This document shows, one piece after another, positions 1 through 64,000 of a DNA stretch of 64,000 bases. The stretch spans positions 186,001-250,000 of the forward strand of contig CAMPDV010000285.1 in assembly GCA_946699065.1 (NCBI GenBank), given 5' to 3'. The translations under genes were made by a program, and so were the position numbers. Within the stretch, counting starts at the first letter, position 1. Every line of letters begins with the position of its first letter. A model generated the notes under the pieces. It saw nothing but the letters and a program-made list of their open reading frames with translations, did not search any database and was not told where the DNA came from. The DNA comes from Loxodes magnus. Taxonomy: Eukaryota > Ciliophora > Karyorelictea > Loxodida > Loxodidae.

Positions 1-302
1 TTAAATTTATGTCACTATAAAACGAAAGTTAAACCTAAAAGATAATGATTTATACTTAAAAGTTTACTTTTATATTTCATTTATATTTATCATTTTAATT
101 TACTTAATATAATAGAAGTTTATTGCTCTGTATTGTCAATTAATGTTTATTATTTTTAATTTTATCTTATTCTCTTTATCTTAATTTTAGCTTATATAGT
201 TTTCTTCTTTTTATTATAGTAACATGTTACTTAATTTTAAGTAAGAACATTTCTATCATCATCTTCTTTTGATTATTATATCTATTTTATAAATGATATT
301 AA
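1..302. other. AT-rich intergenic stretch
   Basis: No domain, repeat or RNA that I can recognise. It lies just upstream of the first zinc-knuckle element. Confidence 0.5.
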
Positions 303-1118
303 ATGGAAGAATTCAAAAGAGGTTTCTACAACACCTTTAAGAAATTGGAGAGAGAAACAAGCTCAGAAGACAACACATGCAATAACCCCAACCTCATAAG
401 AGAAGCCAATGAAGCATATGAAATCTGCTCTTTACTAGGAGGTCTCGGAATTCAATCATTCTAGCCAGATGAGTATGGAATAAGTAATCAAAGTGATATT
501 AAACCTTCAGGAAGAGGTCGGGAAGCTGAAAAAGGACAATGACAAACTAATGGAGAATCTGAACAAGCAAGAGGAATCGATTCAAGATTTACATCTCAAG
601 GGTGAGATCTAAGCGCTTTCTTGAACATATCTCAGAGTGCGAACAACTAATCCCAGAATCAAGATTAAAAATACAGAGAAATTGACTGTAAATTAGCATA
701 GTTAGCAGAAAATCAGCAAGCATTGCAAAAGTAAATTGAATCAAGGGATTAGAATTAAGATAAGATGGAGATCGAAGAAATTAAAGTTGACAATCCTTTA
801 TACAAGCGAGAAGTGAAACGTGCTACTAAAGTGGTTCAAGAGTACACTTGTGAAGGAAATGTAGGAAATTCCTCAATTTAAAACAGATTTAAAGGAAAAA
901 TTAAAGATAATGGTAGGAAAAAAGGAAGAGGTAGCAGCTCAAATTTAGAAGGAATAGAGAACAGTTATGGATGAACGTTTTTGAATATATGCAAGAAAAA
1001 AGGCAACTAGTAATGGAAGTGGAATTAGAGACTTTAAGAACATGCAAGACAGAACAGTGGGTGGAGTATGAATATTTAATTTTAGCCTCCGGAGCAATCT
1101 AAAGGCAGGCTAGGAGAT
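303..1118 (+). pseudogene. Gag-like zinc-knuckle protein, copy A (decayed)
   Basis: First of a family of about nine related copies in this window. The N-terminus reads MEEFKRGFYNTFKKLER and matches the copies starting near 16,817 and 41,960. A coiled-coil stretch follows, then near 830-870 a CCHC knuckle read as C-Y-Q-S-G-S-R-V-H-L-W-R-K-C. The second Cys is lost, and TGA supplies the Trp before R-K-C. The tail (EYEYLILASGAI) is shared with copies B and C. Several frameshifts separate these blocks, so this is a fossil. The sequence switches abruptly at about 1,118 into a fragment of the ubiquitin-like gene. CCHC knuckles are typical of retroelement Gag/ORF1 proteins that bind RNA; that role is inferred. 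No reverse transcriptase follows. Confidence 0.65.
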
Positions 1119-2085
1119 TACGAAATAAGAAATGATTAGATAATAGACTTAGAGGTAAAGAAAAAGATTAGAGTTATAGGTAAGCACTTAAAGTGGAAAG
1201 AAATTTTGTTTACGAGTAGATAAAAATGAAGAAATAAGAAACATAAAAAGAAAGATAGGAAATAAAGAAAAGATAGGGCAAAAAAGATTTAAGTTAATAA
1301 AAGAGTATAAAAGAAAGATAGAAGAAGGGTATAAATTATGAAATTATGGAATAGTAAGAGATTAAAATATTTATTTAGAATATGATTTCAAAGGAGGAAT
1401 CTAAATATTTGCTAGAGCATAGATAGGTAAAAAAATAGTGCTTGATGTTTTATCTTCTTATACTATAGAAAGTGTAAAAAATAAAATATTTGATTAAGCA
1501 GTCTTTGATCCTAAACTCATTTATGGAAAAAATGAATTAGAAGATGATTATACACTACCTGATTATAATATTTCACATAAGTCAACTTTAAGTTTAATTT
1601 TACTTTAAGAAGAGTTCCTATAATATTTGTAAAAACATAAGATGCAAAACGAAAGCATTTAATGTTGAACTTTCTATTACAGTAGAAAAGGTAAAAGCGA
1701 AAATATAAAACAAATGAAGTACTCCTGCTGATAAATAAATACTTATTTTTAATGGTTAAAAGCTAGAAGATAATCTCTACTTTAAAGCGTTATAAAGCAA
1801 GAGTCAATTCTTATTTTAGATTTTCATATTTAGATTAAAATTAATCACCCTGATAATAAATCTGTAGTAGTTAGTACCTTTCAATCATAAAAAATAGAAT
1901 ATATCAAACAATAAATTTATGAGCAATAAAGTATCTAAATTAATCAGCAAATACTTATTTATAACGAATAAGAACTAGAAAATTAGAAACATATCTATCA
2001 CTATAATATTCAAAATGATTACTTTTCTATTGTGGAAAATCCCTTTTAGTTGTGATACTTTAAATTTATAAAGTTAAGTTCTTCA
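1119..2085 (+). pseudogene. Fragment of multi-ubiquitin-like gene (no RING part)
   Basis: Matches the middle of the minus-strand gene at 11,876-15,350, starting at the segment reading DNRLRGK. With TAA/TAG as Gln and TGA as Trp it encodes three successive ubiquitin-like units. They contain IESVKNKIFDQ with YGKNELEDDYTL, then VEKVKAKIQNKWSTPADKQ with FNGQKLEDN, then a third with YNEQELENQ. The second is closer to real ubiquitin (I-F-V-K-T, VKAKIQ, LEDN) than its counterpart in the full gene. There are frameshifts near 1,160 and 1,650. It lacks the RING, B-box, coiled coil and last repeats, and joins the zinc-knuckle fossil upstream. Probably a partial copy, perhaps moved by the neighbouring retroelement. 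Confidence 0.75.
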
Positions 2086-2479
2086 ATTTAATTAAGTGAC
2101 TAATTTTTAAAAGACTAAGTCTCTTTTATTTATTTTTTATTTTAATTTAAAATTTTGCAAATTCATTTGCCATTTTATCATTTTTTGTCTCAAATACTTC
2201 CTCAAATTGAAGCACGTAGTCTTTTTATTCACAGAGTGGATTCACTAAGAATTATCTTAATTACTATCTCTCGATATATTTTTCTTTTAGTAAAGCGCAA
2301 AAAATAATCCTTAAAATGAAGTTGCTATTTTAAATAGATTTTCACTTTAATTTTATTTTTTGCTAAAGAAATATCCTAAGTATCTTGAATATCCCAAATA
2401 TCCTAAATAACTAAAGTAGCAAACATTTAAGATAATACTGAGATCTCTAACAGAAATAAGATTTAGAAGGTCTTAAGAT

Positions 2480-3079
2480 ATGAAAAGTAATAAATAAGCT
2501 ATGCTATACTCCAGAAGGAATATTATATTAAAAAAAGAGTAAAGAGAATGAAATTGCGTGGTCATTGCATTTCGCAATAAAAAAGAAATCAGCAAATATT
2601 TTAATGGAGTTTGACTAAAGCAAGTGCCAATAGATACATACTTAAACAAGATAATCCAGACGAATATTGAAAATGGAATATTTAACATAACTAATAAACT
2701 TTTAAACAGTGACGAATTTAATGATGAGGCAACTACTATAAATCATTATAATTATTATTGTTAAACAAGTTTTTTTGGTACATATAATTCTAAAACTCTT
2801 AAACATACCTTAAATACTTACACTTCTAAAGAAACAATTCAAAACGCAAACTTTATTGCAAATAAAATTTTGATAATCACCCAAAAATAAATTCTACAAT
2901 TAAGTAATTTAAATTAATATCATTTAGATTTAAAATTATTTTAGTCTTCTTTTGACTAAGATAAAAAAATAAAAAATTGTATAAAAAATGTACAAAAACT
3001 AGATTTTTATGAGCAAGATAATTTAAAATAGCTATATATTTATTTCATGTTCTAGCATGTAGATTTATAATAGAAATGA
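2480..3079 (+). CDS. Hypothetical protein, no family recognised
   Basis: Continuous frame of 199 codons ending on TGA (3077-3079; another in-frame TGA at 3086). Begins MKSNKQAMLYSRRN and contains NCVVIAFRNKKEISKYF and a C-terminal IYFMFQHVDLQQK. In-frame TGA occurs as Trp (REW-N, GVW-L). The same frame stays protein-like upstream to about 2,100 (LKYFLKLKHVVFLFTEW) without an ATG, so the true start may lie further 5', or an intron may link it. Composition is Lys/Asn/Gln rich with mixed hydrophobic segments. It follows the ubiquitin-like fragment in a different phase. Function unknown. Confidence 0.5.
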
Positions 3080-3225
3080 AAGTAATGAAATAAATTATTT
3101 CCAGAGTCGATAAATAAACTCTTTTGCTTTTAGAGTGTCAATTTCATTTTCTCATTCCCTTTTATTTTATATACTAACAAAAAGATTACTTGTAATAGAA
3201 CAAATAAAAAAACGCAATTTTTATG

Positions 3226-4395
3226 GCTTTAATTATGAAGAAAATTGCTCCTAAACTAAGAATCAACATTAGATGGATGGTTATGTCAATTAGCAAAGAG
3301 GAATCACTATGTATTTGAAACATACTCAAGGAAGGTAATAGAGATACTTCAGCTCAACGATGAAATGATAATGCAAGAAAAATGAAAAGGAACAAATTGA
3401 AAATTTTTGATTAAAAAAGCGATAAAATTCCATAATGATGTAAATTCAATTTCAAGAATGTAGAATATGATCATTTGCTAAAAATATAGAAGTGAATGAA
3501 AGGAACATTTCATACAAGGAACACCAAACTATCTATCTAGGATTCAACAAACACAGAAAACAGGAATTATGCTGCTTATTTAGACTACGGACCAAATGTA
3601 ATTGAGCAGTATAAGCAATAAAAGAAAGAAATCCAATAGAGAGTGAAGTATGTTAATTCTGCAATTATAGAAAGCAAGATGAGATCCATATAATAGATTG
3701 CAGATGATTCAAAGAAGAAAAAGAATAGTTAATAGAAAATCTCGCGAACGTAAATATCAGTAATAACTAATAAAAATAAACCTTCCTGGACCTCAAACTT
3801 GAAGAAATAATATGAGAAATTACAAATTCGAAAATCTGATACGAACCCTACAAGTAAGCAAAAGAAAAGAAATAGATTGTCACATTAAAAATTTTCAGAA
3901 AGATATATTAGAGAAAAGTAAACGGAGCTATATTTAAAAATTTCTCCCTTATTAGAAAAAAATTGGTAAAAACTACAGAGCATGATCCAAATAGCATACT
4001 TGAATTTATAATCGGTTATCAAGAAGACAAAAATAAAAACTTGATTTAACGCTTTTATAACATTTCTAAGAAGATGTGGAAAGGAACTTGCGATGCACTG
4101 ATAAAAGACTAACAGATAGCTTAACTATCAAAAGACAAATGAAGAGTTAGAAAAGTAATAGATAGAGAATGGAATTCTACTGTTTTAAAAAGACCTAATG
4201 ATGGAGCCTGACTCTAATTATTCAGATCAGGATATAATGAACCTATTGGAATAAGAATTTAAATAAATGGAAGAAAATGAGAAGATTCAGGTTAGATAAG
4301 ATAATTTCCAATAATACTCTTACTTTTGATTCTCTCTTAAATTGTGGTCAACCTATCAATGGTGAAACCACATAAGATAATTAACTCATTCATGA
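3226..4395 (+). CDS. Hypothetical basic protein (possible FLYWCH-like zinc finger)
   Basis: One uninterrupted frame of 389 residues from ATG 3226 to TGA 4393-4395. TGA reads as Trp inside and TAA/TAG as Gln throughout. The first 100 residues contain a basic Trp/Cys segment (IPQWCKFNF, then KWMKGTFHTRNTKLS) that loosely recalls the W-x-C...C-x-G-T pattern of FLYWCH domains in MULE-type transposases. The Cys/His set is not complete, so this is weak. The rest is Lys/Gln-rich and probably coiled (PNVIEQYKQQKKEIQQRV), with an acidic C-terminus (EPDSNYSDQDIMNLLEQEF). No frameshift was found over 1.17 kb. It shares its strand with the genes on both sides. Confidence 0.5.
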
Positions 4396-4559
4396 AGATT
4401 ATTTTTAATTATGAGATTTCATATTATGCCGTTGAATCTTAATATGCACTAAAAGTTTGAAGATCTAAGGTGAAGAAACAAGTTTATTGAATTTGTTAAT
4501 CTTCTCCAAGAATAAAAATTTCTTAGTTTTTTAATATTTATGATATCTTTTATTAACTA

Positions 4560-4995
4560 GAAAGAAAAAATCTATATAATAATTTTTCTATATAAATCTT
4601 GACTTATATACTTCGATTGCACAATAGAAAATCCCCTTCCTTTCTTCAAACTTTCTACAAATTTTCTTCATATCCATCTCTATTTACTTCTTCTCAACTT
4701 CATATTCATAGTTCTTCCATATTTTTTTCCTTCTTACCCTGATTCATTATTTTATACTCTTTTACTTGTTCTATAGTGTTTCTATTTTCATTCTTCTTCT
4801 AAATCTTTTTTAATACATTTTATTTCTACGCTTTTCGCAACTTTCTTCTTATCTCATTTTACTTTTATGTTACCATTTCTAATTTTGTTCTCTATTTTAC
4901 TTCTTTTTTTCTAAATTTCTCTTATTATCCTTTTTATTGCACATTCTAAGATATTTCTCTCTTTCACTTTTCTTAACTATATTAAACTTACTCTC
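4560..4995 (-). other. Purine-rich strand, possible coiled-coil fragment
   Basis: The minus strand is almost entirely A and G and translates to Lys/Arg/Glu-rich peptides in more than one frame (such as KIENKIRNGNIKVKW and KICRKFEERKG). No single frame is convincing across the whole stretch. It could be a decayed coiled-coil gene or a low-complexity polypurine tract. Confidence 0.25.
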
Positions 4996-5187
4996 TCAAA
5001 TATTATTTTTCTTTAATTTAACTCTCATAAGGCAACTCCAAATGCATAAACATCTGAATTAATACTATACCTAGGACTTATTTCTAAATATGAAATACCA
5101 TAAAATGCAAGTAATAATGTTGAAGTAGAAAAGCTTAGTTGGTTTAGTTTTCTTAAGCTAGAATTTGAAAGTCGATGATTAGATAAA

Positions 5188-7425
5188 ATGGGAGAAAAAA
5201 TTAAAACTGACTCCTTGCAGCTTCACACTGACTTTAATACTATGAAAAATAAGTCTTAAGCTATTATGAGGTAAAGTAGAAGAGAAAAAGACAATCAGAA
5301 TTCTAATGAAAGGTAAAATTATTTGCTTGAAATAGAATAAATCACAAATTACAGCTAAAGTCTGATTATAAAATAATCTAAGTTTCTTTAAGCTAACTAA
5401 GCATTAACAAACTAGTAGATAATAATAGAGTTTAAGAGATTTAAAAAGTAGAATAAAGGAGAATAATTTGAATATTAGAAAAACTACTCTCATACTATAA
5501 TTTCAAACTTTAAGAATGTGAACTCATCTAAAAAAGAGCGTAAAACTCATAAAGTTAGCATGATTAATTAAGTAAAGTTGCACATTAGAAGCAAGAATTT
5601 GAAGTAATTACAATTCAGTTGGTAAATTATAAGGATAAATAGAGAATGTCAATCCTATTTAGTTTTAGTCGAAACTTACTAAATAAAGCAGTTTAATTAA
5701 ATAAGTTTTGCTCAACCAGCCAAATAAGAAGAAAATGGTTCTTTAAAAAAGAATATGACAATGAAATTAAAAAATGCAAAACCTATAATTTAATCATATT
5801 CCCTTCTGACAAAATCAGGAAAATAAGAAAAAAATAAATTTTTTTATTTAAGAGTTGTTTCGTCCTAAAGTAGGGTTAATTAAAGCTGTCACTAAGTTAT
5901 AAACAATATTTAGAGATAAGATGATTAGGAAGACTTTAATTGTGAAATTAAACCGGACATTTTGAAAAATTTCAGCGTTTTCATATAAAAGGAGATAATA
6001 TTAGAGTTTAAGTCTTAGTGACTAAGAAAAAAGCGAATCAACTTTTTTTTGAAGAAACTGAATAAATAAAAGTAAAATACTAGTTAAAAGAAATAGCAGG
6101 AAATCTGAATACGTAATGGATAATAGTGACTGCAAGCAAATGATATTTGTCTACTATAAGTAATTTACCTCGTTCAATCAGACGACTATTTTATTTACAG
6201 CTAGTAGAAAGAAACTAATGCGGAGTCTTATAAAGAAAACTTCATCAAGGAAAAATAATTTGATTAAAAAATCTTTAAGTTCAAACAAAAAAATACGTCT
6301 CATCGCTTAAGTAAAACAATAAGCTTAGTAGACAAATTAGAAAATAAAAAGGATATAACAGAACATTGTCAAACCAGATTGATTAATAATCACACGGTGT
6401 GAGGAAAAAATTTATCAAAAGTAAATAAATAAAATAAATTTACTATATATCACAAAATAGTTCCAAATTAGATAGCTATAAATGTAGTTTAGGAAGTTAA
6501 CTAGTTTTTTGAGAGATCTTCTAATTGTTTCTTTGAATTATAAGAAATAGGTTGATATATTTTAATAGTAAATACAGTTTTATCTAAGAAGGATAATAGT
6601 TAAGAACATGCATTTTAAACTAAAAGGCAATAATTGCTTAATGATTTCATAACAAATTTGAAACTAAATTAAATTTCCTTTTTAGAATAATAGCAAATAA
6701 CTTAAAGAAACTACTCTCTAATGAGATAATAGACAACAGATAAGGTCCAATCTTAAAGAATTTTAGATGAGATAGAATCTCATTTTTCTTAAAAAAAGAT
6801 TAATAGTTATCTGTTAAGTTAATTTATGAACAATAGCATTTTAAATTTGGAAAGAATAGAGCGCTAGAAGCATTTAGCAAAAGATTTATTTAAGGTCTAA
6901 AACTGCTGGTAATATGAGCAAAAAAAGCTTGTAGAGGAGGTAAATAAAGATAAAATAAGCAAAAAAATTGAAAAACTTTAAAAGAAAGTAAAAATTAATA
7001 GATTTGCTACTTAGCGAATAAAACGCATTTGTCATAAGTATAGTAGGCATAAACACTTAGGTGTTTTATATGATTGGTAAAATCAAAATTTAATTAAAAA
7101 ATTAAGTAGAAAAAACTAAACAAAATCTATTAATTTAAAATTAGAAAAGAAAAGGATAAACTTACAAGTCAATTAATATGAATTGGGAAGTTGCAGCACT
7201 AACTATCTCCATAATAAAAAATAAGGATTGGTATAGAAAAATAACAGATCTATGTCTTGTAAATGGAGTTAACTTTAAGCTAATTAGTTGCTTTTATAAA
7301 AAAATTAGTTATTTTCTTTAGATCATATTTAATAACAAATTTAACTTCTCTCAGAAATTTAGGTTATAATCAGTTCTATTTGCTATAAGCTTAATAAATA
7401 TGAAATTTAATTGTACTTTAAGTGA
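5188..7425 (+). CDS. Large hypothetical Lys/Gln-rich protein, 745 aa
   Basis: I read this frame codon by codon. It runs 745 codons from ATG 5188 to TGA 7423-7425 with no frameshift. TAA and TAG occur very often as Gln, and TGA occurs five times as Trp (near 6,019, 6,106, 6,127, 6,406 and 6,553). The rest is long Lys/Asn/Gln-rich sequence with scattered aromatic residues. Near residues 550-630 is a more ordered, basic, helical stretch (LAKDLFKVQNCW, EEVNKDKISKKIEKL, RICHKYSRHKHLGVLYDW). No known domain is recognised. A start further upstream is possible. Together with 2480-3079 and 3226-4395 it forms a plus-strand run of apparently intact genes before the accessory region. Confidence 0.55.
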
Positions 7426-7554
7426 TTTTTAGTGCTTTTGAGTTTTATAAAAAGATTAAATTATTAAAGCAATTTTAAATAGAAAACAATAGTTAAAACA
7501 TTTTTAAGAGATTTCATATATAATAATTATAAATTGATTTAAGAGTTATTGTAT

Positions 7555-8805
7555 TCAGAATTTTGCCCTTAGCATCCCAATAAGGGAGTCCATTTTAACT
7601 TCAAGTGAGTCCATCTTTTGATCGATAGAACTAGCTTTAACTTTAAGGATCTCAATTTCTTTCACTTTCTCTTCAATAGAATTTATCTTGCCATCGGAAG
7701 AATTCATCTTATCTTCAAAGAAAGTTCAATTTATCAAATCTTTTCGTTTATTTAATCTTCAGACTTATTGATGCACTCTCTTACATCTGCAACTTTTCCT
7801 TCCCATCCAAAGTTATCTTCTTAATAATAATTATCGTATCTATGAAGATATTGTTCCTTATTTTAAGGGTTTCATATTTTTAAAATCTGCTCTACCTCAA
7901 GAATAACTTCAGTCATTTCTCGATAATCATAATAAGTCTGCTGAATTTAGAACTCATCAAATGAATCTCCTAGAATTGAGATTATCATACTAAGCATCAC
8001 CACTGCTAAGAGGAAAGTAGCATATACAATATCCAAATCATCTTTGTCAAAAACTCCTGAATCTCCGGCTATTAAATCAAAAGATGAAATCCAGATGCTT
8101 TTAAATGTAACTTGCTCACTCTTTGCTGTAATATATAGAAGGCCAAATGCTATTGTAGTATAAACCATAATAGAAATGAAATATCTTATTTTATAAGAGA
8201 ATATATAATCAGCAATATGTAATATCGTGTTGCTGAAAAGGCTCTAAAACTGTAATTCCACGTAATACATTCAAAAGAAGAACAATCCAGTTAAGTGTTT
8301 CTAATTTAATATCAAAAATGCAAAAGAAGATCCATGGAGACATACAAATAATCCTAGCCATGTCAATTATATTCCAAGTATCCTTAAAATATTCTAATCT
8401 TGTTACTTTAAATTAAAGTAACTCTCAAATAAGCAAACTAACATTAACCAGCACTAACAAAATCAAGGTGAGATAAAACAGCCAAAAGGATTAAGTCATC
8501 ATAATAACAACAAAAAATAAATTCAGTCATATCAAACAAGAATTAGAAAGGATTTAATATCATAACTGATTTCACTTTAAATCAATATAACTTTTTATTA
8601 TTTTATTCTTATATAAATCTTTATTTTATGGGACTAAAAAAGAGTTTAATAAATCTATGCTTTAATCAAAACCAGTTTTCGAAGGAAACTTACACCAAGA
8701 AGTTGATATTTTGAAATGCTCTCTATTTAAACCATTTTATTGTTAATCAGTATACTTTTTCTTTTTATAATTGACATTTAATCAAGTATTTAAAAGTAAC
8801 TAATC
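7555..8805 (-). pseudogene. TRP/polycystin-like cation channel domain, disrupted
   Basis: Read on the minus strand, this has the order expected of ciliate TRP-like channels. A cytosolic linker (DLLNSFLVPQNKDLYKNKII) leads into YIDLKWNQLWYQILS, a membrane helix (FWLFYLTLILLVLVNVSL), and then YFKDTWNIIDMARII. The S4/S5 motif NVLRGITVLEPFQ is next, then the S5/pore region (VYTTIAFGLLYITAK; GDSGVFDKDDLD) and S6 (FLLAVVMLSMIISILGDSF). A coiled-coil tail follows (KINSIEEKVKEIEILKVKA) and ends on TGA at 7555-7557. Single-base losses near 8,245 and 8,195, and another near 7,720, shift the frame. The 5' side stops at a T-tract (A-tract on plus) at 8,808-8,823. The WD40 block on the same strand upstream is probably its other half. 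Confidence 0.7.
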
Positions 8806-8823
8806 TTAAAAAAAAAAAAAAAT

Positions 8824-9340
8824 TTAGGTAAACCAGTCACTGAATTTAATTCGCTAATCTTATTTAATATGAATAAAATTACGAAAATTTGTATCGAAGT
8901 AGAGTTATTTATGAGGAAAAGGATTCAAATAGGTGGAAGGATTTCGAATAGTTTCAGGAAAGTCAAGCTAAGGGGATAAAAATGTAGATTTATTCAAAAT
9001 ATCCTTAGAATCCAGTTAAGACAATAAATCTAAAATTAAGTCAGTATTACTTTAATGCTGTTTTAAGATAGAATAAAACAAAGACGAGTGACCAAAAAAG
9101 TCAGAACTTAACCATATACCAGGATATTGTTTAAAAGCATTTTCAATATACTATGTTCTTCCTAAAAAGCATGCAAAATGAAGAGGAGTAAAGTAATAAG
9201 AAGATAAAAAGCAATTTCAGAAAATAACTTTATTCCGAGATCCAGAAGCAATACAATTTCAAACATTCAAATAAGAAATTAGGGAAATATTTTGAAGAGG
9301 AACATGCAACAAATCTAAATAAAATAAAAAAACTTTAAAT
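8824..9340 (+). other. Inserted coding-like fragment, Lys/Gln-rich
   Basis: Starts beside a run of about 15 A residues and reads plus-strand as a coherent peptide (EEKDSNRWKDFEQFQESQAK, LKLSQYYFNAVLRQNKTKTS, FKHSNKKLGKYFEEEH). There is no clear ATG and no recognised family. It separates the WD40 and channel blocks, which lie on the opposite strand, so it looks like an insertion into one gene. The antisense translation is Phe/Leu/Ser-rich and less credible. Confidence 0.4.
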
Positions 9341-9384
9341 GCTTTGAAACTTTGATTATCGGCCTATATAAATATTAGTATATT

Positions 9385-9986
9385 TTTAGAGGTTTCAAAC
9401 TTTTATAGAATTGTCTTATCCATCTGGACCGAATGAAACACGATTAACAAAATCTTAATGTCCTTTTAATGTGGCAATTTCGATTTTATTTTTTAGGCTT
9501 CATAGTTTATAGTATTGTCTTATGAAGAACTAGCCAGCGTAAATCCGTCAGGACTGAATGAAATACATGTAACAGAATTTTCATGTCCTTTAAGAGTAAT
9601 TATTTCAGTATTATTTTGGAGGTTCAAAGTTTTATAGTCTTACCTCATGATAAACTAGCTAAAGTTGATCCATTTGGACTGAAAGTAAAATAATTAACAG
9701 AACTTTCATGTCCTTTAAGAGTTATAATTTCAGTATGATTTAAAATATTTCAAAGTTTTATAGTTTTGTCTTATGAAGAACTAGCAAGTGTAGATCCATC
9801 AGAACTGAAGGAAACACATGTTATAGAATCTTAACGTCCTTCAAGAATGATAGATATAGTTTCATTTTAGAGATTTTAGAGATTTCAGAGTTTTATTGTC
9901 TTACCTTCAAAAGAACTAGACAGTGTAGATCCATCAAGACTGAAAGAAACACAGCAAATGGATTCGTTATCATTTTGATGCTCCAT
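9385..9986 (-). pseudogene. WD40 repeat block, frameshifted
   Basis: Begins MEHQNDNESICCVSFSLDGS and carries four WD40 units. Each has the GH...V/I-S-F-S-x-D-G-S-T-L-A-S-S-S-x-D-x-T-I-K-L-W pattern, for example SVTCISFSPDGFTLASSS. The terminal Trp is encoded by TGA in three units, good evidence for the code. One base is missing near 9,630 (KLW-NLQNNTEII) and the last unit near 9,440-9,500 is damaged. WD40 domains are beta-propeller scaffolds. WD40 repeats fused to ion-channel domains are, to my knowledge, found in other ciliates, and the channel block lies downstream on the same strand. I infer one former gene spanning about 7,555-9,986. Confidence 0.75.
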
Positions 9987-10362
9987 GCTTTTCGATTTAT
10001 TCTTTAATTTTATGAAACGTATTTCATTCAAGTTAATTTTTTTTCTTCTGTTATTATTTAATTTTCTTCTTTATTTTCCTTTTGTTAAGTTTCGTTCTTT
10101 TCTTATTTATCGATAAAACTTACTTAAAGTGATTTCGACATTTTAGAATAAAAAATAAAAAAAGATTGCACGATAAAAAAATTAATTGCGAGTTTTTTCT
10201 ACATTTTTTTATCTCAAAATGATTTAATTTTACGTTTTTTAACTTTTAAACATTTTCAGTATATTAAGAAAAGAAATTTTATATTTTTCGCTTTTTTTTA
10301 TATTTTCTTATTTTTTCATTGGAATTTATATTTTTTAATTTTTTCTGGATGATCGAAAGGAT

Positions 10363-11714
10363 TTGAAAAAGCAACTAAAGAATACAAGAAATAAAGAGCG
10401 GGGAATATTAGAAGAAGGATTAGATGAGAGCAAAACGCCTACGCAAAAGATGGGTATAAAGAGACCAAAAGAAAATCTGATAAAATTGAGTGAGAAGCAG
10501 AGAGATAGAAAAATGGTTGAGAAATTTGAAATCACTTTGGTCAGAAAATTCTTCATATCAGTATATCAGAAAGAGTAAGCTTAAAATTTGATATCCTTCG
10601 CGGACCTTAAGCAAGAAGTTAAAAAGCTTCTTATTGAAAAAAGAAATATCCTGATCTAAATCGCTAATCTAATAAAGTGAAAGGAGAGATTTTAAGAAAC
10701 CTATAGCAGGGAATAAAACGAACTCTAGAACGAGATGGAAGCCATCAACAAGAATATAAGGTCTATAAAAGAAGCGCTTGAATCATAGATGAGGCTGATG
10801 AGGAAGCGGTTTTTTACTGCAAGTAATTTAGACCTAAAAAGGATGAAGAAATAAATAATAAGAACCAAAAATGGTATATAAATGATGAAAAGAAAACATT
10901 GAAGAAGAAGAAATTATAGAATTTATTAAATAGGAAAAAAATGGATACTGGTGCTGCAGAAGATGTAAAAAGATTCAAAGATGCATGATAAAAATTATAT
11001 GGGGACGGAAATAGGACACTAACAATGAAATTTGCAAATGAAAGTAAAATAGAGGTATATGAATACAAAATATGGGAAAATCTTCAGTGAATAGCTAATG
11101 AAAAATAGCTGGATCAGATAAATTCAAGCAAGAGCAAATAGGGCAAGTTGGCAAAAATTATTAGAAATAGCATCTAGTGTGAGATTATTCGCAGAGCAAT
11201 ATACACTTCATCAGATAACTTACTAGTTCTTTTGGCCACGGCCAACATTCATATTTTATATTATGAAATAAAATAACATTTTTATTTAGCATCATTTGCG
11301 CAAAAGACTGAAAAACCTATAATAAGAGCTAAAATAATAAAAATAAAAACTTGAAAAATTAGAGTAGAATCTAGAAAAATAGCTGAGGAACTAAAGCTTT
11401 AATTTCCAACTATAAAGGATGCTAGCAATCAGATTTAATCTCAAATGAGAAGATAATTATATAGAGGAATGTTGATAAATGAATCAAAATGAAGCAAATA
11501 ATAAAATAATGATCAAAATGATCAAAGGAACTATGGGAAAAATAAAATAAAAGTTAAAGACGATGAATAACTAGCAGACAAAGAAAAATATTTATCAGGA
11601 TAGAAAGAATAGGGAGATACTTTTAAAAACTACTTAAGTATCATGGAAAATTTTATAGGCACAATTCAATCAGATTCAACTAATACTATAAAGATCCTAT
11701 TAAAGGAGAAATAA
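10363..11714 (+). pseudogene. Unknown coiled-coil/gag-like protein with a frame change
   Basis: The 5' part begins MKKQLKNTRNKERG and is charged and coiled (SFADLKQEVKKLLIEKRNIL; EMEAINKNIRSIKEALES). Around 10,770 the better frame changes. It then stays protein-like for about 300 codons (IIDEADEEAVFYCKQFRPKK; VKRFKDAWQKLYGDGNRTL; NLLVLLATANIHILYY; IMENFIGTIQSDSTNTIKIL) to about 11,714. No obvious stop was identified. It resembles the gag-like elements in layout but has no clear CCHC knuckle. The frame change could be a decay mutation or an intron that I could not place. Confidence 0.4.
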
Positions 11715-11875
11715 CGTTAATTAATTATTTTTATTATATTTTCCATTTTTATGGATCTAATTTATCATTAAACATAAAATTCTTTTTATAATAATGTTTT
11801 ACTTTGAATATATTTAGTTAAAAAAATAAAATTAAACATTCGAGCTAAATAAATAATATTTTTAATGTAAACTAA

Positions 11876-14800
11876 TCATTAAAAAAATAATTTTTAATTA
11901 AACTTCTATATGTTAATTTTGTTATTATCTGCTTTCAATTACACGATCTAGTATTCCTTTGTCATAATCTTGCAATCACTTAACGTTTCCTCATCTTATA
12001 ATTAATATCTCTCAAACTCTATTATTTAATTTTCAACTCTTATTCCTTAATATTTACTTATCTTCTTTTTTAGTTGCTTTATTGTATTATAAGGTTTCAT
12101 TTATAAGTCTAGCATTTATCCATTTTGTTATCTTATAGATACTTCCATTCCATATTAGCCCTTTTCTAAATTTTAATACTCTGATATAGTTTAATAGTCT
12201 TTTAGAAAAATTCCTTTATGAATTAATCTTTATTAGTTCTTATTTACTCCTACTTTAATTTCTAAATAACTCTTTACTCATTCAACAGTATCAGAAAGTT
12301 TTGCATTCACTATTATTACTTAACCCGTTTTAGTTTTAACCATTAATTAGTTAAGTTTTGATAAAGTTAATAACCTTAGAATATCATTATTGCTTATACT
12401 ATAGCGTTCTAAAGTTAGTTGATTATCTAGTATTTCATTATTAAAAAGTAGGGTTTATTAAACTACAGAGTAAGCTTATTTTTATCTTATTTTCTTTTTA
12501 GTAGATTAAATAGTATCTTCTTAAGAAACTTATATAGTAAAGCTATTACCATCTAAAGTCTTCATTCTAATATTAAAAGAAATGAAACTACTTATTTCTT
12601 GTTTATTTTGACTATTATAGTGATAGATATGTTTCTAATTTTCTAGTTCTTATCTGTTTTAATAAGTATTCGCTGATTAATTTATTGTTTGATATATTCT
12701 ATTTTTTATGATTGAAAGGTACTAACTACTACAGATTTATTATCATGAAGGTTAATTTTTACCTAAATATGAAAATCTAAAATAAGAGTTGCTTCTTGTT
12801 TTATTTTATAATGCTTTAAAGTATGATTATCTTCTAATTCTTTTCACCATAAATAAGTCAATGATAAGAAGGAATACCTTCTCTATATTATATTTACTCT
12901 TTTAATTTCTCTACTATTTAAGAAAATTCAATTTCAAGTATTATTGTTTTACCTATTAGTGTTTCTATAAATATCATAGAAAGTCCTATTATTGATTAAA
13001 TTATTTCCAAAGTTGACTCATGTGAAATATTATAATCATCTAATGTATAATCATCTTCTAATATTTTTTGTCCAGAAATGAGTCAAGGATGAAAACCTTC
13101 TTAATCATATATTTTGTCTTTTACACTTTCTATAGTATCAGAAGATAAAAAACCAACTACTATTATTTTGCCTGTTATTGTTCTAGCAGATATTTGCATT
13201 CCTCCTTTTAAATCATATACTAAATAAATATTTTAATCTCTTACTATTCCATAATTTCATAATTTATACCCTTCTTCTATCTTTCTTTTATACTCTTTTA
13301 TAAGCTTAAATCTGTTTTTCCCTATCTTTTCTTTATTTCCTATCTCTCTTTTTATGTTTCTTATTTCTTCATTTTTATCTACTCATAAACTCAATTTCTT
13401 TCCTCTTTTAGTGTTTACCTATAACTCTAATCTTTCTCCTTTACCTCTAAGTCTATTATCTAATCATTTCTATTGCGTAACCTCATAGAGTTTTTTAATT
13501 CTCCAATTCCTTTTTTTTGTATCATTAGCTTCTATTCGTTTACTTAGATTCCTTTAATCTAATAGATAATCTATTTAAGACGCTCTATCTGAACTCTTAT
13601 ATCTACTTTAATATAAAATTTAGAATTTTTACTTTATTAATTTCTATTTGTATTGATATAATACTCATTCTCAAATAGATGAGTTCTTAAGTTTGCTTAC
13701 TTAAGGTATTTGCTTTTATTAAAAGTTCAAACTTATTTACTAGTTTATCTACCTCTTTCTTTTTATTTATGTGATAACATCCTATGAAGTTTAGTTTTCT
13801 TCTATAACTATTTGTTTTTCTTAATAATCTGATATGATGATTTACATCTTATCAGTAGACTATACTTCTAAAGTAATATGATCTAGTTAATGCTTCTTTA
13901 TCTAGCAATGATATAAAGTATTTCAATCTTCTAATGTTTAGTCTTTAATCCTTAGCCTTTAGAGTTTTCTTTAAATGCCTAATCTTTATTATATAAGGTC
14001 TTTTATCTCTTTTACTGTATAAAACAAACTAGCATTTAGTTCAATTCATCTCTCTACTTCTAAAAATCATAGGATTTTAATATTGATATTTAAAAGGGTT
14101 AATTATAAGCGAAGTGTAGATAGTGGTTAAATATCGTAATGAGATAAAGTTTTATCATCAGTTAATCATTTTCCTTGGTAAGTTATTATTTAAAATGAAG
14201 GCTAAATATCATTTAGCTAGCATATTTTATCTTCAAGTTATCTAACGGTATCAGAGTATTTAGCAGATAATATAAATTTACTGTTATAACTTTCAATTAT
14301 TATCTATATTATTTTCATCTCAGCTTCTAACTTATGACTTTCTATACTATATAATTCTTTCAAAATGCTAGAATCATCTAGTTACTTATTATTTAATAAT
14401 AGCATTTAGTTCTAGGCTAATACTCCTTTCTTATATTTTTCGCTTTATTTCTTATATACTGTCTGATAGATTTGCTCTTATTGAATAGTTATCATTCCAT
14501 TAAATTTACACTTTTATCATTTATTCTTAAATCTCTTAGTTTTTGCCTTAACTAATTTCCAACAGCTCATTCTATTTCATTTCTTAGTTAAGTAAATTTG
14601 AATCAAAAAGGTTCTCATTTTAAGTAAGACTTTGGATTATATTTTATAAGATTTCCTATTTCGAGAATTATTATAGTTGATACTAAGATATCTCACTTTC
14701 TATTCTATAGTTATTAGGTATTTTATTCTTAAGCATTTAGATTTTTAGTCCATTTCTTCTATTTGTATGTCTTTAGCATTTTTAAGTTTTTCAATTTCGG

Positions 14801-15350
14801 AAATCATTTCTAATACTTGCTACTTATAAATGGAAAACAAATGATTAGCTTTTTAGTATTTTTCCTATTAGACTTGAAACATTTTCTTTATTTGACTAAT
14901 AATATATTTAACTAATAGTTAAGAAGCTTCTTAAAAGACTACTTTTTGCTAGTGGAATTACTATTAAATTTATATCTAAAGCATTTCTTATTTTTATTAG
15001 TTCTATGATTAAGTAAACTCTTCTATGGGCATAATGCTATTACAATTTTTGTGGTTTTATAGGAAACATATGCTACATATTTTTTAGCAATGCTATGAAC
15101 AGTAAAGGCCATATTATTTTTTATGCTTAGTACATTAAATTGCTTCTCCTTATATAAGATGTAATTGAGCTTCTAATTGACCTATCTCTTTCTAAATTTG
15201 TATATTGCATACTTAGCATAAATAAGTTTCTTTTCCTTTATTTTTTAGTATATAAAGACAAGTAATGCAAGATAAATGTTTGCACTCTAATAATAATGGA
15301 ATATTTTGGTTGCTATATTTGCTTTAGCAAACAGAACAAACATCATCCAT
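11876..15350 (-). CDS. TRIM-type RING/B-box protein with tandem ubiquitin-like domains
   Basis: ATG at 15,350, TGA at 11,876-11,878, about 1158 residues. The RING is C3HC4: C5, C8, C23, H25, C28, C31, C45, C48. A perfect B-box follows: C73, H76, C84, H87, C92, C95, H100, C103. A coiled coil covers roughly residues 110-270. From about residue 290 to the end come some ten divergent ubiquitin-like units, recognisable by the I-x-x-V/L-K-x-x-I and L-x-D-x-x-T-L-x-x-Y spacing. The clearest start at about residue 718 (MQISARTITGK) and again with MIFIETLIGKT, IRMKTLDGNS, MVKTKTGQV and MEVSIRQQNG. None ends in Gly-Gly, so cleavage into free modifiers is unlikely. Likely role: an E3 ligase that carries its own ubiquitin-like scaffold. 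One base is missing near 12,840 and another near 12,655. These may be assembly errors or early decay; restoring both gives a length divisible by three. Confidence 0.85.
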
Positions 15351-15564
15351 CTTATTATTGCTATGTATTAAAAATTTAAATTAAACAATTTTCTATTTTT
15401 ATACTTTTTTAGATCAATCTTATTGTACTTATTTTTAAAATTTTAAGTTAATAAAGTCTAAAATTTAATATTTTTAATAAGGTTAACATAATTGTAGTTT
15501 CCTTTTATTAGGCATCTTTTTTTAAATATTTAAACCTTTGAGTATCTCTAACTTAATAACTTTT

Positions 15565-15855
15565 TTTTTTGCTTTAAGCATCTTTGGGAAAAGCAATTTT
15601 AAAATTAAACAAATTATTTTCTGAAGTCTTGCACAGTGCTAGCATTTCTTTGTGAGTTTTGTCTTTTATTAAGCCGTTATTGAAATGATCCTCAAGAGAC
15701 CTTAGTATCTGGTATCTTTCATCAATAGAGCTACTTGATGCCTCTTCAATTTTTCGTTTCTTTCTTGGCTCCTGTCAAGATTCTTATTCGGTTCTTCGCC
15801 TATGGGTACTTACTGGTACCAGATCTTAAATAAATCTCAGTTGGAAAATGCTTCT
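15565..15855 (-). repeat. Repeat R1, copy 1 (coding tail of element B)
   Basis: On the minus strand it encodes SSSIDERYQILRSLEDHF and then KDKTHKEMLALCK. It is shared with copies at 18.3, 20.5, 21.7, 27.0 and 28.0 kb. It follows the zinc-knuckle block B after a short AT spacer, so R1 is probably the C-terminal part of an element protein. Function unknown. Confidence 0.65.
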
Positions 15856-15894
15856 TCCTATTTATTTTTTATATAATAAAGTAGATATATTATA

Positions 15895-16817
15895 ATTATT
15901 ATGAATAAAAGTGTTTGGCCTCCTTGTAGGTATTTCAACCTATTTCTAAACTGCCTCCAGATTGCTACAGAAGCTAAAATTAAATGCTCATAATCCACCC
16001 ACTATCCTGTTTTGCTTGTTCTTAAAGTATCTAGTTTCCTTTTTTTTATATATTCCCAAGAGTGTTCATCCATAACTGTTCTCTATTCCTTCTAAATTTG
16101 AGCTGCTACCTCTTCCTTTTTTCCTACCATTATCTTTAATTTTTCCTTTAAATCTGTTTTAAATTGAGGAATTTCCAACATATCCTTCACAAGTGTTCTC
16201 TTGAGCTACAGTAGTAGCAGGATTTCACTTCTCGCTTGTATAAAGGATTGTCAACTTTAATTTCTTCGATCTCCATCTTATCTTAATTCTAATCCCTTGA
16301 TTCAATTTACTTTTGCAATGTTTGCTGATTTTCTTGTAGTTGTGCTAATTTACCGTCAATTTCTCTGTATTTTTAATCTTGATTCTGGGATTAGTTGTTC
16401 GCACTCTGAGATATATTCAAGAAAGCGCTTAGATCTCACCCCTGAGACGTAAATCTTGAATCGATTTCCTCTTGCTTGTTCAGATTCTCCATTAGTTTGT
16501 CATTGTCCTTTTTCAGCTTCCTGGCCTCTTCCTGGATATCAGTACCACTTTGATGAGCTATTCCATACTCATCTCGCTAGAAGGATTAAACTCCGAGACC
16601 TCCTAGTGAAGAATATACTTCATCTGCTTCATTGGCTTCTCCTATGAGGTTGGGGTTATTGCATCTGTTTTTTCTGAGTTTGTTTCTGTTCCTCTCCAGG
16701 TTGTTAGGTTTAAGAAAAAGGTTAGAGTTGAGGGAAAGAAGACTACCCAAGATTTGATTAAAGTTTCCTATCCAACTTTTTGAAGGTGATGTAGAAACCA
16801 CATTTGAATCCTTCTAT
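15895..16817 (-). pseudogene. Gag-like zinc-knuckle protein, copy B
   Basis: The initiator codon is mutated (ATA at 16,815-16,817) ahead of EGFKCGFYITFKKLDRKL, which matches copies A and C. The body includes RSKRFLEYISECEQLIPESR, then a knuckle near 16,200 read C-Y-Y-C-S-S-R-E-H-L-W-R-I-C. All four CCHC ligands are present and TGA encodes the Trp. The C-terminal block QWVDYEHLILASVAIWRQF matches A and C. Frameshifts occur in the N-terminal third. It is followed on the same strand by R1 copy 1, so B gives the fullest view of the element protein: N-terminal motif, coiled coil, knuckle, LILAS block, R1. Confidence 0.7.
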
Positions 16818-16856
16818 TTAATATTATTTATAAAATAGATATAAATAAATTTTATT

Positions 16857-16895
16857 ATAGAGCGCGTAGCACTCTCGTTGGTGCGCAGCTCTTTA
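16857..16895 (-). repeat. Shared 3' hairpin, intact copy
   Basis: On the minus strand it reads GAGC-TGC-GCAC, an 8-nt loop, GTGC-TAC-GC-GCTC, and is followed by TATAAT. The same hairpin ends R1 and R2 copies elsewhere (20.47, 21.96, 24.20, 25.24, 26.97, 29.35 and 31.95 kb). It is the least diverged example in the window. Confidence 0.7.
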
Positions 16896-16899
16896 ATAA

Positions 16900-17370
16900 A
16901 TATTTCATACTGACAATAATGTTTGTTACTGATAAAATTATCAGATACTGGTAGACTTTGTTCAATACTGGAATAATTATTCAGTACTGATAAAAATGTT
17001 CAATACTGATATAATTTCAGAATACTAGTAATCTTTAATACTTGTTGGAGGTTCAAGGACATGGCAGGGTTGAGTCTCATTGCATCACCAAAGCAGAGGA
17101 CGACATGTGTCAATTATGGGTACTTAAATTCCCCATCTCTGATGAAGCTCGAAAAAGTAATTTCCTTTGTTCCAGAATAAAAGCCAGTGCCGAAGATCAA
17201 ACTAGCGGATGTCTCGAGGCCAAGCCAAAGCAGAGAAAGACATAAAGTCGATTATGGGTACTTAGCTTCCCCAACCTTTGATGAAACCATCCCTTGTAGT
17301 TCACCTTCGAATAACTATGGCAATTTAATAAATAAAATAATAAAAAATGCTTATACAAGTTTTCTTACTT
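16900..17370. repeat. Short-repeat tract and a two-unit direct repeat
   Basis: 16,905-17,040 contains about eight degenerate copies of an ATACTGATA-like word. 17,088-17,148 and 17,225-17,287 are two diverged copies of a 61-63 bp unit beginning CCAAAGCAGAG, containing ATTATGGGTACTTA and ending GATGAAR. No gene is recognised. 17,370-18,240 is AT-rich with nothing that I can name. Confidence 0.5.
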
Positions 17371-18242
17371 AAATAAAGCAAACTGCAGCAATAAAAAGAG
17401 AAAAACATATAAGCTAAAAAAGGATAAAAGAGAATAGGATAAAATTAAAATAATTAATATAATTGAAAGCATAAAGCAATCAATCTCTATTATATTAAGT
17501 AAACTAAAATGCTAATATAAATATAGATGAGAAACATAATTCATTAATAATCATTATCTTTTGATAATCATATATACACCCTCTTTCTATAAACACTAGT
17601 TAAAAAAGCTCTATAAATAGCTGACTAAGTATATTTTTCTTTTTTATAATTAACTTTAAAATTGATTGAGATTTAAGAAAATAAATGTAAATAATGCCAT
17701 TACAATATTTAGAAAATAATAGTTTGATTGTGCTTAATATTTTATAGTAGAATTTAAACAAAAATTTGTAAAAAAAGTTAGAAAAAAAGGTATTTTTAAT
17801 GTAAATTTTACTATTAATTTTAAAATTAAAATTAAAAAAGAAATTTAGTTGCATTATCGCTTATCAAAATTAAAGTTATTTATTGCACTTTAAAAGTTTA
17901 TTTTTAAGTAAAAAATTAAATTTTTAGTTATATTTTTGGATAAAAATAGAATATAATGTAAGAGAATTAAAGAAAAATGCTATAATTTCCTAAGCAACTA
18001 ATTAACCAAATAGTATTTGCATTTTCATCTTATTAATAGAAAAGGTTTTATAATTAGAACTAAATGAATAAGATGTATGAAATGACAAAATTTCTTTTTT
18101 AATTTTTATCACTATAATAGAAAGATTAAAAGAATACTATTTAAATAAATAAAGTAGATATAAAGCTTACGTAAGCAATTTATCATATTCTTTAATTTAT
18201 ATTCTATAATATAAGATTAGTTTTTGAGCACGTATTGCCTAA

Positions 18243-18440
18243 ATAGAGTGCAGCTCTTTTAATAAAGTTTTATTAGTTCTTAAAAACATTATGGAAATTT
18301 CCTCGTGTGCTAGCATTTACTTGAGCTAGCCTTTTCCTCTATTATTCTGAGGTTGAATATTTACCTAAGAGACTTTAATGTCTGAACATCTAACTTTTAT
18401 TCTCAAGTTTTGTGTTCTCCCTTGCTCTATAAGCATATCG
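18243..18440 (-). repeat. Repeat R1, copy 2 (degenerate)
   Basis: Weak but alignable copy of the R1 segment (…TTAAAGTCTCTTAGG…, …AATGCTAGCAC…) ending in a damaged hairpin at about 18,235-18,262. Too diverged to be translated. Confidence 0.45.
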
Positions 18441-18871
18441 TACGATTCTTCACGCAACGGATTATTTAATACACAAATTTTTTTATAATTGTACACATTT
18501 TTTGGTCGTTCTTCAAAATAAACTATTCTTCCAATTGATTTAACTTGCTTTATTTTTGCTTAGACCCAGAACTTGCATCGAATTCTACGCGTTTATTTAA
18601 TAAATATACTAAAGTATAATTTTTATTTCGCTTTATTTTATTGGCATGCAAAATCATTTCTGAATATGATATTTAAAAATAATAAAAATTAAATTAATAG
18701 AATTTTATAAAGTAAATAAGATAAACTGAAGTGTCATAAAAAGAGTTAAGAAGCTAAGAATTTAAAGGTACCCTGTATACAAAATAAATAGGATGAATAA
18801 GAATTAGAAACTAGTGATCTAAAAATTAAGAAAAAAGAACTTAATTTTAATGAATGACTTCTTTCAAATAT

Positions 18872-19408
18872 TCAGTTTTAAGTAAAAAATTAGATTAATA
18901 TAGAAAGTTAAGATAAAGTTTTCTTAAGATGTGCCTAAATAGAATTTTTTAATTCTTATAGTGTGATTTCAATGCTTTGCAATAAACTATCAGTATTTTT
19001 TTCCTCTAAAAATTCATTGGGCAAGAAATTGAACGTTTTAAAGTTAAAAGGTGAGAAACTATTTAAGTTAAAACTTTTAACAGACTAACTAGCCTTCTAA
19101 ATATGTTTAACTAACTCGTCGAATTTTTTATAAGTCGTAATCGTCTTTTCCATTTAATATATTTAAGCTACGTCGTTACACAATTCTTTTAATTATCTTT
19201 TTCTATCATCTTCTTTAGCCGGAGTTAATGAAAACTAAGGTTTATATAAAAAATAGTTTAAATCAAGCTTTTTTTATAGGAAAATCGGTTCTTCCAGAGT
19301 TATTTAATCGGTTTCTCTTAGTTTTTCTTTTTAAAATATAGCAAGACAATCCTTTTATAGCATGTAGGCATAGAACGTAAAGTCGAATTAATTTGAAGCT
19401 GAGATCAT
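18872..19408 (-). CDS. Hypothetical protein, 178 aa
   Basis: Uninterrupted frame from ATG (19,406-19,408) to TGA (18,872-18,874). Begins MISASNQFDFTFYAYMLQKD and includes SLTPAKEDDRKRQLKELCND and FNLNSFSPFNFKTFNFLP. The C-terminal part is helical (LLQSIEITLQELKNSIQAHL). No internal TGA; many TAA/TAG Gln codons. No family recognised. The peptide is far more ordered than surrounding AT-rich sequence, so I consider it a real small gene lying between repeats. Confidence 0.55.
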
Positions 19409-19732
19409 TTTTAAATTTGCTTAATTATAATTTTTTTTATCTGTAGTTAAAATTTATAAAAAAAGTAAATTTAAATCTAGAAAAATATATTTAAAAATCT
19501 TTTATTTAAATCCAAAAACTGTAAATAAAATAAAAAGCTACTGAAAATGTTTTCATCTGCTTCTACTTTTTTTATTACTTTTTAATGCTTTTTTGCATTT
19601 TCTTTTGCTGCTTTCATTTTATATTATTTTTTACTTTTTCTCTTTTCATCATTGTAGTATTCGTAAGATTACAACCTATCATTTAGCCAATTATTATGAG
19701 ATATTTGAAAATAGAAAAGGGAAAATATCATG

Positions 19733-20440
19733 AATAATGAGGATTAATATCAAGATTATTATGGAATAATAGATACTAATATAGGAAGTAATTGAACCTC
19801 ACTGCTAATCTTCTTATAGCTGGAAGGAAATGCAGTAAAACTAGGAACAAGTTAGATGAAAAGGGAGAATCAGAAGGTATCCAAATGTTCCGTTACTCGG
19901 ATATCTAAGTAATCTTACTAATTTTAATGAGGTAATTCTGGATTTAAGTTCAATAATTTAAGATCCAATGGATCATTAAAAATTTTATGCTTATTAGCAT
20001 AATAAATTTAAATATGTTTCTTACAACACAAGAATTCACAGCTGCACTGCTTTTTAAGGATAGTATTTTAACAGAAGGTTCTAGGCATTAAAATGACATA
20101 AAAGAGACAGTTTTTAGTTTTGATTCAGCCGATTTCCACTGCTTGAATAGTTATTCTAGTAAGTGGAGATTATTTAAAAAAAATATATGTAGTGCAAGGA
20201 TGAAACTATAGAAATATCTCGTTGACAACCAGTAAGGAAATAACTAAAATTTTGGAAAGATGTAAAGGCGAATACGATAAAAGATTTTTAATGTGAAAAA
20301 TAGTATAATGATGTTAAATGAAAGTCCAAAACATAAAAATAAGTAGATCAAAAAGATCTAAAAAAAGTACAGTCAAAGATCATAGTTTTAATGGGCAAAA
20401 TTTATGAAAATAATCAGGATGAACCTCTTTAAATTATTTT
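19733..20440 (+). pseudogene. Decayed ORF related to 43.9 kb (possible FLYWCH-like)
   Basis: Begins MNNEDQYQDYYGIIDTNI. The part at 20,157-20,330 (SKWRLFKKNICSARMKLQKY) is clearly similar to 43,893-44,050 (SKWTYINKRHSCSVRVELWK). The W...C-x-x-R pattern recalls FLYWCH zinc fingers of MULE transposases, but only one Cys is conserved and no transposase catalytic region is seen. More than one frame is needed to read through. Confidence 0.35.
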
Positions 20441-20456
20441 TATTAATAGATAAATG

Positions 20457-20775
20457 AGATTATAGAGCGTAACACCTCAATGGTGCGCAGCTCTTTAATT
20501 AATATTTTTAAAGTTAAAAAATTCCTTGTTGAATTTTTCCACAGTGCTAGCATTCCCTTGTGAGTTTTGTCTTCTATAGGGCCGCGGTCGGAATGCTATC
20601 CTAAGAGATCTTAGTATCTGGCATCTTTCGTCATTAATGTTACTTGATCCCTCTTCGATTTTGTCTTATCTTCTCCTAACTGGTTCTTAACCTATGAGGT
20701 ACTTCTTGGTACCAGAGTTTAAGTCAGTTTCAGTTGGAGAATTGTTCCTCCCTATTGATTTATAATAATATTATA
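20457..20775 (-). repeat. Repeat R1, copy 3; left arm of a 0.3 kb inverted repeat
   Basis: The hairpin is at its outer end (20,465-20,493), then the R1 sequence. It is nearly identical to the reverse complement of 21,687-22,000, with only a handful of differences over about 300 nt. The two arms bracket zinc-knuckle copy D. Confidence 0.75.
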
Positions 20776-20785
20776 TATTAAAAAA

Positions 20786-21560
20786 ATGGCTAGCTTCAAG
20801 AAGGGTTTTTTAACCACTTCCTGTATGAGAGAAAACCTGAAGCAATTTCTCTTACCACATCAACTTATAACTAATCCTCTTCTAATAAGAATAAACATAA
20901 CAACTCATAAAATCAGGAAAAAGACAAAAGCAGACTTCTTAAACTCTAACTACGGTTGAAAAGCCAAGATATAACAAGAAATTGTCATGCATCTCCAGAC
21001 ATTGTCCAGTTTGCGCTTATGGCCGTCAACTTCCAGGAAGGAGTTCAAGACTGAAAATTTTGAATGAAAAACTTATCTGAAACTGGAACAAAAAGAACAA
21101 AAGAGGAGTAGAACGAGTCTAGATTAATGACCTAAGAAAGGGAAGTGAAAGCCTTCTGGAATATACAGAAAGAATAAGGCAGAAAAATGACCTAAATGGC
21201 AGTTCGAGTTCAAAAATAAGAAGATAACTATCAAGGATGGAGTAAAACGAAACTGGAGCTGCGCAAATGGAGATCATAATCAAATATGTATTAAATCGGA
21301 AAAGAAAATTACTGAAATCAAAAAGAAATACTTCTGCTATAAAAGCGTATGATATCTTTATGGAATTTTTGGAAATACTAATAGAAATAAAGAAACTAAT
21401 GGATCCAAGGGTAACAGAAGAAGAAAAAGAAAAAGCCAGAATGAAAAGAATGTATAGAAGCCCGAACGATTCAATATACAAGATCAAGATTTCAAGAAAA
21501 AGGAAGCAAACCTGGAGAAACCCGAGTTCCCAATCTCCCTAAAAATGGGTGTTTCAAACT
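20786..21560 (+). pseudogene. Gag-like zinc-knuckle protein, copy D
   Basis: Starts MASFKKGFLTTSCM, the same N-terminal signature as copies E and F (FKxGFYxTS). The knuckle near 21,325 has decayed (Y-F-C-Y-K-S-V-W-Y-L-Y-G against C-F-C-Y-G-S-V-W-H-F-Y-R-K-C in copy E). The tail matches E (EARMK, then SIYKIKI, then TWRNPSSQS). Standard-code frames of 80-120 codons on both strands here are accidents of its A/G-rich composition. It sits inside a near-perfect inverted repeat. Confidence 0.6.
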
Positions 21561-21686
21561 CTTAAATTTAACAGAAGAGAGCATGAACTGCTGTCTTCAT
21601 TACGGCCTTGAAAGTTCCAAAAACGAAAAAACTTAAAATGAATTGAATTATTGATAATATTATATTTATAGAAAAATATCTTTATT

Positions 21687-22000
21687 ATATAAATCAATAG
21701 GGAGGAGCAATTCTCCAACTGAAACTGACTTAAACTCTGGTACCAAGAAGTACCTCATAGGTTAAGAACCAGTCAGGAGAAGATAAGACAAAATCGAAGA
21801 GGTATCAAGTAACATTAATGACGAAAGATGCCAGATACTAAGATCTCTTAGGATAGCATTCCGACCGCGGCCCTATAGAAGACAAAATTCGCAAGGGAAT
21901 GCTAGCACTGTGGAAGAATTCAACAAGGAATTTTTTAACTTTAAAAATATTAATTAAAGAGCTGCGACCATTGAGGTGTTACGCTCTATAATCTCATTTA
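21687..22000 (+). repeat. Repeat R1, copy 4; right arm of the inverted repeat
   Basis: Encodes NINDERCQILRSL and, in another frame, EDKIRKGMLALWK, and ends with the hairpin at 21,958-21,987. Mirror image of 20,457-20,775. Confidence 0.75.
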
Positions 22001-22039
22001 TTTATCTTAATCTATAATATATTTATTAATTAAGTTCAA

Positions 22040-22335
22040 CTTAAAGAGTTTTGGACTGCAACTTCTTGCAGTTTAACGACCCCAACACTCCCTTCATGGG
22101 ATAACGGGGATATCCTGTTGCTTTCGAAAAGCAGCTGCCAGAGAGCTCCACCGCTATGGGCAGCCAGGCTTCAAGCCCCTACCAGGAGTGGATAATCAAA
22201 AGGAAAGCGTTCCCTTGCAAAGGTTGACTTTGACCAGGGACTTTCTCAGCGACAGGAAAGGAACTTGTTCCTAGCAATAAAACCAGAAAGTATGATTCAG
22301 AAGGTCAATCTCAGCTCCCATCTTTTTAATTATAT
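22040..22335. ncRNA. GC-rich, highly foldable island (candidate structured RNA)
   Basis: Base composition jumps to about half G+C in an otherwise AT-rich region. Several short stems can be drawn in order: CTGCAACTTCTTGCAG, CCCTTCATGGG, GGATA-x7-TATCC, GCTTTCGAAAAGC, and GCTGCC...GGGCAGC. No protein, tRNA, 5S, snRNA or SRP signature is recognised. It directly follows the right arm of the inverted repeat. Strand and function unknown. Confidence 0.35.
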
Positions 22336-22359
22336 AATATATTTATAAAATGGTATTAA

Positions 22360-22780
22360 TTATAGCTATGAAAATGATTAAAGATGGCTTCATTAAATAG
22401 TTTAAAAGCCTAAAGTTAAATTTATATAAACTTTAAAATTAAGCTTTCTATATAACTTATATAATATTTTATGAACTCCTTCTAATATAATTTTAAAGTA
22501 TCTTTCAATAGTTATTTTTAGTCATAAATAATTTTATTAAAATGAGATTGTGAATTACTTTAATACTGTATATTATGTATTTTAGATAAGGATGATTGAT
22601 AGAAATTAAAAATTATATACAGAAGCTAAGATAAATATCATTTTATAATATTAGATATATATATTATTTATAAGATAAAGGATTAACAATTCTTTATGGT
22701 ATCATTTTCTAAAATAAACATTTGTTAAGTTAAGGAGAGTTTTAATACAGAAATTAAAAAAAACAATATTAAAGAAAGAA
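22360..22780 (+). repeat. Diverged duplicate of 32,870-33,240
   Basis: AT-rich block sharing ordered words with the 32.9 kb block: a TATAACT..ATAATATTTTATGA segment, AAGTATCTT, and CTTTATGGTATCATT near the end. Both are followed by the TAAACTCTA-type short repeats. No coding potential that I can defend. Confidence 0.5.
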
Positions 22781-22829
22781 AATTAAAAATTAGATATATT
22801 TTTTCCTTTATTTATATTATTTTTTAGAT

Positions 22830-22912
22830 TATATTTAAACTCTAATTAAACTCTAATTAAACTCTAAGTAAACTCTAAGTAAACTCTATTTAAACTCTAT
22901 TTTCATTCTATT
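22830..22912 (+). repeat. 12-bp minisatellite, TAAACTCTAATT type
   Basis: Six tandem units: AAACTCTAATT twice, AAACTCTAAGT twice, AAACTCTATTT twice. Dispersed single units continue to about 23,155. 22,913-23,410 otherwise holds nothing that I recognise. Confidence 0.8.
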
Positions 22913-23414
22913 CACGCTAAACTAAGCTCTGGAATAATTTCTTTCAAAGCTTTATTTTTACTTTAGTACAAGCTAATTTAATTCTATTTAGGTCTAAATA
23001 AACTCAATTTCCTCATTTTTAGACTATATTTAAACTTTTTTGATACTATGCAATATTTATCCTATTTAGTTATGTTTAGCTTAAAATAAACTCAGGTTAA
23101 AATCTCTAAAAACTAAATTTCTATTCTTTTTAAACTCTTTTTAAAACTCTGACTAAATATATGCCAATAGCAAGAAAAATATTTTGGAAGTGTTATAAAG
23201 ATAAAAGCATGATTAATATAAATAAAAGGATTAAATGTAATAGCTATAGAAATAGTACTAATAAGCTTATTATTTATTTACACTATTTTATTAAATATTT
23301 TATAAGTTATACCTTTGGGTTAAATCTAAAGTATGATTCTCTTCTTAAGAAATCTAATTCATCGTAATCTAGTTTATTAATAACTGCTATAATTATTATT
23401 AAAATATTAAAATA

Positions 23415-23805
23415 GGGATATATGCCGTGCTTGGGAAAACTATTAGATAATCTGATGTAGTTTATATTGAATGCGAATAATCTCGCATTAGATACCAACA
23501 AAAAAAGGAGGATAAGCTAGAAAAAGACAAGCCTAATTTACCCAAGAGTTTTTGATAGAAGTATGAAAGTTTGATTGACGGACCATCTAATAACTTTATT
23601 ACTAATTATAATTTGAATCTTATTCAAGAAGACTGGAGTATTTGATTAAAGATTCGAGAATAATTTTTATAAGCAGATTCCTCATTGGGAGAAGCTAACG
23701 TGAATCAATGGACATCTAGAATGATAGTATGAATTATGAGCACTTTTTTAATATTAATAATGAAAGAACTGCCTGTCAACGAGGTGCTACATGATCTATA
23801 ATCTT
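23415..23805 (+). repeat. Repeat R2, copy 1 (SINE-like)
   Basis: Contains the R2 landmarks in order: an AATCTCGCAT stem region, AGTTTGATTGACGG, TCTTATTCAAGAAGACTGGA, GATTCGAGAATAAT, GGAGAAGCTAACGTGA, TTAATATTAA, and a worn terminal hairpin at about 23,767-23,800. It lies head-to-tail with copy 2. Confidence 0.65.
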
Positions 23806-23827
23806 ATTTATTATTATATAATATAAA

Positions 23828-24235
23828 ATGGATGTCGGCTGCGATAGGAATTCAAGTAGGTAATCTGATGCAGTGTATATTGTATTGAGAGTAATCTCGC
23901 ACTAGATGCAAGCATGAGGAAGGGTGGATAAACTCCGTTGAGACATGCCTAACTTACCCCGAGGTTTCTATCTATCAGTATGAAAGGTTTGACTGATGGG
24001 TTTTCTAACTAGAGAATTAACTAATAATTCTTATCTGGATCTTATTCAAGAAGACTGAAGCATTTTACTCATGATTCAAGACTTGTTTCTAATAAGAAGA
24101 TTACCCATTTGGAGAAGCTGAAGTGACTCTATGGACAAAAAGAATGAAACCAAGCTTTGGAGAACACTTTTTTTAATATTAAGTATTAATACTGAAAGAG
24201 CTGCGCACCAACGAGAGTGCTACGCACACTATAGA
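23828..24235 (+). repeat. Repeat R2, copy 2 (SINE-like, complete)
   Basis: Preceded by an A/T-only stretch ending ATATAAAATGG. The 5' half forms stems (GCAGTGTATATTG; GAGAGTAATCTCGCAC). The 3' half carries a tRNA box-B-like word (GATTCAAGAC), then a TTAATATTAAGTATTAATA tail and the GAGCTGCGCACC...GTGCTACGC hairpin at 24,199-24,226. About 400 nt. Confidence 0.7.
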
Positions 24236-24426
24236 CATATTTATTCATCCATTTATTTATTGATATTAATGAGTTAATTTATAAGCTTGACTTAGTCAAG
24301 TATTTTTACAAACTTCTTTGAAGACTTTTGCTTACAATTATAAAGGCAATGTAGATACTTTAATTCTTATATTTTAATAGCTAATAATATAAGTAAAAAA
24401 CGGATAATTTATTATGGATATAAATG

Positions 24427-24640
24427 GCACCTAAGAAATAATACTCTCTTGGCTCATTCATTAAAAACAAGAAGAATAATCTAACCTACCAGCATAAGTA
24501 CCTTAGTAGTTTAAGAAAAATAATATCAGGAAGCTTCACATAATCAATGTGAACAGTAGATCTCTCTATATTAAACTTAAAAAATGAATAAAATACATTC
24601 AGACTGAACAGGAACTCTTATAAATAAATATGATTATAGA
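24427..24640 (+). other. Short coding-like fragment
   Basis: Reads MAPKKQYSLGSFIKNKKNNL and then YQHKYLSSLRKIISGSF from an ATG near 24,427. It ends at a truncated hairpin motif (TATAGAGCGAGTAGCA) near 24,633-24,650. Too short to judge. Confidence 0.25.
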
Positions 24641-24869
24641 GCGAGTAGCATTTTTAAAAGTGGCAATCATTATTAACTTATCTAACTAAATTAAATTATA
24701 CCTTATTATTTTAATATACTGTTGCTAGTATAAAAACCCTTAAAGTGATTAAATAATGGGATTAATTGAATTGGTTAAAAAGGATATCGCTTTCCATTTT
24801 AAATTTAATTATATGGAACTGTTGAGTATAATTCATATATGGCTATATATTATAAAATATATAAATATC

Positions 24870-25265
24870 TATGTCGGTCAAGGTTGGGAGAACTAATAGG
24901 TAATTTGGGGCAGTGTATATTGTATTGTGAGTAATCTCGCACTTGATGTTACCACGGGGACGAGTGGATATGCTCAAAATAGACAAGTTTAACTTGTCCG
25001 TTAATTATCGCTAGCAGTATAAACGTTTGACTGATGGGTTTTCTAACTAGAGAATTAACTAATAATTCTTATTTGGATCTTATTCAAGAAGACTGGAACA
25101 TTTAGTTAAAGATTCGAAAATGATCTAGAATAAGCAGATTACCCATTAGGAGAAGCTAATGTGACTCATTGGACTACTAGAATTTTAACAAGAGGATTGA
25201 GAAAATTTTTTCGAATATTAAATATTAATATTGAAAGAGCTGCGCACCAATGAGGTACTAAGCTT
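24870..25265 (+). repeat. Repeat R2, copy 3 (SINE-like)
   Basis: Full-length copy with 5' stems (GGCAGTGTATATTG; GTGAGTAATCTCGCAC) and CACGGGGACGAGTGGATA. The RTTTGACTGATGGG segment is the same as in copy 2, and the terminal hairpin is at 25,235-25,262. 25,265-25,925 is AT-rich without recognised features. Confidence 0.7.
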
Positions 25266-25929
25266 GTTTTCATTAATACAAAAAATATACTTTATTTATT
25301 AAATTATACTATTTTATTAAATTACAAATCAATTGACAAGAAAATTTAGTTCTTGAATTTAACATTCTAATCATTCTTAAATTTCAAGAACTCTATTTGT
25401 ATCGCTATAAAGTAGTTTAGTTATTTTTTAATCTTATACAAATTTAAAAGTCCTGGATATATCCCTACCATTTATTAATATTTATGTAAATGTTAAAGTT
25501 TGAATTAAATAATTAGAACTAGAATAGCTTCTTTAAGATTTTCTCTTATTAACTTACTTATATTATCTTTTTAAATTGCTATAGCAATTTTTTTTTTCTT
25601 CATTCGCTTGCTTAAAAAGAAGACTTCTTAAATCTATTCGAATAAAGTAACTTAAATAATATCCCCGATTAACGAAATACAATTTTACTAGTAATAACTT
25701 CATCCTAATCTATCGAAAATAAATCTTTATGTTTATCCTTAAATTTTATATCTTAAATCAACTTTTTGTTTGTTTTCTTACTTTTTAGTTCAATTTTTTG
25801 GAATAATCCTTATAATATTTTATAGTTTCTTCGTGCTTTTATATTTGAAATTTTAGTGATTATAGCAAGTATAATATCTCTGCTTTAAATATTATTATTC
25901 TAATCTATAAATATTATATATAATTGTTA

Positions 25930-26085
25930 AAAATGGATTATAAATCATTGACAGTCTAGTAGGTAATCTGTTACAGTGTATACTGTATTATGAGTAATCT
26001 CGTAAGAGTTGTCTCATTATAAAAGTGTTTGAATTTTGGGAGATATGTCTAACTTATTAAAGAGTTCTCTCTAGCAGGAAGAAAG
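25930..26085 (+). repeat. Repeat R2, copy 4 (5' half only)
   Basis: Starts AATGGATTATAAATCATTG, followed by AGTAGGTAATCTG, CAGTGTATACTGTATTATGAG and TAATCTCGTA. It stops at about 26,080, where the minus-strand gag-like copy H begins. Confidence 0.6.
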
Positions 26086-26720
26086 ATGCCCAATAACTCG
26101 GTATCAATATTGAGAGAGCTGAAGTCCGTGACTTGCTCTATTTCCATTTTGCTTCCTGGTATTATTGAGTTATTTCTATACCTTTTTTGTCAATTTAATT
26201 TTACATTTCTATTAATTTCTTTATTCTTAAATTTATACTTCCAAGTCCTTTCTTCTTCTGCTACTAGCTTTGGGAATGATTACATTAATCTTGTGACATA
26301 CTTCAAAAGGCGTTAAAATCTTTTTCCTGGGAAACTAGTTCTTATTCAATTAATTTTGCTAGTTCTAGTCTTCCATAAACTCTTTATTATTTTTCTTTAT
26401 CTTTTTAATCCTTGAGGTCTTACATCGCATAACTCAACCAATCATAGTTTATTTGTTGCTGTGTAATCAGAGACTTCCAAGAATAACATACTTATGACTA
26501 TTTCCTAGGCTTCATTTCAGCGGATGGAGCTTCAATTTGGTAGTTAACCTAATTGCGGCTTTTACTTTGTCCTAGATATTTAGGATATCACTTATTCCTG
26601 TTTTAGAGAGCAAGAAAGCATTTACGTATTCCTTTCATCTTTTTCATATTCTCCATTTTTCTATTATATTGGTAAATTTTATCGCTAAATCTTAATATTG
26701 CTATTTTTGAAAAGTATACT
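26086..26720 (-). pseudogene. Gag-like coiled-coil fragment, copy H
   Basis: Minus-strand reading gives NYQIEAPSAEMKPRKQS, QQINYDWLSYAMQDLKDQKD, RLELAKLIEQELVSQEKDFN and INLRIKKLIEMQNQIDKKG. That order resembles the coiled region of copies B and D. No intact CCHC knuckle. It abuts the truncated R2 copy 4. Confidence 0.5.
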
Positions 26721-26955
26721 ATATCATATAAATAAATAACTGATGTTTATTCGTAAGATTATTAGTTTTTAAATATTGCTGCCACTCTATTTACGCTAAT
26801 AATAAGTTTCTAGTATTTTCTGATATTTGTTTATAGATAAATCCGGATAAAAAAATGTAATAGTGCTGGTTTTTAGCTTCCTTTTGATTTTGTGGAATAA
26901 AATACCTAGTGCTTATTAAATTTAGCGTTAGGGTTTTTGTTAAAAAAATTAAGAA

Positions 26956-27240
26956 TATAGAGCGAGTAGCACTCCAATGGCACGCAGCTCTTTAATAAAG
27001 ATCTTTAAAGTAAAAAATATTCTTTGCCGAAATCTTCCACAATGCTAGCATTCCCTTGTGAGTCTTGTCTTCTAACGGGCTAATATCTAAATGCTCCCTA
27101 AGAGACCTTAGTATCTGGTTTCTTTCATCAATAACGTTATTTGCTTCCTCTCCAGTTTATTTCTCTTCACCCATAGAATACTTCATAGCACCAGAGTTTA
27201 AATCAATCTCAGTTAGAGTATTTCTTCTCCCTTTTTAAAA
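26956..27240 (-). repeat. Repeat R1, copy 5 (frame intact)
   Basis: The best coding version of R1: GRRNTLTEIDLNSGAMKYSM, VIDERNQILRSLREHLDI, LEDKTHKGMLALWKISAKN, read in one frame into the terminal hairpin (26,960-26,990). It is the main evidence that R1 was protein-coding. Confidence 0.7.
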
Positions 27241-27425
27241 TAAATAACATCTAACAATTTATCTCTTATTCCCACTATGATAACTATTTTAGTTTTTAAC
27301 AGCATTAAAAAAAGCAATTATATTAAAGTCTGAAATGCTCAAAATCTAAAATGAAAATTAGTGAACAAGCTTATTCAGTAAGGCTAATTCTAGTATTTTA
27401 TTAGCTTATATAATTATCTAAAAAA

Positions 27426-28004
27426 TGGAGTCTAAGAAATAGCAGACACTCCAACAAAACCTATAATCATTGAAGATTTTTCTAACAATTTCTTTTTCCA
27501 AAAATTGTTTTATTAGAAGCTAGCAAGAGAAGTTTAAAACCTTAATAAATAATTTAACCTTTTATACTAACATTAATAAATTGATAAGTGAATAGAATAA
27601 TAAGCAAGAAATTAAATAATGGACTATTTCCTAGGAGATGGAAAGGTAGATTATTCAAATCGAATGGATTTTAAGATAAAATTTTGACCAGAGGTTTAGT
27701 TAACTGGAATGTATCAAACTCAATTAGCGATCAGATCTAGAGTCAAGAGGAGAGTAAAATCCTTATTTAAAATCGGATATTGAGATACCAAAAATATGGA
27801 AATAAGGTGAATTACTACAATCGTTAAAAAATGAAATAATATAATATGTTAGATAGCTAGATTTGCAATTATAATTCAAATATAAATTATTAAATATAAA
27901 TAACTATATTGCAAGTAATATGTCAATAGAACTCAGTTATTTAAAATTTTTTTAATCTTACAAGTTCTACATGGAAAGTTTCTCCTAGTGCTAGTATTCA
28001 CTGA
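27426..28004 (+). CDS. Hypothetical small coiled-coil protein
   Basis: Begins MESKKQQTLQQNLQSLKIFL and continues coherently (FSKNCFIRSQQEKFKTLINN; EMERQIIQIEWILRQNFDQR; KQGELLQSLKNEIIQYVRQL) to about 27,870. The first in-frame TGA is at 28,002-28,004, but the last 130 nt look non-coding and overlap R1 copy 6. The real end is uncertain: a TAA stop, or truncation by the repeat. No family recognised. Confidence 0.45.
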
Positions 28005-28540
28005 AATCCTGTATTTCATAGGCCCGTGGTTGAAGAACTATCCTAGAGACCTAAATGTCCAGAATCCTTCAGCTTATACATTAATCGATGTCTCTATTCT
28101 TTCTTTATGGTTCTACCAAGACTCCTAAATAGTTCTTCTCATATGGGATACTTTGTAGTACCAATGTTTTTGTTAGTCTCAGTCACAGATTGCTCCTTCC
28201 TCTTTACACTTAATTTTATCATGCTTATTGGTAGCACTTAAAGTGCTTCATACTTATCATCATCTTTTTCGTTCTATTCTTCATCTATTCAAATTTTTTC
28301 TTTTGCTTTCTATTTTTTAAATTTCCTTAAATTTTAAATTTTCGCTTATTTTTTAAGTTCAAGAAATCTTTTTATTCATACTTTTTACTTTTATTTTCAT
28401 TCTTTTATCTCTAAACTTCTTCCACTGATTAGCACTTAAAATGTCATCTCTTCTTCATTATCATTAAATAGTCAAACATATATACCATTTCTAGCTAGGT
28501 CCTTATCATCTTTTATTTCAAATTTTCAAAAATTTGAAAT
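27960..28540 (-). pseudogene. R1 copy 6 with upstream coding extension
   Basis: Minus-strand frame from about 28,540 reads DLARNGIYVWLFNDNEEEMT, FQVLISGRSLEIKEWKQK and a charged stretch (EEQNEKDDDKYEALQV). It runs on into R1-type sequence (VTETNKNIGTTKYPI, then a MYKLKDSGHLGLQDS segment in place of DERxQILRSL). It shows what can precede R1 in another family member. No ATG was fixed. Confidence 0.4.
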
Positions 28541-28759
28541 TTAGTACTTCAATAATCAAAGTAAGCTAAAGTAAGTAAAACCCCAGCAGAGATAGTGATG
28601 AGTGTCTCAATGTAAAATCCTAGATAGATGATACAAGAATAAGTAACTAAAGGTACTGTCAGATGATACTAAGTACTAGAATATCTAGGTATTTAAATGA
28701 GTAAAACTTTAGCAGAGAGATAAAGAAGAGAAGTGACCATGGAAGAATCTTAGCAGATC

Positions 28760-29079
28760 TTAAGGCAAGTTTACTCTCATTCGTACAACCCAAGTTATTA
28801 CTTAATGATCTACAAATAATCTATCCTATCTACTTGTATGTGAAGAACCGTTCTTATTCTGTGAACAGATATGAGGAGGGTTCGGAGATATAAAAAATAT
28901 TTTTTTCATAAATAGATAGAAGGTGACGCTCCAAGATTAGATTCTGACTTAGAGGTGTTCAGTCATAATCTATTCAGATGGTAGCGTAGCCACGCGGGCT
29001 GCTCAACCAACGGCGATACTAAATCTGGACCAACAGTTTCTCTCGTACTGAGTTGGACTACTGTGGCGGCGCAGTGGTA

Positions 29080-29112
<33 letters not shown>

Positions 29113-29190
29113 CAAACCCATCTCACGTTTTCTTTTGACTGGTGAACAATCCGACACTTGGTAAATTCTGCTTCACAATGATAGGAAGAG
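28760..29190 (-). rRNA. 28S (LSU) rRNA 3' fragment, about 430 nt
   Basis: The complement of the plus strand matches conserved LSU 3' sequence. On plus one sees TTCTGACTTAGAGGTGTTCA and TTTCTCTCGTACTGAGTTGG (sarcin-ricin loop side). AGTAGGGTAAAACTAACCTG, TCTCACGACGGTC and TTCTGCTTCACAATGATAGG follow. The 3' end is near 28,760 (AGCAGATCTTAAG). The 5' side is cut at AGGAAGAGCC (29,190), where the sequence passes directly into the 3' half of repeat R2. Some normally invariant positions differ, so this is a non-functional partial copy rather than an rDNA unit. 28,560-28,760 carries a partial duplication (GTAAAAC..AGCAGAG). Confidence 0.9.
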
Positions 29191-29385
29191 CCTTATTCAA
29201 GAAGACCGGAGCATTTAATTCAAGATTCGAGAATAATCTTTAATAAATAGAATCCCCATTTGGAGAAACTGACGTGACTCATTAGATTACTAGAATTTAA
29301 GCAAGAAGCATAAGAAAATTTTTCTTAATATTAAATACTAATATTGAAAGAGAGCTGCGTACCAACGAGATGCAACACGCTCTAT
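29190..29385 (+). repeat. Repeat R2, copy 5 (3' half, fused to rRNA fragment)
   Basis: Starts within TTATTCAAGAAGACCGGAGC and includes GATTCGAGAATAATC and GGAGAAACTGACGTGACTC. It ends in the hairpin GAGCTGCGTACC...(29,349-29,383). The 5' half is replaced by LSU rRNA sequence. Confidence 0.75.
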
Positions 29386-29399
29386 AACCATCTTTATTT

Positions 29400-31563
29400 A
29401 TTTATATGGACTAAAAATTCAACAATTTGATTTCAAATAAAATAAATAATTGATACTTCTTTTAATCATTAAATTTGAAAGCAGCTAAATTAAAAAAGGA
29501 TATGCTTGTTCGCATTTACATAACTTAACATTTTTAATTTTAATATTTAACTGCAAAACATCTAAAATTATTTTAAGATCAAAAGTAAGCAAGTTAAAAG
29601 AGAACTATTCCAATATAGAAAAATAAGGTATTAATATAAAACTTGACTATTAATCTTATAAATTTTCTAAGCTTATAAGCAATAATTTATCTCTGTCAAT
29701 TTTAAAGAAATATCTTTTACTTAGAGCGATAAAATATTTAGCAGGCAATCTAATAACATTATACCTCTAATGAAAAATATTTTTTATACAAGCTTACATG
29801 CAAATAAGATAGTTGACTTTATTGAAATGATTACAATGTTTCATAACTAATAATAACTATTTAGAATCATCTTTAGTAGAATAGAAACAATTAAAACACT
29901 TTTGCTTTTATTTTTATCTACTAAATGTTTGCAACTTTTGCATTTTAAATATCCAGTTTTCTATTGCTAAAACAAGCCTATTGCTAAAATACTTATAAGC
30001 ATAACAATGTTAAATAATACCACTAGTTATGAACTGCAAGGGTTAAAATTCATTTTTGGAGATAGTTAATTTTAAAAATATTGAATGATAAGGCAATAAG
30101 TAATTAGCTGAAAGGGGTATAAATAAACTATAAGTGTTTCAATATTGTAAATATTGTGGCATTATGCGTAATTATGTTATTTAAGTCATGTAGTATGCTA
30201 AATAAAAAGTTCCTAAGCATAGACCAAGTGTCTCTTTCCAACTCATCCTGTTTGCTTTATTCTTGATTAAGGTGATTTATTTAGTTTTCATCTTGGAACT
30301 TGAAAATCTCCAAGCTTTTCTTTCTTAGATCCTAATAAAAGATTTTAATAACTTTATCTACTTTAGGAATTCGGTTTTTAGTGAAATTGCCATTTATATA
30401 GTTTTAATCATACAATATTAGTATTTTGGGATCTTTTCGAATCAAAATGGGGTTGTTATTGAATTCCTAAAGAATATCTGTGTAATCAAAATAATTCAAA
30501 GAGTAATCAAATCCTCAAATCTTAGCCACATAAGCAAACTGTATTGAATTAAATGTTAAAGTGTTGTTAACTGAATTCGAATTAAAAAAATGTATGAATA
30601 AATTCTCAGTTTATAGAAGACTATGTCTCCTGTATAAATAACTAATGACTTTAGTCTAGTTCATTTAAGTAAAAACATTTTAATTAGTTGATATTCAATC
30701 AGTTATCCTTTATGCAGTTGGTATGATTACGTTCTTCTGAAATCATTCTTATGTTTGTTTAATTAAAAGTGTGTTTATTAAATTCATTCAAATTCTGAGT
30801 TCTTTAAATATCAATCTAATATGATTCAGCGTTTTCATCTAAATATTTATAGTAAGGTAACTTGCACTCATTATATTTAATAAGCAAAAAAGCTATATCG
30901 GATTGAGGATGCTCCAATATATATTCAACTAATTTTTAGTAGAAACGCATGAATCTCAGTGCTACTATATGTTTGAAAGGAAGTCAATTCAAAATCAATA
31001 AAGCATGACTCATTAAATGTAGATTGTGTAGAATTAAAGGCTAATCTTGAAAAGATCTTCATGATTTATTGATTTTTTCTAGGATTCCTTTGATTCCTAA
31101 AATTGTAGATCAAGATGTTAAATCACTTCCTTATTCAGCTTTTGGTAAAATAAAAGTTCTACAAGATTTTTAAAGTTAATTGGAGACACTATACCATTTT
31201 TCGAGGAATTGCAATAGCTTTAAAAATTTCTCTTCTATACTCACAAACCTTTGATGCATAATGAATTTTATAATTTTACTTATTTCTAATTTATATCAAA
31301 GGCAAGTGATTTCATCTTTTTACACTATTGAAATATCACATAGTAAGTATAGAACCATGACAGTTTCCTTACAAACTACGTTATTAAGTTTAATTACATT
31401 TGTAAAAATCCATCGAAAATTAACTTAGCGTCAATGCTATTATAGAACATTTCTAATTTCAGAATTAAATCTAAAAGTAGTTTAAGTCTTCTAAAATGAC
31501 CAGAAAGAGATTTTCTGGAAATGCTATCAAGCATTTTCTCTACATCTACAAGTGTAGCTATAT
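29400..31563 (-). pseudogene. Unknown gene, 5' end cut by repeat R2
   Basis: Minus-strand coding signal runs from the R2 boundary at 31,563 down to about 30,120 and perhaps further. Blocks include VDVEKMLDSISRKSLSGHF, LLLDLILKLEMFYNSIDAKL, LVEYILEHPQSDIAFLLIKY, DYTDILQEFNNNPILIRKDP and ELERDTWSMLRNFLFSIL. Frame changes fall near 30,950 and at a T-run near 30,590. No ATG is found before the R2 junction, so the 5' end was probably lost. No family is established. A HDLNNI motif near 30,150 recalls a histidine-kinase H-box, but nothing else supports that. Confidence 0.45.
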
Positions 31564-31985
31564 TATTATATAATATAAAATGGATGTCGCCCGCATCAGC
31601 CAAATTAGTAGGTAACTTGGTGCAGTGTATACTGCATTGCGAGTAATCTCGCACTAGATGCCACCACGGGGAAGGGTGGATAAGCTCTGTTGAGACGTAC
31701 CTAACTTGTCCCGAGGGTTCTCTCTAGCATTATGAAAGTTTGACTGACGGGTCTTCTAATTACCGACTTAATAACTATCTATTATTTGGACCTTATTCAA
31801 GAAGACTGAAGCATTTGACTCAAGATTTATGAATAGATTTTAATAAGAAGATTCCCCTTTTGGAGAAGCTGACGTGACTCTTTAGACAATTAGAATTTAA
31901 GCAAGAAGCATAAGAACATTTTTCTTAATATTAAATATTAATATTGAAAGAGCTGCGCGCCAATGAGGGGTTACGCGCTTTATAA
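31563..31985 (+). repeat. Repeat R2, copy 6 (SINE-like, complete)
   Basis: Best-preserved full copy. A TATAATATAAAATGGATGTCG leader is followed by stems GCAGTGTATACTGC and TGCGAGTAATCTCGCA. A longer pairing of CGGGGAAG with CTTGTCCCG comes next, then the CTTATTCAAGAAGACTG core and the TTAATATTAAATATTAATA tail. The terminal hairpin is at 31,951-31,980 (GAGCTGCGCGCC...GGTTACGCGCTT). Confidence 0.75.
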
Positions 31986-32024
31986 TCATTTTTATTTATT
32001 TATATTTAATGTACATTGGAACCT

Positions 32025-32240
32025 AGTCAGCCGAGTAGGTAATTCAGTGCAGTGTAGACTGCATTACAAGTAACTTTGCTATAGATACCACAATGATAAG
32101 TAAGGACGAGCACTATATGTGATAAGCCTTGCTTATTTGAGGGTTCTTTCGGGCTTTACAGGAAGTTGACTAAGGACACTGAAGTTTAGTTCTCAGAACT
32201 ATCCTACCTTTCCTTTGATAATCAGATTGGAAATTGGAAA
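32025..32240 (+). repeat. Repeat R2, copy 7 (5' half)
   Basis: AGTAGGTAATTCAGTGCAGT, GTAGACTGCATTACAAGTAA and TGAGGGTTCTTTCGGGCTTT follow the R2 5' order. The 3' half and hairpin are absent. 32,240-32,870 is otherwise AT-rich without recognised features. Confidence 0.6.
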
Positions 32241-32869
32241 ACACATAAGGACATAACTGAGCTCTGAAATAATTTTTATTTAGAAGGAGTTAATTCAACT
32301 GTGGCATTTGACACAAATATCTGTATATCCTCTAACTCCTGCCTTCGAACTCAATCACAATAAATTAGAGAAAGAAGATAATCAGTTTTGATTTAAAAAA
32401 TGGAGAAAAGAGGAAAATATGAACAAAGAGACCAGGTGAAGCTAGAACATTAATAGCCTTAATTAGAAGTGAAATTTGGCTTCTTTTATTAATCGTAGTA
32501 AATCTAACCTAATAAATGTGGATCCACATTAATTTAATAACTTTATAGCTATTTTTTTAAAAAGGTATTATATAAGTTATCAAAATTAATATAGCAGTAT
32601 ATACTAAAAATTTAAAAGCAAAAAGTTAATTTTAATATAAATTTTAAACTAATTTTTAATTTCTTTTTATTTTGAAAACTCAAGCAAGAAATTATTAATA
32701 GATTTAGAGTAAAAGCATAGCTAATACAATTATTATACCTGATATATATTTCATTATAATCATTTAAATTTTGAGAATTTTTCTTATAAATTAGTTAATA
32801 AAATCAAATTAAAAGACTATAAAGAATTAACTTTTAAGTAAATTAATCCTCAAAATAAAAATATAAAAA

Positions 32870-33240
32870 ATGGTTTACATTTCATTAAGAATATTTAAAA
32901 GGATGAATTTTAAATTCTCGATATAACTATATGATATTTTATGAGTTTCTATTGATAGAAGTTCAAGTATCTTGTTATAGTTATGCTTAGTCACCATTAA
33001 TTTTATCTAAATTAATTTTTTGTTAATTGCTTTATTACTTCACAATATGGAGCTTTAGTATGAATGATTGAATTAAAAATTTTTGATAGTTTTTCAGATA
33101 AAAATTATTGCATAAAATTTAAAAGGATTTTTTCCATCTTTTGGACTATTTAAATATATTTATTATAAAATAAAGATTTTCAATTTTTTATGGTATCATT
33201 ATCGAAGTTAAAATTTTTTACATTGAATAATTTTCGAACA
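32870..33240 (+). repeat. Diverged duplicate of 22,360-22,780
   Basis: See the 22.4 kb copy. Here the block is separated from its TAAACTCTA repeats by the zinc-knuckle element E (33,430-34,343), suggesting E was inserted into this copy. Confidence 0.5.
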
Positions 33241-33429
33241 AAAATGAGAAATTTATTATTAAAGATAGAATTTGATATGAAAAAGCATAAGTAATTTAAG
33301 AAAGATTTAGTCAGTAGATTGTTAGACCTACTAATATTTTTTAAATATAAACCAAACTATTTTATATCCCTCTTTTTTTATGTAATAATAATATTAATTT
33401 TAAGTTTTCCGTTTTATGGATTTCCAACC

Positions 33430-34343
33430 CCGTCAGGAATACAGCAGTTCATGTTCCCTGCTGTTAAATATAAAAGTTCGGGTCGCCCAATTTTAGCGAG
33501 ATTGGGACTTCGGATTTTTCCAGGTTTTCCCTCCTTTAACTTGCCTTGGTTCCATCTTAATCTTATATATTGAACCATTCGGGTTGCAATACATTATTTT
33601 CATTCTTGCTTCTTCTTTTTTCTTCTTTTGTTGTTCTTTTATCCAATAGTTTCTTTATTTCTATTAGAATTTCTAACACTTCCGATAAAAATGTCATACG
33701 CTTCCATAGCAGAAACATTTTTTCTTTATTTTGAATTATTTTCCTTGATTTGTTTGCTCTTTCTAGGCTTCGATTTCCATTTATATAGCTCCAGTTTCGC
33801 TTTACTCTTTCTTAAAAGTTTACAATTTCTCTTCTATTTTTCTAAGTCTGTTATCCAGTTCAGTCTGCTTCTAAAGCTAATTTCAGGATTCGTTGATCTG
33901 ACTTTTTGAGATGTTCCAAAAGACGTTAAGATCTCTTTCTAGGACATAAGTCTTGACTCAATTCCTTCTGCTAGGTCTAGCTTTGCCATCAGCATATCAT
34001 TCTCCTTCTTCAATCTCTTGACCTCTTCCTGGAGGTTTAGTACCACTTTGATGAGCTACTCCAAGCTCATCTGGCCAGAAGGATTGAACTCTGATACCTC
34101 CGGTGGAGAACAGACTTCATCTATTTCCTCGGTTTCTCGCTTGAGGTACGAATTTCCCCGTGTATATTCTTCAAGGTTGGCTTTCGTTCGTTTTGTTAGA
34201 GTCCAAGTTGTTAGTTCCGTGTTGGTTAAGGTTGTGATAGAGAAGATTGTTAAGATTATTAAGACTTGGTTTCTTGCTTCCTCCCTTCCTTTTTGGCTTA
34301 AGAAGAGGTGGTATAGAAGCCTGACTTGAAGCCTTCACCATTT
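33430..34343 (-). pseudogene. Gag-like zinc-knuckle protein, copy E
   Basis: Starts near 34,343 (ATGGTGAAGGCTTCAAG, a frameshifted form of the FKxGFYTTS start). The body has coiled-coil sequence, then a knuckle near 33,690 read K-C-F-C-Y-G-S-V-W-H-F-Y-R-K-C. The second ligand position holds TAT (Tyr) instead of TGT (Cys), and TGA supplies Trp. The tail NGSIYKIKMEPRQVKGGKTW matches copy D. The long standard-code frames on the plus strand here are antisense shadows. Confidence 0.65.
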
Positions 34344-34377
34344 TTTTGTCCTCTTTTTTTATATTAAAGTTATTTTT

Positions 34378-34880
34378 ATTTTTATTATTTTTCTAATTAA
34401 ACTCTATTTAAACTATTTTTTTAATTCGATTAAAATTTTAAAATTTACTTCATCTTCACTTTGCTATATTCATTTTAAACTAGTAATAATCTCTATTTAA
34501 TCGCTTTATAAACTCTACTTAAACTCTTCTTTTATTCTACTTACGCTAAATTTATTTTAATTTCTTTCAAAATTAGATTTTTTAATAGCAAAGCAGCATT
34601 ATTCTATCATATTTCTTCCTTTAGTTTATTTAAATCTAATTAAGCTCTATTTAGTTATTTTTAGATTATATTTAAATTTTATTTATATTCTAGTTCATTT
34701 CTTACTATCTAATTATGTTTAGCTCAATGTAAACTTAGTTAAACTCTATAAAACTCAGTCTCTATTCTTCTTAAACTTTTGTTAAAACTCTTTTCAAAAG
34801 TCTGATTATAATCTAATTTAAACTCCACTTAAACTATGTTTAAACTCTCTTAAACACTATCTAAACTCTATATAATATAA
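34378..34880 (+). repeat. Dispersed TAAACTCTATTT short repeats
   Basis: Many imperfect copies of the TAAACTCTA word, related to the 22.83 kb minisatellite, denser at both ends. 34,880-35,545 shows nothing that I can name. Confidence 0.6.
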
Positions 34881-35557
34881 TTTTCTAAAATAAAATGATT
34901 AAATATAATATATCATACTTAGGTATTTAATTGTAAGATACTAAATAGAAAATTTTAATTTGTCAGAAGCTTAGTTCTTTATGTAATCATCATCCTATTT
35001 TTGCTTCTATATGATTGTAGATTCTAAATCACTAGTTTAATTCTTGAAAAAAAAGGAAATTTAAATTGTTATTTATTTTTCTAAAGGATTAGCTTTCATC
35101 AGTGTTATCTATATTGCTAAAATTTAATTCCAGCTTTTATTTATTTTATTTAATCATTCAATCTTAAATTCCTTTATTTTTCAAATGTCTAACTTAAGTC
35201 TCTTAGTCTCTTCTTGTAAGTCAATATTATTTCAGTTCAGTTACCAAAAACAAATTAATTTAATTTTTATTAATTTTGAAACCTCTAACGTGATACTGAT
35301 AATCATATTTTTCTACATTTTTATGAAAGTTATAGATACTAAACAATGGTTGAGCAACTTAATATATTCTTTAGATCTTGTTATTTAAATTAAAAATTTT
35401 GCTATGATCGTTTTCTCTTATGCATTTAATCTTTTTTATCAGTTAATTTATAATCTTTATTAGTCCAAAGCATTAAACATTTATTGAGTGTATGCCTTTC
35501 CTTTACATCACACAAGATCATTTAAAGATAATAATAATATTAACTATAGGGAAAAAA

Positions 35558-36345
35558 ATGGATTAATCTCTTCGACTCTCAAAGAATTAACTTAAAAACC
35601 TAAGGAGAAAAATAGCAAAAGAAATTTAGAAAAAACAATAGCAACGAGAGGAGACAAGTACGTCATCAGAAGGTAAAGTGATAGTAGGACCTATAGAGAT
35701 AAGATAACCTAAGAACGAAGCTGATCAAAAACTTTAAATTTAATTAGATCAAATGTAAAAATTAATTTCAAAGTATGAAGAAATAGCTTATAACTAGGGA
35801 GAAAAAATAAGGGAATTAATGAATAGTATAGAGGATTAAAACAACGAAGTATAATACTCAGAAGACAGCTCATTCAAAGCAATTTGATAACGGAAGAACA
35901 ACTCTGAACTTAATCACAATAAAACTTTAAATATGACACGAAAATGGAAATAGAAAAGACACCAATATACTCAAAAGTAGAATAAAATCCAGGAAAGAAA
36001 TGATCGATATGAACTTTATTTGAAGACTAGAAAAAATAGAAAATAAACTATCGATAAAAAGAACGAAATAAAAATGAGAAAATAAACTGTGCTGATATTG
36101 CAAATCAAATAATCATTTATTAAGAAACTGCTGATAATGAAATAGAATAAACGAATAAGAGCAGAAAAGAACATGAAGACAACTTAACAAACTATGGATA
36201 ACGCAAACTGGGATTTATAAATAAAAACTCTTCGCAAGACCACTTGGAAGTCTATAGTGGTAACCTTCCACTTTCAAAAAAGGTCGTGGAACACACCCAC
36301 ATTTAAAAAAATGTCTGCAGGAACTGGTCGAAATTCCAGGAAATG
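35558..36345 (+). pseudogene. Gag-like zinc-knuckle protein, copy G (second subfamily)
   Basis: Begins MDQSLRLSKNQLKNLRRKI. An acidic/coiled region follows (LQIQLDQMQKLISKYEEI; EKIRELMNSIEDQNNEVQYS). After a frame change near 36,080 comes an intact CCHC knuckle, C-W-Y-C-K-S-N-N-H-L-L-R-N-C, with the first Trp encoded by TGA. The sequence downstream (RTWRQLNKLWITQTGIYK) probably corresponds to the C-terminal block of the other copies. Different enough from A-F to be a separate subfamily; related to 36,600-37,330. Confidence 0.65.
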
Positions 36346-36599
36346 CAAAACCTTAATAACTTTAAGTATATTATTATTATATAATGCTTAGAAATTAGCT
36401 TAATTACTTGAATATGATTTTAGTTAGATAAAATTGGTTATTTAACTAAATGCATTCTCTTTAAAGCTTTTAGATATTTTACTTTTTTATCTTTAAACTA
36501 AAAAATACAGATTACTAAAGCTTCATCTCTTAATCAAATTAGTTTTGAGCTAAGTCTTACTAAAATTTTGTCTCCGAACTTATTCTTCGATGGATTTAA

Positions 36600-37330
36600 A
36601 CTTTCTTTCTTGTATATGTTTTAAGATGGAAGGCTAAGTCATTATAATGAAAATGACTTAACTCTGAATAATATAATAATTGATTATAGTAGTTTCACTC
36701 ATCAATAGGCTCATTACTTTAAATGTTGGCCAAAAGTATCTCATATTTTTCTTTTTCCTGGAATATACATTTTTGTAGTAGGTTCCAAAAACTTCTTGTT
36801 ATCCATGTCTTTCCTTTATCTTCATATATTTCCTCCTTTCTCCAAGCATTAATTATCCATACTCTTCATTTGTTTCATCACTATTTATAATAAATCAATG
36901 CCTTTAAATAGTTTTCTTCTATTAAATTTCCTTTTTGTTGTACATCAAGTTTTACATATAATTTTTATTTTTTCTTTCAATCAGCAGTTTCTTACTAAGC
37001 ATTTATTTTCTTGCAGTTTAAGTATCTCTTAAATCTCTCTCGTTCTTTATAGCAAGTTGGAGTATACGATTAAATATCCTCATGGCCTCTAAGAGAAATT
37101 TAAAGTTATGCTTATTAATTTACTTTCTTTTGCCTTTTATCCATAACTTTGGATAGGATAAGAAATTTTGAGTCTTAGGCTTTATGCTTGTTATCCTGGA
37201 TTTTAATTATCTAGCTTTATTACTAATTCTCATATTACATTCTATGAAGCTCGCTTTAGATTGCTTAATAGTATTTGCTAAAGAATTTATAAAAGCAAAT
37301 TTATCTTCATTTTCCTATTAATTATATAAT
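36600..37330 (-). pseudogene. Gag-like fragment related to copy G
   Basis: Minus-strand blocks include KFAFINSLANTIKQSKASFI, AMRIFNRILQLAIKNERDL and YMKIKERHGQQEVFGTYYK. Near 36,990 a remnant of the knuckle end (K-C-L-V-R-N-C-W) matches copy G at nucleotide level (AAGAAACTGCTGAT). Frame changes; no start fixed. Confidence 0.45.
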
Positions 37331-37499
37331 ACTAAATAAGCAAAAAAGACTAGAAAGGATAATCAAAAGTCTAGATGATTTTCCTTTGAGTCTAAAGAAA
37401 TAAAGTTGTATAGAGAAATAAAGAAAAGGAAAGAGAAGCTAAGCTAAGCTAATTGAATAGTGCTTTCTATATTATAACTTGAGTAATAATTCGGCTAAG

Positions 37500-38850
37500 A
37501 TGTGTATAGTATATTGTGAAGTGAGTTATACTTTCGTTGACTGATTATAGTAGAATAAGAAACCTATTTTAAGGATTAAGGAAGCTTACATAAAATATTC
37601 AGGTTTTATTATCAGCTCTAAATTAGCCTTTTTGAAGCATTTTTTGGAATAAGTGGAAGTAAGTACAGAAGAAAGCTCTAAAGTAAGAAGTCTTTTAAAA
37701 GTCTTAAGTGATCTAGCAGAAAAACAAGTTAATTGGTGAAAATACTGATTTAAGCTGAAGCTGAATAAGAAGAGACAATTTGCTTTAGTAAAAATTCATA
37801 GAAGTGACCAAAGCAAGTTTTTCAAAGATATCAGGATTATCTGATACAAGTGAAAAATATATTTTCAATAATAGTTTCTCGAATGAAAAATAAATAAATA
37901 GTTATGCATTGTCTAATCTTATAAAGTATAAACATAGAATGGAAAAAATTAAATAATAGTTGGAAGAAAATGTATAAGCTTACTATAATGGGAGGGTTCA
38001 GAAAGAAGTAGTTTTTTTATAATCAGTGAATACATCTTTAGAAGAATTTACTATTATTGAGACTTATAAGATTGAAGAAAGAAAATTTGTATGAAGAATA
38101 TAAAAAATGAATAAAATAAGCAACTTAAAGTAAATTAGCAACATAAAGAGAAACATTCAGTAATAATTATTTAACTTTGATTCCGTAAGACATTAAAGCT
38201 AGATCTGAAAGAATAATATCAATGCTGATGATGAAAGAATTAAAAATAAAAATGTTTAAGATAGCTGAAGATGTGAAAAAGCTTTCGAAAGAAATAAAAA
38301 GTCTTTCTAAAACTAAAAGATAAAATACTAAATGAAATTAGCAATTCAAGAAATTCTATATATATATTAAGAACTTTTAAAGAATGCTAAGGTTGGAATA
38401 ACTAATTTAGACTGCATTTAGAAGCTAAAACAATATGCTTACATTAAATAAATAAGAAAAAATACGTTTACTTATAAAGTAGTCAAATTATAACATTAAC
38501 TAGCTATACAGACTAGAGTTAACAGGACATCAAATACTTGGGACTGAAAAACAATAACCTTTAAATTTATTCTTAAAATTAGATATAACCTCAAAAGAAT
38601 ATTATCTTAGTATGATATGGAACTAAAGGCACTTAGAGAAAATAAGTCAAGCTATGAAAAAATTATAATACGGTTTACTGGATCTTTAAGATTAAATATT
38701 CTATTTAAGAGTATATATCCAACATTAAAAGAAAATGATTGTTACTAAAGAGTTTTTGAGTTACTAAAACTTAGTTTTGTCTAAGATTTTATAAAATTTA
38801 ATGGGAGCTAGTTGTTGCATCGAATTGAAAATAATTATATAGCATTTTGA
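37500..38850 (+). CDS. Hypothetical helical protein, 5' end uncertain
   Basis: A single frame is coherent from about 37,800 to TGA 38,848-38,850. It reads ASFSKISGLSDTSEKYIFN, NLIKYKHRMEKIKQQLEENV, LAIQEILYIYQELLKNAKVG, RYNLKRILSQYDMELKAL and RVFELLKLSFVQDFIKFNG. TGA occurs as Trp inside (RKFVW-R, SW-RCEK). Upstream of 37,800 a different frame looks better (ESSKVRSLLKVLSDLAEKQV), so an unplaced intron or frameshift lies near 37,740. No family recognised. 38,850-39,620 contains no firm gene. Confidence 0.5.
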
Positions 38851-39626
38851 AATTAGGAATAATCTTGTGTGTCTCTCATAAAAATATTCTTAAGAGAGGT
38901 ATTAATATTTATGCATTATTCAAAATTTTAACAAATAAGTTCACTAGTTACCTTTTTATCCTTCTTAAGTTTTAAACTTACTTTTACATAGAAGGGAGTG
39001 ATTATATGAAAAAGCTTTTTAAGATACTTATTTGATTTATAAATTAATACACTATATTCCAAAATATTACAAGACATCTCCATAATAACTTCTTTTCTTT
39101 TTTCCCAAGCCAACATTATATTTCAGATTCATCAAAATCCAATTTTTAATCTTATTTATTGACAGTGATACATAAGCTTAGACGTATATACTTGTAATTA
39201 AGTCTCTAAAATATGATTAGAATCTTTTCTTTCATATATTGAAATTTATTCTATTTATCAATACCAAAATAACTAATATATATTCCTTAATATTTTACTT
39301 TTTTATACTAGTTTATCTTATTCATCTATAAGGTTAAATAATATCTACTTACTTTAAAAAATTACTCTTCATTACATAAAAAAATTGAAATCATTTATGG
39401 AAGCTTTAGAATTTGCTTAATACATAGAACTATAAAAATTTAGAAAGGAAGAAAATTATTCCAAAGCATTTTACAATTTTGATAGAAAGAAGACTATGAT
39501 TAAGATTTTTGTCTTAGATGCTAGAAATAATATAATACAAGCTAAGAGTAGCTTAGTTTATTAAGCTTATTCATATTGAATTAATTAGAATTTATTGAGT
39601 TTATATATTTATTGTTATATCGTTGC

Positions 39627-40740
39627 TCATACTACTTCACTCCATTTTCCACTGAATAGGTCATAACTAAATAGATTACTATGATAGTTAAATTAATACA
39701 CTCTATTTTTATAAATTGTTGGTTGAGTATAATCGAAGTTAAATCCATATTTTGTAGGATAATTTTCGCCTTAAATTACGACAGATTTTAAATCATATAT
39801 CTGAGTTTCTATTTCAGATCAATTTGAGTAGATTAAAAATGAGTTACTTTAGAGTATCATAATTGCAGAGTTCATAGCTTTCCTGGATATATTCTAATTG
39901 CATAGCATTCATTAATCTAGCGTCTTATTGTACTACTATATTTTGCTTTATGAGTATAACTACACATTATACCCACCAAACACATAGACATATTGCTAAG
40001 TTTAATCACAGCCAAATATATTAACCGGAGTATTTATTTATTTAATCCTTTTAAATTTCTTTCTTCTAATGTCAAAGATCTCACATTCATATAGTGTAAT
40101 AAACTCTTAATTTAAGTTGCTAGCTCCTGAAACTATATAGACGATTTACTTTCTATTATAGGTTGTTTTATGGTAAAATCTTGCCTATTCCATTTAGAAC
40201 TCCTCCACTTAATCATTAGAATAAAATGCAAATCTTTTTTAATTCTAACTTTTTCCTCCAGACGCTAACAAACTTTATTCTTTTATTTATTCAATTTAAG
40301 TCAAGCATCCTTCTACTTTTTCTAAGCAAGTATTCTACTCTTAAAATTGGCTAGAAGCAATTAAACAACTTTTTATGATTGACTAGTTTCTTCTGATTGT
40401 TAAGATGGAAGAGAATTCTTTTTATTTTTTTAAATTTGTGCATATTTCATATTTTATAACTCCTAATCCAAACTTACCAAAATTTCTTCTTCCGTTCATG
40501 CTTCTGGAGTTTTTTAGTATTTTTCTGATATATAGAATTTTAATTATTTAATTCTCTAGATTAAACTTGAATTATCTTACTTCCTATTGTTGGTTTCCCA
40601 TGGGTATAGATTTATTATTTTCCTTTTAAAAGTGAGAAAATGGTTTTTCCTTATGTATAAAAACGTTTAATTTCCTTTATTTTTTATCTATAAAAATTAT
40701 CTTTGGACTTGAAATTGATAGAGGATTTAATAGTGTTAAT
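39627..40740 (-). CDS. Kelch-repeat protein
   Basis: The minus strand encodes kelch-type beta-propeller motifs: ARFYHKTTYNRKQIVYIVSG, then TLYECEIFDIRRKKFKRI, QYVYVFGGYNV and YDLFSGKWSEVV, ending on TGA 39,627-39,629. The N-terminal region is coiled (QRIKQLKFYISEKYQ; AWTEEEILVSLDQEL). The two parts are in different frames. Removing a 17-nt GTAGAA...CTTAG segment at 40,322-40,338 restores continuity, so I propose a tiny intron. The start was not fixed; the N-terminal frame stays open past 40,740. The same motif class is fused to a kinase domain at 45.3 kb. Confidence 0.65.
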
Positions 40741-40999
40741 GATTATATAGATGTTATTAGTTAGAACAATCATGAATTATCGTTCTACTGCTATTTTTAT
40801 TCCGTTTAAAAACTCTTAGCAAAGAGTTGGATTAAAAAAATATATTTTTAACTTAACTTTAATACTTCTTTTTATTCCAGTTTATATATACCTTTGGTAG
40901 TATTTAATTCTTGATTTGCTTATTATTTATTTCAAACTTCTTTATATATTTTGTAATAAAATGTTTTTCCTTATTTGCAAATATAGGAATTAATGATAT

Positions 41000-41960
41000 T
41001 ACATATTATTATTATTATGAATAAAATTATTGAACTTTCTTGTAGGTATTTCAACCTGTTTCTAACCTGCCTCCAGATTGCTCCGGAGGCTAAAATTAAA
41101 TGTCTGAACTCCATCTCTATCCACTGTGCATTCTTGCTTTTCTTGAAGTTTTCAGTTTCTCTTCATTACTAATTGCATTTTTTCTTGTATATATTCCCAA
41201 GAGCGTCCATCAATAACTGTTCTCTATTCCTTCTTACTTTGAGCCATTGCTACCTCTTCCTTTTTTCCTCCTGTTATCTTTACTTTTGCCAGTAACTCTG
41301 TTTGAAATTTAGGAATTTCTTACACTTTCTTCACAAGTGTTCTCTTGAGCCCCAGTAGTAGCAGGATTTCATTTCTCGCTTGTATAAAGGCTTTTCAACT
41401 ATAATTTCTTCGATTTCCATCTTGTCTTATTTCTAATCCCTTGATTCGATTTACTTTGCAATGTTTGCTGATTTTCTACTAACTGTGCTAATTTACCATC
41501 GATTTCTCTGTATTTTAATCTTGATTCTGGGATTAGCTGTTCTGACTCTGAAATATGTTCCAGAAAGCGCTTAGATCTCTATCTGAGACACGAGTCTTGA
41601 TTCGATTTCCTCATTCTTGCTCAGATTCTCCATTAATTTGTCCTTGACCTTTTTCAGCTTCCTGACCTCTTCCTGGAGGCTCAGTACCACTTTGATGAGC
41701 TATTCCATACTCATCTAGCTAGAAGGAATGAACTCCGAAACCTCCTAGTGAAGAGCAGACTTCATCTGCTTCCTTGGTTTCTCTTATGAGGTTGGAGTTA
41801 TTACATGTGTTGTTTTCTGAACTTGTTTCTGTTCCTCTCCCGGTTATTAGTATCAAGAAGAGGGTTAGGGTTAAGGGAAAGAAGACTATCCAAGATTGGA
41901 TTCAAGTTTCCTCTCCAACTTTTTGTATGCGGTGTAGAAACCTCTTTTGAATCCTTCCAT
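41000..41960 (-). pseudogene. Gag-like zinc-knuckle protein, copy C
   Basis: Starts MEGFKRGFYTAYKKLERKLE at 41,960. The knuckle near 41,370 reads C-Y-Y-W-G-S-R-E-H-L-W-R-K-C (second Cys changed to Trp TGG; TGA gives the later Trp). The C-terminal block is IEMEFRHLILASGAIWRQV. Closest relative of copies A and B. Frameshifts near 41,600 and 41,250. R1 does not follow it; the sequence ends in a run of ATT/ATA at about 41,000. Confidence 0.7.
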
Positions 41961-42305
41961 TTTTAACACAATTATATAGTATTACATATTATAAAGGATT
42001 TAAGTATTATAATCGGTTTAATTATATTTTTGTAGCTGCCTATTCAACTATTTTTATCCTTTTTAAGCATACTTTTAAAATTTTAACTTGGATGTGATAT
42101 TATTCTATCTAAAACTTTAGGGTAATTTACATATTAGAATAAACTATATTGACGAGTATGTCAAACTTAAGAACTTGATTATTTAGAAATTCTTGGTTAT
42201 ATATAAATATTCTTGTAGATAATATCTCTTTTAGTCTTTGGTTTTAAAAGCTAAATAACTTTTGAATTCCTAATGTATTACTACATAATATATACAATCA
42301 AAAAT

Positions 42306-42600
42306 ATGATCAAGATCATCGTAGATTACACCACAGATAGAGATGATATAATTAATATGGTGATGAATACTATGTTCCTATTTCAAGATCTTGGAAACAG
42401 TTCTCAGTTTATTTAGAGTTTCCAGTATATTTAAGGAGAATATGAAGCGACTGATTGCATATGAAATACATATATTGATCTAATATTAGTAAATTACTTA
42501 TATAATGAATGAAAGCTTTCACTTATAGACCTTTCAATATATGATTAGACTATAAATCTTCCCTACTCTCTAAAAGGGTTTTATATTATAAATAAAAATG
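42306..42600 (+). CDS. Hypothetical protein or first exon, about 98 aa
   Basis: Good-quality reading from ATG 42,306: MIKIIVDYTTDRDDIINMVM, FLFQDLGNSSQFIQSFQYIQ, ATDCIWNTYIDLILVNYL, SLKGFYIINKN. It contains TGA as Trp and no terminal TGA. After about 42,600 the better frame changes into the next entry, so it may be its 5' part or a separate gene truncated by it. Confidence 0.4.
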
Positions 42601-42609
42601 TTTCAAAGA

Positions 42610-43630
42610 GATATTATATTAAATATAAATGAGGTTTGAGATAAAGAAAGTTTAGATGAAAAATAGAAAATAAGTAAAGTTAGAATTGAAATATAGTGAT
42701 GAGACTAAATCGACGTATTTATTAAGAAATAAAATGGTTTTAAGAAATAACGGAACTTTGAACAAAACACTTAAACAGGAAAATTCTCTAAAAAATAGAA
42801 AGATGAAATAGTTACAATGAGTGAAAATGAGAAGTATGATTGATATGACGAACATCAACCACTTGGAGATCCAGAATTAAAAAAACTTTCGACATAAACT
42901 AAAATAGAAATATTATCTAAGTCATTAAAAGAGTTTATGTTTAAAAATAGATACCTCACTGATAAAGTAGAAAAATTAGAAAAACTAATAACGTCTTTGC
43001 TTGAGAACAATATTAATCATCATAAGAAATAGAAGACAAACTGGAACTAAGAATTCTTTAAATTTAATAATAAATTCAGGTTACGACATTTTCGTTTTAA
43101 CGGAATCAATCAGATCCTATGGAAATAGAAAATGAAGCTCCAAATTAAAATAAACAGTAAACATTAATTTAAAATAACTAGTAAATTTAAATTAAATAAG
43201 TGCTACAAGAATAATTGTCTAAAAGAAGAATAAAATGTTACGTGAGCAATAAATAACACCAATGAAAATACTGTTACTAACTAAGCGAAATTTAAAGAAA
43301 GAATAAATAAGATATTTTAAAAAAACTATTTAGGATATATCCAACATAAAGCGGTAAAATTTAAAGTAAAAATTCTTTAATCCAAATCTTAATCCTTGGA
43401 GAAATAATTAGGAACGCAACATGTAAGATTAAAACTATTAAGAATATTAAAGAGTGGTGCATTAATGAAGTGCTACACCGTCTAACTAAGCCTAGTAGAA
43501 ATTCAAGACAAACTAATGGAAACAAGCTGATAGAATAGGTCAGATGGCTGACTACTAAGGCTTTAACAAAGCTTTTTAACTTTTAATTTTTATTTATACC
43601 TAGCTGATGAAAATTAATCTAGCATGAATA
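42610..43630 (+). pseudogene. Gag-like protein with degenerate knuckle, copy J
   Basis: The first block is acidic and coiled (SENEKYDWYDEHQPLGDPEL; LSKSLKEFMFKNRYLTDKVE; KLEKLITSLLEN). After a frame change near 43,085 comes C-Y-V-S-N-K-Q-H-Q-W-K-Y-C at about 43,235-43,275. This is a knuckle missing one Cys and one spacer residue, with TGA as Trp. The C-terminal block CINEVLHRLTKPSRNSRQTN is unlike copies A-F. Probably a third subfamily of the same element type. Confidence 0.45.
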
Positions 43631-43879
43631 AAGTAAAAATACTCTTTAGGTTTAAAGACTAAGTTTAAGCATCTTAATTTGATTATTTCATGTTTAATCT
43701 GCGTTATTTATTTCAAATATAATTTTTGTTCTTAATATATTGTTTGCAGAATGTCTGTCTTCCTTGAACAAAAATATTATCTCCTGCATATGTATGCCTA
43801 CTAACTCAAGTAGAACCTCCAAAAAAGAAAAAAAATTTTGGACCTTCCAAATGTTTAAAATTTAAATTTTAACTGAAAT

Positions 43880-44110
43880 GCATCGCTCGAGTAAGTGGAC
43901 ATATATTAACAAAAGGCATTCATGTAGTGTAAGAGTGGAACTTTGAAAATACCTCTTAAACTGAAGGAAGGGAAATCCAGTAGATATTGAAAAGGGGCAT
44001 GATCAAGCATGATAAAAAGAATTCATAATATGAAGTTGGAATAATGATGTCAAAAGTAGAAAATCCTATCAGAGATGTGATGTATGAATTAAAATGGAAA
44101 TAAAAGGAAA
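43880..44110 (+). pseudogene. Fragment related to 20.16 kb (possible FLYWCH-like)
   Basis: Reads SKWTYINKRHSCSVRVELWK, then NPVDIEKGHDQAW. W..C-x-x-R and a GH motif suggest a FLYWCH-type finger, but with incomplete ligands. It matches 20,157-20,330 by position and sequence. 44,110-44,390 is AT-rich with nothing recognised. Confidence 0.35.
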
Positions 44111-44389
44111 GTAATTTAGTTTTTTATTATATAAAGAAAAAAATGGTGAACCTATTAAAGATAGAGACACTATAATTTATTATTATTATAGCTAATCTAA
44201 GTATTATATTTACATTTTTATCGAGTTTTTCTATATTAATTTCATAGGCTTTTATTACGTTATTAAATAATGTCAAGAATAAATCTATAAAAGTTTATTT
44301 ATTTATAATTTGAAAAAAATTGAAGTTAGAAATTGATTAAATAACTAACTAAACTAAATTTGCTTTATTTGATTTATATTATTAAGATA

Positions 44390-45060
44390 TCAAAGTCAAG
44401 GAATATTTGAAAGTTCATTGAAGCTTCCTTTTTTATATTTAATCTGCTCCTAGACAGGTTTTAACTGATTTTCCATCCAGCATTCAGTAGAATATTTAAC
44501 GAGATAAATATTTTCTTCTATATCAGTATCTATTATTTCAGTGTAGCCTTGATATTTTCTTCATAATTCTTGGTCTTTTTATCCTTCAATTTCCAGAACA
44601 TCTTTACAAGTCTTGACCAAACAAAAAATGAACTGCAATATTGATAATTATTTCGACTATTTTTTAATATTTATAAGTCTTGACACTTTGCTTTTCATTC
44701 CATTTATTTCTTCAATATCTATTTTATTAAAAATTCTTATTTTATTCCTGTATTAGAAATAGATTTTTATGAAGTTCTGTTAACTTTAATTACTGAAACT
44801 AAATTCCTTCTTTTACTAATTTAAGTTGCTTCTCGATATCATCTGTTTATTACATTAAGCTTGAAAATTTCTTTTTCGCTCATTTTCTTCAAGGTTTTAA
44901 TAGATCTACTCTAGCCTTTAATTAATTTCTTTTAGTTGGCAAATCCTCCTTAATTTCGCTTAGAATAGAGTTAGTTTCCCAACGTTAATATGTTCTTCAG
45001 TCTCCAATTAATTATAGATTTTTGCTTATGAGGAAATCTTTCCTAATTTAAAGAACTGGA
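44390..45060 (-). CDS. Hypothetical coiled-coil protein, C-terminal part clear
   Basis: The last 90 codons are convincing: ILQFIFCLVKTCKDVLEIEG, DQELWRKYQGYTEIIDTDIE, NIYLVKYSTECWMENQLK, then TGA at 44,396-44,398 (another at 44,390). Upstream, coiled-coil sequence continues in other frames (EIKEDLPTKRNQLKARVDLL), implying an intron or frameshift near 44,740. No family recognised. Confidence 0.45.
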
Positions 45061-45323
45061 AATTTTTTTTCCGCTTTTAAAATATTATTTTTTTCTTAAC
45101 TTTCTTCTTTGTTATTTAAAAATCCAGTTTCATTTTTTTCTACCTTCAAATTATTAATGATTAAAAAAAATAGTAAAAGGAATATCTAAAGGTTTTACTT
45201 GGCATTCATGATAATTTTAACTAAACTACTTACATAAATTACTCTATTCATATCAATTTTAACTTTATACTTATAGATGAAATAGAAATACTTAGGTATA
45301 TTTAGTTATTATCATTTTTAGTA

Positions 45324-47684
45324 TCAAAACTTGTTATTAGTGATATGAAAATAATTATTAATTTTAAATTTATCATAATCAAGTTCTTCTCAGCTTTGTA
45401 TTCTAATCCACTGTTTGGAACTCTTGTTGTCATATATATAAAGCAATTCTTATTCCTTTTCATTTGCAGAATACATGTATATTTTTCCTCTGCTCTCAAC
45501 TCCATTATATCAAAATCCAAAATCATTATTAGGAAATGCTTCTCCCTCTTCATTATATTCTTTTATATCATATATATACGTTCTTTTTAGACACTATTAA
45601 TTGTCATATACTAACGTTCCGGATTTCTCACTTATATTGACACATGAAACACTTAATGCCTTTTATGGTAAATTTACTTCACTTGTATATCATTTGTTAT
45701 TCATTCGATCATAAAAACATACTTTATTTAGTTCATTATCATTATTATCATAACCTCCCATAGTGTAAACCTTTTCTTAAATACACTCTATTCCATTGCA
45801 ACCCATCTTATATTGATGATCACTTATTTCTCTACTCTTTCCACTTAAATTCTCTCGTATCTCACATTTATTGATCATTTCTTCCTCTTAATAATAATAT
45901 CCATTTACTATATAGATTGTATTAGATCTATCTCATGTCATTGATGGTAAACATCTTGAGAATATTAGATTAGATTTAGCTGATATCTGATTCGAATCTA
46001 TTTATATAAGAGAAGAATCTTGGTGAGTTCAATAATTTCCTCCTGCGAGCATTATTTTTTCTTCCACTAATTATAAGCAAAACGTTCAATTGCCATAAAC
46101 AGCTCCAAGATCTTCTACTTGTTTCTAACTTAAAATATTTTAATCTATATTAAAGCATTATATTTCGTTTGAGCTTCATTTAATTCTCATATAAGTTCTT
46201 TGATTCTATTAGTTCAATTATTATTCCTCTTCAAGTGTAATGTTTCTTGATTCCTATTCTCTATTTTCAGTAGATATCTACTACATCTGCGTTATATTTT
46301 AAAGTTTTCTTCTTTCTTCAGATACTGAGAATGTACATGTTTACTATTATTCCTCTTTTAACGATGTTATTTCCATGCTCAATTTTTCTTTCATTTCTTA
46401 TAAAGAAATTCTTTATTCAGGTTGCTGTTTTCAACATTAGCGTATCAAGTTTCCAAAGTTCTAAGGACAATTTTATGGAATTTCTTCTCTCCCACCCTTT
46501 TAAACCATTTCTATTAACTTTTCTTCTTCAATACCATTAAAAGGTATTTATCTTGTTGCTATTTCTCACATTACCATTCCTAAAGCGTATATATCTGAGG
46601 AAAAATTAAATTTAGAGTGCACATTAAGTATCTCAGGAGTCGTTCATTAAGGATTTCCTTCCATTTAATTCTAAACTCCCAAACTATTTCAACCAAAGTT
46701 AAGTTTTGCTAAGCTAAAATCACTTATTTTGGCTCTTAAATTATTATCCAATAAAACATTCTAACTCTTCAAGTTTCCATGTACTATATTCTGCAAATGT
46801 AAGTATTCTAAACCTTCTATAATATCATGAGTAATCTGAAATCTAAGATATCATGGTAACTCCATCTTATTCTATAGTAATTCAAACAAAGATTATGTCA
46901 TAAGTTCCATTACTAAACTTAAAGGAGAAGGGCAGTAGCCTCTGATGTCGATTACATTTGGATGTTTCAATTAGCATAATTAACATAATTTCCCTTCAAA
47001 GTCTGTCATCACTTCTGGATTTTAGGACTATATAAATAATTCCTTTATTGCTACATCGTTATCTTCATACTTCCCTTCATATACTTCTCCTAATCTTCCT
47101 TTTCCTATAAGCTTCTTCTTAATAAGATTTTAAGATCTAATGATAAATTTTTCTTCAAAACTTGTTTACATTTTTATAACTTATTACCTTAATCGTTTAT
47201 ATCTCAATATACCAGAAAAAAATAATAAGCATGGAAACGAAAAAAAAATTAAAGTATATAACTCTTCTAGTATTATCCCTTTCTTTAAGGTATGATATCC
47301 TTAAACAATCTATTAAAATAAGCTTTGATTTATCTTATACCAATTAGTTAGTAAATATATAGAAAATATTTTTATCAAAGAGTATAATTTAACTAAAACA
47401 TTCCCTAAAACTATAAAATTATGGAATAGCATACATTAAGACTGATTCAACCTCTCTATGAGATTATTTTTTAAGTATCTAAGAAAAAGCTTATATTAAG
47501 CAAACTAAAATATTTATTTTTAGAGTTTAAAGAAAAAAGTATTTATATGACTATTATCTTCTATAGTCTCTATGCTTTAGACTTTATCTTCTTAATGAGG
47601 GTAATAAAAGATACTCTAGCCTATTTATTTACCCTTGTCACTTTTCACATTAAAATTAATCGTGTTACTTGCTACCACTAACAT
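45324..47684 (-). CDS. Membrane pseudokinase with C-terminal kelch repeats
   Basis: One frame from ATG 47,684 to TGA 45,324-45,326, 786 residues. The N-terminal 140 residues are likely extracellular. The membrane helix (142-160, LYTLIFFSFPCLLFFSGIL) is followed by basic RYKRLR. Kinase domain: P-loop GKGRLG (194-199), Lys214 in VAIK, W278 in PWYLRFQ, HGNLKSQN (302-309) where HRDLKxxN is expected, and DFS (322-324) for DFG. MEGNPQWTTPEIL, GMVMWEIATR and CWKQQPEQR follow. The Trp codons there are TGA. Loss of the catalytic Asp predicts a pseudokinase, as in atypical receptor-like kinases with HGN loops. Residues about 480-780 carry kelch motifs (MLAGGNY, IYIVNGYYY, VYTMGGYDNNDNELNKVCFY). The start could lie further upstream, since the frame stays protein-like. 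Likely a signalling scaffold. Confidence 0.8.
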
Positions 47685-47932
47685 CTTAGTTATTTTCGAA
47701 ATTTCTATTTCATGTGATCTTTCTTCAAATATTTTATATGAAAGATAGTTAAAAAAATTAAAGATCAAAACAATTAAATAATTGAAGTGGAGGATATTTT
47801 AGGACAATACTAAATAATTGAGTTATTGTATATAAGCAAAAGGATCTATTATAAACTAAAAAAGGAATAATTATTAAGTTTCATTAAAGATAACTTAAAA
47901 ATTAGCAATTTTAAGGTCAAAAAAATTAAAGG

Positions 47933-48485
47933 ATGAAGCAAATGTAGTTTGAGGCTTATACTTTAACAAATAGATATAGGATTATATTTTTTGATATCGT
48001 TTAAGTTTACAAACAGGAACTTCACATTTAGAATAATAGTAAAAGAATAATTTAATAGTCAAAAAAAAGAGAAATAAAATCAGAATTTATGTAAAACTGT
48101 ATTAGATATCACGGATATTATATATATAACATATTGAAAAACTCCCATGTAAATTTTGTAAGGATTTTATATAAAAAAGAAAGCTCATACTAAGAAATTT
48201 CACATTTAAAAAGATTATTAAAGCTTTTAAAGCAAGCTAATAACGAATTGTCATTATACGATTGTTTGCAAATTAAGCAAAAAAATTGCTTTACCTTCCA
48301 AAAAATTTAAATTAGCAAAGTAGGTAAAACTTAAAAAAGTATTTGAGAAGCTTGCAATTAAAAAAATTAGAATATATTTTCCTTAATACTATATTAAACT
48401 TAGTCTCTTCAATCATCTATCATAATATCAAAGTATATGATAAAATTTTAAAATTAATATGGATCAACAAAAATTTCATATGAAT
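47933..48485 (+). pseudogene. Hypothetical protein cut off by element F
   Basis: Reads MKQMQFEAYTLTNRYRIIFF, HGYYIYNILKNSHVNFVRIL, HLKRLLKLLKQANNELSLYD and on to about 48,485. No TGA stop occurs before gag-like copy F begins at about 48,490 on the other strand, so the 3' end was probably removed. Coding sequence in another phase upstream (47,760-47,915) could be a first exon: a 32-nt GT...TAG segment at 47,916-47,947 would join them. Unproven. Confidence 0.4.
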
Positions 48486-48489
48486 AATC

Positions 48490-49500
48490 ATTAATAATTA
48501 AAATAACTATTTGCCTTCCGGCTTAATTGAAATTTTAAATGCCTAAAATCTCCGTTCCTGCATTTTCATTCCTTGCATTGTTCTTTTCCTTAACTTCTCA
48601 CTTTTAAATAATCTGATTTGGGGATTTATTTTTTTCCAGATTTTCCCATTTCCCGATGGAAAGAATTTCGTCCCTCGCGACTTCAGTTGCTATTAGTCAA
48701 CATTTCTACAGATATTTATTCTTATTTTAATCTATTAGAGACATTTCCACCATAAACGCAAAGTGCTGTTGGAAATATAGCACCTTTTTCTTGCTCAAGG
48801 AAATGTCTTTTCTTGAATCCCTATTTCCATTGAGTTCCTTATTAAGACTTCTACAGGTTTTCTTCTGTTAATTTAGTCTTGAATCTAATTTTACTCAGTT
48901 TTTCTCGTATTGCTCTTTCATTATTCAAAGATCATTTCTAAACTTGCGATTTGCTCATAAACTCCGACTTTAACTCTTTGGTCTACCATATAGACTTCAT
49001 CATCATCTTCATGATTTATAAATCCTGACTTATCATAAGCATCTCTTCGAGCTTTTTTATGTTTCTAATAAGTTGATGAATCAGCTGCTTCATCTACTCA
49101 GAGTCCATTTATTCTATTTCAGTATTATCTAAATCAAAGGTAATAGGATCTAAATTGAATTATAGTACTTTACCTTCTTCGTTTTTTTTTCTTTATTATT
49201 TTTATCGATTTAGTTGAGTAGTCTCTTTTTTCAGTTTTCAATAGAGGTGTTGAGAGCTGTGTTATCTTTTCTGTTCTGAATTTTTATCTCAGTTCTTACT
49301 TGTTCTTTGATGGAAGAGATCCATTTTATTTTAATTTGTAGGAGTTTGTATTTTATAAGTTCTTCGAATCTATTAGATAGTTCTAGTTATTTTTATTAAG
49401 AAGAGCGTTAAGTTGAAGAATACTTGGTGAGAATATGTACTTCTAATTTTCTCTCCTGTTCTGAGGAAGTGCTATAAAAACCCTTCTTGAAGCTAGCCAT
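48490..49500 (-). pseudogene. Gag-like zinc-knuckle protein, copy F
   Basis: Starts MASFKKGFYSTSSEQERKLE, the same signature as copies D and E. The remainder is charged, coiled sequence in several frames (KEQYEKNWVKLDSRLNQQKK). The knuckle near 48,765 has decayed to C-Y-I-S-N-S-T-L-R-L-W-W-K-C (Cys to Ser and His to Arg). The C-terminal end (NARNENAGTEILGI) borders the truncated gene at 48,485. Confidence 0.6.
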
Positions 49501-49688
49501 TTTGTATATATCTCATATGACTAATATGGTATTAAATTTATACTTCAAGTCATAAAAATTAATAGTGACAAACCATGAAAAAAGGATAATATTCATAAAG
49601 AAATATATTAAATATAATTTTGACTGGATTGTAATAGAAATATTATGTTAAATCATAAATGGAATAATTTTATAAAAGAGTTCTTGAT

Positions 49689-52600
49689 TCAAGTAAAATC
49701 TTTCTCTTTATACTTTATCTTAGTCTATCTATTATGTGAATTCATATCTTTTTCTGGATCCGATAATTTTTTCTTTCTTTTTAATTTATCTACTTTTTTA
49801 AACTTGGAATTTGACTTATCTTTGGACTTATTCTAAGCAACTTTCTCCTCTTCAACATAGTATAAACTATTCTAAAAATATCTAAAGAACTTACAATCTT
49901 GAGCTCCTCAATTTAATTTTCCTCTTTATTCTCAATTAAGTTTAACTCTCTAAAAGTTGAGTTTTATTCCTTTATATTCATATTTACAAAAGTCTCTTAA
50001 AGAGTTTTTAGTTAACTTGCATTTACGTTTTTCATAGAAGCAGCATTTTCATCTTATATTTTATTTTATTTTTTTATTTTCTTAGCTTTTGCTTTATTTA
50101 TTGTATCTTTAATGAGACAATATAGGCAAATTATTATTCCAAATAAAGTCACAAAATTTGATAAGGATACTACTATAAATCCTATTATTTTTGATTTATC
50201 CGAATTTATTGATTCTAAACTTCTAAGTTTCTTTTCGTCATCGAGAGTATAGAAATAGAAGTTGAATGTATTTAGAGTGATAAACCAGACTTCTAATATA
50301 ATATGGGTAATATTAATTACTCTTCTTATAAAAGGTTTACAAACTATTACATAAACTGCTTAAGCTAAATTTATCAGAACTATTAAGATTATTTGAACCA
50401 GAGGATAATCTCTCAATCCTATAAGCACTACTGCCAAGATAAATCTTCTTGCCAAGAATAGAGGATAAAATAAAAGAGTGCTTAGCTAACTTGTCTTTAG
50501 CTCATCAAAGATAGGGAAATACTTTTTCTTAAGCTGCTTAATTTATTCCTAATCTTGTGAAATTAAGTCCTTCACTTGATTATCTTTAACTTTCCTTTAT
50601 AGTTTAATAAATTTGATCACTATTTGGAAGAAATATAATATTACTAATACTTAAATAATCTATATTTAAAAGTTACCATTCCAATAAATGATAAGACTGA
50701 ATTTAATCCAGTATAGAATGTCTCAAAACAACAGTTAAAGACCTAAAGCATAATAGAGTAATTTAGTTAAAGAGAGAATGCTAAATAGATAGAAATTAGG
50801 AATCTATAGTGTAAATATTTATTTCTAAACTTATTTATTTTTTATACTTTTACTTTTTATCCAATTAAGCCTAAGATTAAATCTATTACTAGATAGATTG
50901 ATATTACCATAATATGGAATAAACTATTAGCCAGAAATGTGTAACTATAATATCCTATTATGAGTAAAATATTATCGCTAATACGGTTCTATTCAGCATC
51001 TAAAGTAAAAGTCAGAAATTTATTATCGTTACCTTAAGCTACCATGTTACTTTCACCTTATTGGAAATAATAAGCTGCTAAATTTGCTGGTTTCTGAATG
51101 TTTACAAAAGCGTTTATTAAAATAAGTTACGAAGCTAAAATGAGAGTAAGTCATGCTGCCGAAGATCCACCAGAAGATCCTAATAAAACAGTCAGAATAG
51201 AAGAACATCCGATTCCAACTATTATTGCAGCATCAGAAATTGCTGAAGTTGATTGCAAAAAAGCTTATTCTTATTAAGAAATATTAAAATTATTGAGACT
51301 TGTAGGTTCCTTGTTATAGTTCTTTTATTCTTCGCTATCATCAGTTGATTTAACAATGCATTTTCCGTTTTCTAATGTGATTCCTTCTTCACATTCTTCG
51401 CAAATCTCTTGATTTTAGTCACAATCTTACACACAAGTTTTATTTATGGCCTAGCTTTATTTACATTTCTTACAATGTTCTTATTCATTACAACTTGAAC
51501 ACTAATCAACAAACTAAAATTTTTCTTTACATTATTTGCATTCTTCTGTATCACATTTCTCACAATCATCAAAAAGCTGATCACATCTTTTACATTCTTG
51601 ATTTTATTGAGTGTAATTATCAACAGGACAGCTTTCAACACATTTTCCTTCCAGCAGTAGAAAACCTTAATTGCATTGAATGCATTTATTATTATCACAA
51701 GTAGCACAGTTTAATATTTCATCACTACAATTGACACATTAAACTATCTTATTTATAAAATTATCTTAGCATTTTAAGCATTAATCTCCTTTCTCAGTGC
51801 ATTTTTCACAAAATGGAATATTTTTAGTACAATTTTCACATATGAAGTCTTAGTTAGAATCTTGTTAGTAACTTAAACAATTTAATAAGCATTAGTTTTA
51901 TGTTAGTTTATATGGAAATTTACATCCTTAGCATTTATTTTGATCTTAGCATTTAATGCAATTTTGATCTATCTATTAACAAGAATCGCAACTTTAATTT
52001 TAGTTAATGAAAAATCCATCTTCACATTATAAGCATTCAGTTAAATTATTACCACATAAACAGCAGTTAGTTAAATTACATCCAATGCATTAGTTATCAG
52101 ATAGTAAATAGTTTTATTCGCAGGAGTTACAAATAACTATACTATTACTTCAAGTGCAGTTATTACAATTTTAAACTAGATCTTAGCAAGAGTAGCATTT
52201 ATTCTATTATTAATTTAAAAAATAACCTTCATTGCATTCATTACAAATTGGATTTATTCCTAATGAGACACATTTTTTACAATTTTATATTAAGTCTAGA
52301 CAAAGTTTACATATATTACTGCTGCTATAATATAAATATCTTTCATAGCAACTAGTACATTTATTAATATCTTCAGCTAAACAGTCAACACAAGTTTAAT
52401 TACAGCAACTATTTATATTTGGACTTTTACATGTACTTCATTAACAGTTTAAAGCACAATCGTTATTAGTAAAGATTTCACTAGAATTTTAAATTGCTAA
52501 AAAGGAATCAAAAATATAAAACCTTAAATCATAAATATTTCCTATGAAGTTATCTTCTTGTTAAATAGCTCCTACTATTATTTTACTTTATTTATCAAAT

Positions 52601-55047
52601 TAAATAAACTTAGAACTATATTAATTACATTATATATTTTAGGAATATTAATATTACTATAAGCAAATTATGCTTTCCTCTTACTTGTTTAGACTTATAG
52701 TAATTAAATATCACTTCATGTTTTCTATTTAGTTTATATAGTTAAAATTATATCCTTTAGTAGTTAATAGTACCTAAATCTCTGAGTATGTGTAGTTTTC
52801 CATTTAAATAGTTACTATAATAGATTATTTATATAATGAAGTTATTTAGCAAACTATTCTTTATTTATTTATTTATAAGTTTCTTTATCTTATATCTCTA
52901 AATCTTGATGGCTATTCTGTATTTTAGAATCATAGTGATAAACTATAAGATTTAGATGAATATTTTAAAGGATCATAACTTAATCTTTAAAATGTGTACT
53001 AAGTAGCCTCTTACTAGTCATTTATAGAAGTTTCTAATAAATGTTGGGTAAAGCTTATAAAATTAGTATGATTATCATCTAATAAATTAGGAGAAATACA
53101 TTCTAATTAGCTAAATAAAGCACATGGATTATCTTTAGTAATTATTTAAATTCATTCATCTTGTGTTATTTGTTGATCGTAAGTATAAAATCTTGGTTAC
53201 ATAATATATCCATTAAAAGGTGGATCATTATTTAAGGTTATTCCGTAAGTATAATCAAATTAAGCAAAAATCTATTAAGAAAGGAAATCTTGACAACTTA
53301 GTGTTGTAGGTTTGATTTCATCAGCAAAGCAAACAGTTACATTTTATAGATTTATCTATAAGGTTAGTTGAAGGAAGAATCATTAATTATTGCTTATATT
53401 AATCAATAAATCTAAAATAGAACTTTAGATATAATAAAATTTAATAACTTTAGCTTATTAGTATTAATCATATTATATTGCTAATTGGTATATATCTCCT
53501 ATTTGAAATAAGTATTCTACTTGATTAATTTATCCTAATGTATAAAGCCAAAAGCTAACTGATCAAATATTTGGAGAATAAAGTTAAGGGTTATATCCGT
53601 AATCATCAAAAGATTTAACTTAAAAATCAGTTGATAATTTAGGTAGTAAAGGATAGTCAGAAAATTCTAATAATTTTATATTAGTTTAGCTATACTAAGC
53701 TTCAGGTGATTAGCAAGAAGCATAACTAGTTTCCAATAAACATGGAGTTTATTAACTAGCTGTTTAAAAAAAATCAATTTGATTTAGAAAAGAGTTGAAT
53801 AGATAGAATCTTGGCTATAAAATTAATCCTTCAAACGGATATAAATTTTCACCTCCCAAAATTTAGTAAGAACTTTGTGTTACTGTAATAGCAATCTTAA
53901 ATTCTTGGAAATAGTTAATTTAATCCTTAGGAGAATAAACCGTTATTTCATTTGCTAAACTTTATTATGAAATTGAAACGCCTATGAAAATTCAGTTTGA
54001 ACAACTATTTAATTAATTTTACTCAAAAATTATAAAAGCATTTTAAAAATCTTAATCTGGACTCCATAAAATGTTAAATGTATGCTAATTTGATTATAAT
54101 TTAGTTGCCTGATAACATAAAAATTAAGTATCTATTTATCATATTACTTGAAAATTTTAATTTAAACAATCACTTTTAATTCAAACAGAGAAACTAAAAG
54201 AATTTAAGGAATATTCCATAAGGTTTTAATTGTTTATATCCTTTGGTATACTTTGTTGCTTTTATTTTCCATATGTAGATAAAAAAGGAATAGCTTAATC
54301 AGATAAACTATAAAACTGATAATTTTAACAGTCTATAGTTTCAGGTCCAATACAATAACTTCCACAAAATTATAAACAAGGAATTCTTTAAAGAGCTTCT
54401 GTAAAGTATTCATCTATATATTATGAGTTGTTGGTTCAAAATAAAACTTATAAAAGTTCTATCTGAAAATTAATACCATCATAAACATTATAATTCAATA
54501 TACTAAGCTATGCAGAGTTTATGAAATATTTAAAGATATATTCATTTAAATCAGTGGAATCTTTACATAGTAAATCAAATCCTTTAACTTAAAATTTAGT
54601 ACTACAAAGTTTTAATTAGCCTTGCTATGATTGTGTTTCTGAATATTTGATACCTACAAAGATTCATTAGTTACAAGAATTTCCTAAATTTAATTCTGAT
54701 TAATATTACTCAGTACTACTTGCAATAAATTCTAAAACTAAATCATTATTCTAATTTTATATTATGCTTATTTTTATTTCCTAAGAATATGTCTATCATT
54801 CCTAATATAAGGATATAATATTTAGACTATCTTACACTTAGCATCAATGATTAAATCAGAATGTTAAAGAAAAAGATTTTTAACTTGATTGGGTGTCAAT
54901 GCCCAATTCAGACAGTGGATTATCAATTTAAATTCATTCAGGCAAATAATAGTCAGTAAGCTTTATAAATTCTACTATTTAGCCTTGCACAGTTTTAAGA
55001 ATGAGTATCAAGGCGAACGGCAGGTAAAATTTTAGCTTGGTATCCAT
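49689..55047 (-). CDS. Cys-rich multi-pass surface protein, 1770 aa
   Basis: ATG at 55,047, TGA at 49,689-49,691. With two 23-nt introns removed the length is exactly 1771 codons. Signal peptide: MDTKLKFYLPFALILILKTV. Residues about 20-860 form an ectodomain of repeated beta-rich units, each with a WxxQI or VSFWLYTLG-like start, an I-x-V-G-V/A segment and a PRFYxF/Y motif, resembling concanavalin/LamG-type folds. Residues about 870-1225 are Cys-rich repeats (C-x-x-C with NCKKCVS, CNECNEGYFL, CLQCEDGFF), like furin/growth-factor-receptor repeats common in ciliate surface proteins. About eight membrane helices follow (1260-1640), for example IIVGIGCSSILTVLLG, ILVVLIGLR-like and FIVVSLSNFVTLFGIIICLY. 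The Lys-rich cytosolic tail is KVDKLKRKKKLSDPEKDM. Possibly a receptor or channel. No frameshift was found, so it appears functional. Confidence 0.8.
49872..49894 (-). other. 23-nt spliceosomal intron
   Basis: GTAAGTTCTT...ATTTTTAG on the minus strand. Removing it changes the frame into the clearly coding tail (YVEEEKVAQNKSKDKSNSKF) and lets the gene end on TGA at 49,689. Confidence 0.7.
50825..50847 (-). other. 23-nt spliceosomal intron
   Basis: GTATAAAAAA...AAGTTTAG on the minus strand, located between membrane helices (after GLIGQKVK and before FTLQIPNFYLFSIL). Its removal shifts the frame by exactly the amount needed for the remaining helices. Confidence 0.65.
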
Positions 55048-55059
55048 TATAAATAATTA

Positions 55060-56550
55060 AATAGTTAAGCTTTAAATAGATAGCCTATATTTAAATAATA
55101 AATTCATTTATTTAATTATTTGAATACTTTCCTTGTAACTTAGATAAATGTATAAACCTAAATTAAATCTTAATAATTTATTCTAAAGTGTGTAGCCTAG
55201 CAATTTTTTATTAAATAAGGCTGAGAATAAAATTATTTTGTACTAAAATTAAAAAAAATTATTTGCATATTTTCCTTATTTAGTTACATTGATTTTTCTT
55301 TTAAAAGCTTTTAAAGAAAATAATTATAGCAATTTATTTAATTAATAAAAGGTATAAGACAGATATGATATTAATTATTTTTAAATCCTTTATTTAACAG
55401 ACTAATTTAAGTGAATTATCATGCTTTAGATTGATTAAAAGCATCTAAAACCTTATTAAATAAAATAAATAAAAATATAAGTAACTAACCATTAATGATT
55501 ATTTATTTTCTAAAATAAGTCAAAACTTTATCTATTAAAGTTAGAGAGCTAGTTAGAAGCAACCCTTAAAAATATCAAAGAATAAAAGGGTTTTTTAAAA
55601 ATGATTATAATTAATCTTTAAGATATAGACATAATTTATAAACTTTGCTCTGTAAAATATTTTAGATAAATAAAGATAAAAAAGGCATAATCTCTATTTA
55701 TCATTCTATTTTCAATTGACATAAATAAAGAAATGGTTTTTCTTCATCTATTTTCTACTAAAAGGGTAGCTAAAATAAAATTTTAAGATATAAGAGATAA
55801 AATAATATGAATATTATACATTTAGTTAATGATATATCCATTAAATATAATTATTAATAGCATGCTACTATTATTAATAAGTCTTATAATCCTTTATATA
55901 CATACTTTTAGTTATTATCTAGCATACAAAAGTTAAAGCTTATAACATCATATCAATTGCTTAATCTAGATTGCTACTCTTCATAAGTTTTTTTAGTATT
56001 TTTAAACTTTAGGAAATTTATTTTTATATTTGATATGCTTGTTTATCTTTAACTATATCACATTTAATTATTTGTAAAATGGCAGGTAGCCTAATTTATT
56101 TTTAAAATAGGAGTTTTACATTTACCTTTTAATTAGGAGTATGAAAATATTTGGTGTTAGGTAGAAAAGGTTTTGCATTAATATTAGGTTTTAAGGTAAA
56201 GAAATGATTAGGTTTAAGTTGATAACTACTTTTAGTAGATTAATTTAAGTTTATTTATAGATGGTTTTGTCTTCTATACATTATTATAACTTCTTTCTTT
56301 TATATATCAATCTTCTTAAAGCTAGCTATTAAAATCCTAACTTCATTCTAGGAAAATAAGTTATTCTTTATAAGTTATTTATACTTAAAGCTTTATTACT
56401 TTAAACTGGAAATTTTAGGAAACTATCAAGCCACTCATTATTTTATATGTAGTATCATCTTAACACTAAGGATAGTCAGAAAAGTGGAGAAATCATAATA
56501 TATGACAATGTTTTATGCCTAAGTAAATAAAATTATAAGAATTAGGAGAC
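55060..56550. other. Very AT-rich, no supported gene
   Basis: Composition drops further in G+C just upstream of the 55,047 start. No repeat, RNA or protein domain recognised. Confidence 0.4.
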
Positions 56551-57230
56551 TCATTATATAATTAGATTTATTAACAATAAATAAATAATTATACTAACAA
56601 TTAAGATATTATTAACTTAACTTATAATATGAGAGAAATTTTAAATAACTATTAGCATTAGCTTATATCATTTAATTTAAGCCTTTTACTTTAATTATTA
56701 TACTTGTAAAACAACTCAATTACCAATTATTTAATTTATTATTTTTTCTTTAGAAATATAATTTATTATTAAGATCTTTAGATCAAAGAAACAGTTAAAG
56801 AAATATAGTGCCTATTTTATCATTAATATAATATAAGGTATTTATTTATTCTTTAGAGATAAATTTAAAAGATGCATAACTTCTTTTGCTACTTGAGTCA
56901 AAACTAGTGTCTATAGCTTATTAATAATTTTATCATAAGCTACTATCATCAATTGAAAGTAATAAAACTAGCTACTAAATTATATTTAAGATCATTTTAT
57001 CTTAATTTTATAATGCAAACCACTATTTTTATCGTGATAATTACAAATTTAATAAATAGTTTCTAGTTCCTTATGATCTTCTTATCTCAAGTTATTAAAT
57101 TATGGAGAATTGCTATTAAATTCCTTATTATCTTATGAAATATATTCTTAATATTTATTAATCAAAATTCAAATACTAACTATCTTTTAGACGATGCTTA
57201 TATAATTGAATTGAACTTAATTTAAGTAAT
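56551..57230 (-). other. Coding-like AT-rich stretch
   Basis: The minus strand gives RQEDHKELETIYQICNYHDK, SGLHYKIKIKW and TLVLTQVAKEVMHLLNLSL in one frame to a TGA at 56,551-56,553. The first part is more structured than random AT-rich sequence. No start or family could be fixed. Confidence 0.3.
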
Positions 57231-58948
57231 CTAATTCAAAATTTTTAATTTTATCTATTTTAATATTTAAGGGTGTTATTCATCATTAGATAGAAAATCT
57301 TAATAAATATATAAATAATAAATGAAGTGCTTATTTAAACTTTATTAATTAGACTATTAAAATTTTTATAGTGTAGTGTCTTTAAATGTTTAATGCAAAC
57401 TCATTGGTTTCCTCTTTAAAAACAAAATATTAAATAAATCTTAAAAATTATTCTAAGAGAATTTTAATTATTAGCATCATTTAAATTTTATTTGAAGGTC
57501 CCTTTTTATTTATAGTTAAAGCACAAATATTCATAGACTTAATTATCGAATAAGAACATTTGAATATATTATAATTAAATTTTGATTTAAATTCAAAGCT
57601 TGTTTGGTCCATTTCTTGATTATTACTATAAATAGCCTTTCTTTATTTTTGTGTTTGATTATTATTTAAATATAGTAATTAAGCATCTATTTAAAATAAT
57701 TTGATTTGGTATATCAACTATAGAAGTATTTTATATTTTTTTAAATTTAGAAGCTTATTTTAAAAATAAACTAATTATAAACTATTTTTATTTTAAAAAC
57801 TTAGAACTAACAATTATCATTACAATTTTTATTTTAGGAATTTTTCCACTAATAAGGACCTAAATCTTAAATTTTATTATTAAAATCAAACCCTTTTAGC
57901 CCTTTTTAAAATAAATTTGCTGAGATATAATAAAACATTAATAAAAATTATTATTAACATCTAATTGAAGACTTCTAAAGATACTTAAAGTCTAAAATAA
58001 TAAATATTATAATTGTTTTATAAGCATAAATTAAATATTTTTTAAGCGAAATTAAATTTCTCTCTCATTCGAAAAAAATAAAAAAGTTTAAAAATTATAT
58101 AAATATTCTTATATCTTTATAGCTTAATTTTTTATTTCCAATGATTTTATAGTCCTAATACTTGTTTTTATGTCTGTATATTTTTGATTCTTAAGTGAAA
58201 TAAAATTTTAGACATATGATTGATATACCTAATTTCTTTATAAATATTAGCTTAATTAAATCTCATAAATATTAGTGGATATATAATATAATACATTTAT
58301 AATTATAACTTAATTTAAAGAATTAACTTTATATTCTCTTTTATCTAAGAATTTATTCTAGATAATTAATAATTCCTAAATCTCTTTTAAATAAATTTAA
58401 ATTATATTTTCTTTTTTATTTATTTTATATTAGTTATGGTTAGAGGATACTGCTAAATCTACAAGTCAAGCAAGTCTTTTATAGAGATAATATACTAAAT
58501 CTTAATGTAGACCCTTAAAACTTTTCTTATATACTTTTTTGAAGGTAGAAATCTAAATTTGTCTTATGAAAATGCATCTATTTACTATTTCCATTCTAGT
58601 CACTAAGAATAATTTAAGATTTTCATTAGTTTAAATTTTTATTTTTACATAGTTAAACTGGATAATTTTATAAGTTTATAGAGTATATTAATTCACTAGA
58701 ATTTTATAATTTTTAGGATTATTTTTAATTATAACTTAGTTGAAAAAGTCTAACTCAGATAAAGGATAAAATAAGAAGGTAATAAGCTATATAATTTATA
58801 ATAAAACTAGGAAATATTAAGAAAATGGTATGATAAACTAAAAGTAACTAATTCCTAATAAAGTTAAAGGTATTTGTTATTTTTAATTTTTCCTTTAAGA
58901 TTATTTGGTAAATTTAAAATTGGGTTTTTGAAAATGTTTCACAAATAT

Positions 58949-59827
58949 ATGAAGAAATTTAATTAAAGATAGAAGAACTTAAGATAGAATAATCATGTCT
59001 GATTAATATTAATTGCTATTGATTACACAAAACTTAAAAAAAATAAAAACAATGATTTGATGCTGAGTAATTAAGAATATGAATATAAGCAAGGAATGTC
59101 TTGTGTATTTATAAAAGACAATTGCTTAATAAAAAATTAGAATATTAATTAAAAAAAATAATTGAAAGACTAATAATTAGATAAGTTTAAATTTAAATTT
59201 TCTATTTTTTTTATATTTAGTATAGTTATAAGAAAAGCTCTTTAAACCAATTATAAGAAGGTTATATTTAAGATGAGGCAATAATTTCTAAATTTAAATT
59301 CGTTAGTTATTAAAAAACTTCACTAAACAACTAAATCGAATATTTTATTTATCGTATAAGCATTTCTCATGAGAATTATATCTCCAATGTTTTTAGTTCT
59401 ATTTCTATAATTTAAAATTAAACACTTAATGAGAATTTTGGTTTGCTTATTTGGAGAAATTTTAGTTAAAGACTCAGAAAAACTTTTTCTTTCATACTTT
59501 ATAACTATTCTTAAAATACAAAATTATATCTATTATTCAGTCAAAGATATAAAAGAAATATAGAGAACAATGAAACAAGATAAAAAAATACAAATTTAAT
59601 ACAAAAATGGATAAAAAATCTATTTATTAAGAAACAAAATCCATTTTATACAATGTAAACAAGCTAAATTATTTAGAACATAAAGAGCAAACTTAAAATA
59701 AAAAAGACAATAATTTATCTAATAATAAGAAGAAAGCTAAATTAAACAAACTTAAATAAAAGAAAAATAAAAGAATATAATTAATAGTTAATAAAAGAAA
59801 TATATTTAAAAAGATTTTAAGTAATGA
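58949..59827 (+). CDS. Hypothetical protein, 292 aa
   Basis: Uninterrupted frame from ATG 58,949 to TGA 59,825-59,827, checked line by line. Blocks: LILIAIDYTKLKKNKNNDLM, LSNQEYEYKQGMSCVFIKDN, a hydrophobic segment FSIFFIFSIVI, another at ISPMFLVLFLQF, LVCLFGEILVKDSEKLFLSY, and a Gln/Lys-rich C-terminus. One internal TGA as Trp (HVW-L). May be a small membrane protein. The very AT-rich setting calls for caution, since chance frames look similar. Confidence 0.4.
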
Positions 59828-62800
59828 TATCTTTATATTAATGATTTAATTATTATTAATTTAAATAATTAATTTTAAAGATAAATGACTACATTTAAAA
59901 ATTAATAGACTTAATAAAAGTTTGAAATAGTCTATTAAATTATATAATCTATTTATAAATATTAATATTATATCCTTTTTCTTAATAAAATAAATTATAT
60001 AATACGTAAAAAGATATATAATATCATTCTTTTTCTTAATTTTCTAAAAATAATAAATAATTGTGGTATCTAAAAATTAATAAAGAAATATATTTAAATT
60101 AATTAAAATAGGTTCTTTAGTAGAAGAAGAGCAAATAATTATTTGTTAAATTAATAAAATTTAAAAATATAAATATAAATTAATTTAAACTTAATATTTA
60201 AATTTAAAATAACATTATTATAATTTTATTTTATAAGCTAAAAGAATTAAATATTCTACAATTAAACAGTTTATATTTTAAATATATAAACAAATATAAA
60301 ATAAATATAGTATACTAAATATATCTTTAAAATTTTTAATTAAAGCAGGGTAAAATAAAAATAGACAAAGTAACTATTATAATTTTTAATTTTTTATGGA
60401 TTTTTAATCTTTTATTTTATTATAAATAAATGCATTCTTTTAGTTTTTGGCTATTAAAAGTTAATAGATTGCAAAATATATCTAGCTTATAATCTTACTT
60501 CCTTTAGTAAACTTCTAAATCATTTTTTTAAATCAGATTTAATCAAAATAAAATTTAAATTTTTTAATTTTTAGATAAGTTTTCTATTTTTTTTAATTTT
60601 TATTGATTTAATATATCGAAAATAATATAATTATACTTGATTTAAAGAACTTTGAAGTTATTTTTAATTAAATAAATAGCTAAAATATTTGAAAATTTAT
60701 TTATAGCAAGTATATTAAAATTCTATTAATGTTTAATTAAAAAAATATTAAAGAACTAAGACTTTTTATCCTTAGAATAGTTAAAATTATTAACTATTAT
60801 TTAGTTTTAGTCTTAAAATTAATATATCCTTATTAAGATAGACTTGATTCTTTAATTATATAAAATTATTAACTTTTAAACTTAAAATTTATATTTCCCA
60901 TCGATCAGCTTAATTTATAGTTAAAAGAGGAAATTAAATTTTAAGTTTGACTTGTCTTGGAATTTGCTTTTATAACACAATAAAGGCTGAAAAAAATGAA
61001 AGTAGATCAATAAAATATAAATGCTATAAAATAATTTTAAAAGAACTAATAAATTTATTTATATTAATAGTCCATTTTAACAAAAGCAAAGAGAAAAATA
61101 ATTTTTTGTATTTAAATTAGAAGAAAAAGTTAATGTTAAGCAAATAATTTTATTTTAGCATTTTTTAAATTAAAATACTTATCATTCTTTCAATAAATCA
61201 TAAGATGGATGTTTCTAAAATAATTTAAATTCAAAATTTATTTTAGAAAATCTAAAATAAATTAAAGGAAATTTTTCAAAAAGATCTATTGTTATATAAA
61301 GCTGAAAAGCTACGATACATAGCTAACTTATATCTAAAGGAATATTTTCATTAATAAGACTCATATTTTCAAAACTGATATATAATCAATTTTTTAGTGT
61401 TTTTGGATAATTTACAACTAACCAGACAATTTTGTTGGCTTTGATATGATCTAAATTAATTCTTAAGTTTATATACAAAAATATAGATGAAAAATAAAAT
61501 AAAATAGAATCTATATTTATAGAGAATAAATTATGCTTACATTTTTATTTAAATATCTGTATATCATAGATTATTATAAAAGTTCATTTGAGATATATTC
61601 TTAATAAATAAATCTAAATTTTTGATATCAAGTCAAAAATAATAAAAGTAAATCTAAATCTAAATTTAGTAAATTATTTGATTTAACTATAATTTTTAAT
61701 ATAATTTTAATTAAGCATTTTTAAATTTTTCATAAATAAGTTTTAAATATTTCTATATAAGAATAAAAAAGTTTAAAATGCTAATATATTCTTATAATTT
61801 ATATCAATAATTAGAGATCTGAATAAATAAAGCTTTTCTTTTATCTTCAAACTAAAGGTATTAATTAGAACAAAGTTAATAGCTAGATTAATATTTCCAT
61901 CTGTTTCTTTCTATAAAAAGGCTAATTTAGGTATATAAGAGTTTTAATATCATTATAGAAAAAAAATTAAATACATTATTTAAAGCTTTTCTAACTTAAT
62001 ACAAATATACAGTCTCATTGATATAGCTTTTATTTTAATTATTTCTTTATTAATAAAGATTTCAATTTAGATGAGAATAACTTAGTTATTTGAAAAGCAC
62101 TGCTTAGATTAAATATTTTCTAAGAACTTAAATATCATTCATTTTATAATTTCATTTATTCTAAAATATAAAAAATATATATAAATAAAGGCTAAAATAA
62201 AATATCTAGTCTATTTAGAGGTTATTATTTATAAAATTAACAAATAGGAAAAACTTTTTCGCTTAATTAATTAATGAAAAATTTTTAATTTTTTGGCTAT
62301 GTTTGACTATCTTAGGTGTATTTATAGCATAATAATGAAATTTAAAATATTTCTACCTTTTATTTAGTTAATTAAAGTAAGGCTTCTTGCAAAAATAAAT
62401 TAGAAAATAAACTATAATCATGAAGTAATTCTTAATAAATTACCCTTTCTTTACATCAACACTTGCTTTTGCTATTTTTTACATATATAGTTAGAATTAA
62501 TAATTTAGTAAATTAAAATTTTTTATAAGTTTCTTGGTTATAATGAATCTAGGCGTGGAGATCAAGAAATATTTAGAGAACAAAAATCGCTTAATAGGTT
62601 TATTAGCAAGAAAATATGTTTATATCCAAATTTATTTAAAATAAAGGTTAAAATCTCTATTAATTTACTATAAACCTTTAAGTATCTATTTTATTGTATA
62701 AACTTAAATAAAATGATAAAAGAATAATATATATCATATTTACTTTTAACCTTAGCGCTTATTAATTTATTTATTAACCCTTTTAACTTTACAAATTTAA

Positions 62801-64000
62801 AAAACCCTTCATACCTTGTTAGTAAATATTTATTCTAATAGATTGCAACTGAAAACAATAATTATAAATTCAGAGCTAATTTTATAAAAATTGTATGCTT
62901 TAACTACTTCAATATTACTAATTCTTTATAGATTATATTAAAATAAAGACTTATACATTTGGAGGTAAAAGTAAAGATTTTTCTTTTAATTTAAATTTGT
63001 AGTAAAATTATATATAAGCTATTAAAACTAATAGTAGGAATATAACTTTAAAACTTATTGGTAGAATTACTGATTATTGGCTTAGTGTGATTAAATATCT
63101 ATAATTTATTTATAAAATCTAATATTAAAAGTGATTTAGTGAAACTGTTTACTTATAAAATATCTTAAATTAATAAAATTTAATAAGAGTATTAATAACC
63201 TTAAGAATCTCTTTTAGCTTATATATCTAAATATTAGATTCATCAATAAAGTCCCTATATTTAGTAACTTTATCAGCTATAAATTAGTTTTAAATTAAAA
63301 TATTAGAAACTAAATCATAAATAGGCTAAATAAAGAAATGATAAAACTTAAATCCTTAAAATTAATATTTTATATTTTATATCAACATTCAAAATTTTAC
63401 AGTTGAAAAAATCTAAGAAAAAAAGCTTGAAGTGTGGTGGTGAGTTTCATGCTCTTAGTATATCCTGCTTCTGTAAATTTTTATAATTTAGTAAATTTAA
63501 AACAAAAATCTAAATTTATCTTTATTGTTTAAGTAATTTTTATATGAAGCAATAATTAAAAATAAAGATATAAAATATACAAAAATAATCAAATAAAAAT
63601 AATTATATCTCTATTTTATTAAAGTGAACTATAATAAACTTTAAGTTTATATAATAGACAGCATTATCGATGCTTTAAAAGCTTAATGTATTGGATTCTC
63701 TTATTAAGATAAATTATATTCAAAATAAGTTTTAGATTTTGTTCATAATTATAGCTTCATAATCAAATAATTAAATAGCAATTTAAGTATTTTAATTTTC
63801 TTGTCTATTATAGTCTACAAAAAATAAATAAATGAGAAATAAGCATTTATAAATAAATTCTAAATAATTATATAAAAAACATTAAATAAAGATTTAAAAA
63901 TAAAGGATATAGCAATATTAATTTAATTTAGAAATTAGTTTCTACTATCTTTTAAAATTTTAATATTCTATCATGAATGAAATTTTATCTTTATAACTTT
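59828..64000. other. Extremely AT-rich, no supported gene
   Basis: Almost only A and T with short runs. 62,541-62,716 reads MNLGVEIKKYLENKNRLIGL and then LLARKYVYIQIYLK before a TGA, and 63,425-63,480 has a brief GC rise. Neither is enough for a gene call. No repeats like those of 15-36 kb are seen. Confidence 0.4.

What the first reader, a model, noticed from the sequence alone, without database searches (positions are those of the whole stretch)
11876..15350. TRIM-like E3 ligase fused to about ten tandem ubiquitin-like domains
One gene carries a complete C3HC4 RING, a complete B-box, a coiled coil and then, instead of a usual TRIM C-terminal domain, a long array of divergent ubiquitin-like repeats without Gly-Gly ends. 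I know of no described protein with this order. It could be a ligase that carries a fixed, uncleavable ubiquitin-chain mimic, either as a scaffold for chain-binding proteins or as an anti-transposon/immune-type sensor like animal TRIMs. The ligand residues and repeat spacing are seen; the function is inference.
Basis: partly seen in the sequence, partly recalled or inferred. Interest (0 to 1): 0.9.

Follow-up and report, generated by a model that had tools for sequence, protein, structure and literature searches.

The report
TRIM-type ligase with built-in ubiquitin-like chain
A ciliate genome carries a family of TRIM-like ubiquitin ligases whose tail is a row of about twelve ubiquitin-like beads; the copy in this window is a broken one, but unbroken copies elsewhere in the same genome show that the unusual design is real.

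Summary
The architecture is real, but the window copy is broken. Minus strand 15350-11876 holds a complete RING, B-box and coiled coil, then 12 ubiquitin-like (Ubl) units, interrupted by six frame changes. The host assembly (705.7 Mb) matches the published Loxodes magnus macronuclear assembly in size and genetic code. At least 21 other places there match much of the gene's DNA. The ten read at full length, and two distant relatives, run from RING through the Ubl array in one frame. Pfam ubiquitin matches 10-11 stretches per protein (E 9e-136 to 1.2e-171; six scanned). An AlphaFold model of the array matches linear tetra-ubiquitin; the N-terminus matches TRIMs. The RBCC tree splits into two clades: one carries Ubl arrays, the other (5 of 6 members) USP deubiquitinase domains. 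'No Gly-Gly ends' is only partly right: some inner units end in LRLRGG or LKGG. Six literature searches listed no such architecture, but no other eukaryote could be searched. Best reading: a TRIM E3 with a gene-encoded ubiquitin-chain mimic that recruits ubiquitin-binding proteins, possibly its USP-bearing sisters. The mechanism is inference; no expression or activity data exist here.

The parts
15207..15338 (-). C3HC4 RING finger, all eight ligands present
   Evidence: Pfam zf-RING_5 4.6e-4, below cut-off; ligands conserved in paralogs
15042..15134 (-). B-box, all eight ligands present
   Evidence: Pfam zf-B_box 1.3e-3, below cut-off; ligands invariant in 10 of 10
14745..15026 (-). coiled-coil region; in the paralog L039 a single ~100-residue helix
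14313..14525 (-). Ubl unit 1, split over two frames
   Evidence: 1.1e-5 and 9.8e-7
14088..14312 (-). Ubl unit 2
   Evidence: 8.7e-21
13857..14084 (-). Ubl unit 3
   Evidence: 6.8e-20
13643..13856 (-). position of degenerate Ubl unit 4, not detected by profile; strand-helix-strand pattern in the L039 model
13430..13642 (-). Ubl unit 5, other frame
   Evidence: 8.3e-9
13203..13430 (-). Ubl unit 6, ends DLKGG before MQI
   Evidence: 2.6e-5
12990..13202 (-). Ubl unit 7
   Evidence: 3e-16
12766..12980 (-). Ubl unit 8, split over two frames
   Evidence: 1.2e-6 and 8.6e-6
12572..12771 (-). Ubl unit 9, split over two frames, carries a deletion against the sister fragment
   Evidence: 0.0014 and 2.3e-4
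12356..12580 (-). Ubl unit 10
   Evidence: 4.7e-18
12155..12355 (-). Ubl unit 11
   Evidence: 2.1e-16
11879..12151 (-). Ubl unit 12 and C-terminal tail
   Evidence: 7.7e-16
11876..11878 (-). TGA, the likely stop codon of this reading frame
1095..2031 (+). degenerate fragment of a sister copy (end of unit 5 to unit 9); 1110-2016 is 83% identical in DNA to the gene

Best explanation
The window holds a frame-broken member of a Loxodes-type family of TRIM-like E3 ligases. The N-terminus (RING, B-box, long coiled coil) is a TRIM module; the C-terminus is a fixed head-to-tail array of 10-13 ubiquitin folds. Nearly all units have lost the Gly-Gly end and the Leu8/Ile44/Val70 patch, while in three of five members tabulated two or three central units stay 59-83% identical to ubiquitin. 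Most likely mechanism (inferred): the coiled coil dimerises, the RINGs load E2~ubiquitin, and the array serves as a genetically encoded, mostly uncleavable ubiquitin chain, a hard-wired version of the self-anchored chain that TRIM21 builds on itself. The array would recruit ubiquitin-binding proteins (proteasome receptors, UBA/UIM proteins, USPs) to whatever the dimer binds. A sister clade with the same RBCC carries a USP deubiquitinase instead, so the two may meet through their coiled coils. Shown: family, domains, folds, selection, clades, broken window copy. Inferred: dimerisation, ligase activity, chain mimicry, partnership.
For: Single-frame RING-to-Ubl reading in 10 of 10 paralogs read at full length and in both distant Ubl-clade members read. 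Pfam ubiquitin in 10-11 stretches, E 9e-136 to 1.2e-171, in 6 of 6 scanned. AlphaFold of L039: repeated beta-grasp units, mostly pLDDT 70-88, best match linear tetra-ubiquitin E 5.7e-38. RBCC profile to TRIM72 6.7e-11; 102-residue helix; fold matches TRIM21 3.4e-5, TRIM28 5.2e-5. Whole-alignment dN/dS 0.46-0.65 in eight of ten pairs, and 0.12-0.33 for the RING in the three diverged pairs. Six central units of three proteins against the cell's ubiquitin genes: pN 0.12-0.18 with pS 0.70-1.01. USP sister clade. Self-anchored chain of TRIM21: PMC7900206, abstract and outline seen.
Against: No expression, binding or activity data. Only 4 of 56 tabulated units keep Leu8, Ile44 and Val70 together, and the distant members L047 and L049 have no unit over 49% identical to ubiquitin, so the array may not bind ubiquitin readers at all. 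Some units keep cleavable-looking ends (L044), which argues against a strictly fixed chain. The window copy is broken. Two of ten pairs give dN/dS 0.86 and 0.89, and among close pairs the RING value runs from 0.36 to 1.26 on few changes. In 9 of 10 full-length copies no in-frame TGA follows within 80 codons of the last unit, so their 3' ends are not understood. AlphaFold used only ten rows; pTM of the full model is 0.27, and the coiled coil is poor in that model; TM-scores of the N-terminal matches are low (0.17-0.42 by query in the eight best).
Confidence: 0.48

Rival explanations
1. The Ubl array is a target-recognition tail, as PRY-SPRY or NHL are in animal TRIMs: each unit has evolved its own surface, and the expanded family is an immune-like or genome-defence sensor set.
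For: At least 21 other DNA-matching places, several in near-identical and inverted arrangement; domain mosaics such as L043, whose units 1-3 are near-identical to L039 while its RBCC is far diverged; unit 7 pN above pS in L039-L042 (0.12 against 0.04); the canonical binding patch lost in 52 of 56 tabulated units.
Against: Unit order and position-specific residues are kept across copies only 31-35% identical, more like a fixed scaffold; overall dN/dS below 1 in 10 of 10 pairs; central units kept ubiquitin-like in three of five members tabulated.
Confidence: 0.24
2. The gene makes a polyprotein: deubiquitinases cut at the surviving Gly-Gly ends and release modified ubiquitins, or leave an RBCC-to-unit-6 product with a free Gly-Gly end.
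For: DLKGG before the next unit in 6 of 10 aligned paralogs and in the window copy; LRLRGG-W and LRFRGG-M in L044; KLDGG in L047.
Against: Nearly all other units lack Gly-Gly; Arg72 is Asp in DLKGG; ends are not conserved between copies.
Confidence: 0.12
3. The array acts in cis to regulate the enzyme, as the tandem Ubl tail of USP7 does, for example by holding the RING or the E2~ubiquitin.
For: Fold similarity of the array to the USP7 HUBL tail (2ylm, E 3.6e-14); many Ubls in ligases and USPs act in cis (recalled).
Against: USP7 has five units, here 10-13; TRIM coiled coils usually keep the RING far from the tail (recalled).
Confidence: 0.12
4. The whole thing is an assembly or frame artefact, with RING and Ubl parts being separate genes.
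For: The window copy has six frame changes; L018 has one.
Against: Ten full-length paralogs on three contigs are unbroken; 18 of 19 best-matching loci are unbroken over the covered part; members at 31-45% identity keep the frame.
Confidence: 0.02

Closest known systems
TRIM (RBCC) E3 ligases: TRIM72, TRIM21, TRIM28, TRIM5
   Same: RING, one B-box, ~100-residue helix in that order; sequence profile and fold matches
   Different: C-terminal domain is a 10-13-unit Ubl array (or, in sisters, USP), not PRY-SPRY, NHL, PHD-BROMO or ARF (those classes recalled)
Polyubiquitin / linear (Met1) ubiquitin chains
   Same: Head-to-tail ubiquitin folds at about 72-77-residue spacing; central units 59-83% identical to ubiquitin in L039, L042 and L044
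   Different: Fused behind an RBCC; other units 26-51% identical and nearly all without Gly-Gly ends; no near-canonical unit in L047 and L049
USP7 HUBL tail (five tandem Ubls; number recalled) and other Ubl-bearing USPs
   Same: Tandem Ubls fused to an enzyme of the ubiquitin system (2ylm)
   Different: Enzyme is a deubiquitinase, not a ligase; five units
ISG15 and OASL tandem Ubls
   Same: Tandem Ubl pairs in innate immunity (role recalled); fold hits 7sbi, 5tla
   Different: Two units only, no RBCC
Ciliate and other OST-HTH proteins linked to ubiquitin-system domains (PMC2848206, passages seen)
   Different: An RNA-binding domain is the core; the passages do not say that RING, B-box and a Ubl array stand in one protein
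Parkin, HOIL-1L, UHRF1, RBBP6 (recalled)
   Same: Ligases of RING or RBR type with a Ubl
   Different: A single Ubl, no B-box
BUBL proteins of Tetrahymena (recalled; one search listed two papers, neither about them, neither opened)
   Same: Ciliate arrays of ubiquitin-like domains
   Different: Carry intein-like BIL domains and, as far as recalled, no RING or B-box

Membership tests
TRIM/RBCC E3 ligases | Complete RING with eight zinc ligands | tested here: met
   Ligands present in the window copy and in the ten aligned paralogs except His25, which is Asp in L049; zf-RING_UBOX over the curated cut-off in 6 of 6 scanned paralogs; no RING model over its cut-off in the window copy
TRIM/RBCC E3 ligases | B-box between RING and coiled coil | tested here: met
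   All eight ligands invariant in 10 of 10; Pfam B_box 24.6 bits in L042 (cut-off 24.1), 17.7-23.1, below it, in the other five scanned
TRIM/RBCC E3 ligases | Long coiled-coil helix that dimerises antiparallel | tested here: inconclusive
   Helix 109-210 at pLDDT about 84-96 in the N-terminal model, but poor in the full model; fold matches to TRIM28 RBCC; dimerisation not tested
TRIM/RBCC E3 ligases | E2-dependent ligase activity | not testable with these tools
   needs biochemistry
TRIM/RBCC E3 ligases | One of the known TRIM C-terminal domain classes | tested here: not met
   After the coiled coil, matches over cut-off are ubiquitin-like families, plus DUF2604 barely in L043, whose nature was not checked
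Polyubiquitin | Near-identical units joined by cleavable LRLRGG-M junctions | tested here: not met
   Units 26-83% identical to ubiquitin; nearly all junctions altered (56 units of five proteins)
Ubiquitin-fold (beta-grasp) domains | Sequence profile and fold of ubiquitin | tested here: met
   PF00240 in 10-11 stretches; fold match to linear ubiquitin
Functional gene at the window locus | Unbroken reading frame | tested here: not met
   six frame changes, deletion against sister fragment

The most novel reading that the evidence does not exclude
One TRIM module has been split in evolution into two partner families, TRIM with a gene-encoded mock ubiquitin chain and TRIM with a ubiquitin protease, which pair through their shared coiled coils into a writer/decoy/eraser machine: the mock chain parks, activates or blocks the USP next to the RING, making a self-contained ubiquitin switch that is set by gene dosage and not by conjugation.
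Probability: 0.15. Interest if true: 0.88.

Novelty: new variant of a known kind. Interest (0 to 1): 0.7.

Why it matters
A ligase that carries its own encoded ubiquitin-like chain would let one ask directly what an anchored chain does to a TRIM protein, without conjugation. Together with the USP-bearing sister clade it shows that a ciliate has rebuilt TRIM-like proteins around ubiquitin-system tails (writer with mock chain, writer with eraser), which animals are not known to have done (recalled). The large, mosaic family also offers a test of whether TRIM-based intracellular defence arose outside animals.

Tried and rejected
Considered and rejected or left weak: (a) the frame changes as 16-25-base introns: at two of the six (near 14,425 and 12,845), where a unit's alignment fixes the junction, I saw no GT...AG stretch of that length (by eye, not by program; the other four were not checked); (b) assembly truncation of homopolymers: A and T runs fall off evenly up to about six bases, but A runs are scarcer beyond seven, so errors at long runs are not excluded; the unbroken paralogs speak against a general error rate, not against a local one; (c) TGA as a stop throughout: the invariant Trp argues against; (d) a viral relative: one viral-contig scan with the RBCC alignment found 84 pattern matches and no confirmed relative. 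Led nowhere: Rfam and tRNA scans for naming the host; literature searches for the architecture and for BUBL. The seed profile was built from L039 units plus ubiquitin, so its unit calls in paralogs and window are not independent; Pfam is. The 19 loci are the best RING/B-box matches after the window itself, so weaker or truncated copies (for example short N-terminal matches on C52, C871, C697, C7059) are under-represented.

Full report
Where it is. The window is G000:C285:186,001-250,000; G000 has 705,730,643 bases in 7,843 contigs. The published Loxodes magnus macronuclear assembly is 706 Mbp (PMC11441545, section 8 read), with code 27 (TAA/TAG=Gln, TGA=Trp or stop) and introns of mean 19.3 bp (passages).

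The window copy. On the minus strand from ATG 15350, one frame gives RING, B-box and the start of a coiled coil with all sixteen zinc ligands. Downstream, ubiquitin-like units lie in all three frames: Pfam PF00240 E 2.1e-34, 0.013 and 4.9e-40 in the three minus frames. Frame comparison with a paralog and with a Ubl profile needs six frame changes (near 14,750, 14,400, 13,640, 13,430, 12,850 and 12,650) before the TGA at 11,878. A second fragment at 1,110-2,016 (+), 83% identical in DNA, shows further insertions and deletions against it and keeps sequence that the gene copy has lost; a copy of equal score stands on contig C372. The locus is best called a pseudogene of its own lineage, although a local assembly error cannot be ruled out without reads. 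Its intact N-terminal part still carries the mark of selection (dN/dS 0.18 to 0.38 against five relatives), so inactivation may be recent, or a short RBCC product may persist; this is not decided.

The family. A DNA search finds 18 other places over 700 bits and three lesser ones that still cover much of the gene or run off a contig end (C52, C697, C871, C7059); the same list holds shorter pieces on these contigs and on C74 that were not read. A protein search adds distant relatives such as C33 and C188. Ten of the 21 places were read at full length (L034/L042 as one place, L035, L036, L037, L038, L039, L040, L041, L043, L044, on three contigs): 10 of 10 show no match to the L039 protein in a second frame at E 1e-5. 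Of 19 best-matching loci that cover the first 516-625 codons, 18 are unbroken and one (L018) has a shift; these overlap with the ten. Two distant relatives, L047 and L049 (31-35% identical to the others), also have N-terminus and array in one frame. Counts include repeats identical at their start (L011/L012, L023/L025), so distinct genes are fewer.

Domains. Six full-length proteins were scanned with Pfam: ubiquitin in 11, 11, 11, 11, 10 and 10 stretches, E 9e-136 to 1.2e-171; zf-RING_UBOX over its cut-off in 6 of 6; B-box at 17.7-24.6 bits, over the cut-off of 24.1 in one. A profile built here from L039 units gives 11 units in L039 plus a twelfth, degenerate one seen only in the structure model, and one more in L035, L037, L038, L041 and L042. 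The RBCC alignment finds TRIM72 (6.7e-11), RNF4 (9.2e-10), TRIM21 (6.5e-9) and TRIM28 (2.1e-7) among 63 PDB sequences at E up to 0.1.

Structure. AlphaFold on L039 1-1196 with ten rows: mean pLDDT 69.4, pTM 0.27, array mostly 70-88, RING and coiled coil poor. Foldseek on it: linear tetra-ubiquitin 7yui 5.7e-38, USP7 HUBL (2ylm) 3.6e-14, OASL tandem Ubl 7.3e-14, ISG15 2.0e-12. On the N-terminal 301 residues alone: mean pLDDT 80.1, one helix 109-210; best matches TRIM21 3.4e-5 and TRIM28 5.2e-5, all eight hits at E up to 0.001 being TRIMs, though with low TM-scores over the whole model (0.17-0.42). The VIA-align library was not available.

Selection and unit evolution. Over ten pairs dN/dS for the whole alignment is 0.46-0.65 in eight and 0.86 and 0.89 in two very similar pairs; the RING gives 0.12-0.33 in the three diverged pairs and 0.36-1.26, on few changes, in the close pairs where it can be computed. 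Unit 7 has pN 0.12 against pS 0.04 between L039 and L042. L043 matches L039 closely in units 1-3 (pS 0.04-0.12) but not in RING, B-box and coiled coil (pS 0.51-0.73): a recombinant. Of 56 units tabulated from five proteins, two or three central ones in each of L039, L042 and L044 are 59-83% identical to ubiquitin; all others are 26-51%, and L047 and L049 have none above 49%. Six central units of L039, L042 and L044 differ from two of the cell's own ubiquitin genes at pS 0.70-1.01 but pN 0.12-0.18. The two ubiquitin genes differ from each other at pS 0.88 and pN 0.05, so synonymous sites are saturated throughout; the units are old and stayed ubiquitin-like, but the ratio is rough. Leu8, Ile44 and Val70 together are kept in 4 of the 56 units. 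Gly-Gly ends survive at unit 6 in 6 of 10 aligned proteins (DLKGG), twice in L044 and once in L047.

Sister clade. Besides L047 and L049, six more distant RING-B-box relatives were read. A ubiquitin carboxyl-terminal hydrolase (USP) domain is found in 5 of 6 (Pfam in L048, L050, L053, L054; by similarity also L051) and not in the 4.5 kb of L052. It is in the RING frame in L048, L050 and L053; in L051 and partly in L054 it lies in another frame, so a shift or intron is between. The Cys box reads NTCxMN in four and NTDWMN in L050, which would be inactive. A maximum-likelihood RBCC tree of 16 rows separates six USP-clade rows from ten Ubl-array rows with 98/99 support (midpoint root for drawing only, five of 13 inner branches strongly supported, L047 flagged as a long branch). 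I read this as one RBCC module with two kinds of ubiquitin-system tails.

How it may work. Shown: the parts, their order, folds, conservation. From established knowledge: RING with E2 makes a ligase and TRIM coiled coils dimerise (recalled); TRIM21 builds self-anchored chains (PMC7900206, abstract and outline; PMC6776665, start of abstract in a listing). Inferred: the array stands in for such a chain. Against: nearly all units lack the standard reader-binding patch, so some or all may bind other things; a target-recognition role is the main rival.

What is not known. No eukaryotic genome other than this one could be searched, so taxonomic range is open. That the architecture is not in print rests on the listings of searches in an open-access library; of the papers listed there only PMC2848206 was opened, for passages. 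It reports B-box, RING and ubiquitin-like domains linked to OST-HTH in ciliates and others, but the passages do not describe this order.

Noticed in passing
L048, L050, L051, L053, L054 (C111, C606, C606, C22, C2425): TRIM-like RBCC with a USP deubiquitinase domain in the same frame (L048, L050, L053) or close behind in another frame (L051, partly L054); L050 has Asp in place of the catalytic Cys. Ligase and deubiquitinase apparently in one protein.
   Followed up: partly
L035-L044, 3' ends: In 9 of 10 full-length copies no in-frame TGA lies within 80 codons of the last Ubl unit (next one 84-135 codons on in L037-L041 and L044; none in the locus in L035, L036, L042; 17 codons in L043), though TGA is the only stop reported for Loxodes.
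   Followed up: partly
G000:C32:1232544-1288873, C537:70502-103307, C2553, C930: Long tandem arrays of polyubiquitin genes with frequent steps near 1,055-1,066 bases; candidates were capped, so the arrays may be larger.
   Followed up: partly
G000, genome-wide (C248, C105 clusters): All 150 scored B-box matches are over the Pfam cut-off, out of 1,261 candidates: a large B-box repertoire; no other ciliate was compared.
   Followed up: no
L055 (C74:293001-297500): VWA domain followed by three Ubl units in one frame.
   Followed up: no
L043 (C52:123572): Mosaic copy: units 1-3 near-identical to L039, RBCC far diverged, most of units 4-5 deleted in frame.
   Followed up: partly
window 9259-10565 (-): WD40 repeats with a 125-base tandem period, spread over several frames; one frame ends at a TGA after GKTIKL, where WD40 repeats have Trp (recalled), in line with TGA=W.
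   Followed up: no
window 29094-29201 (-): Short match to bacterial LSU rRNA (60.2 bits), perhaps a mitochondrial insertion (guess).
   Followed up: no
L045 (C697:166601-172700) and similar places: Some clustered copies stand tail to tail; between the tails lies a ~890-base repeat that recurs on many contigs.
   Followed up: partly
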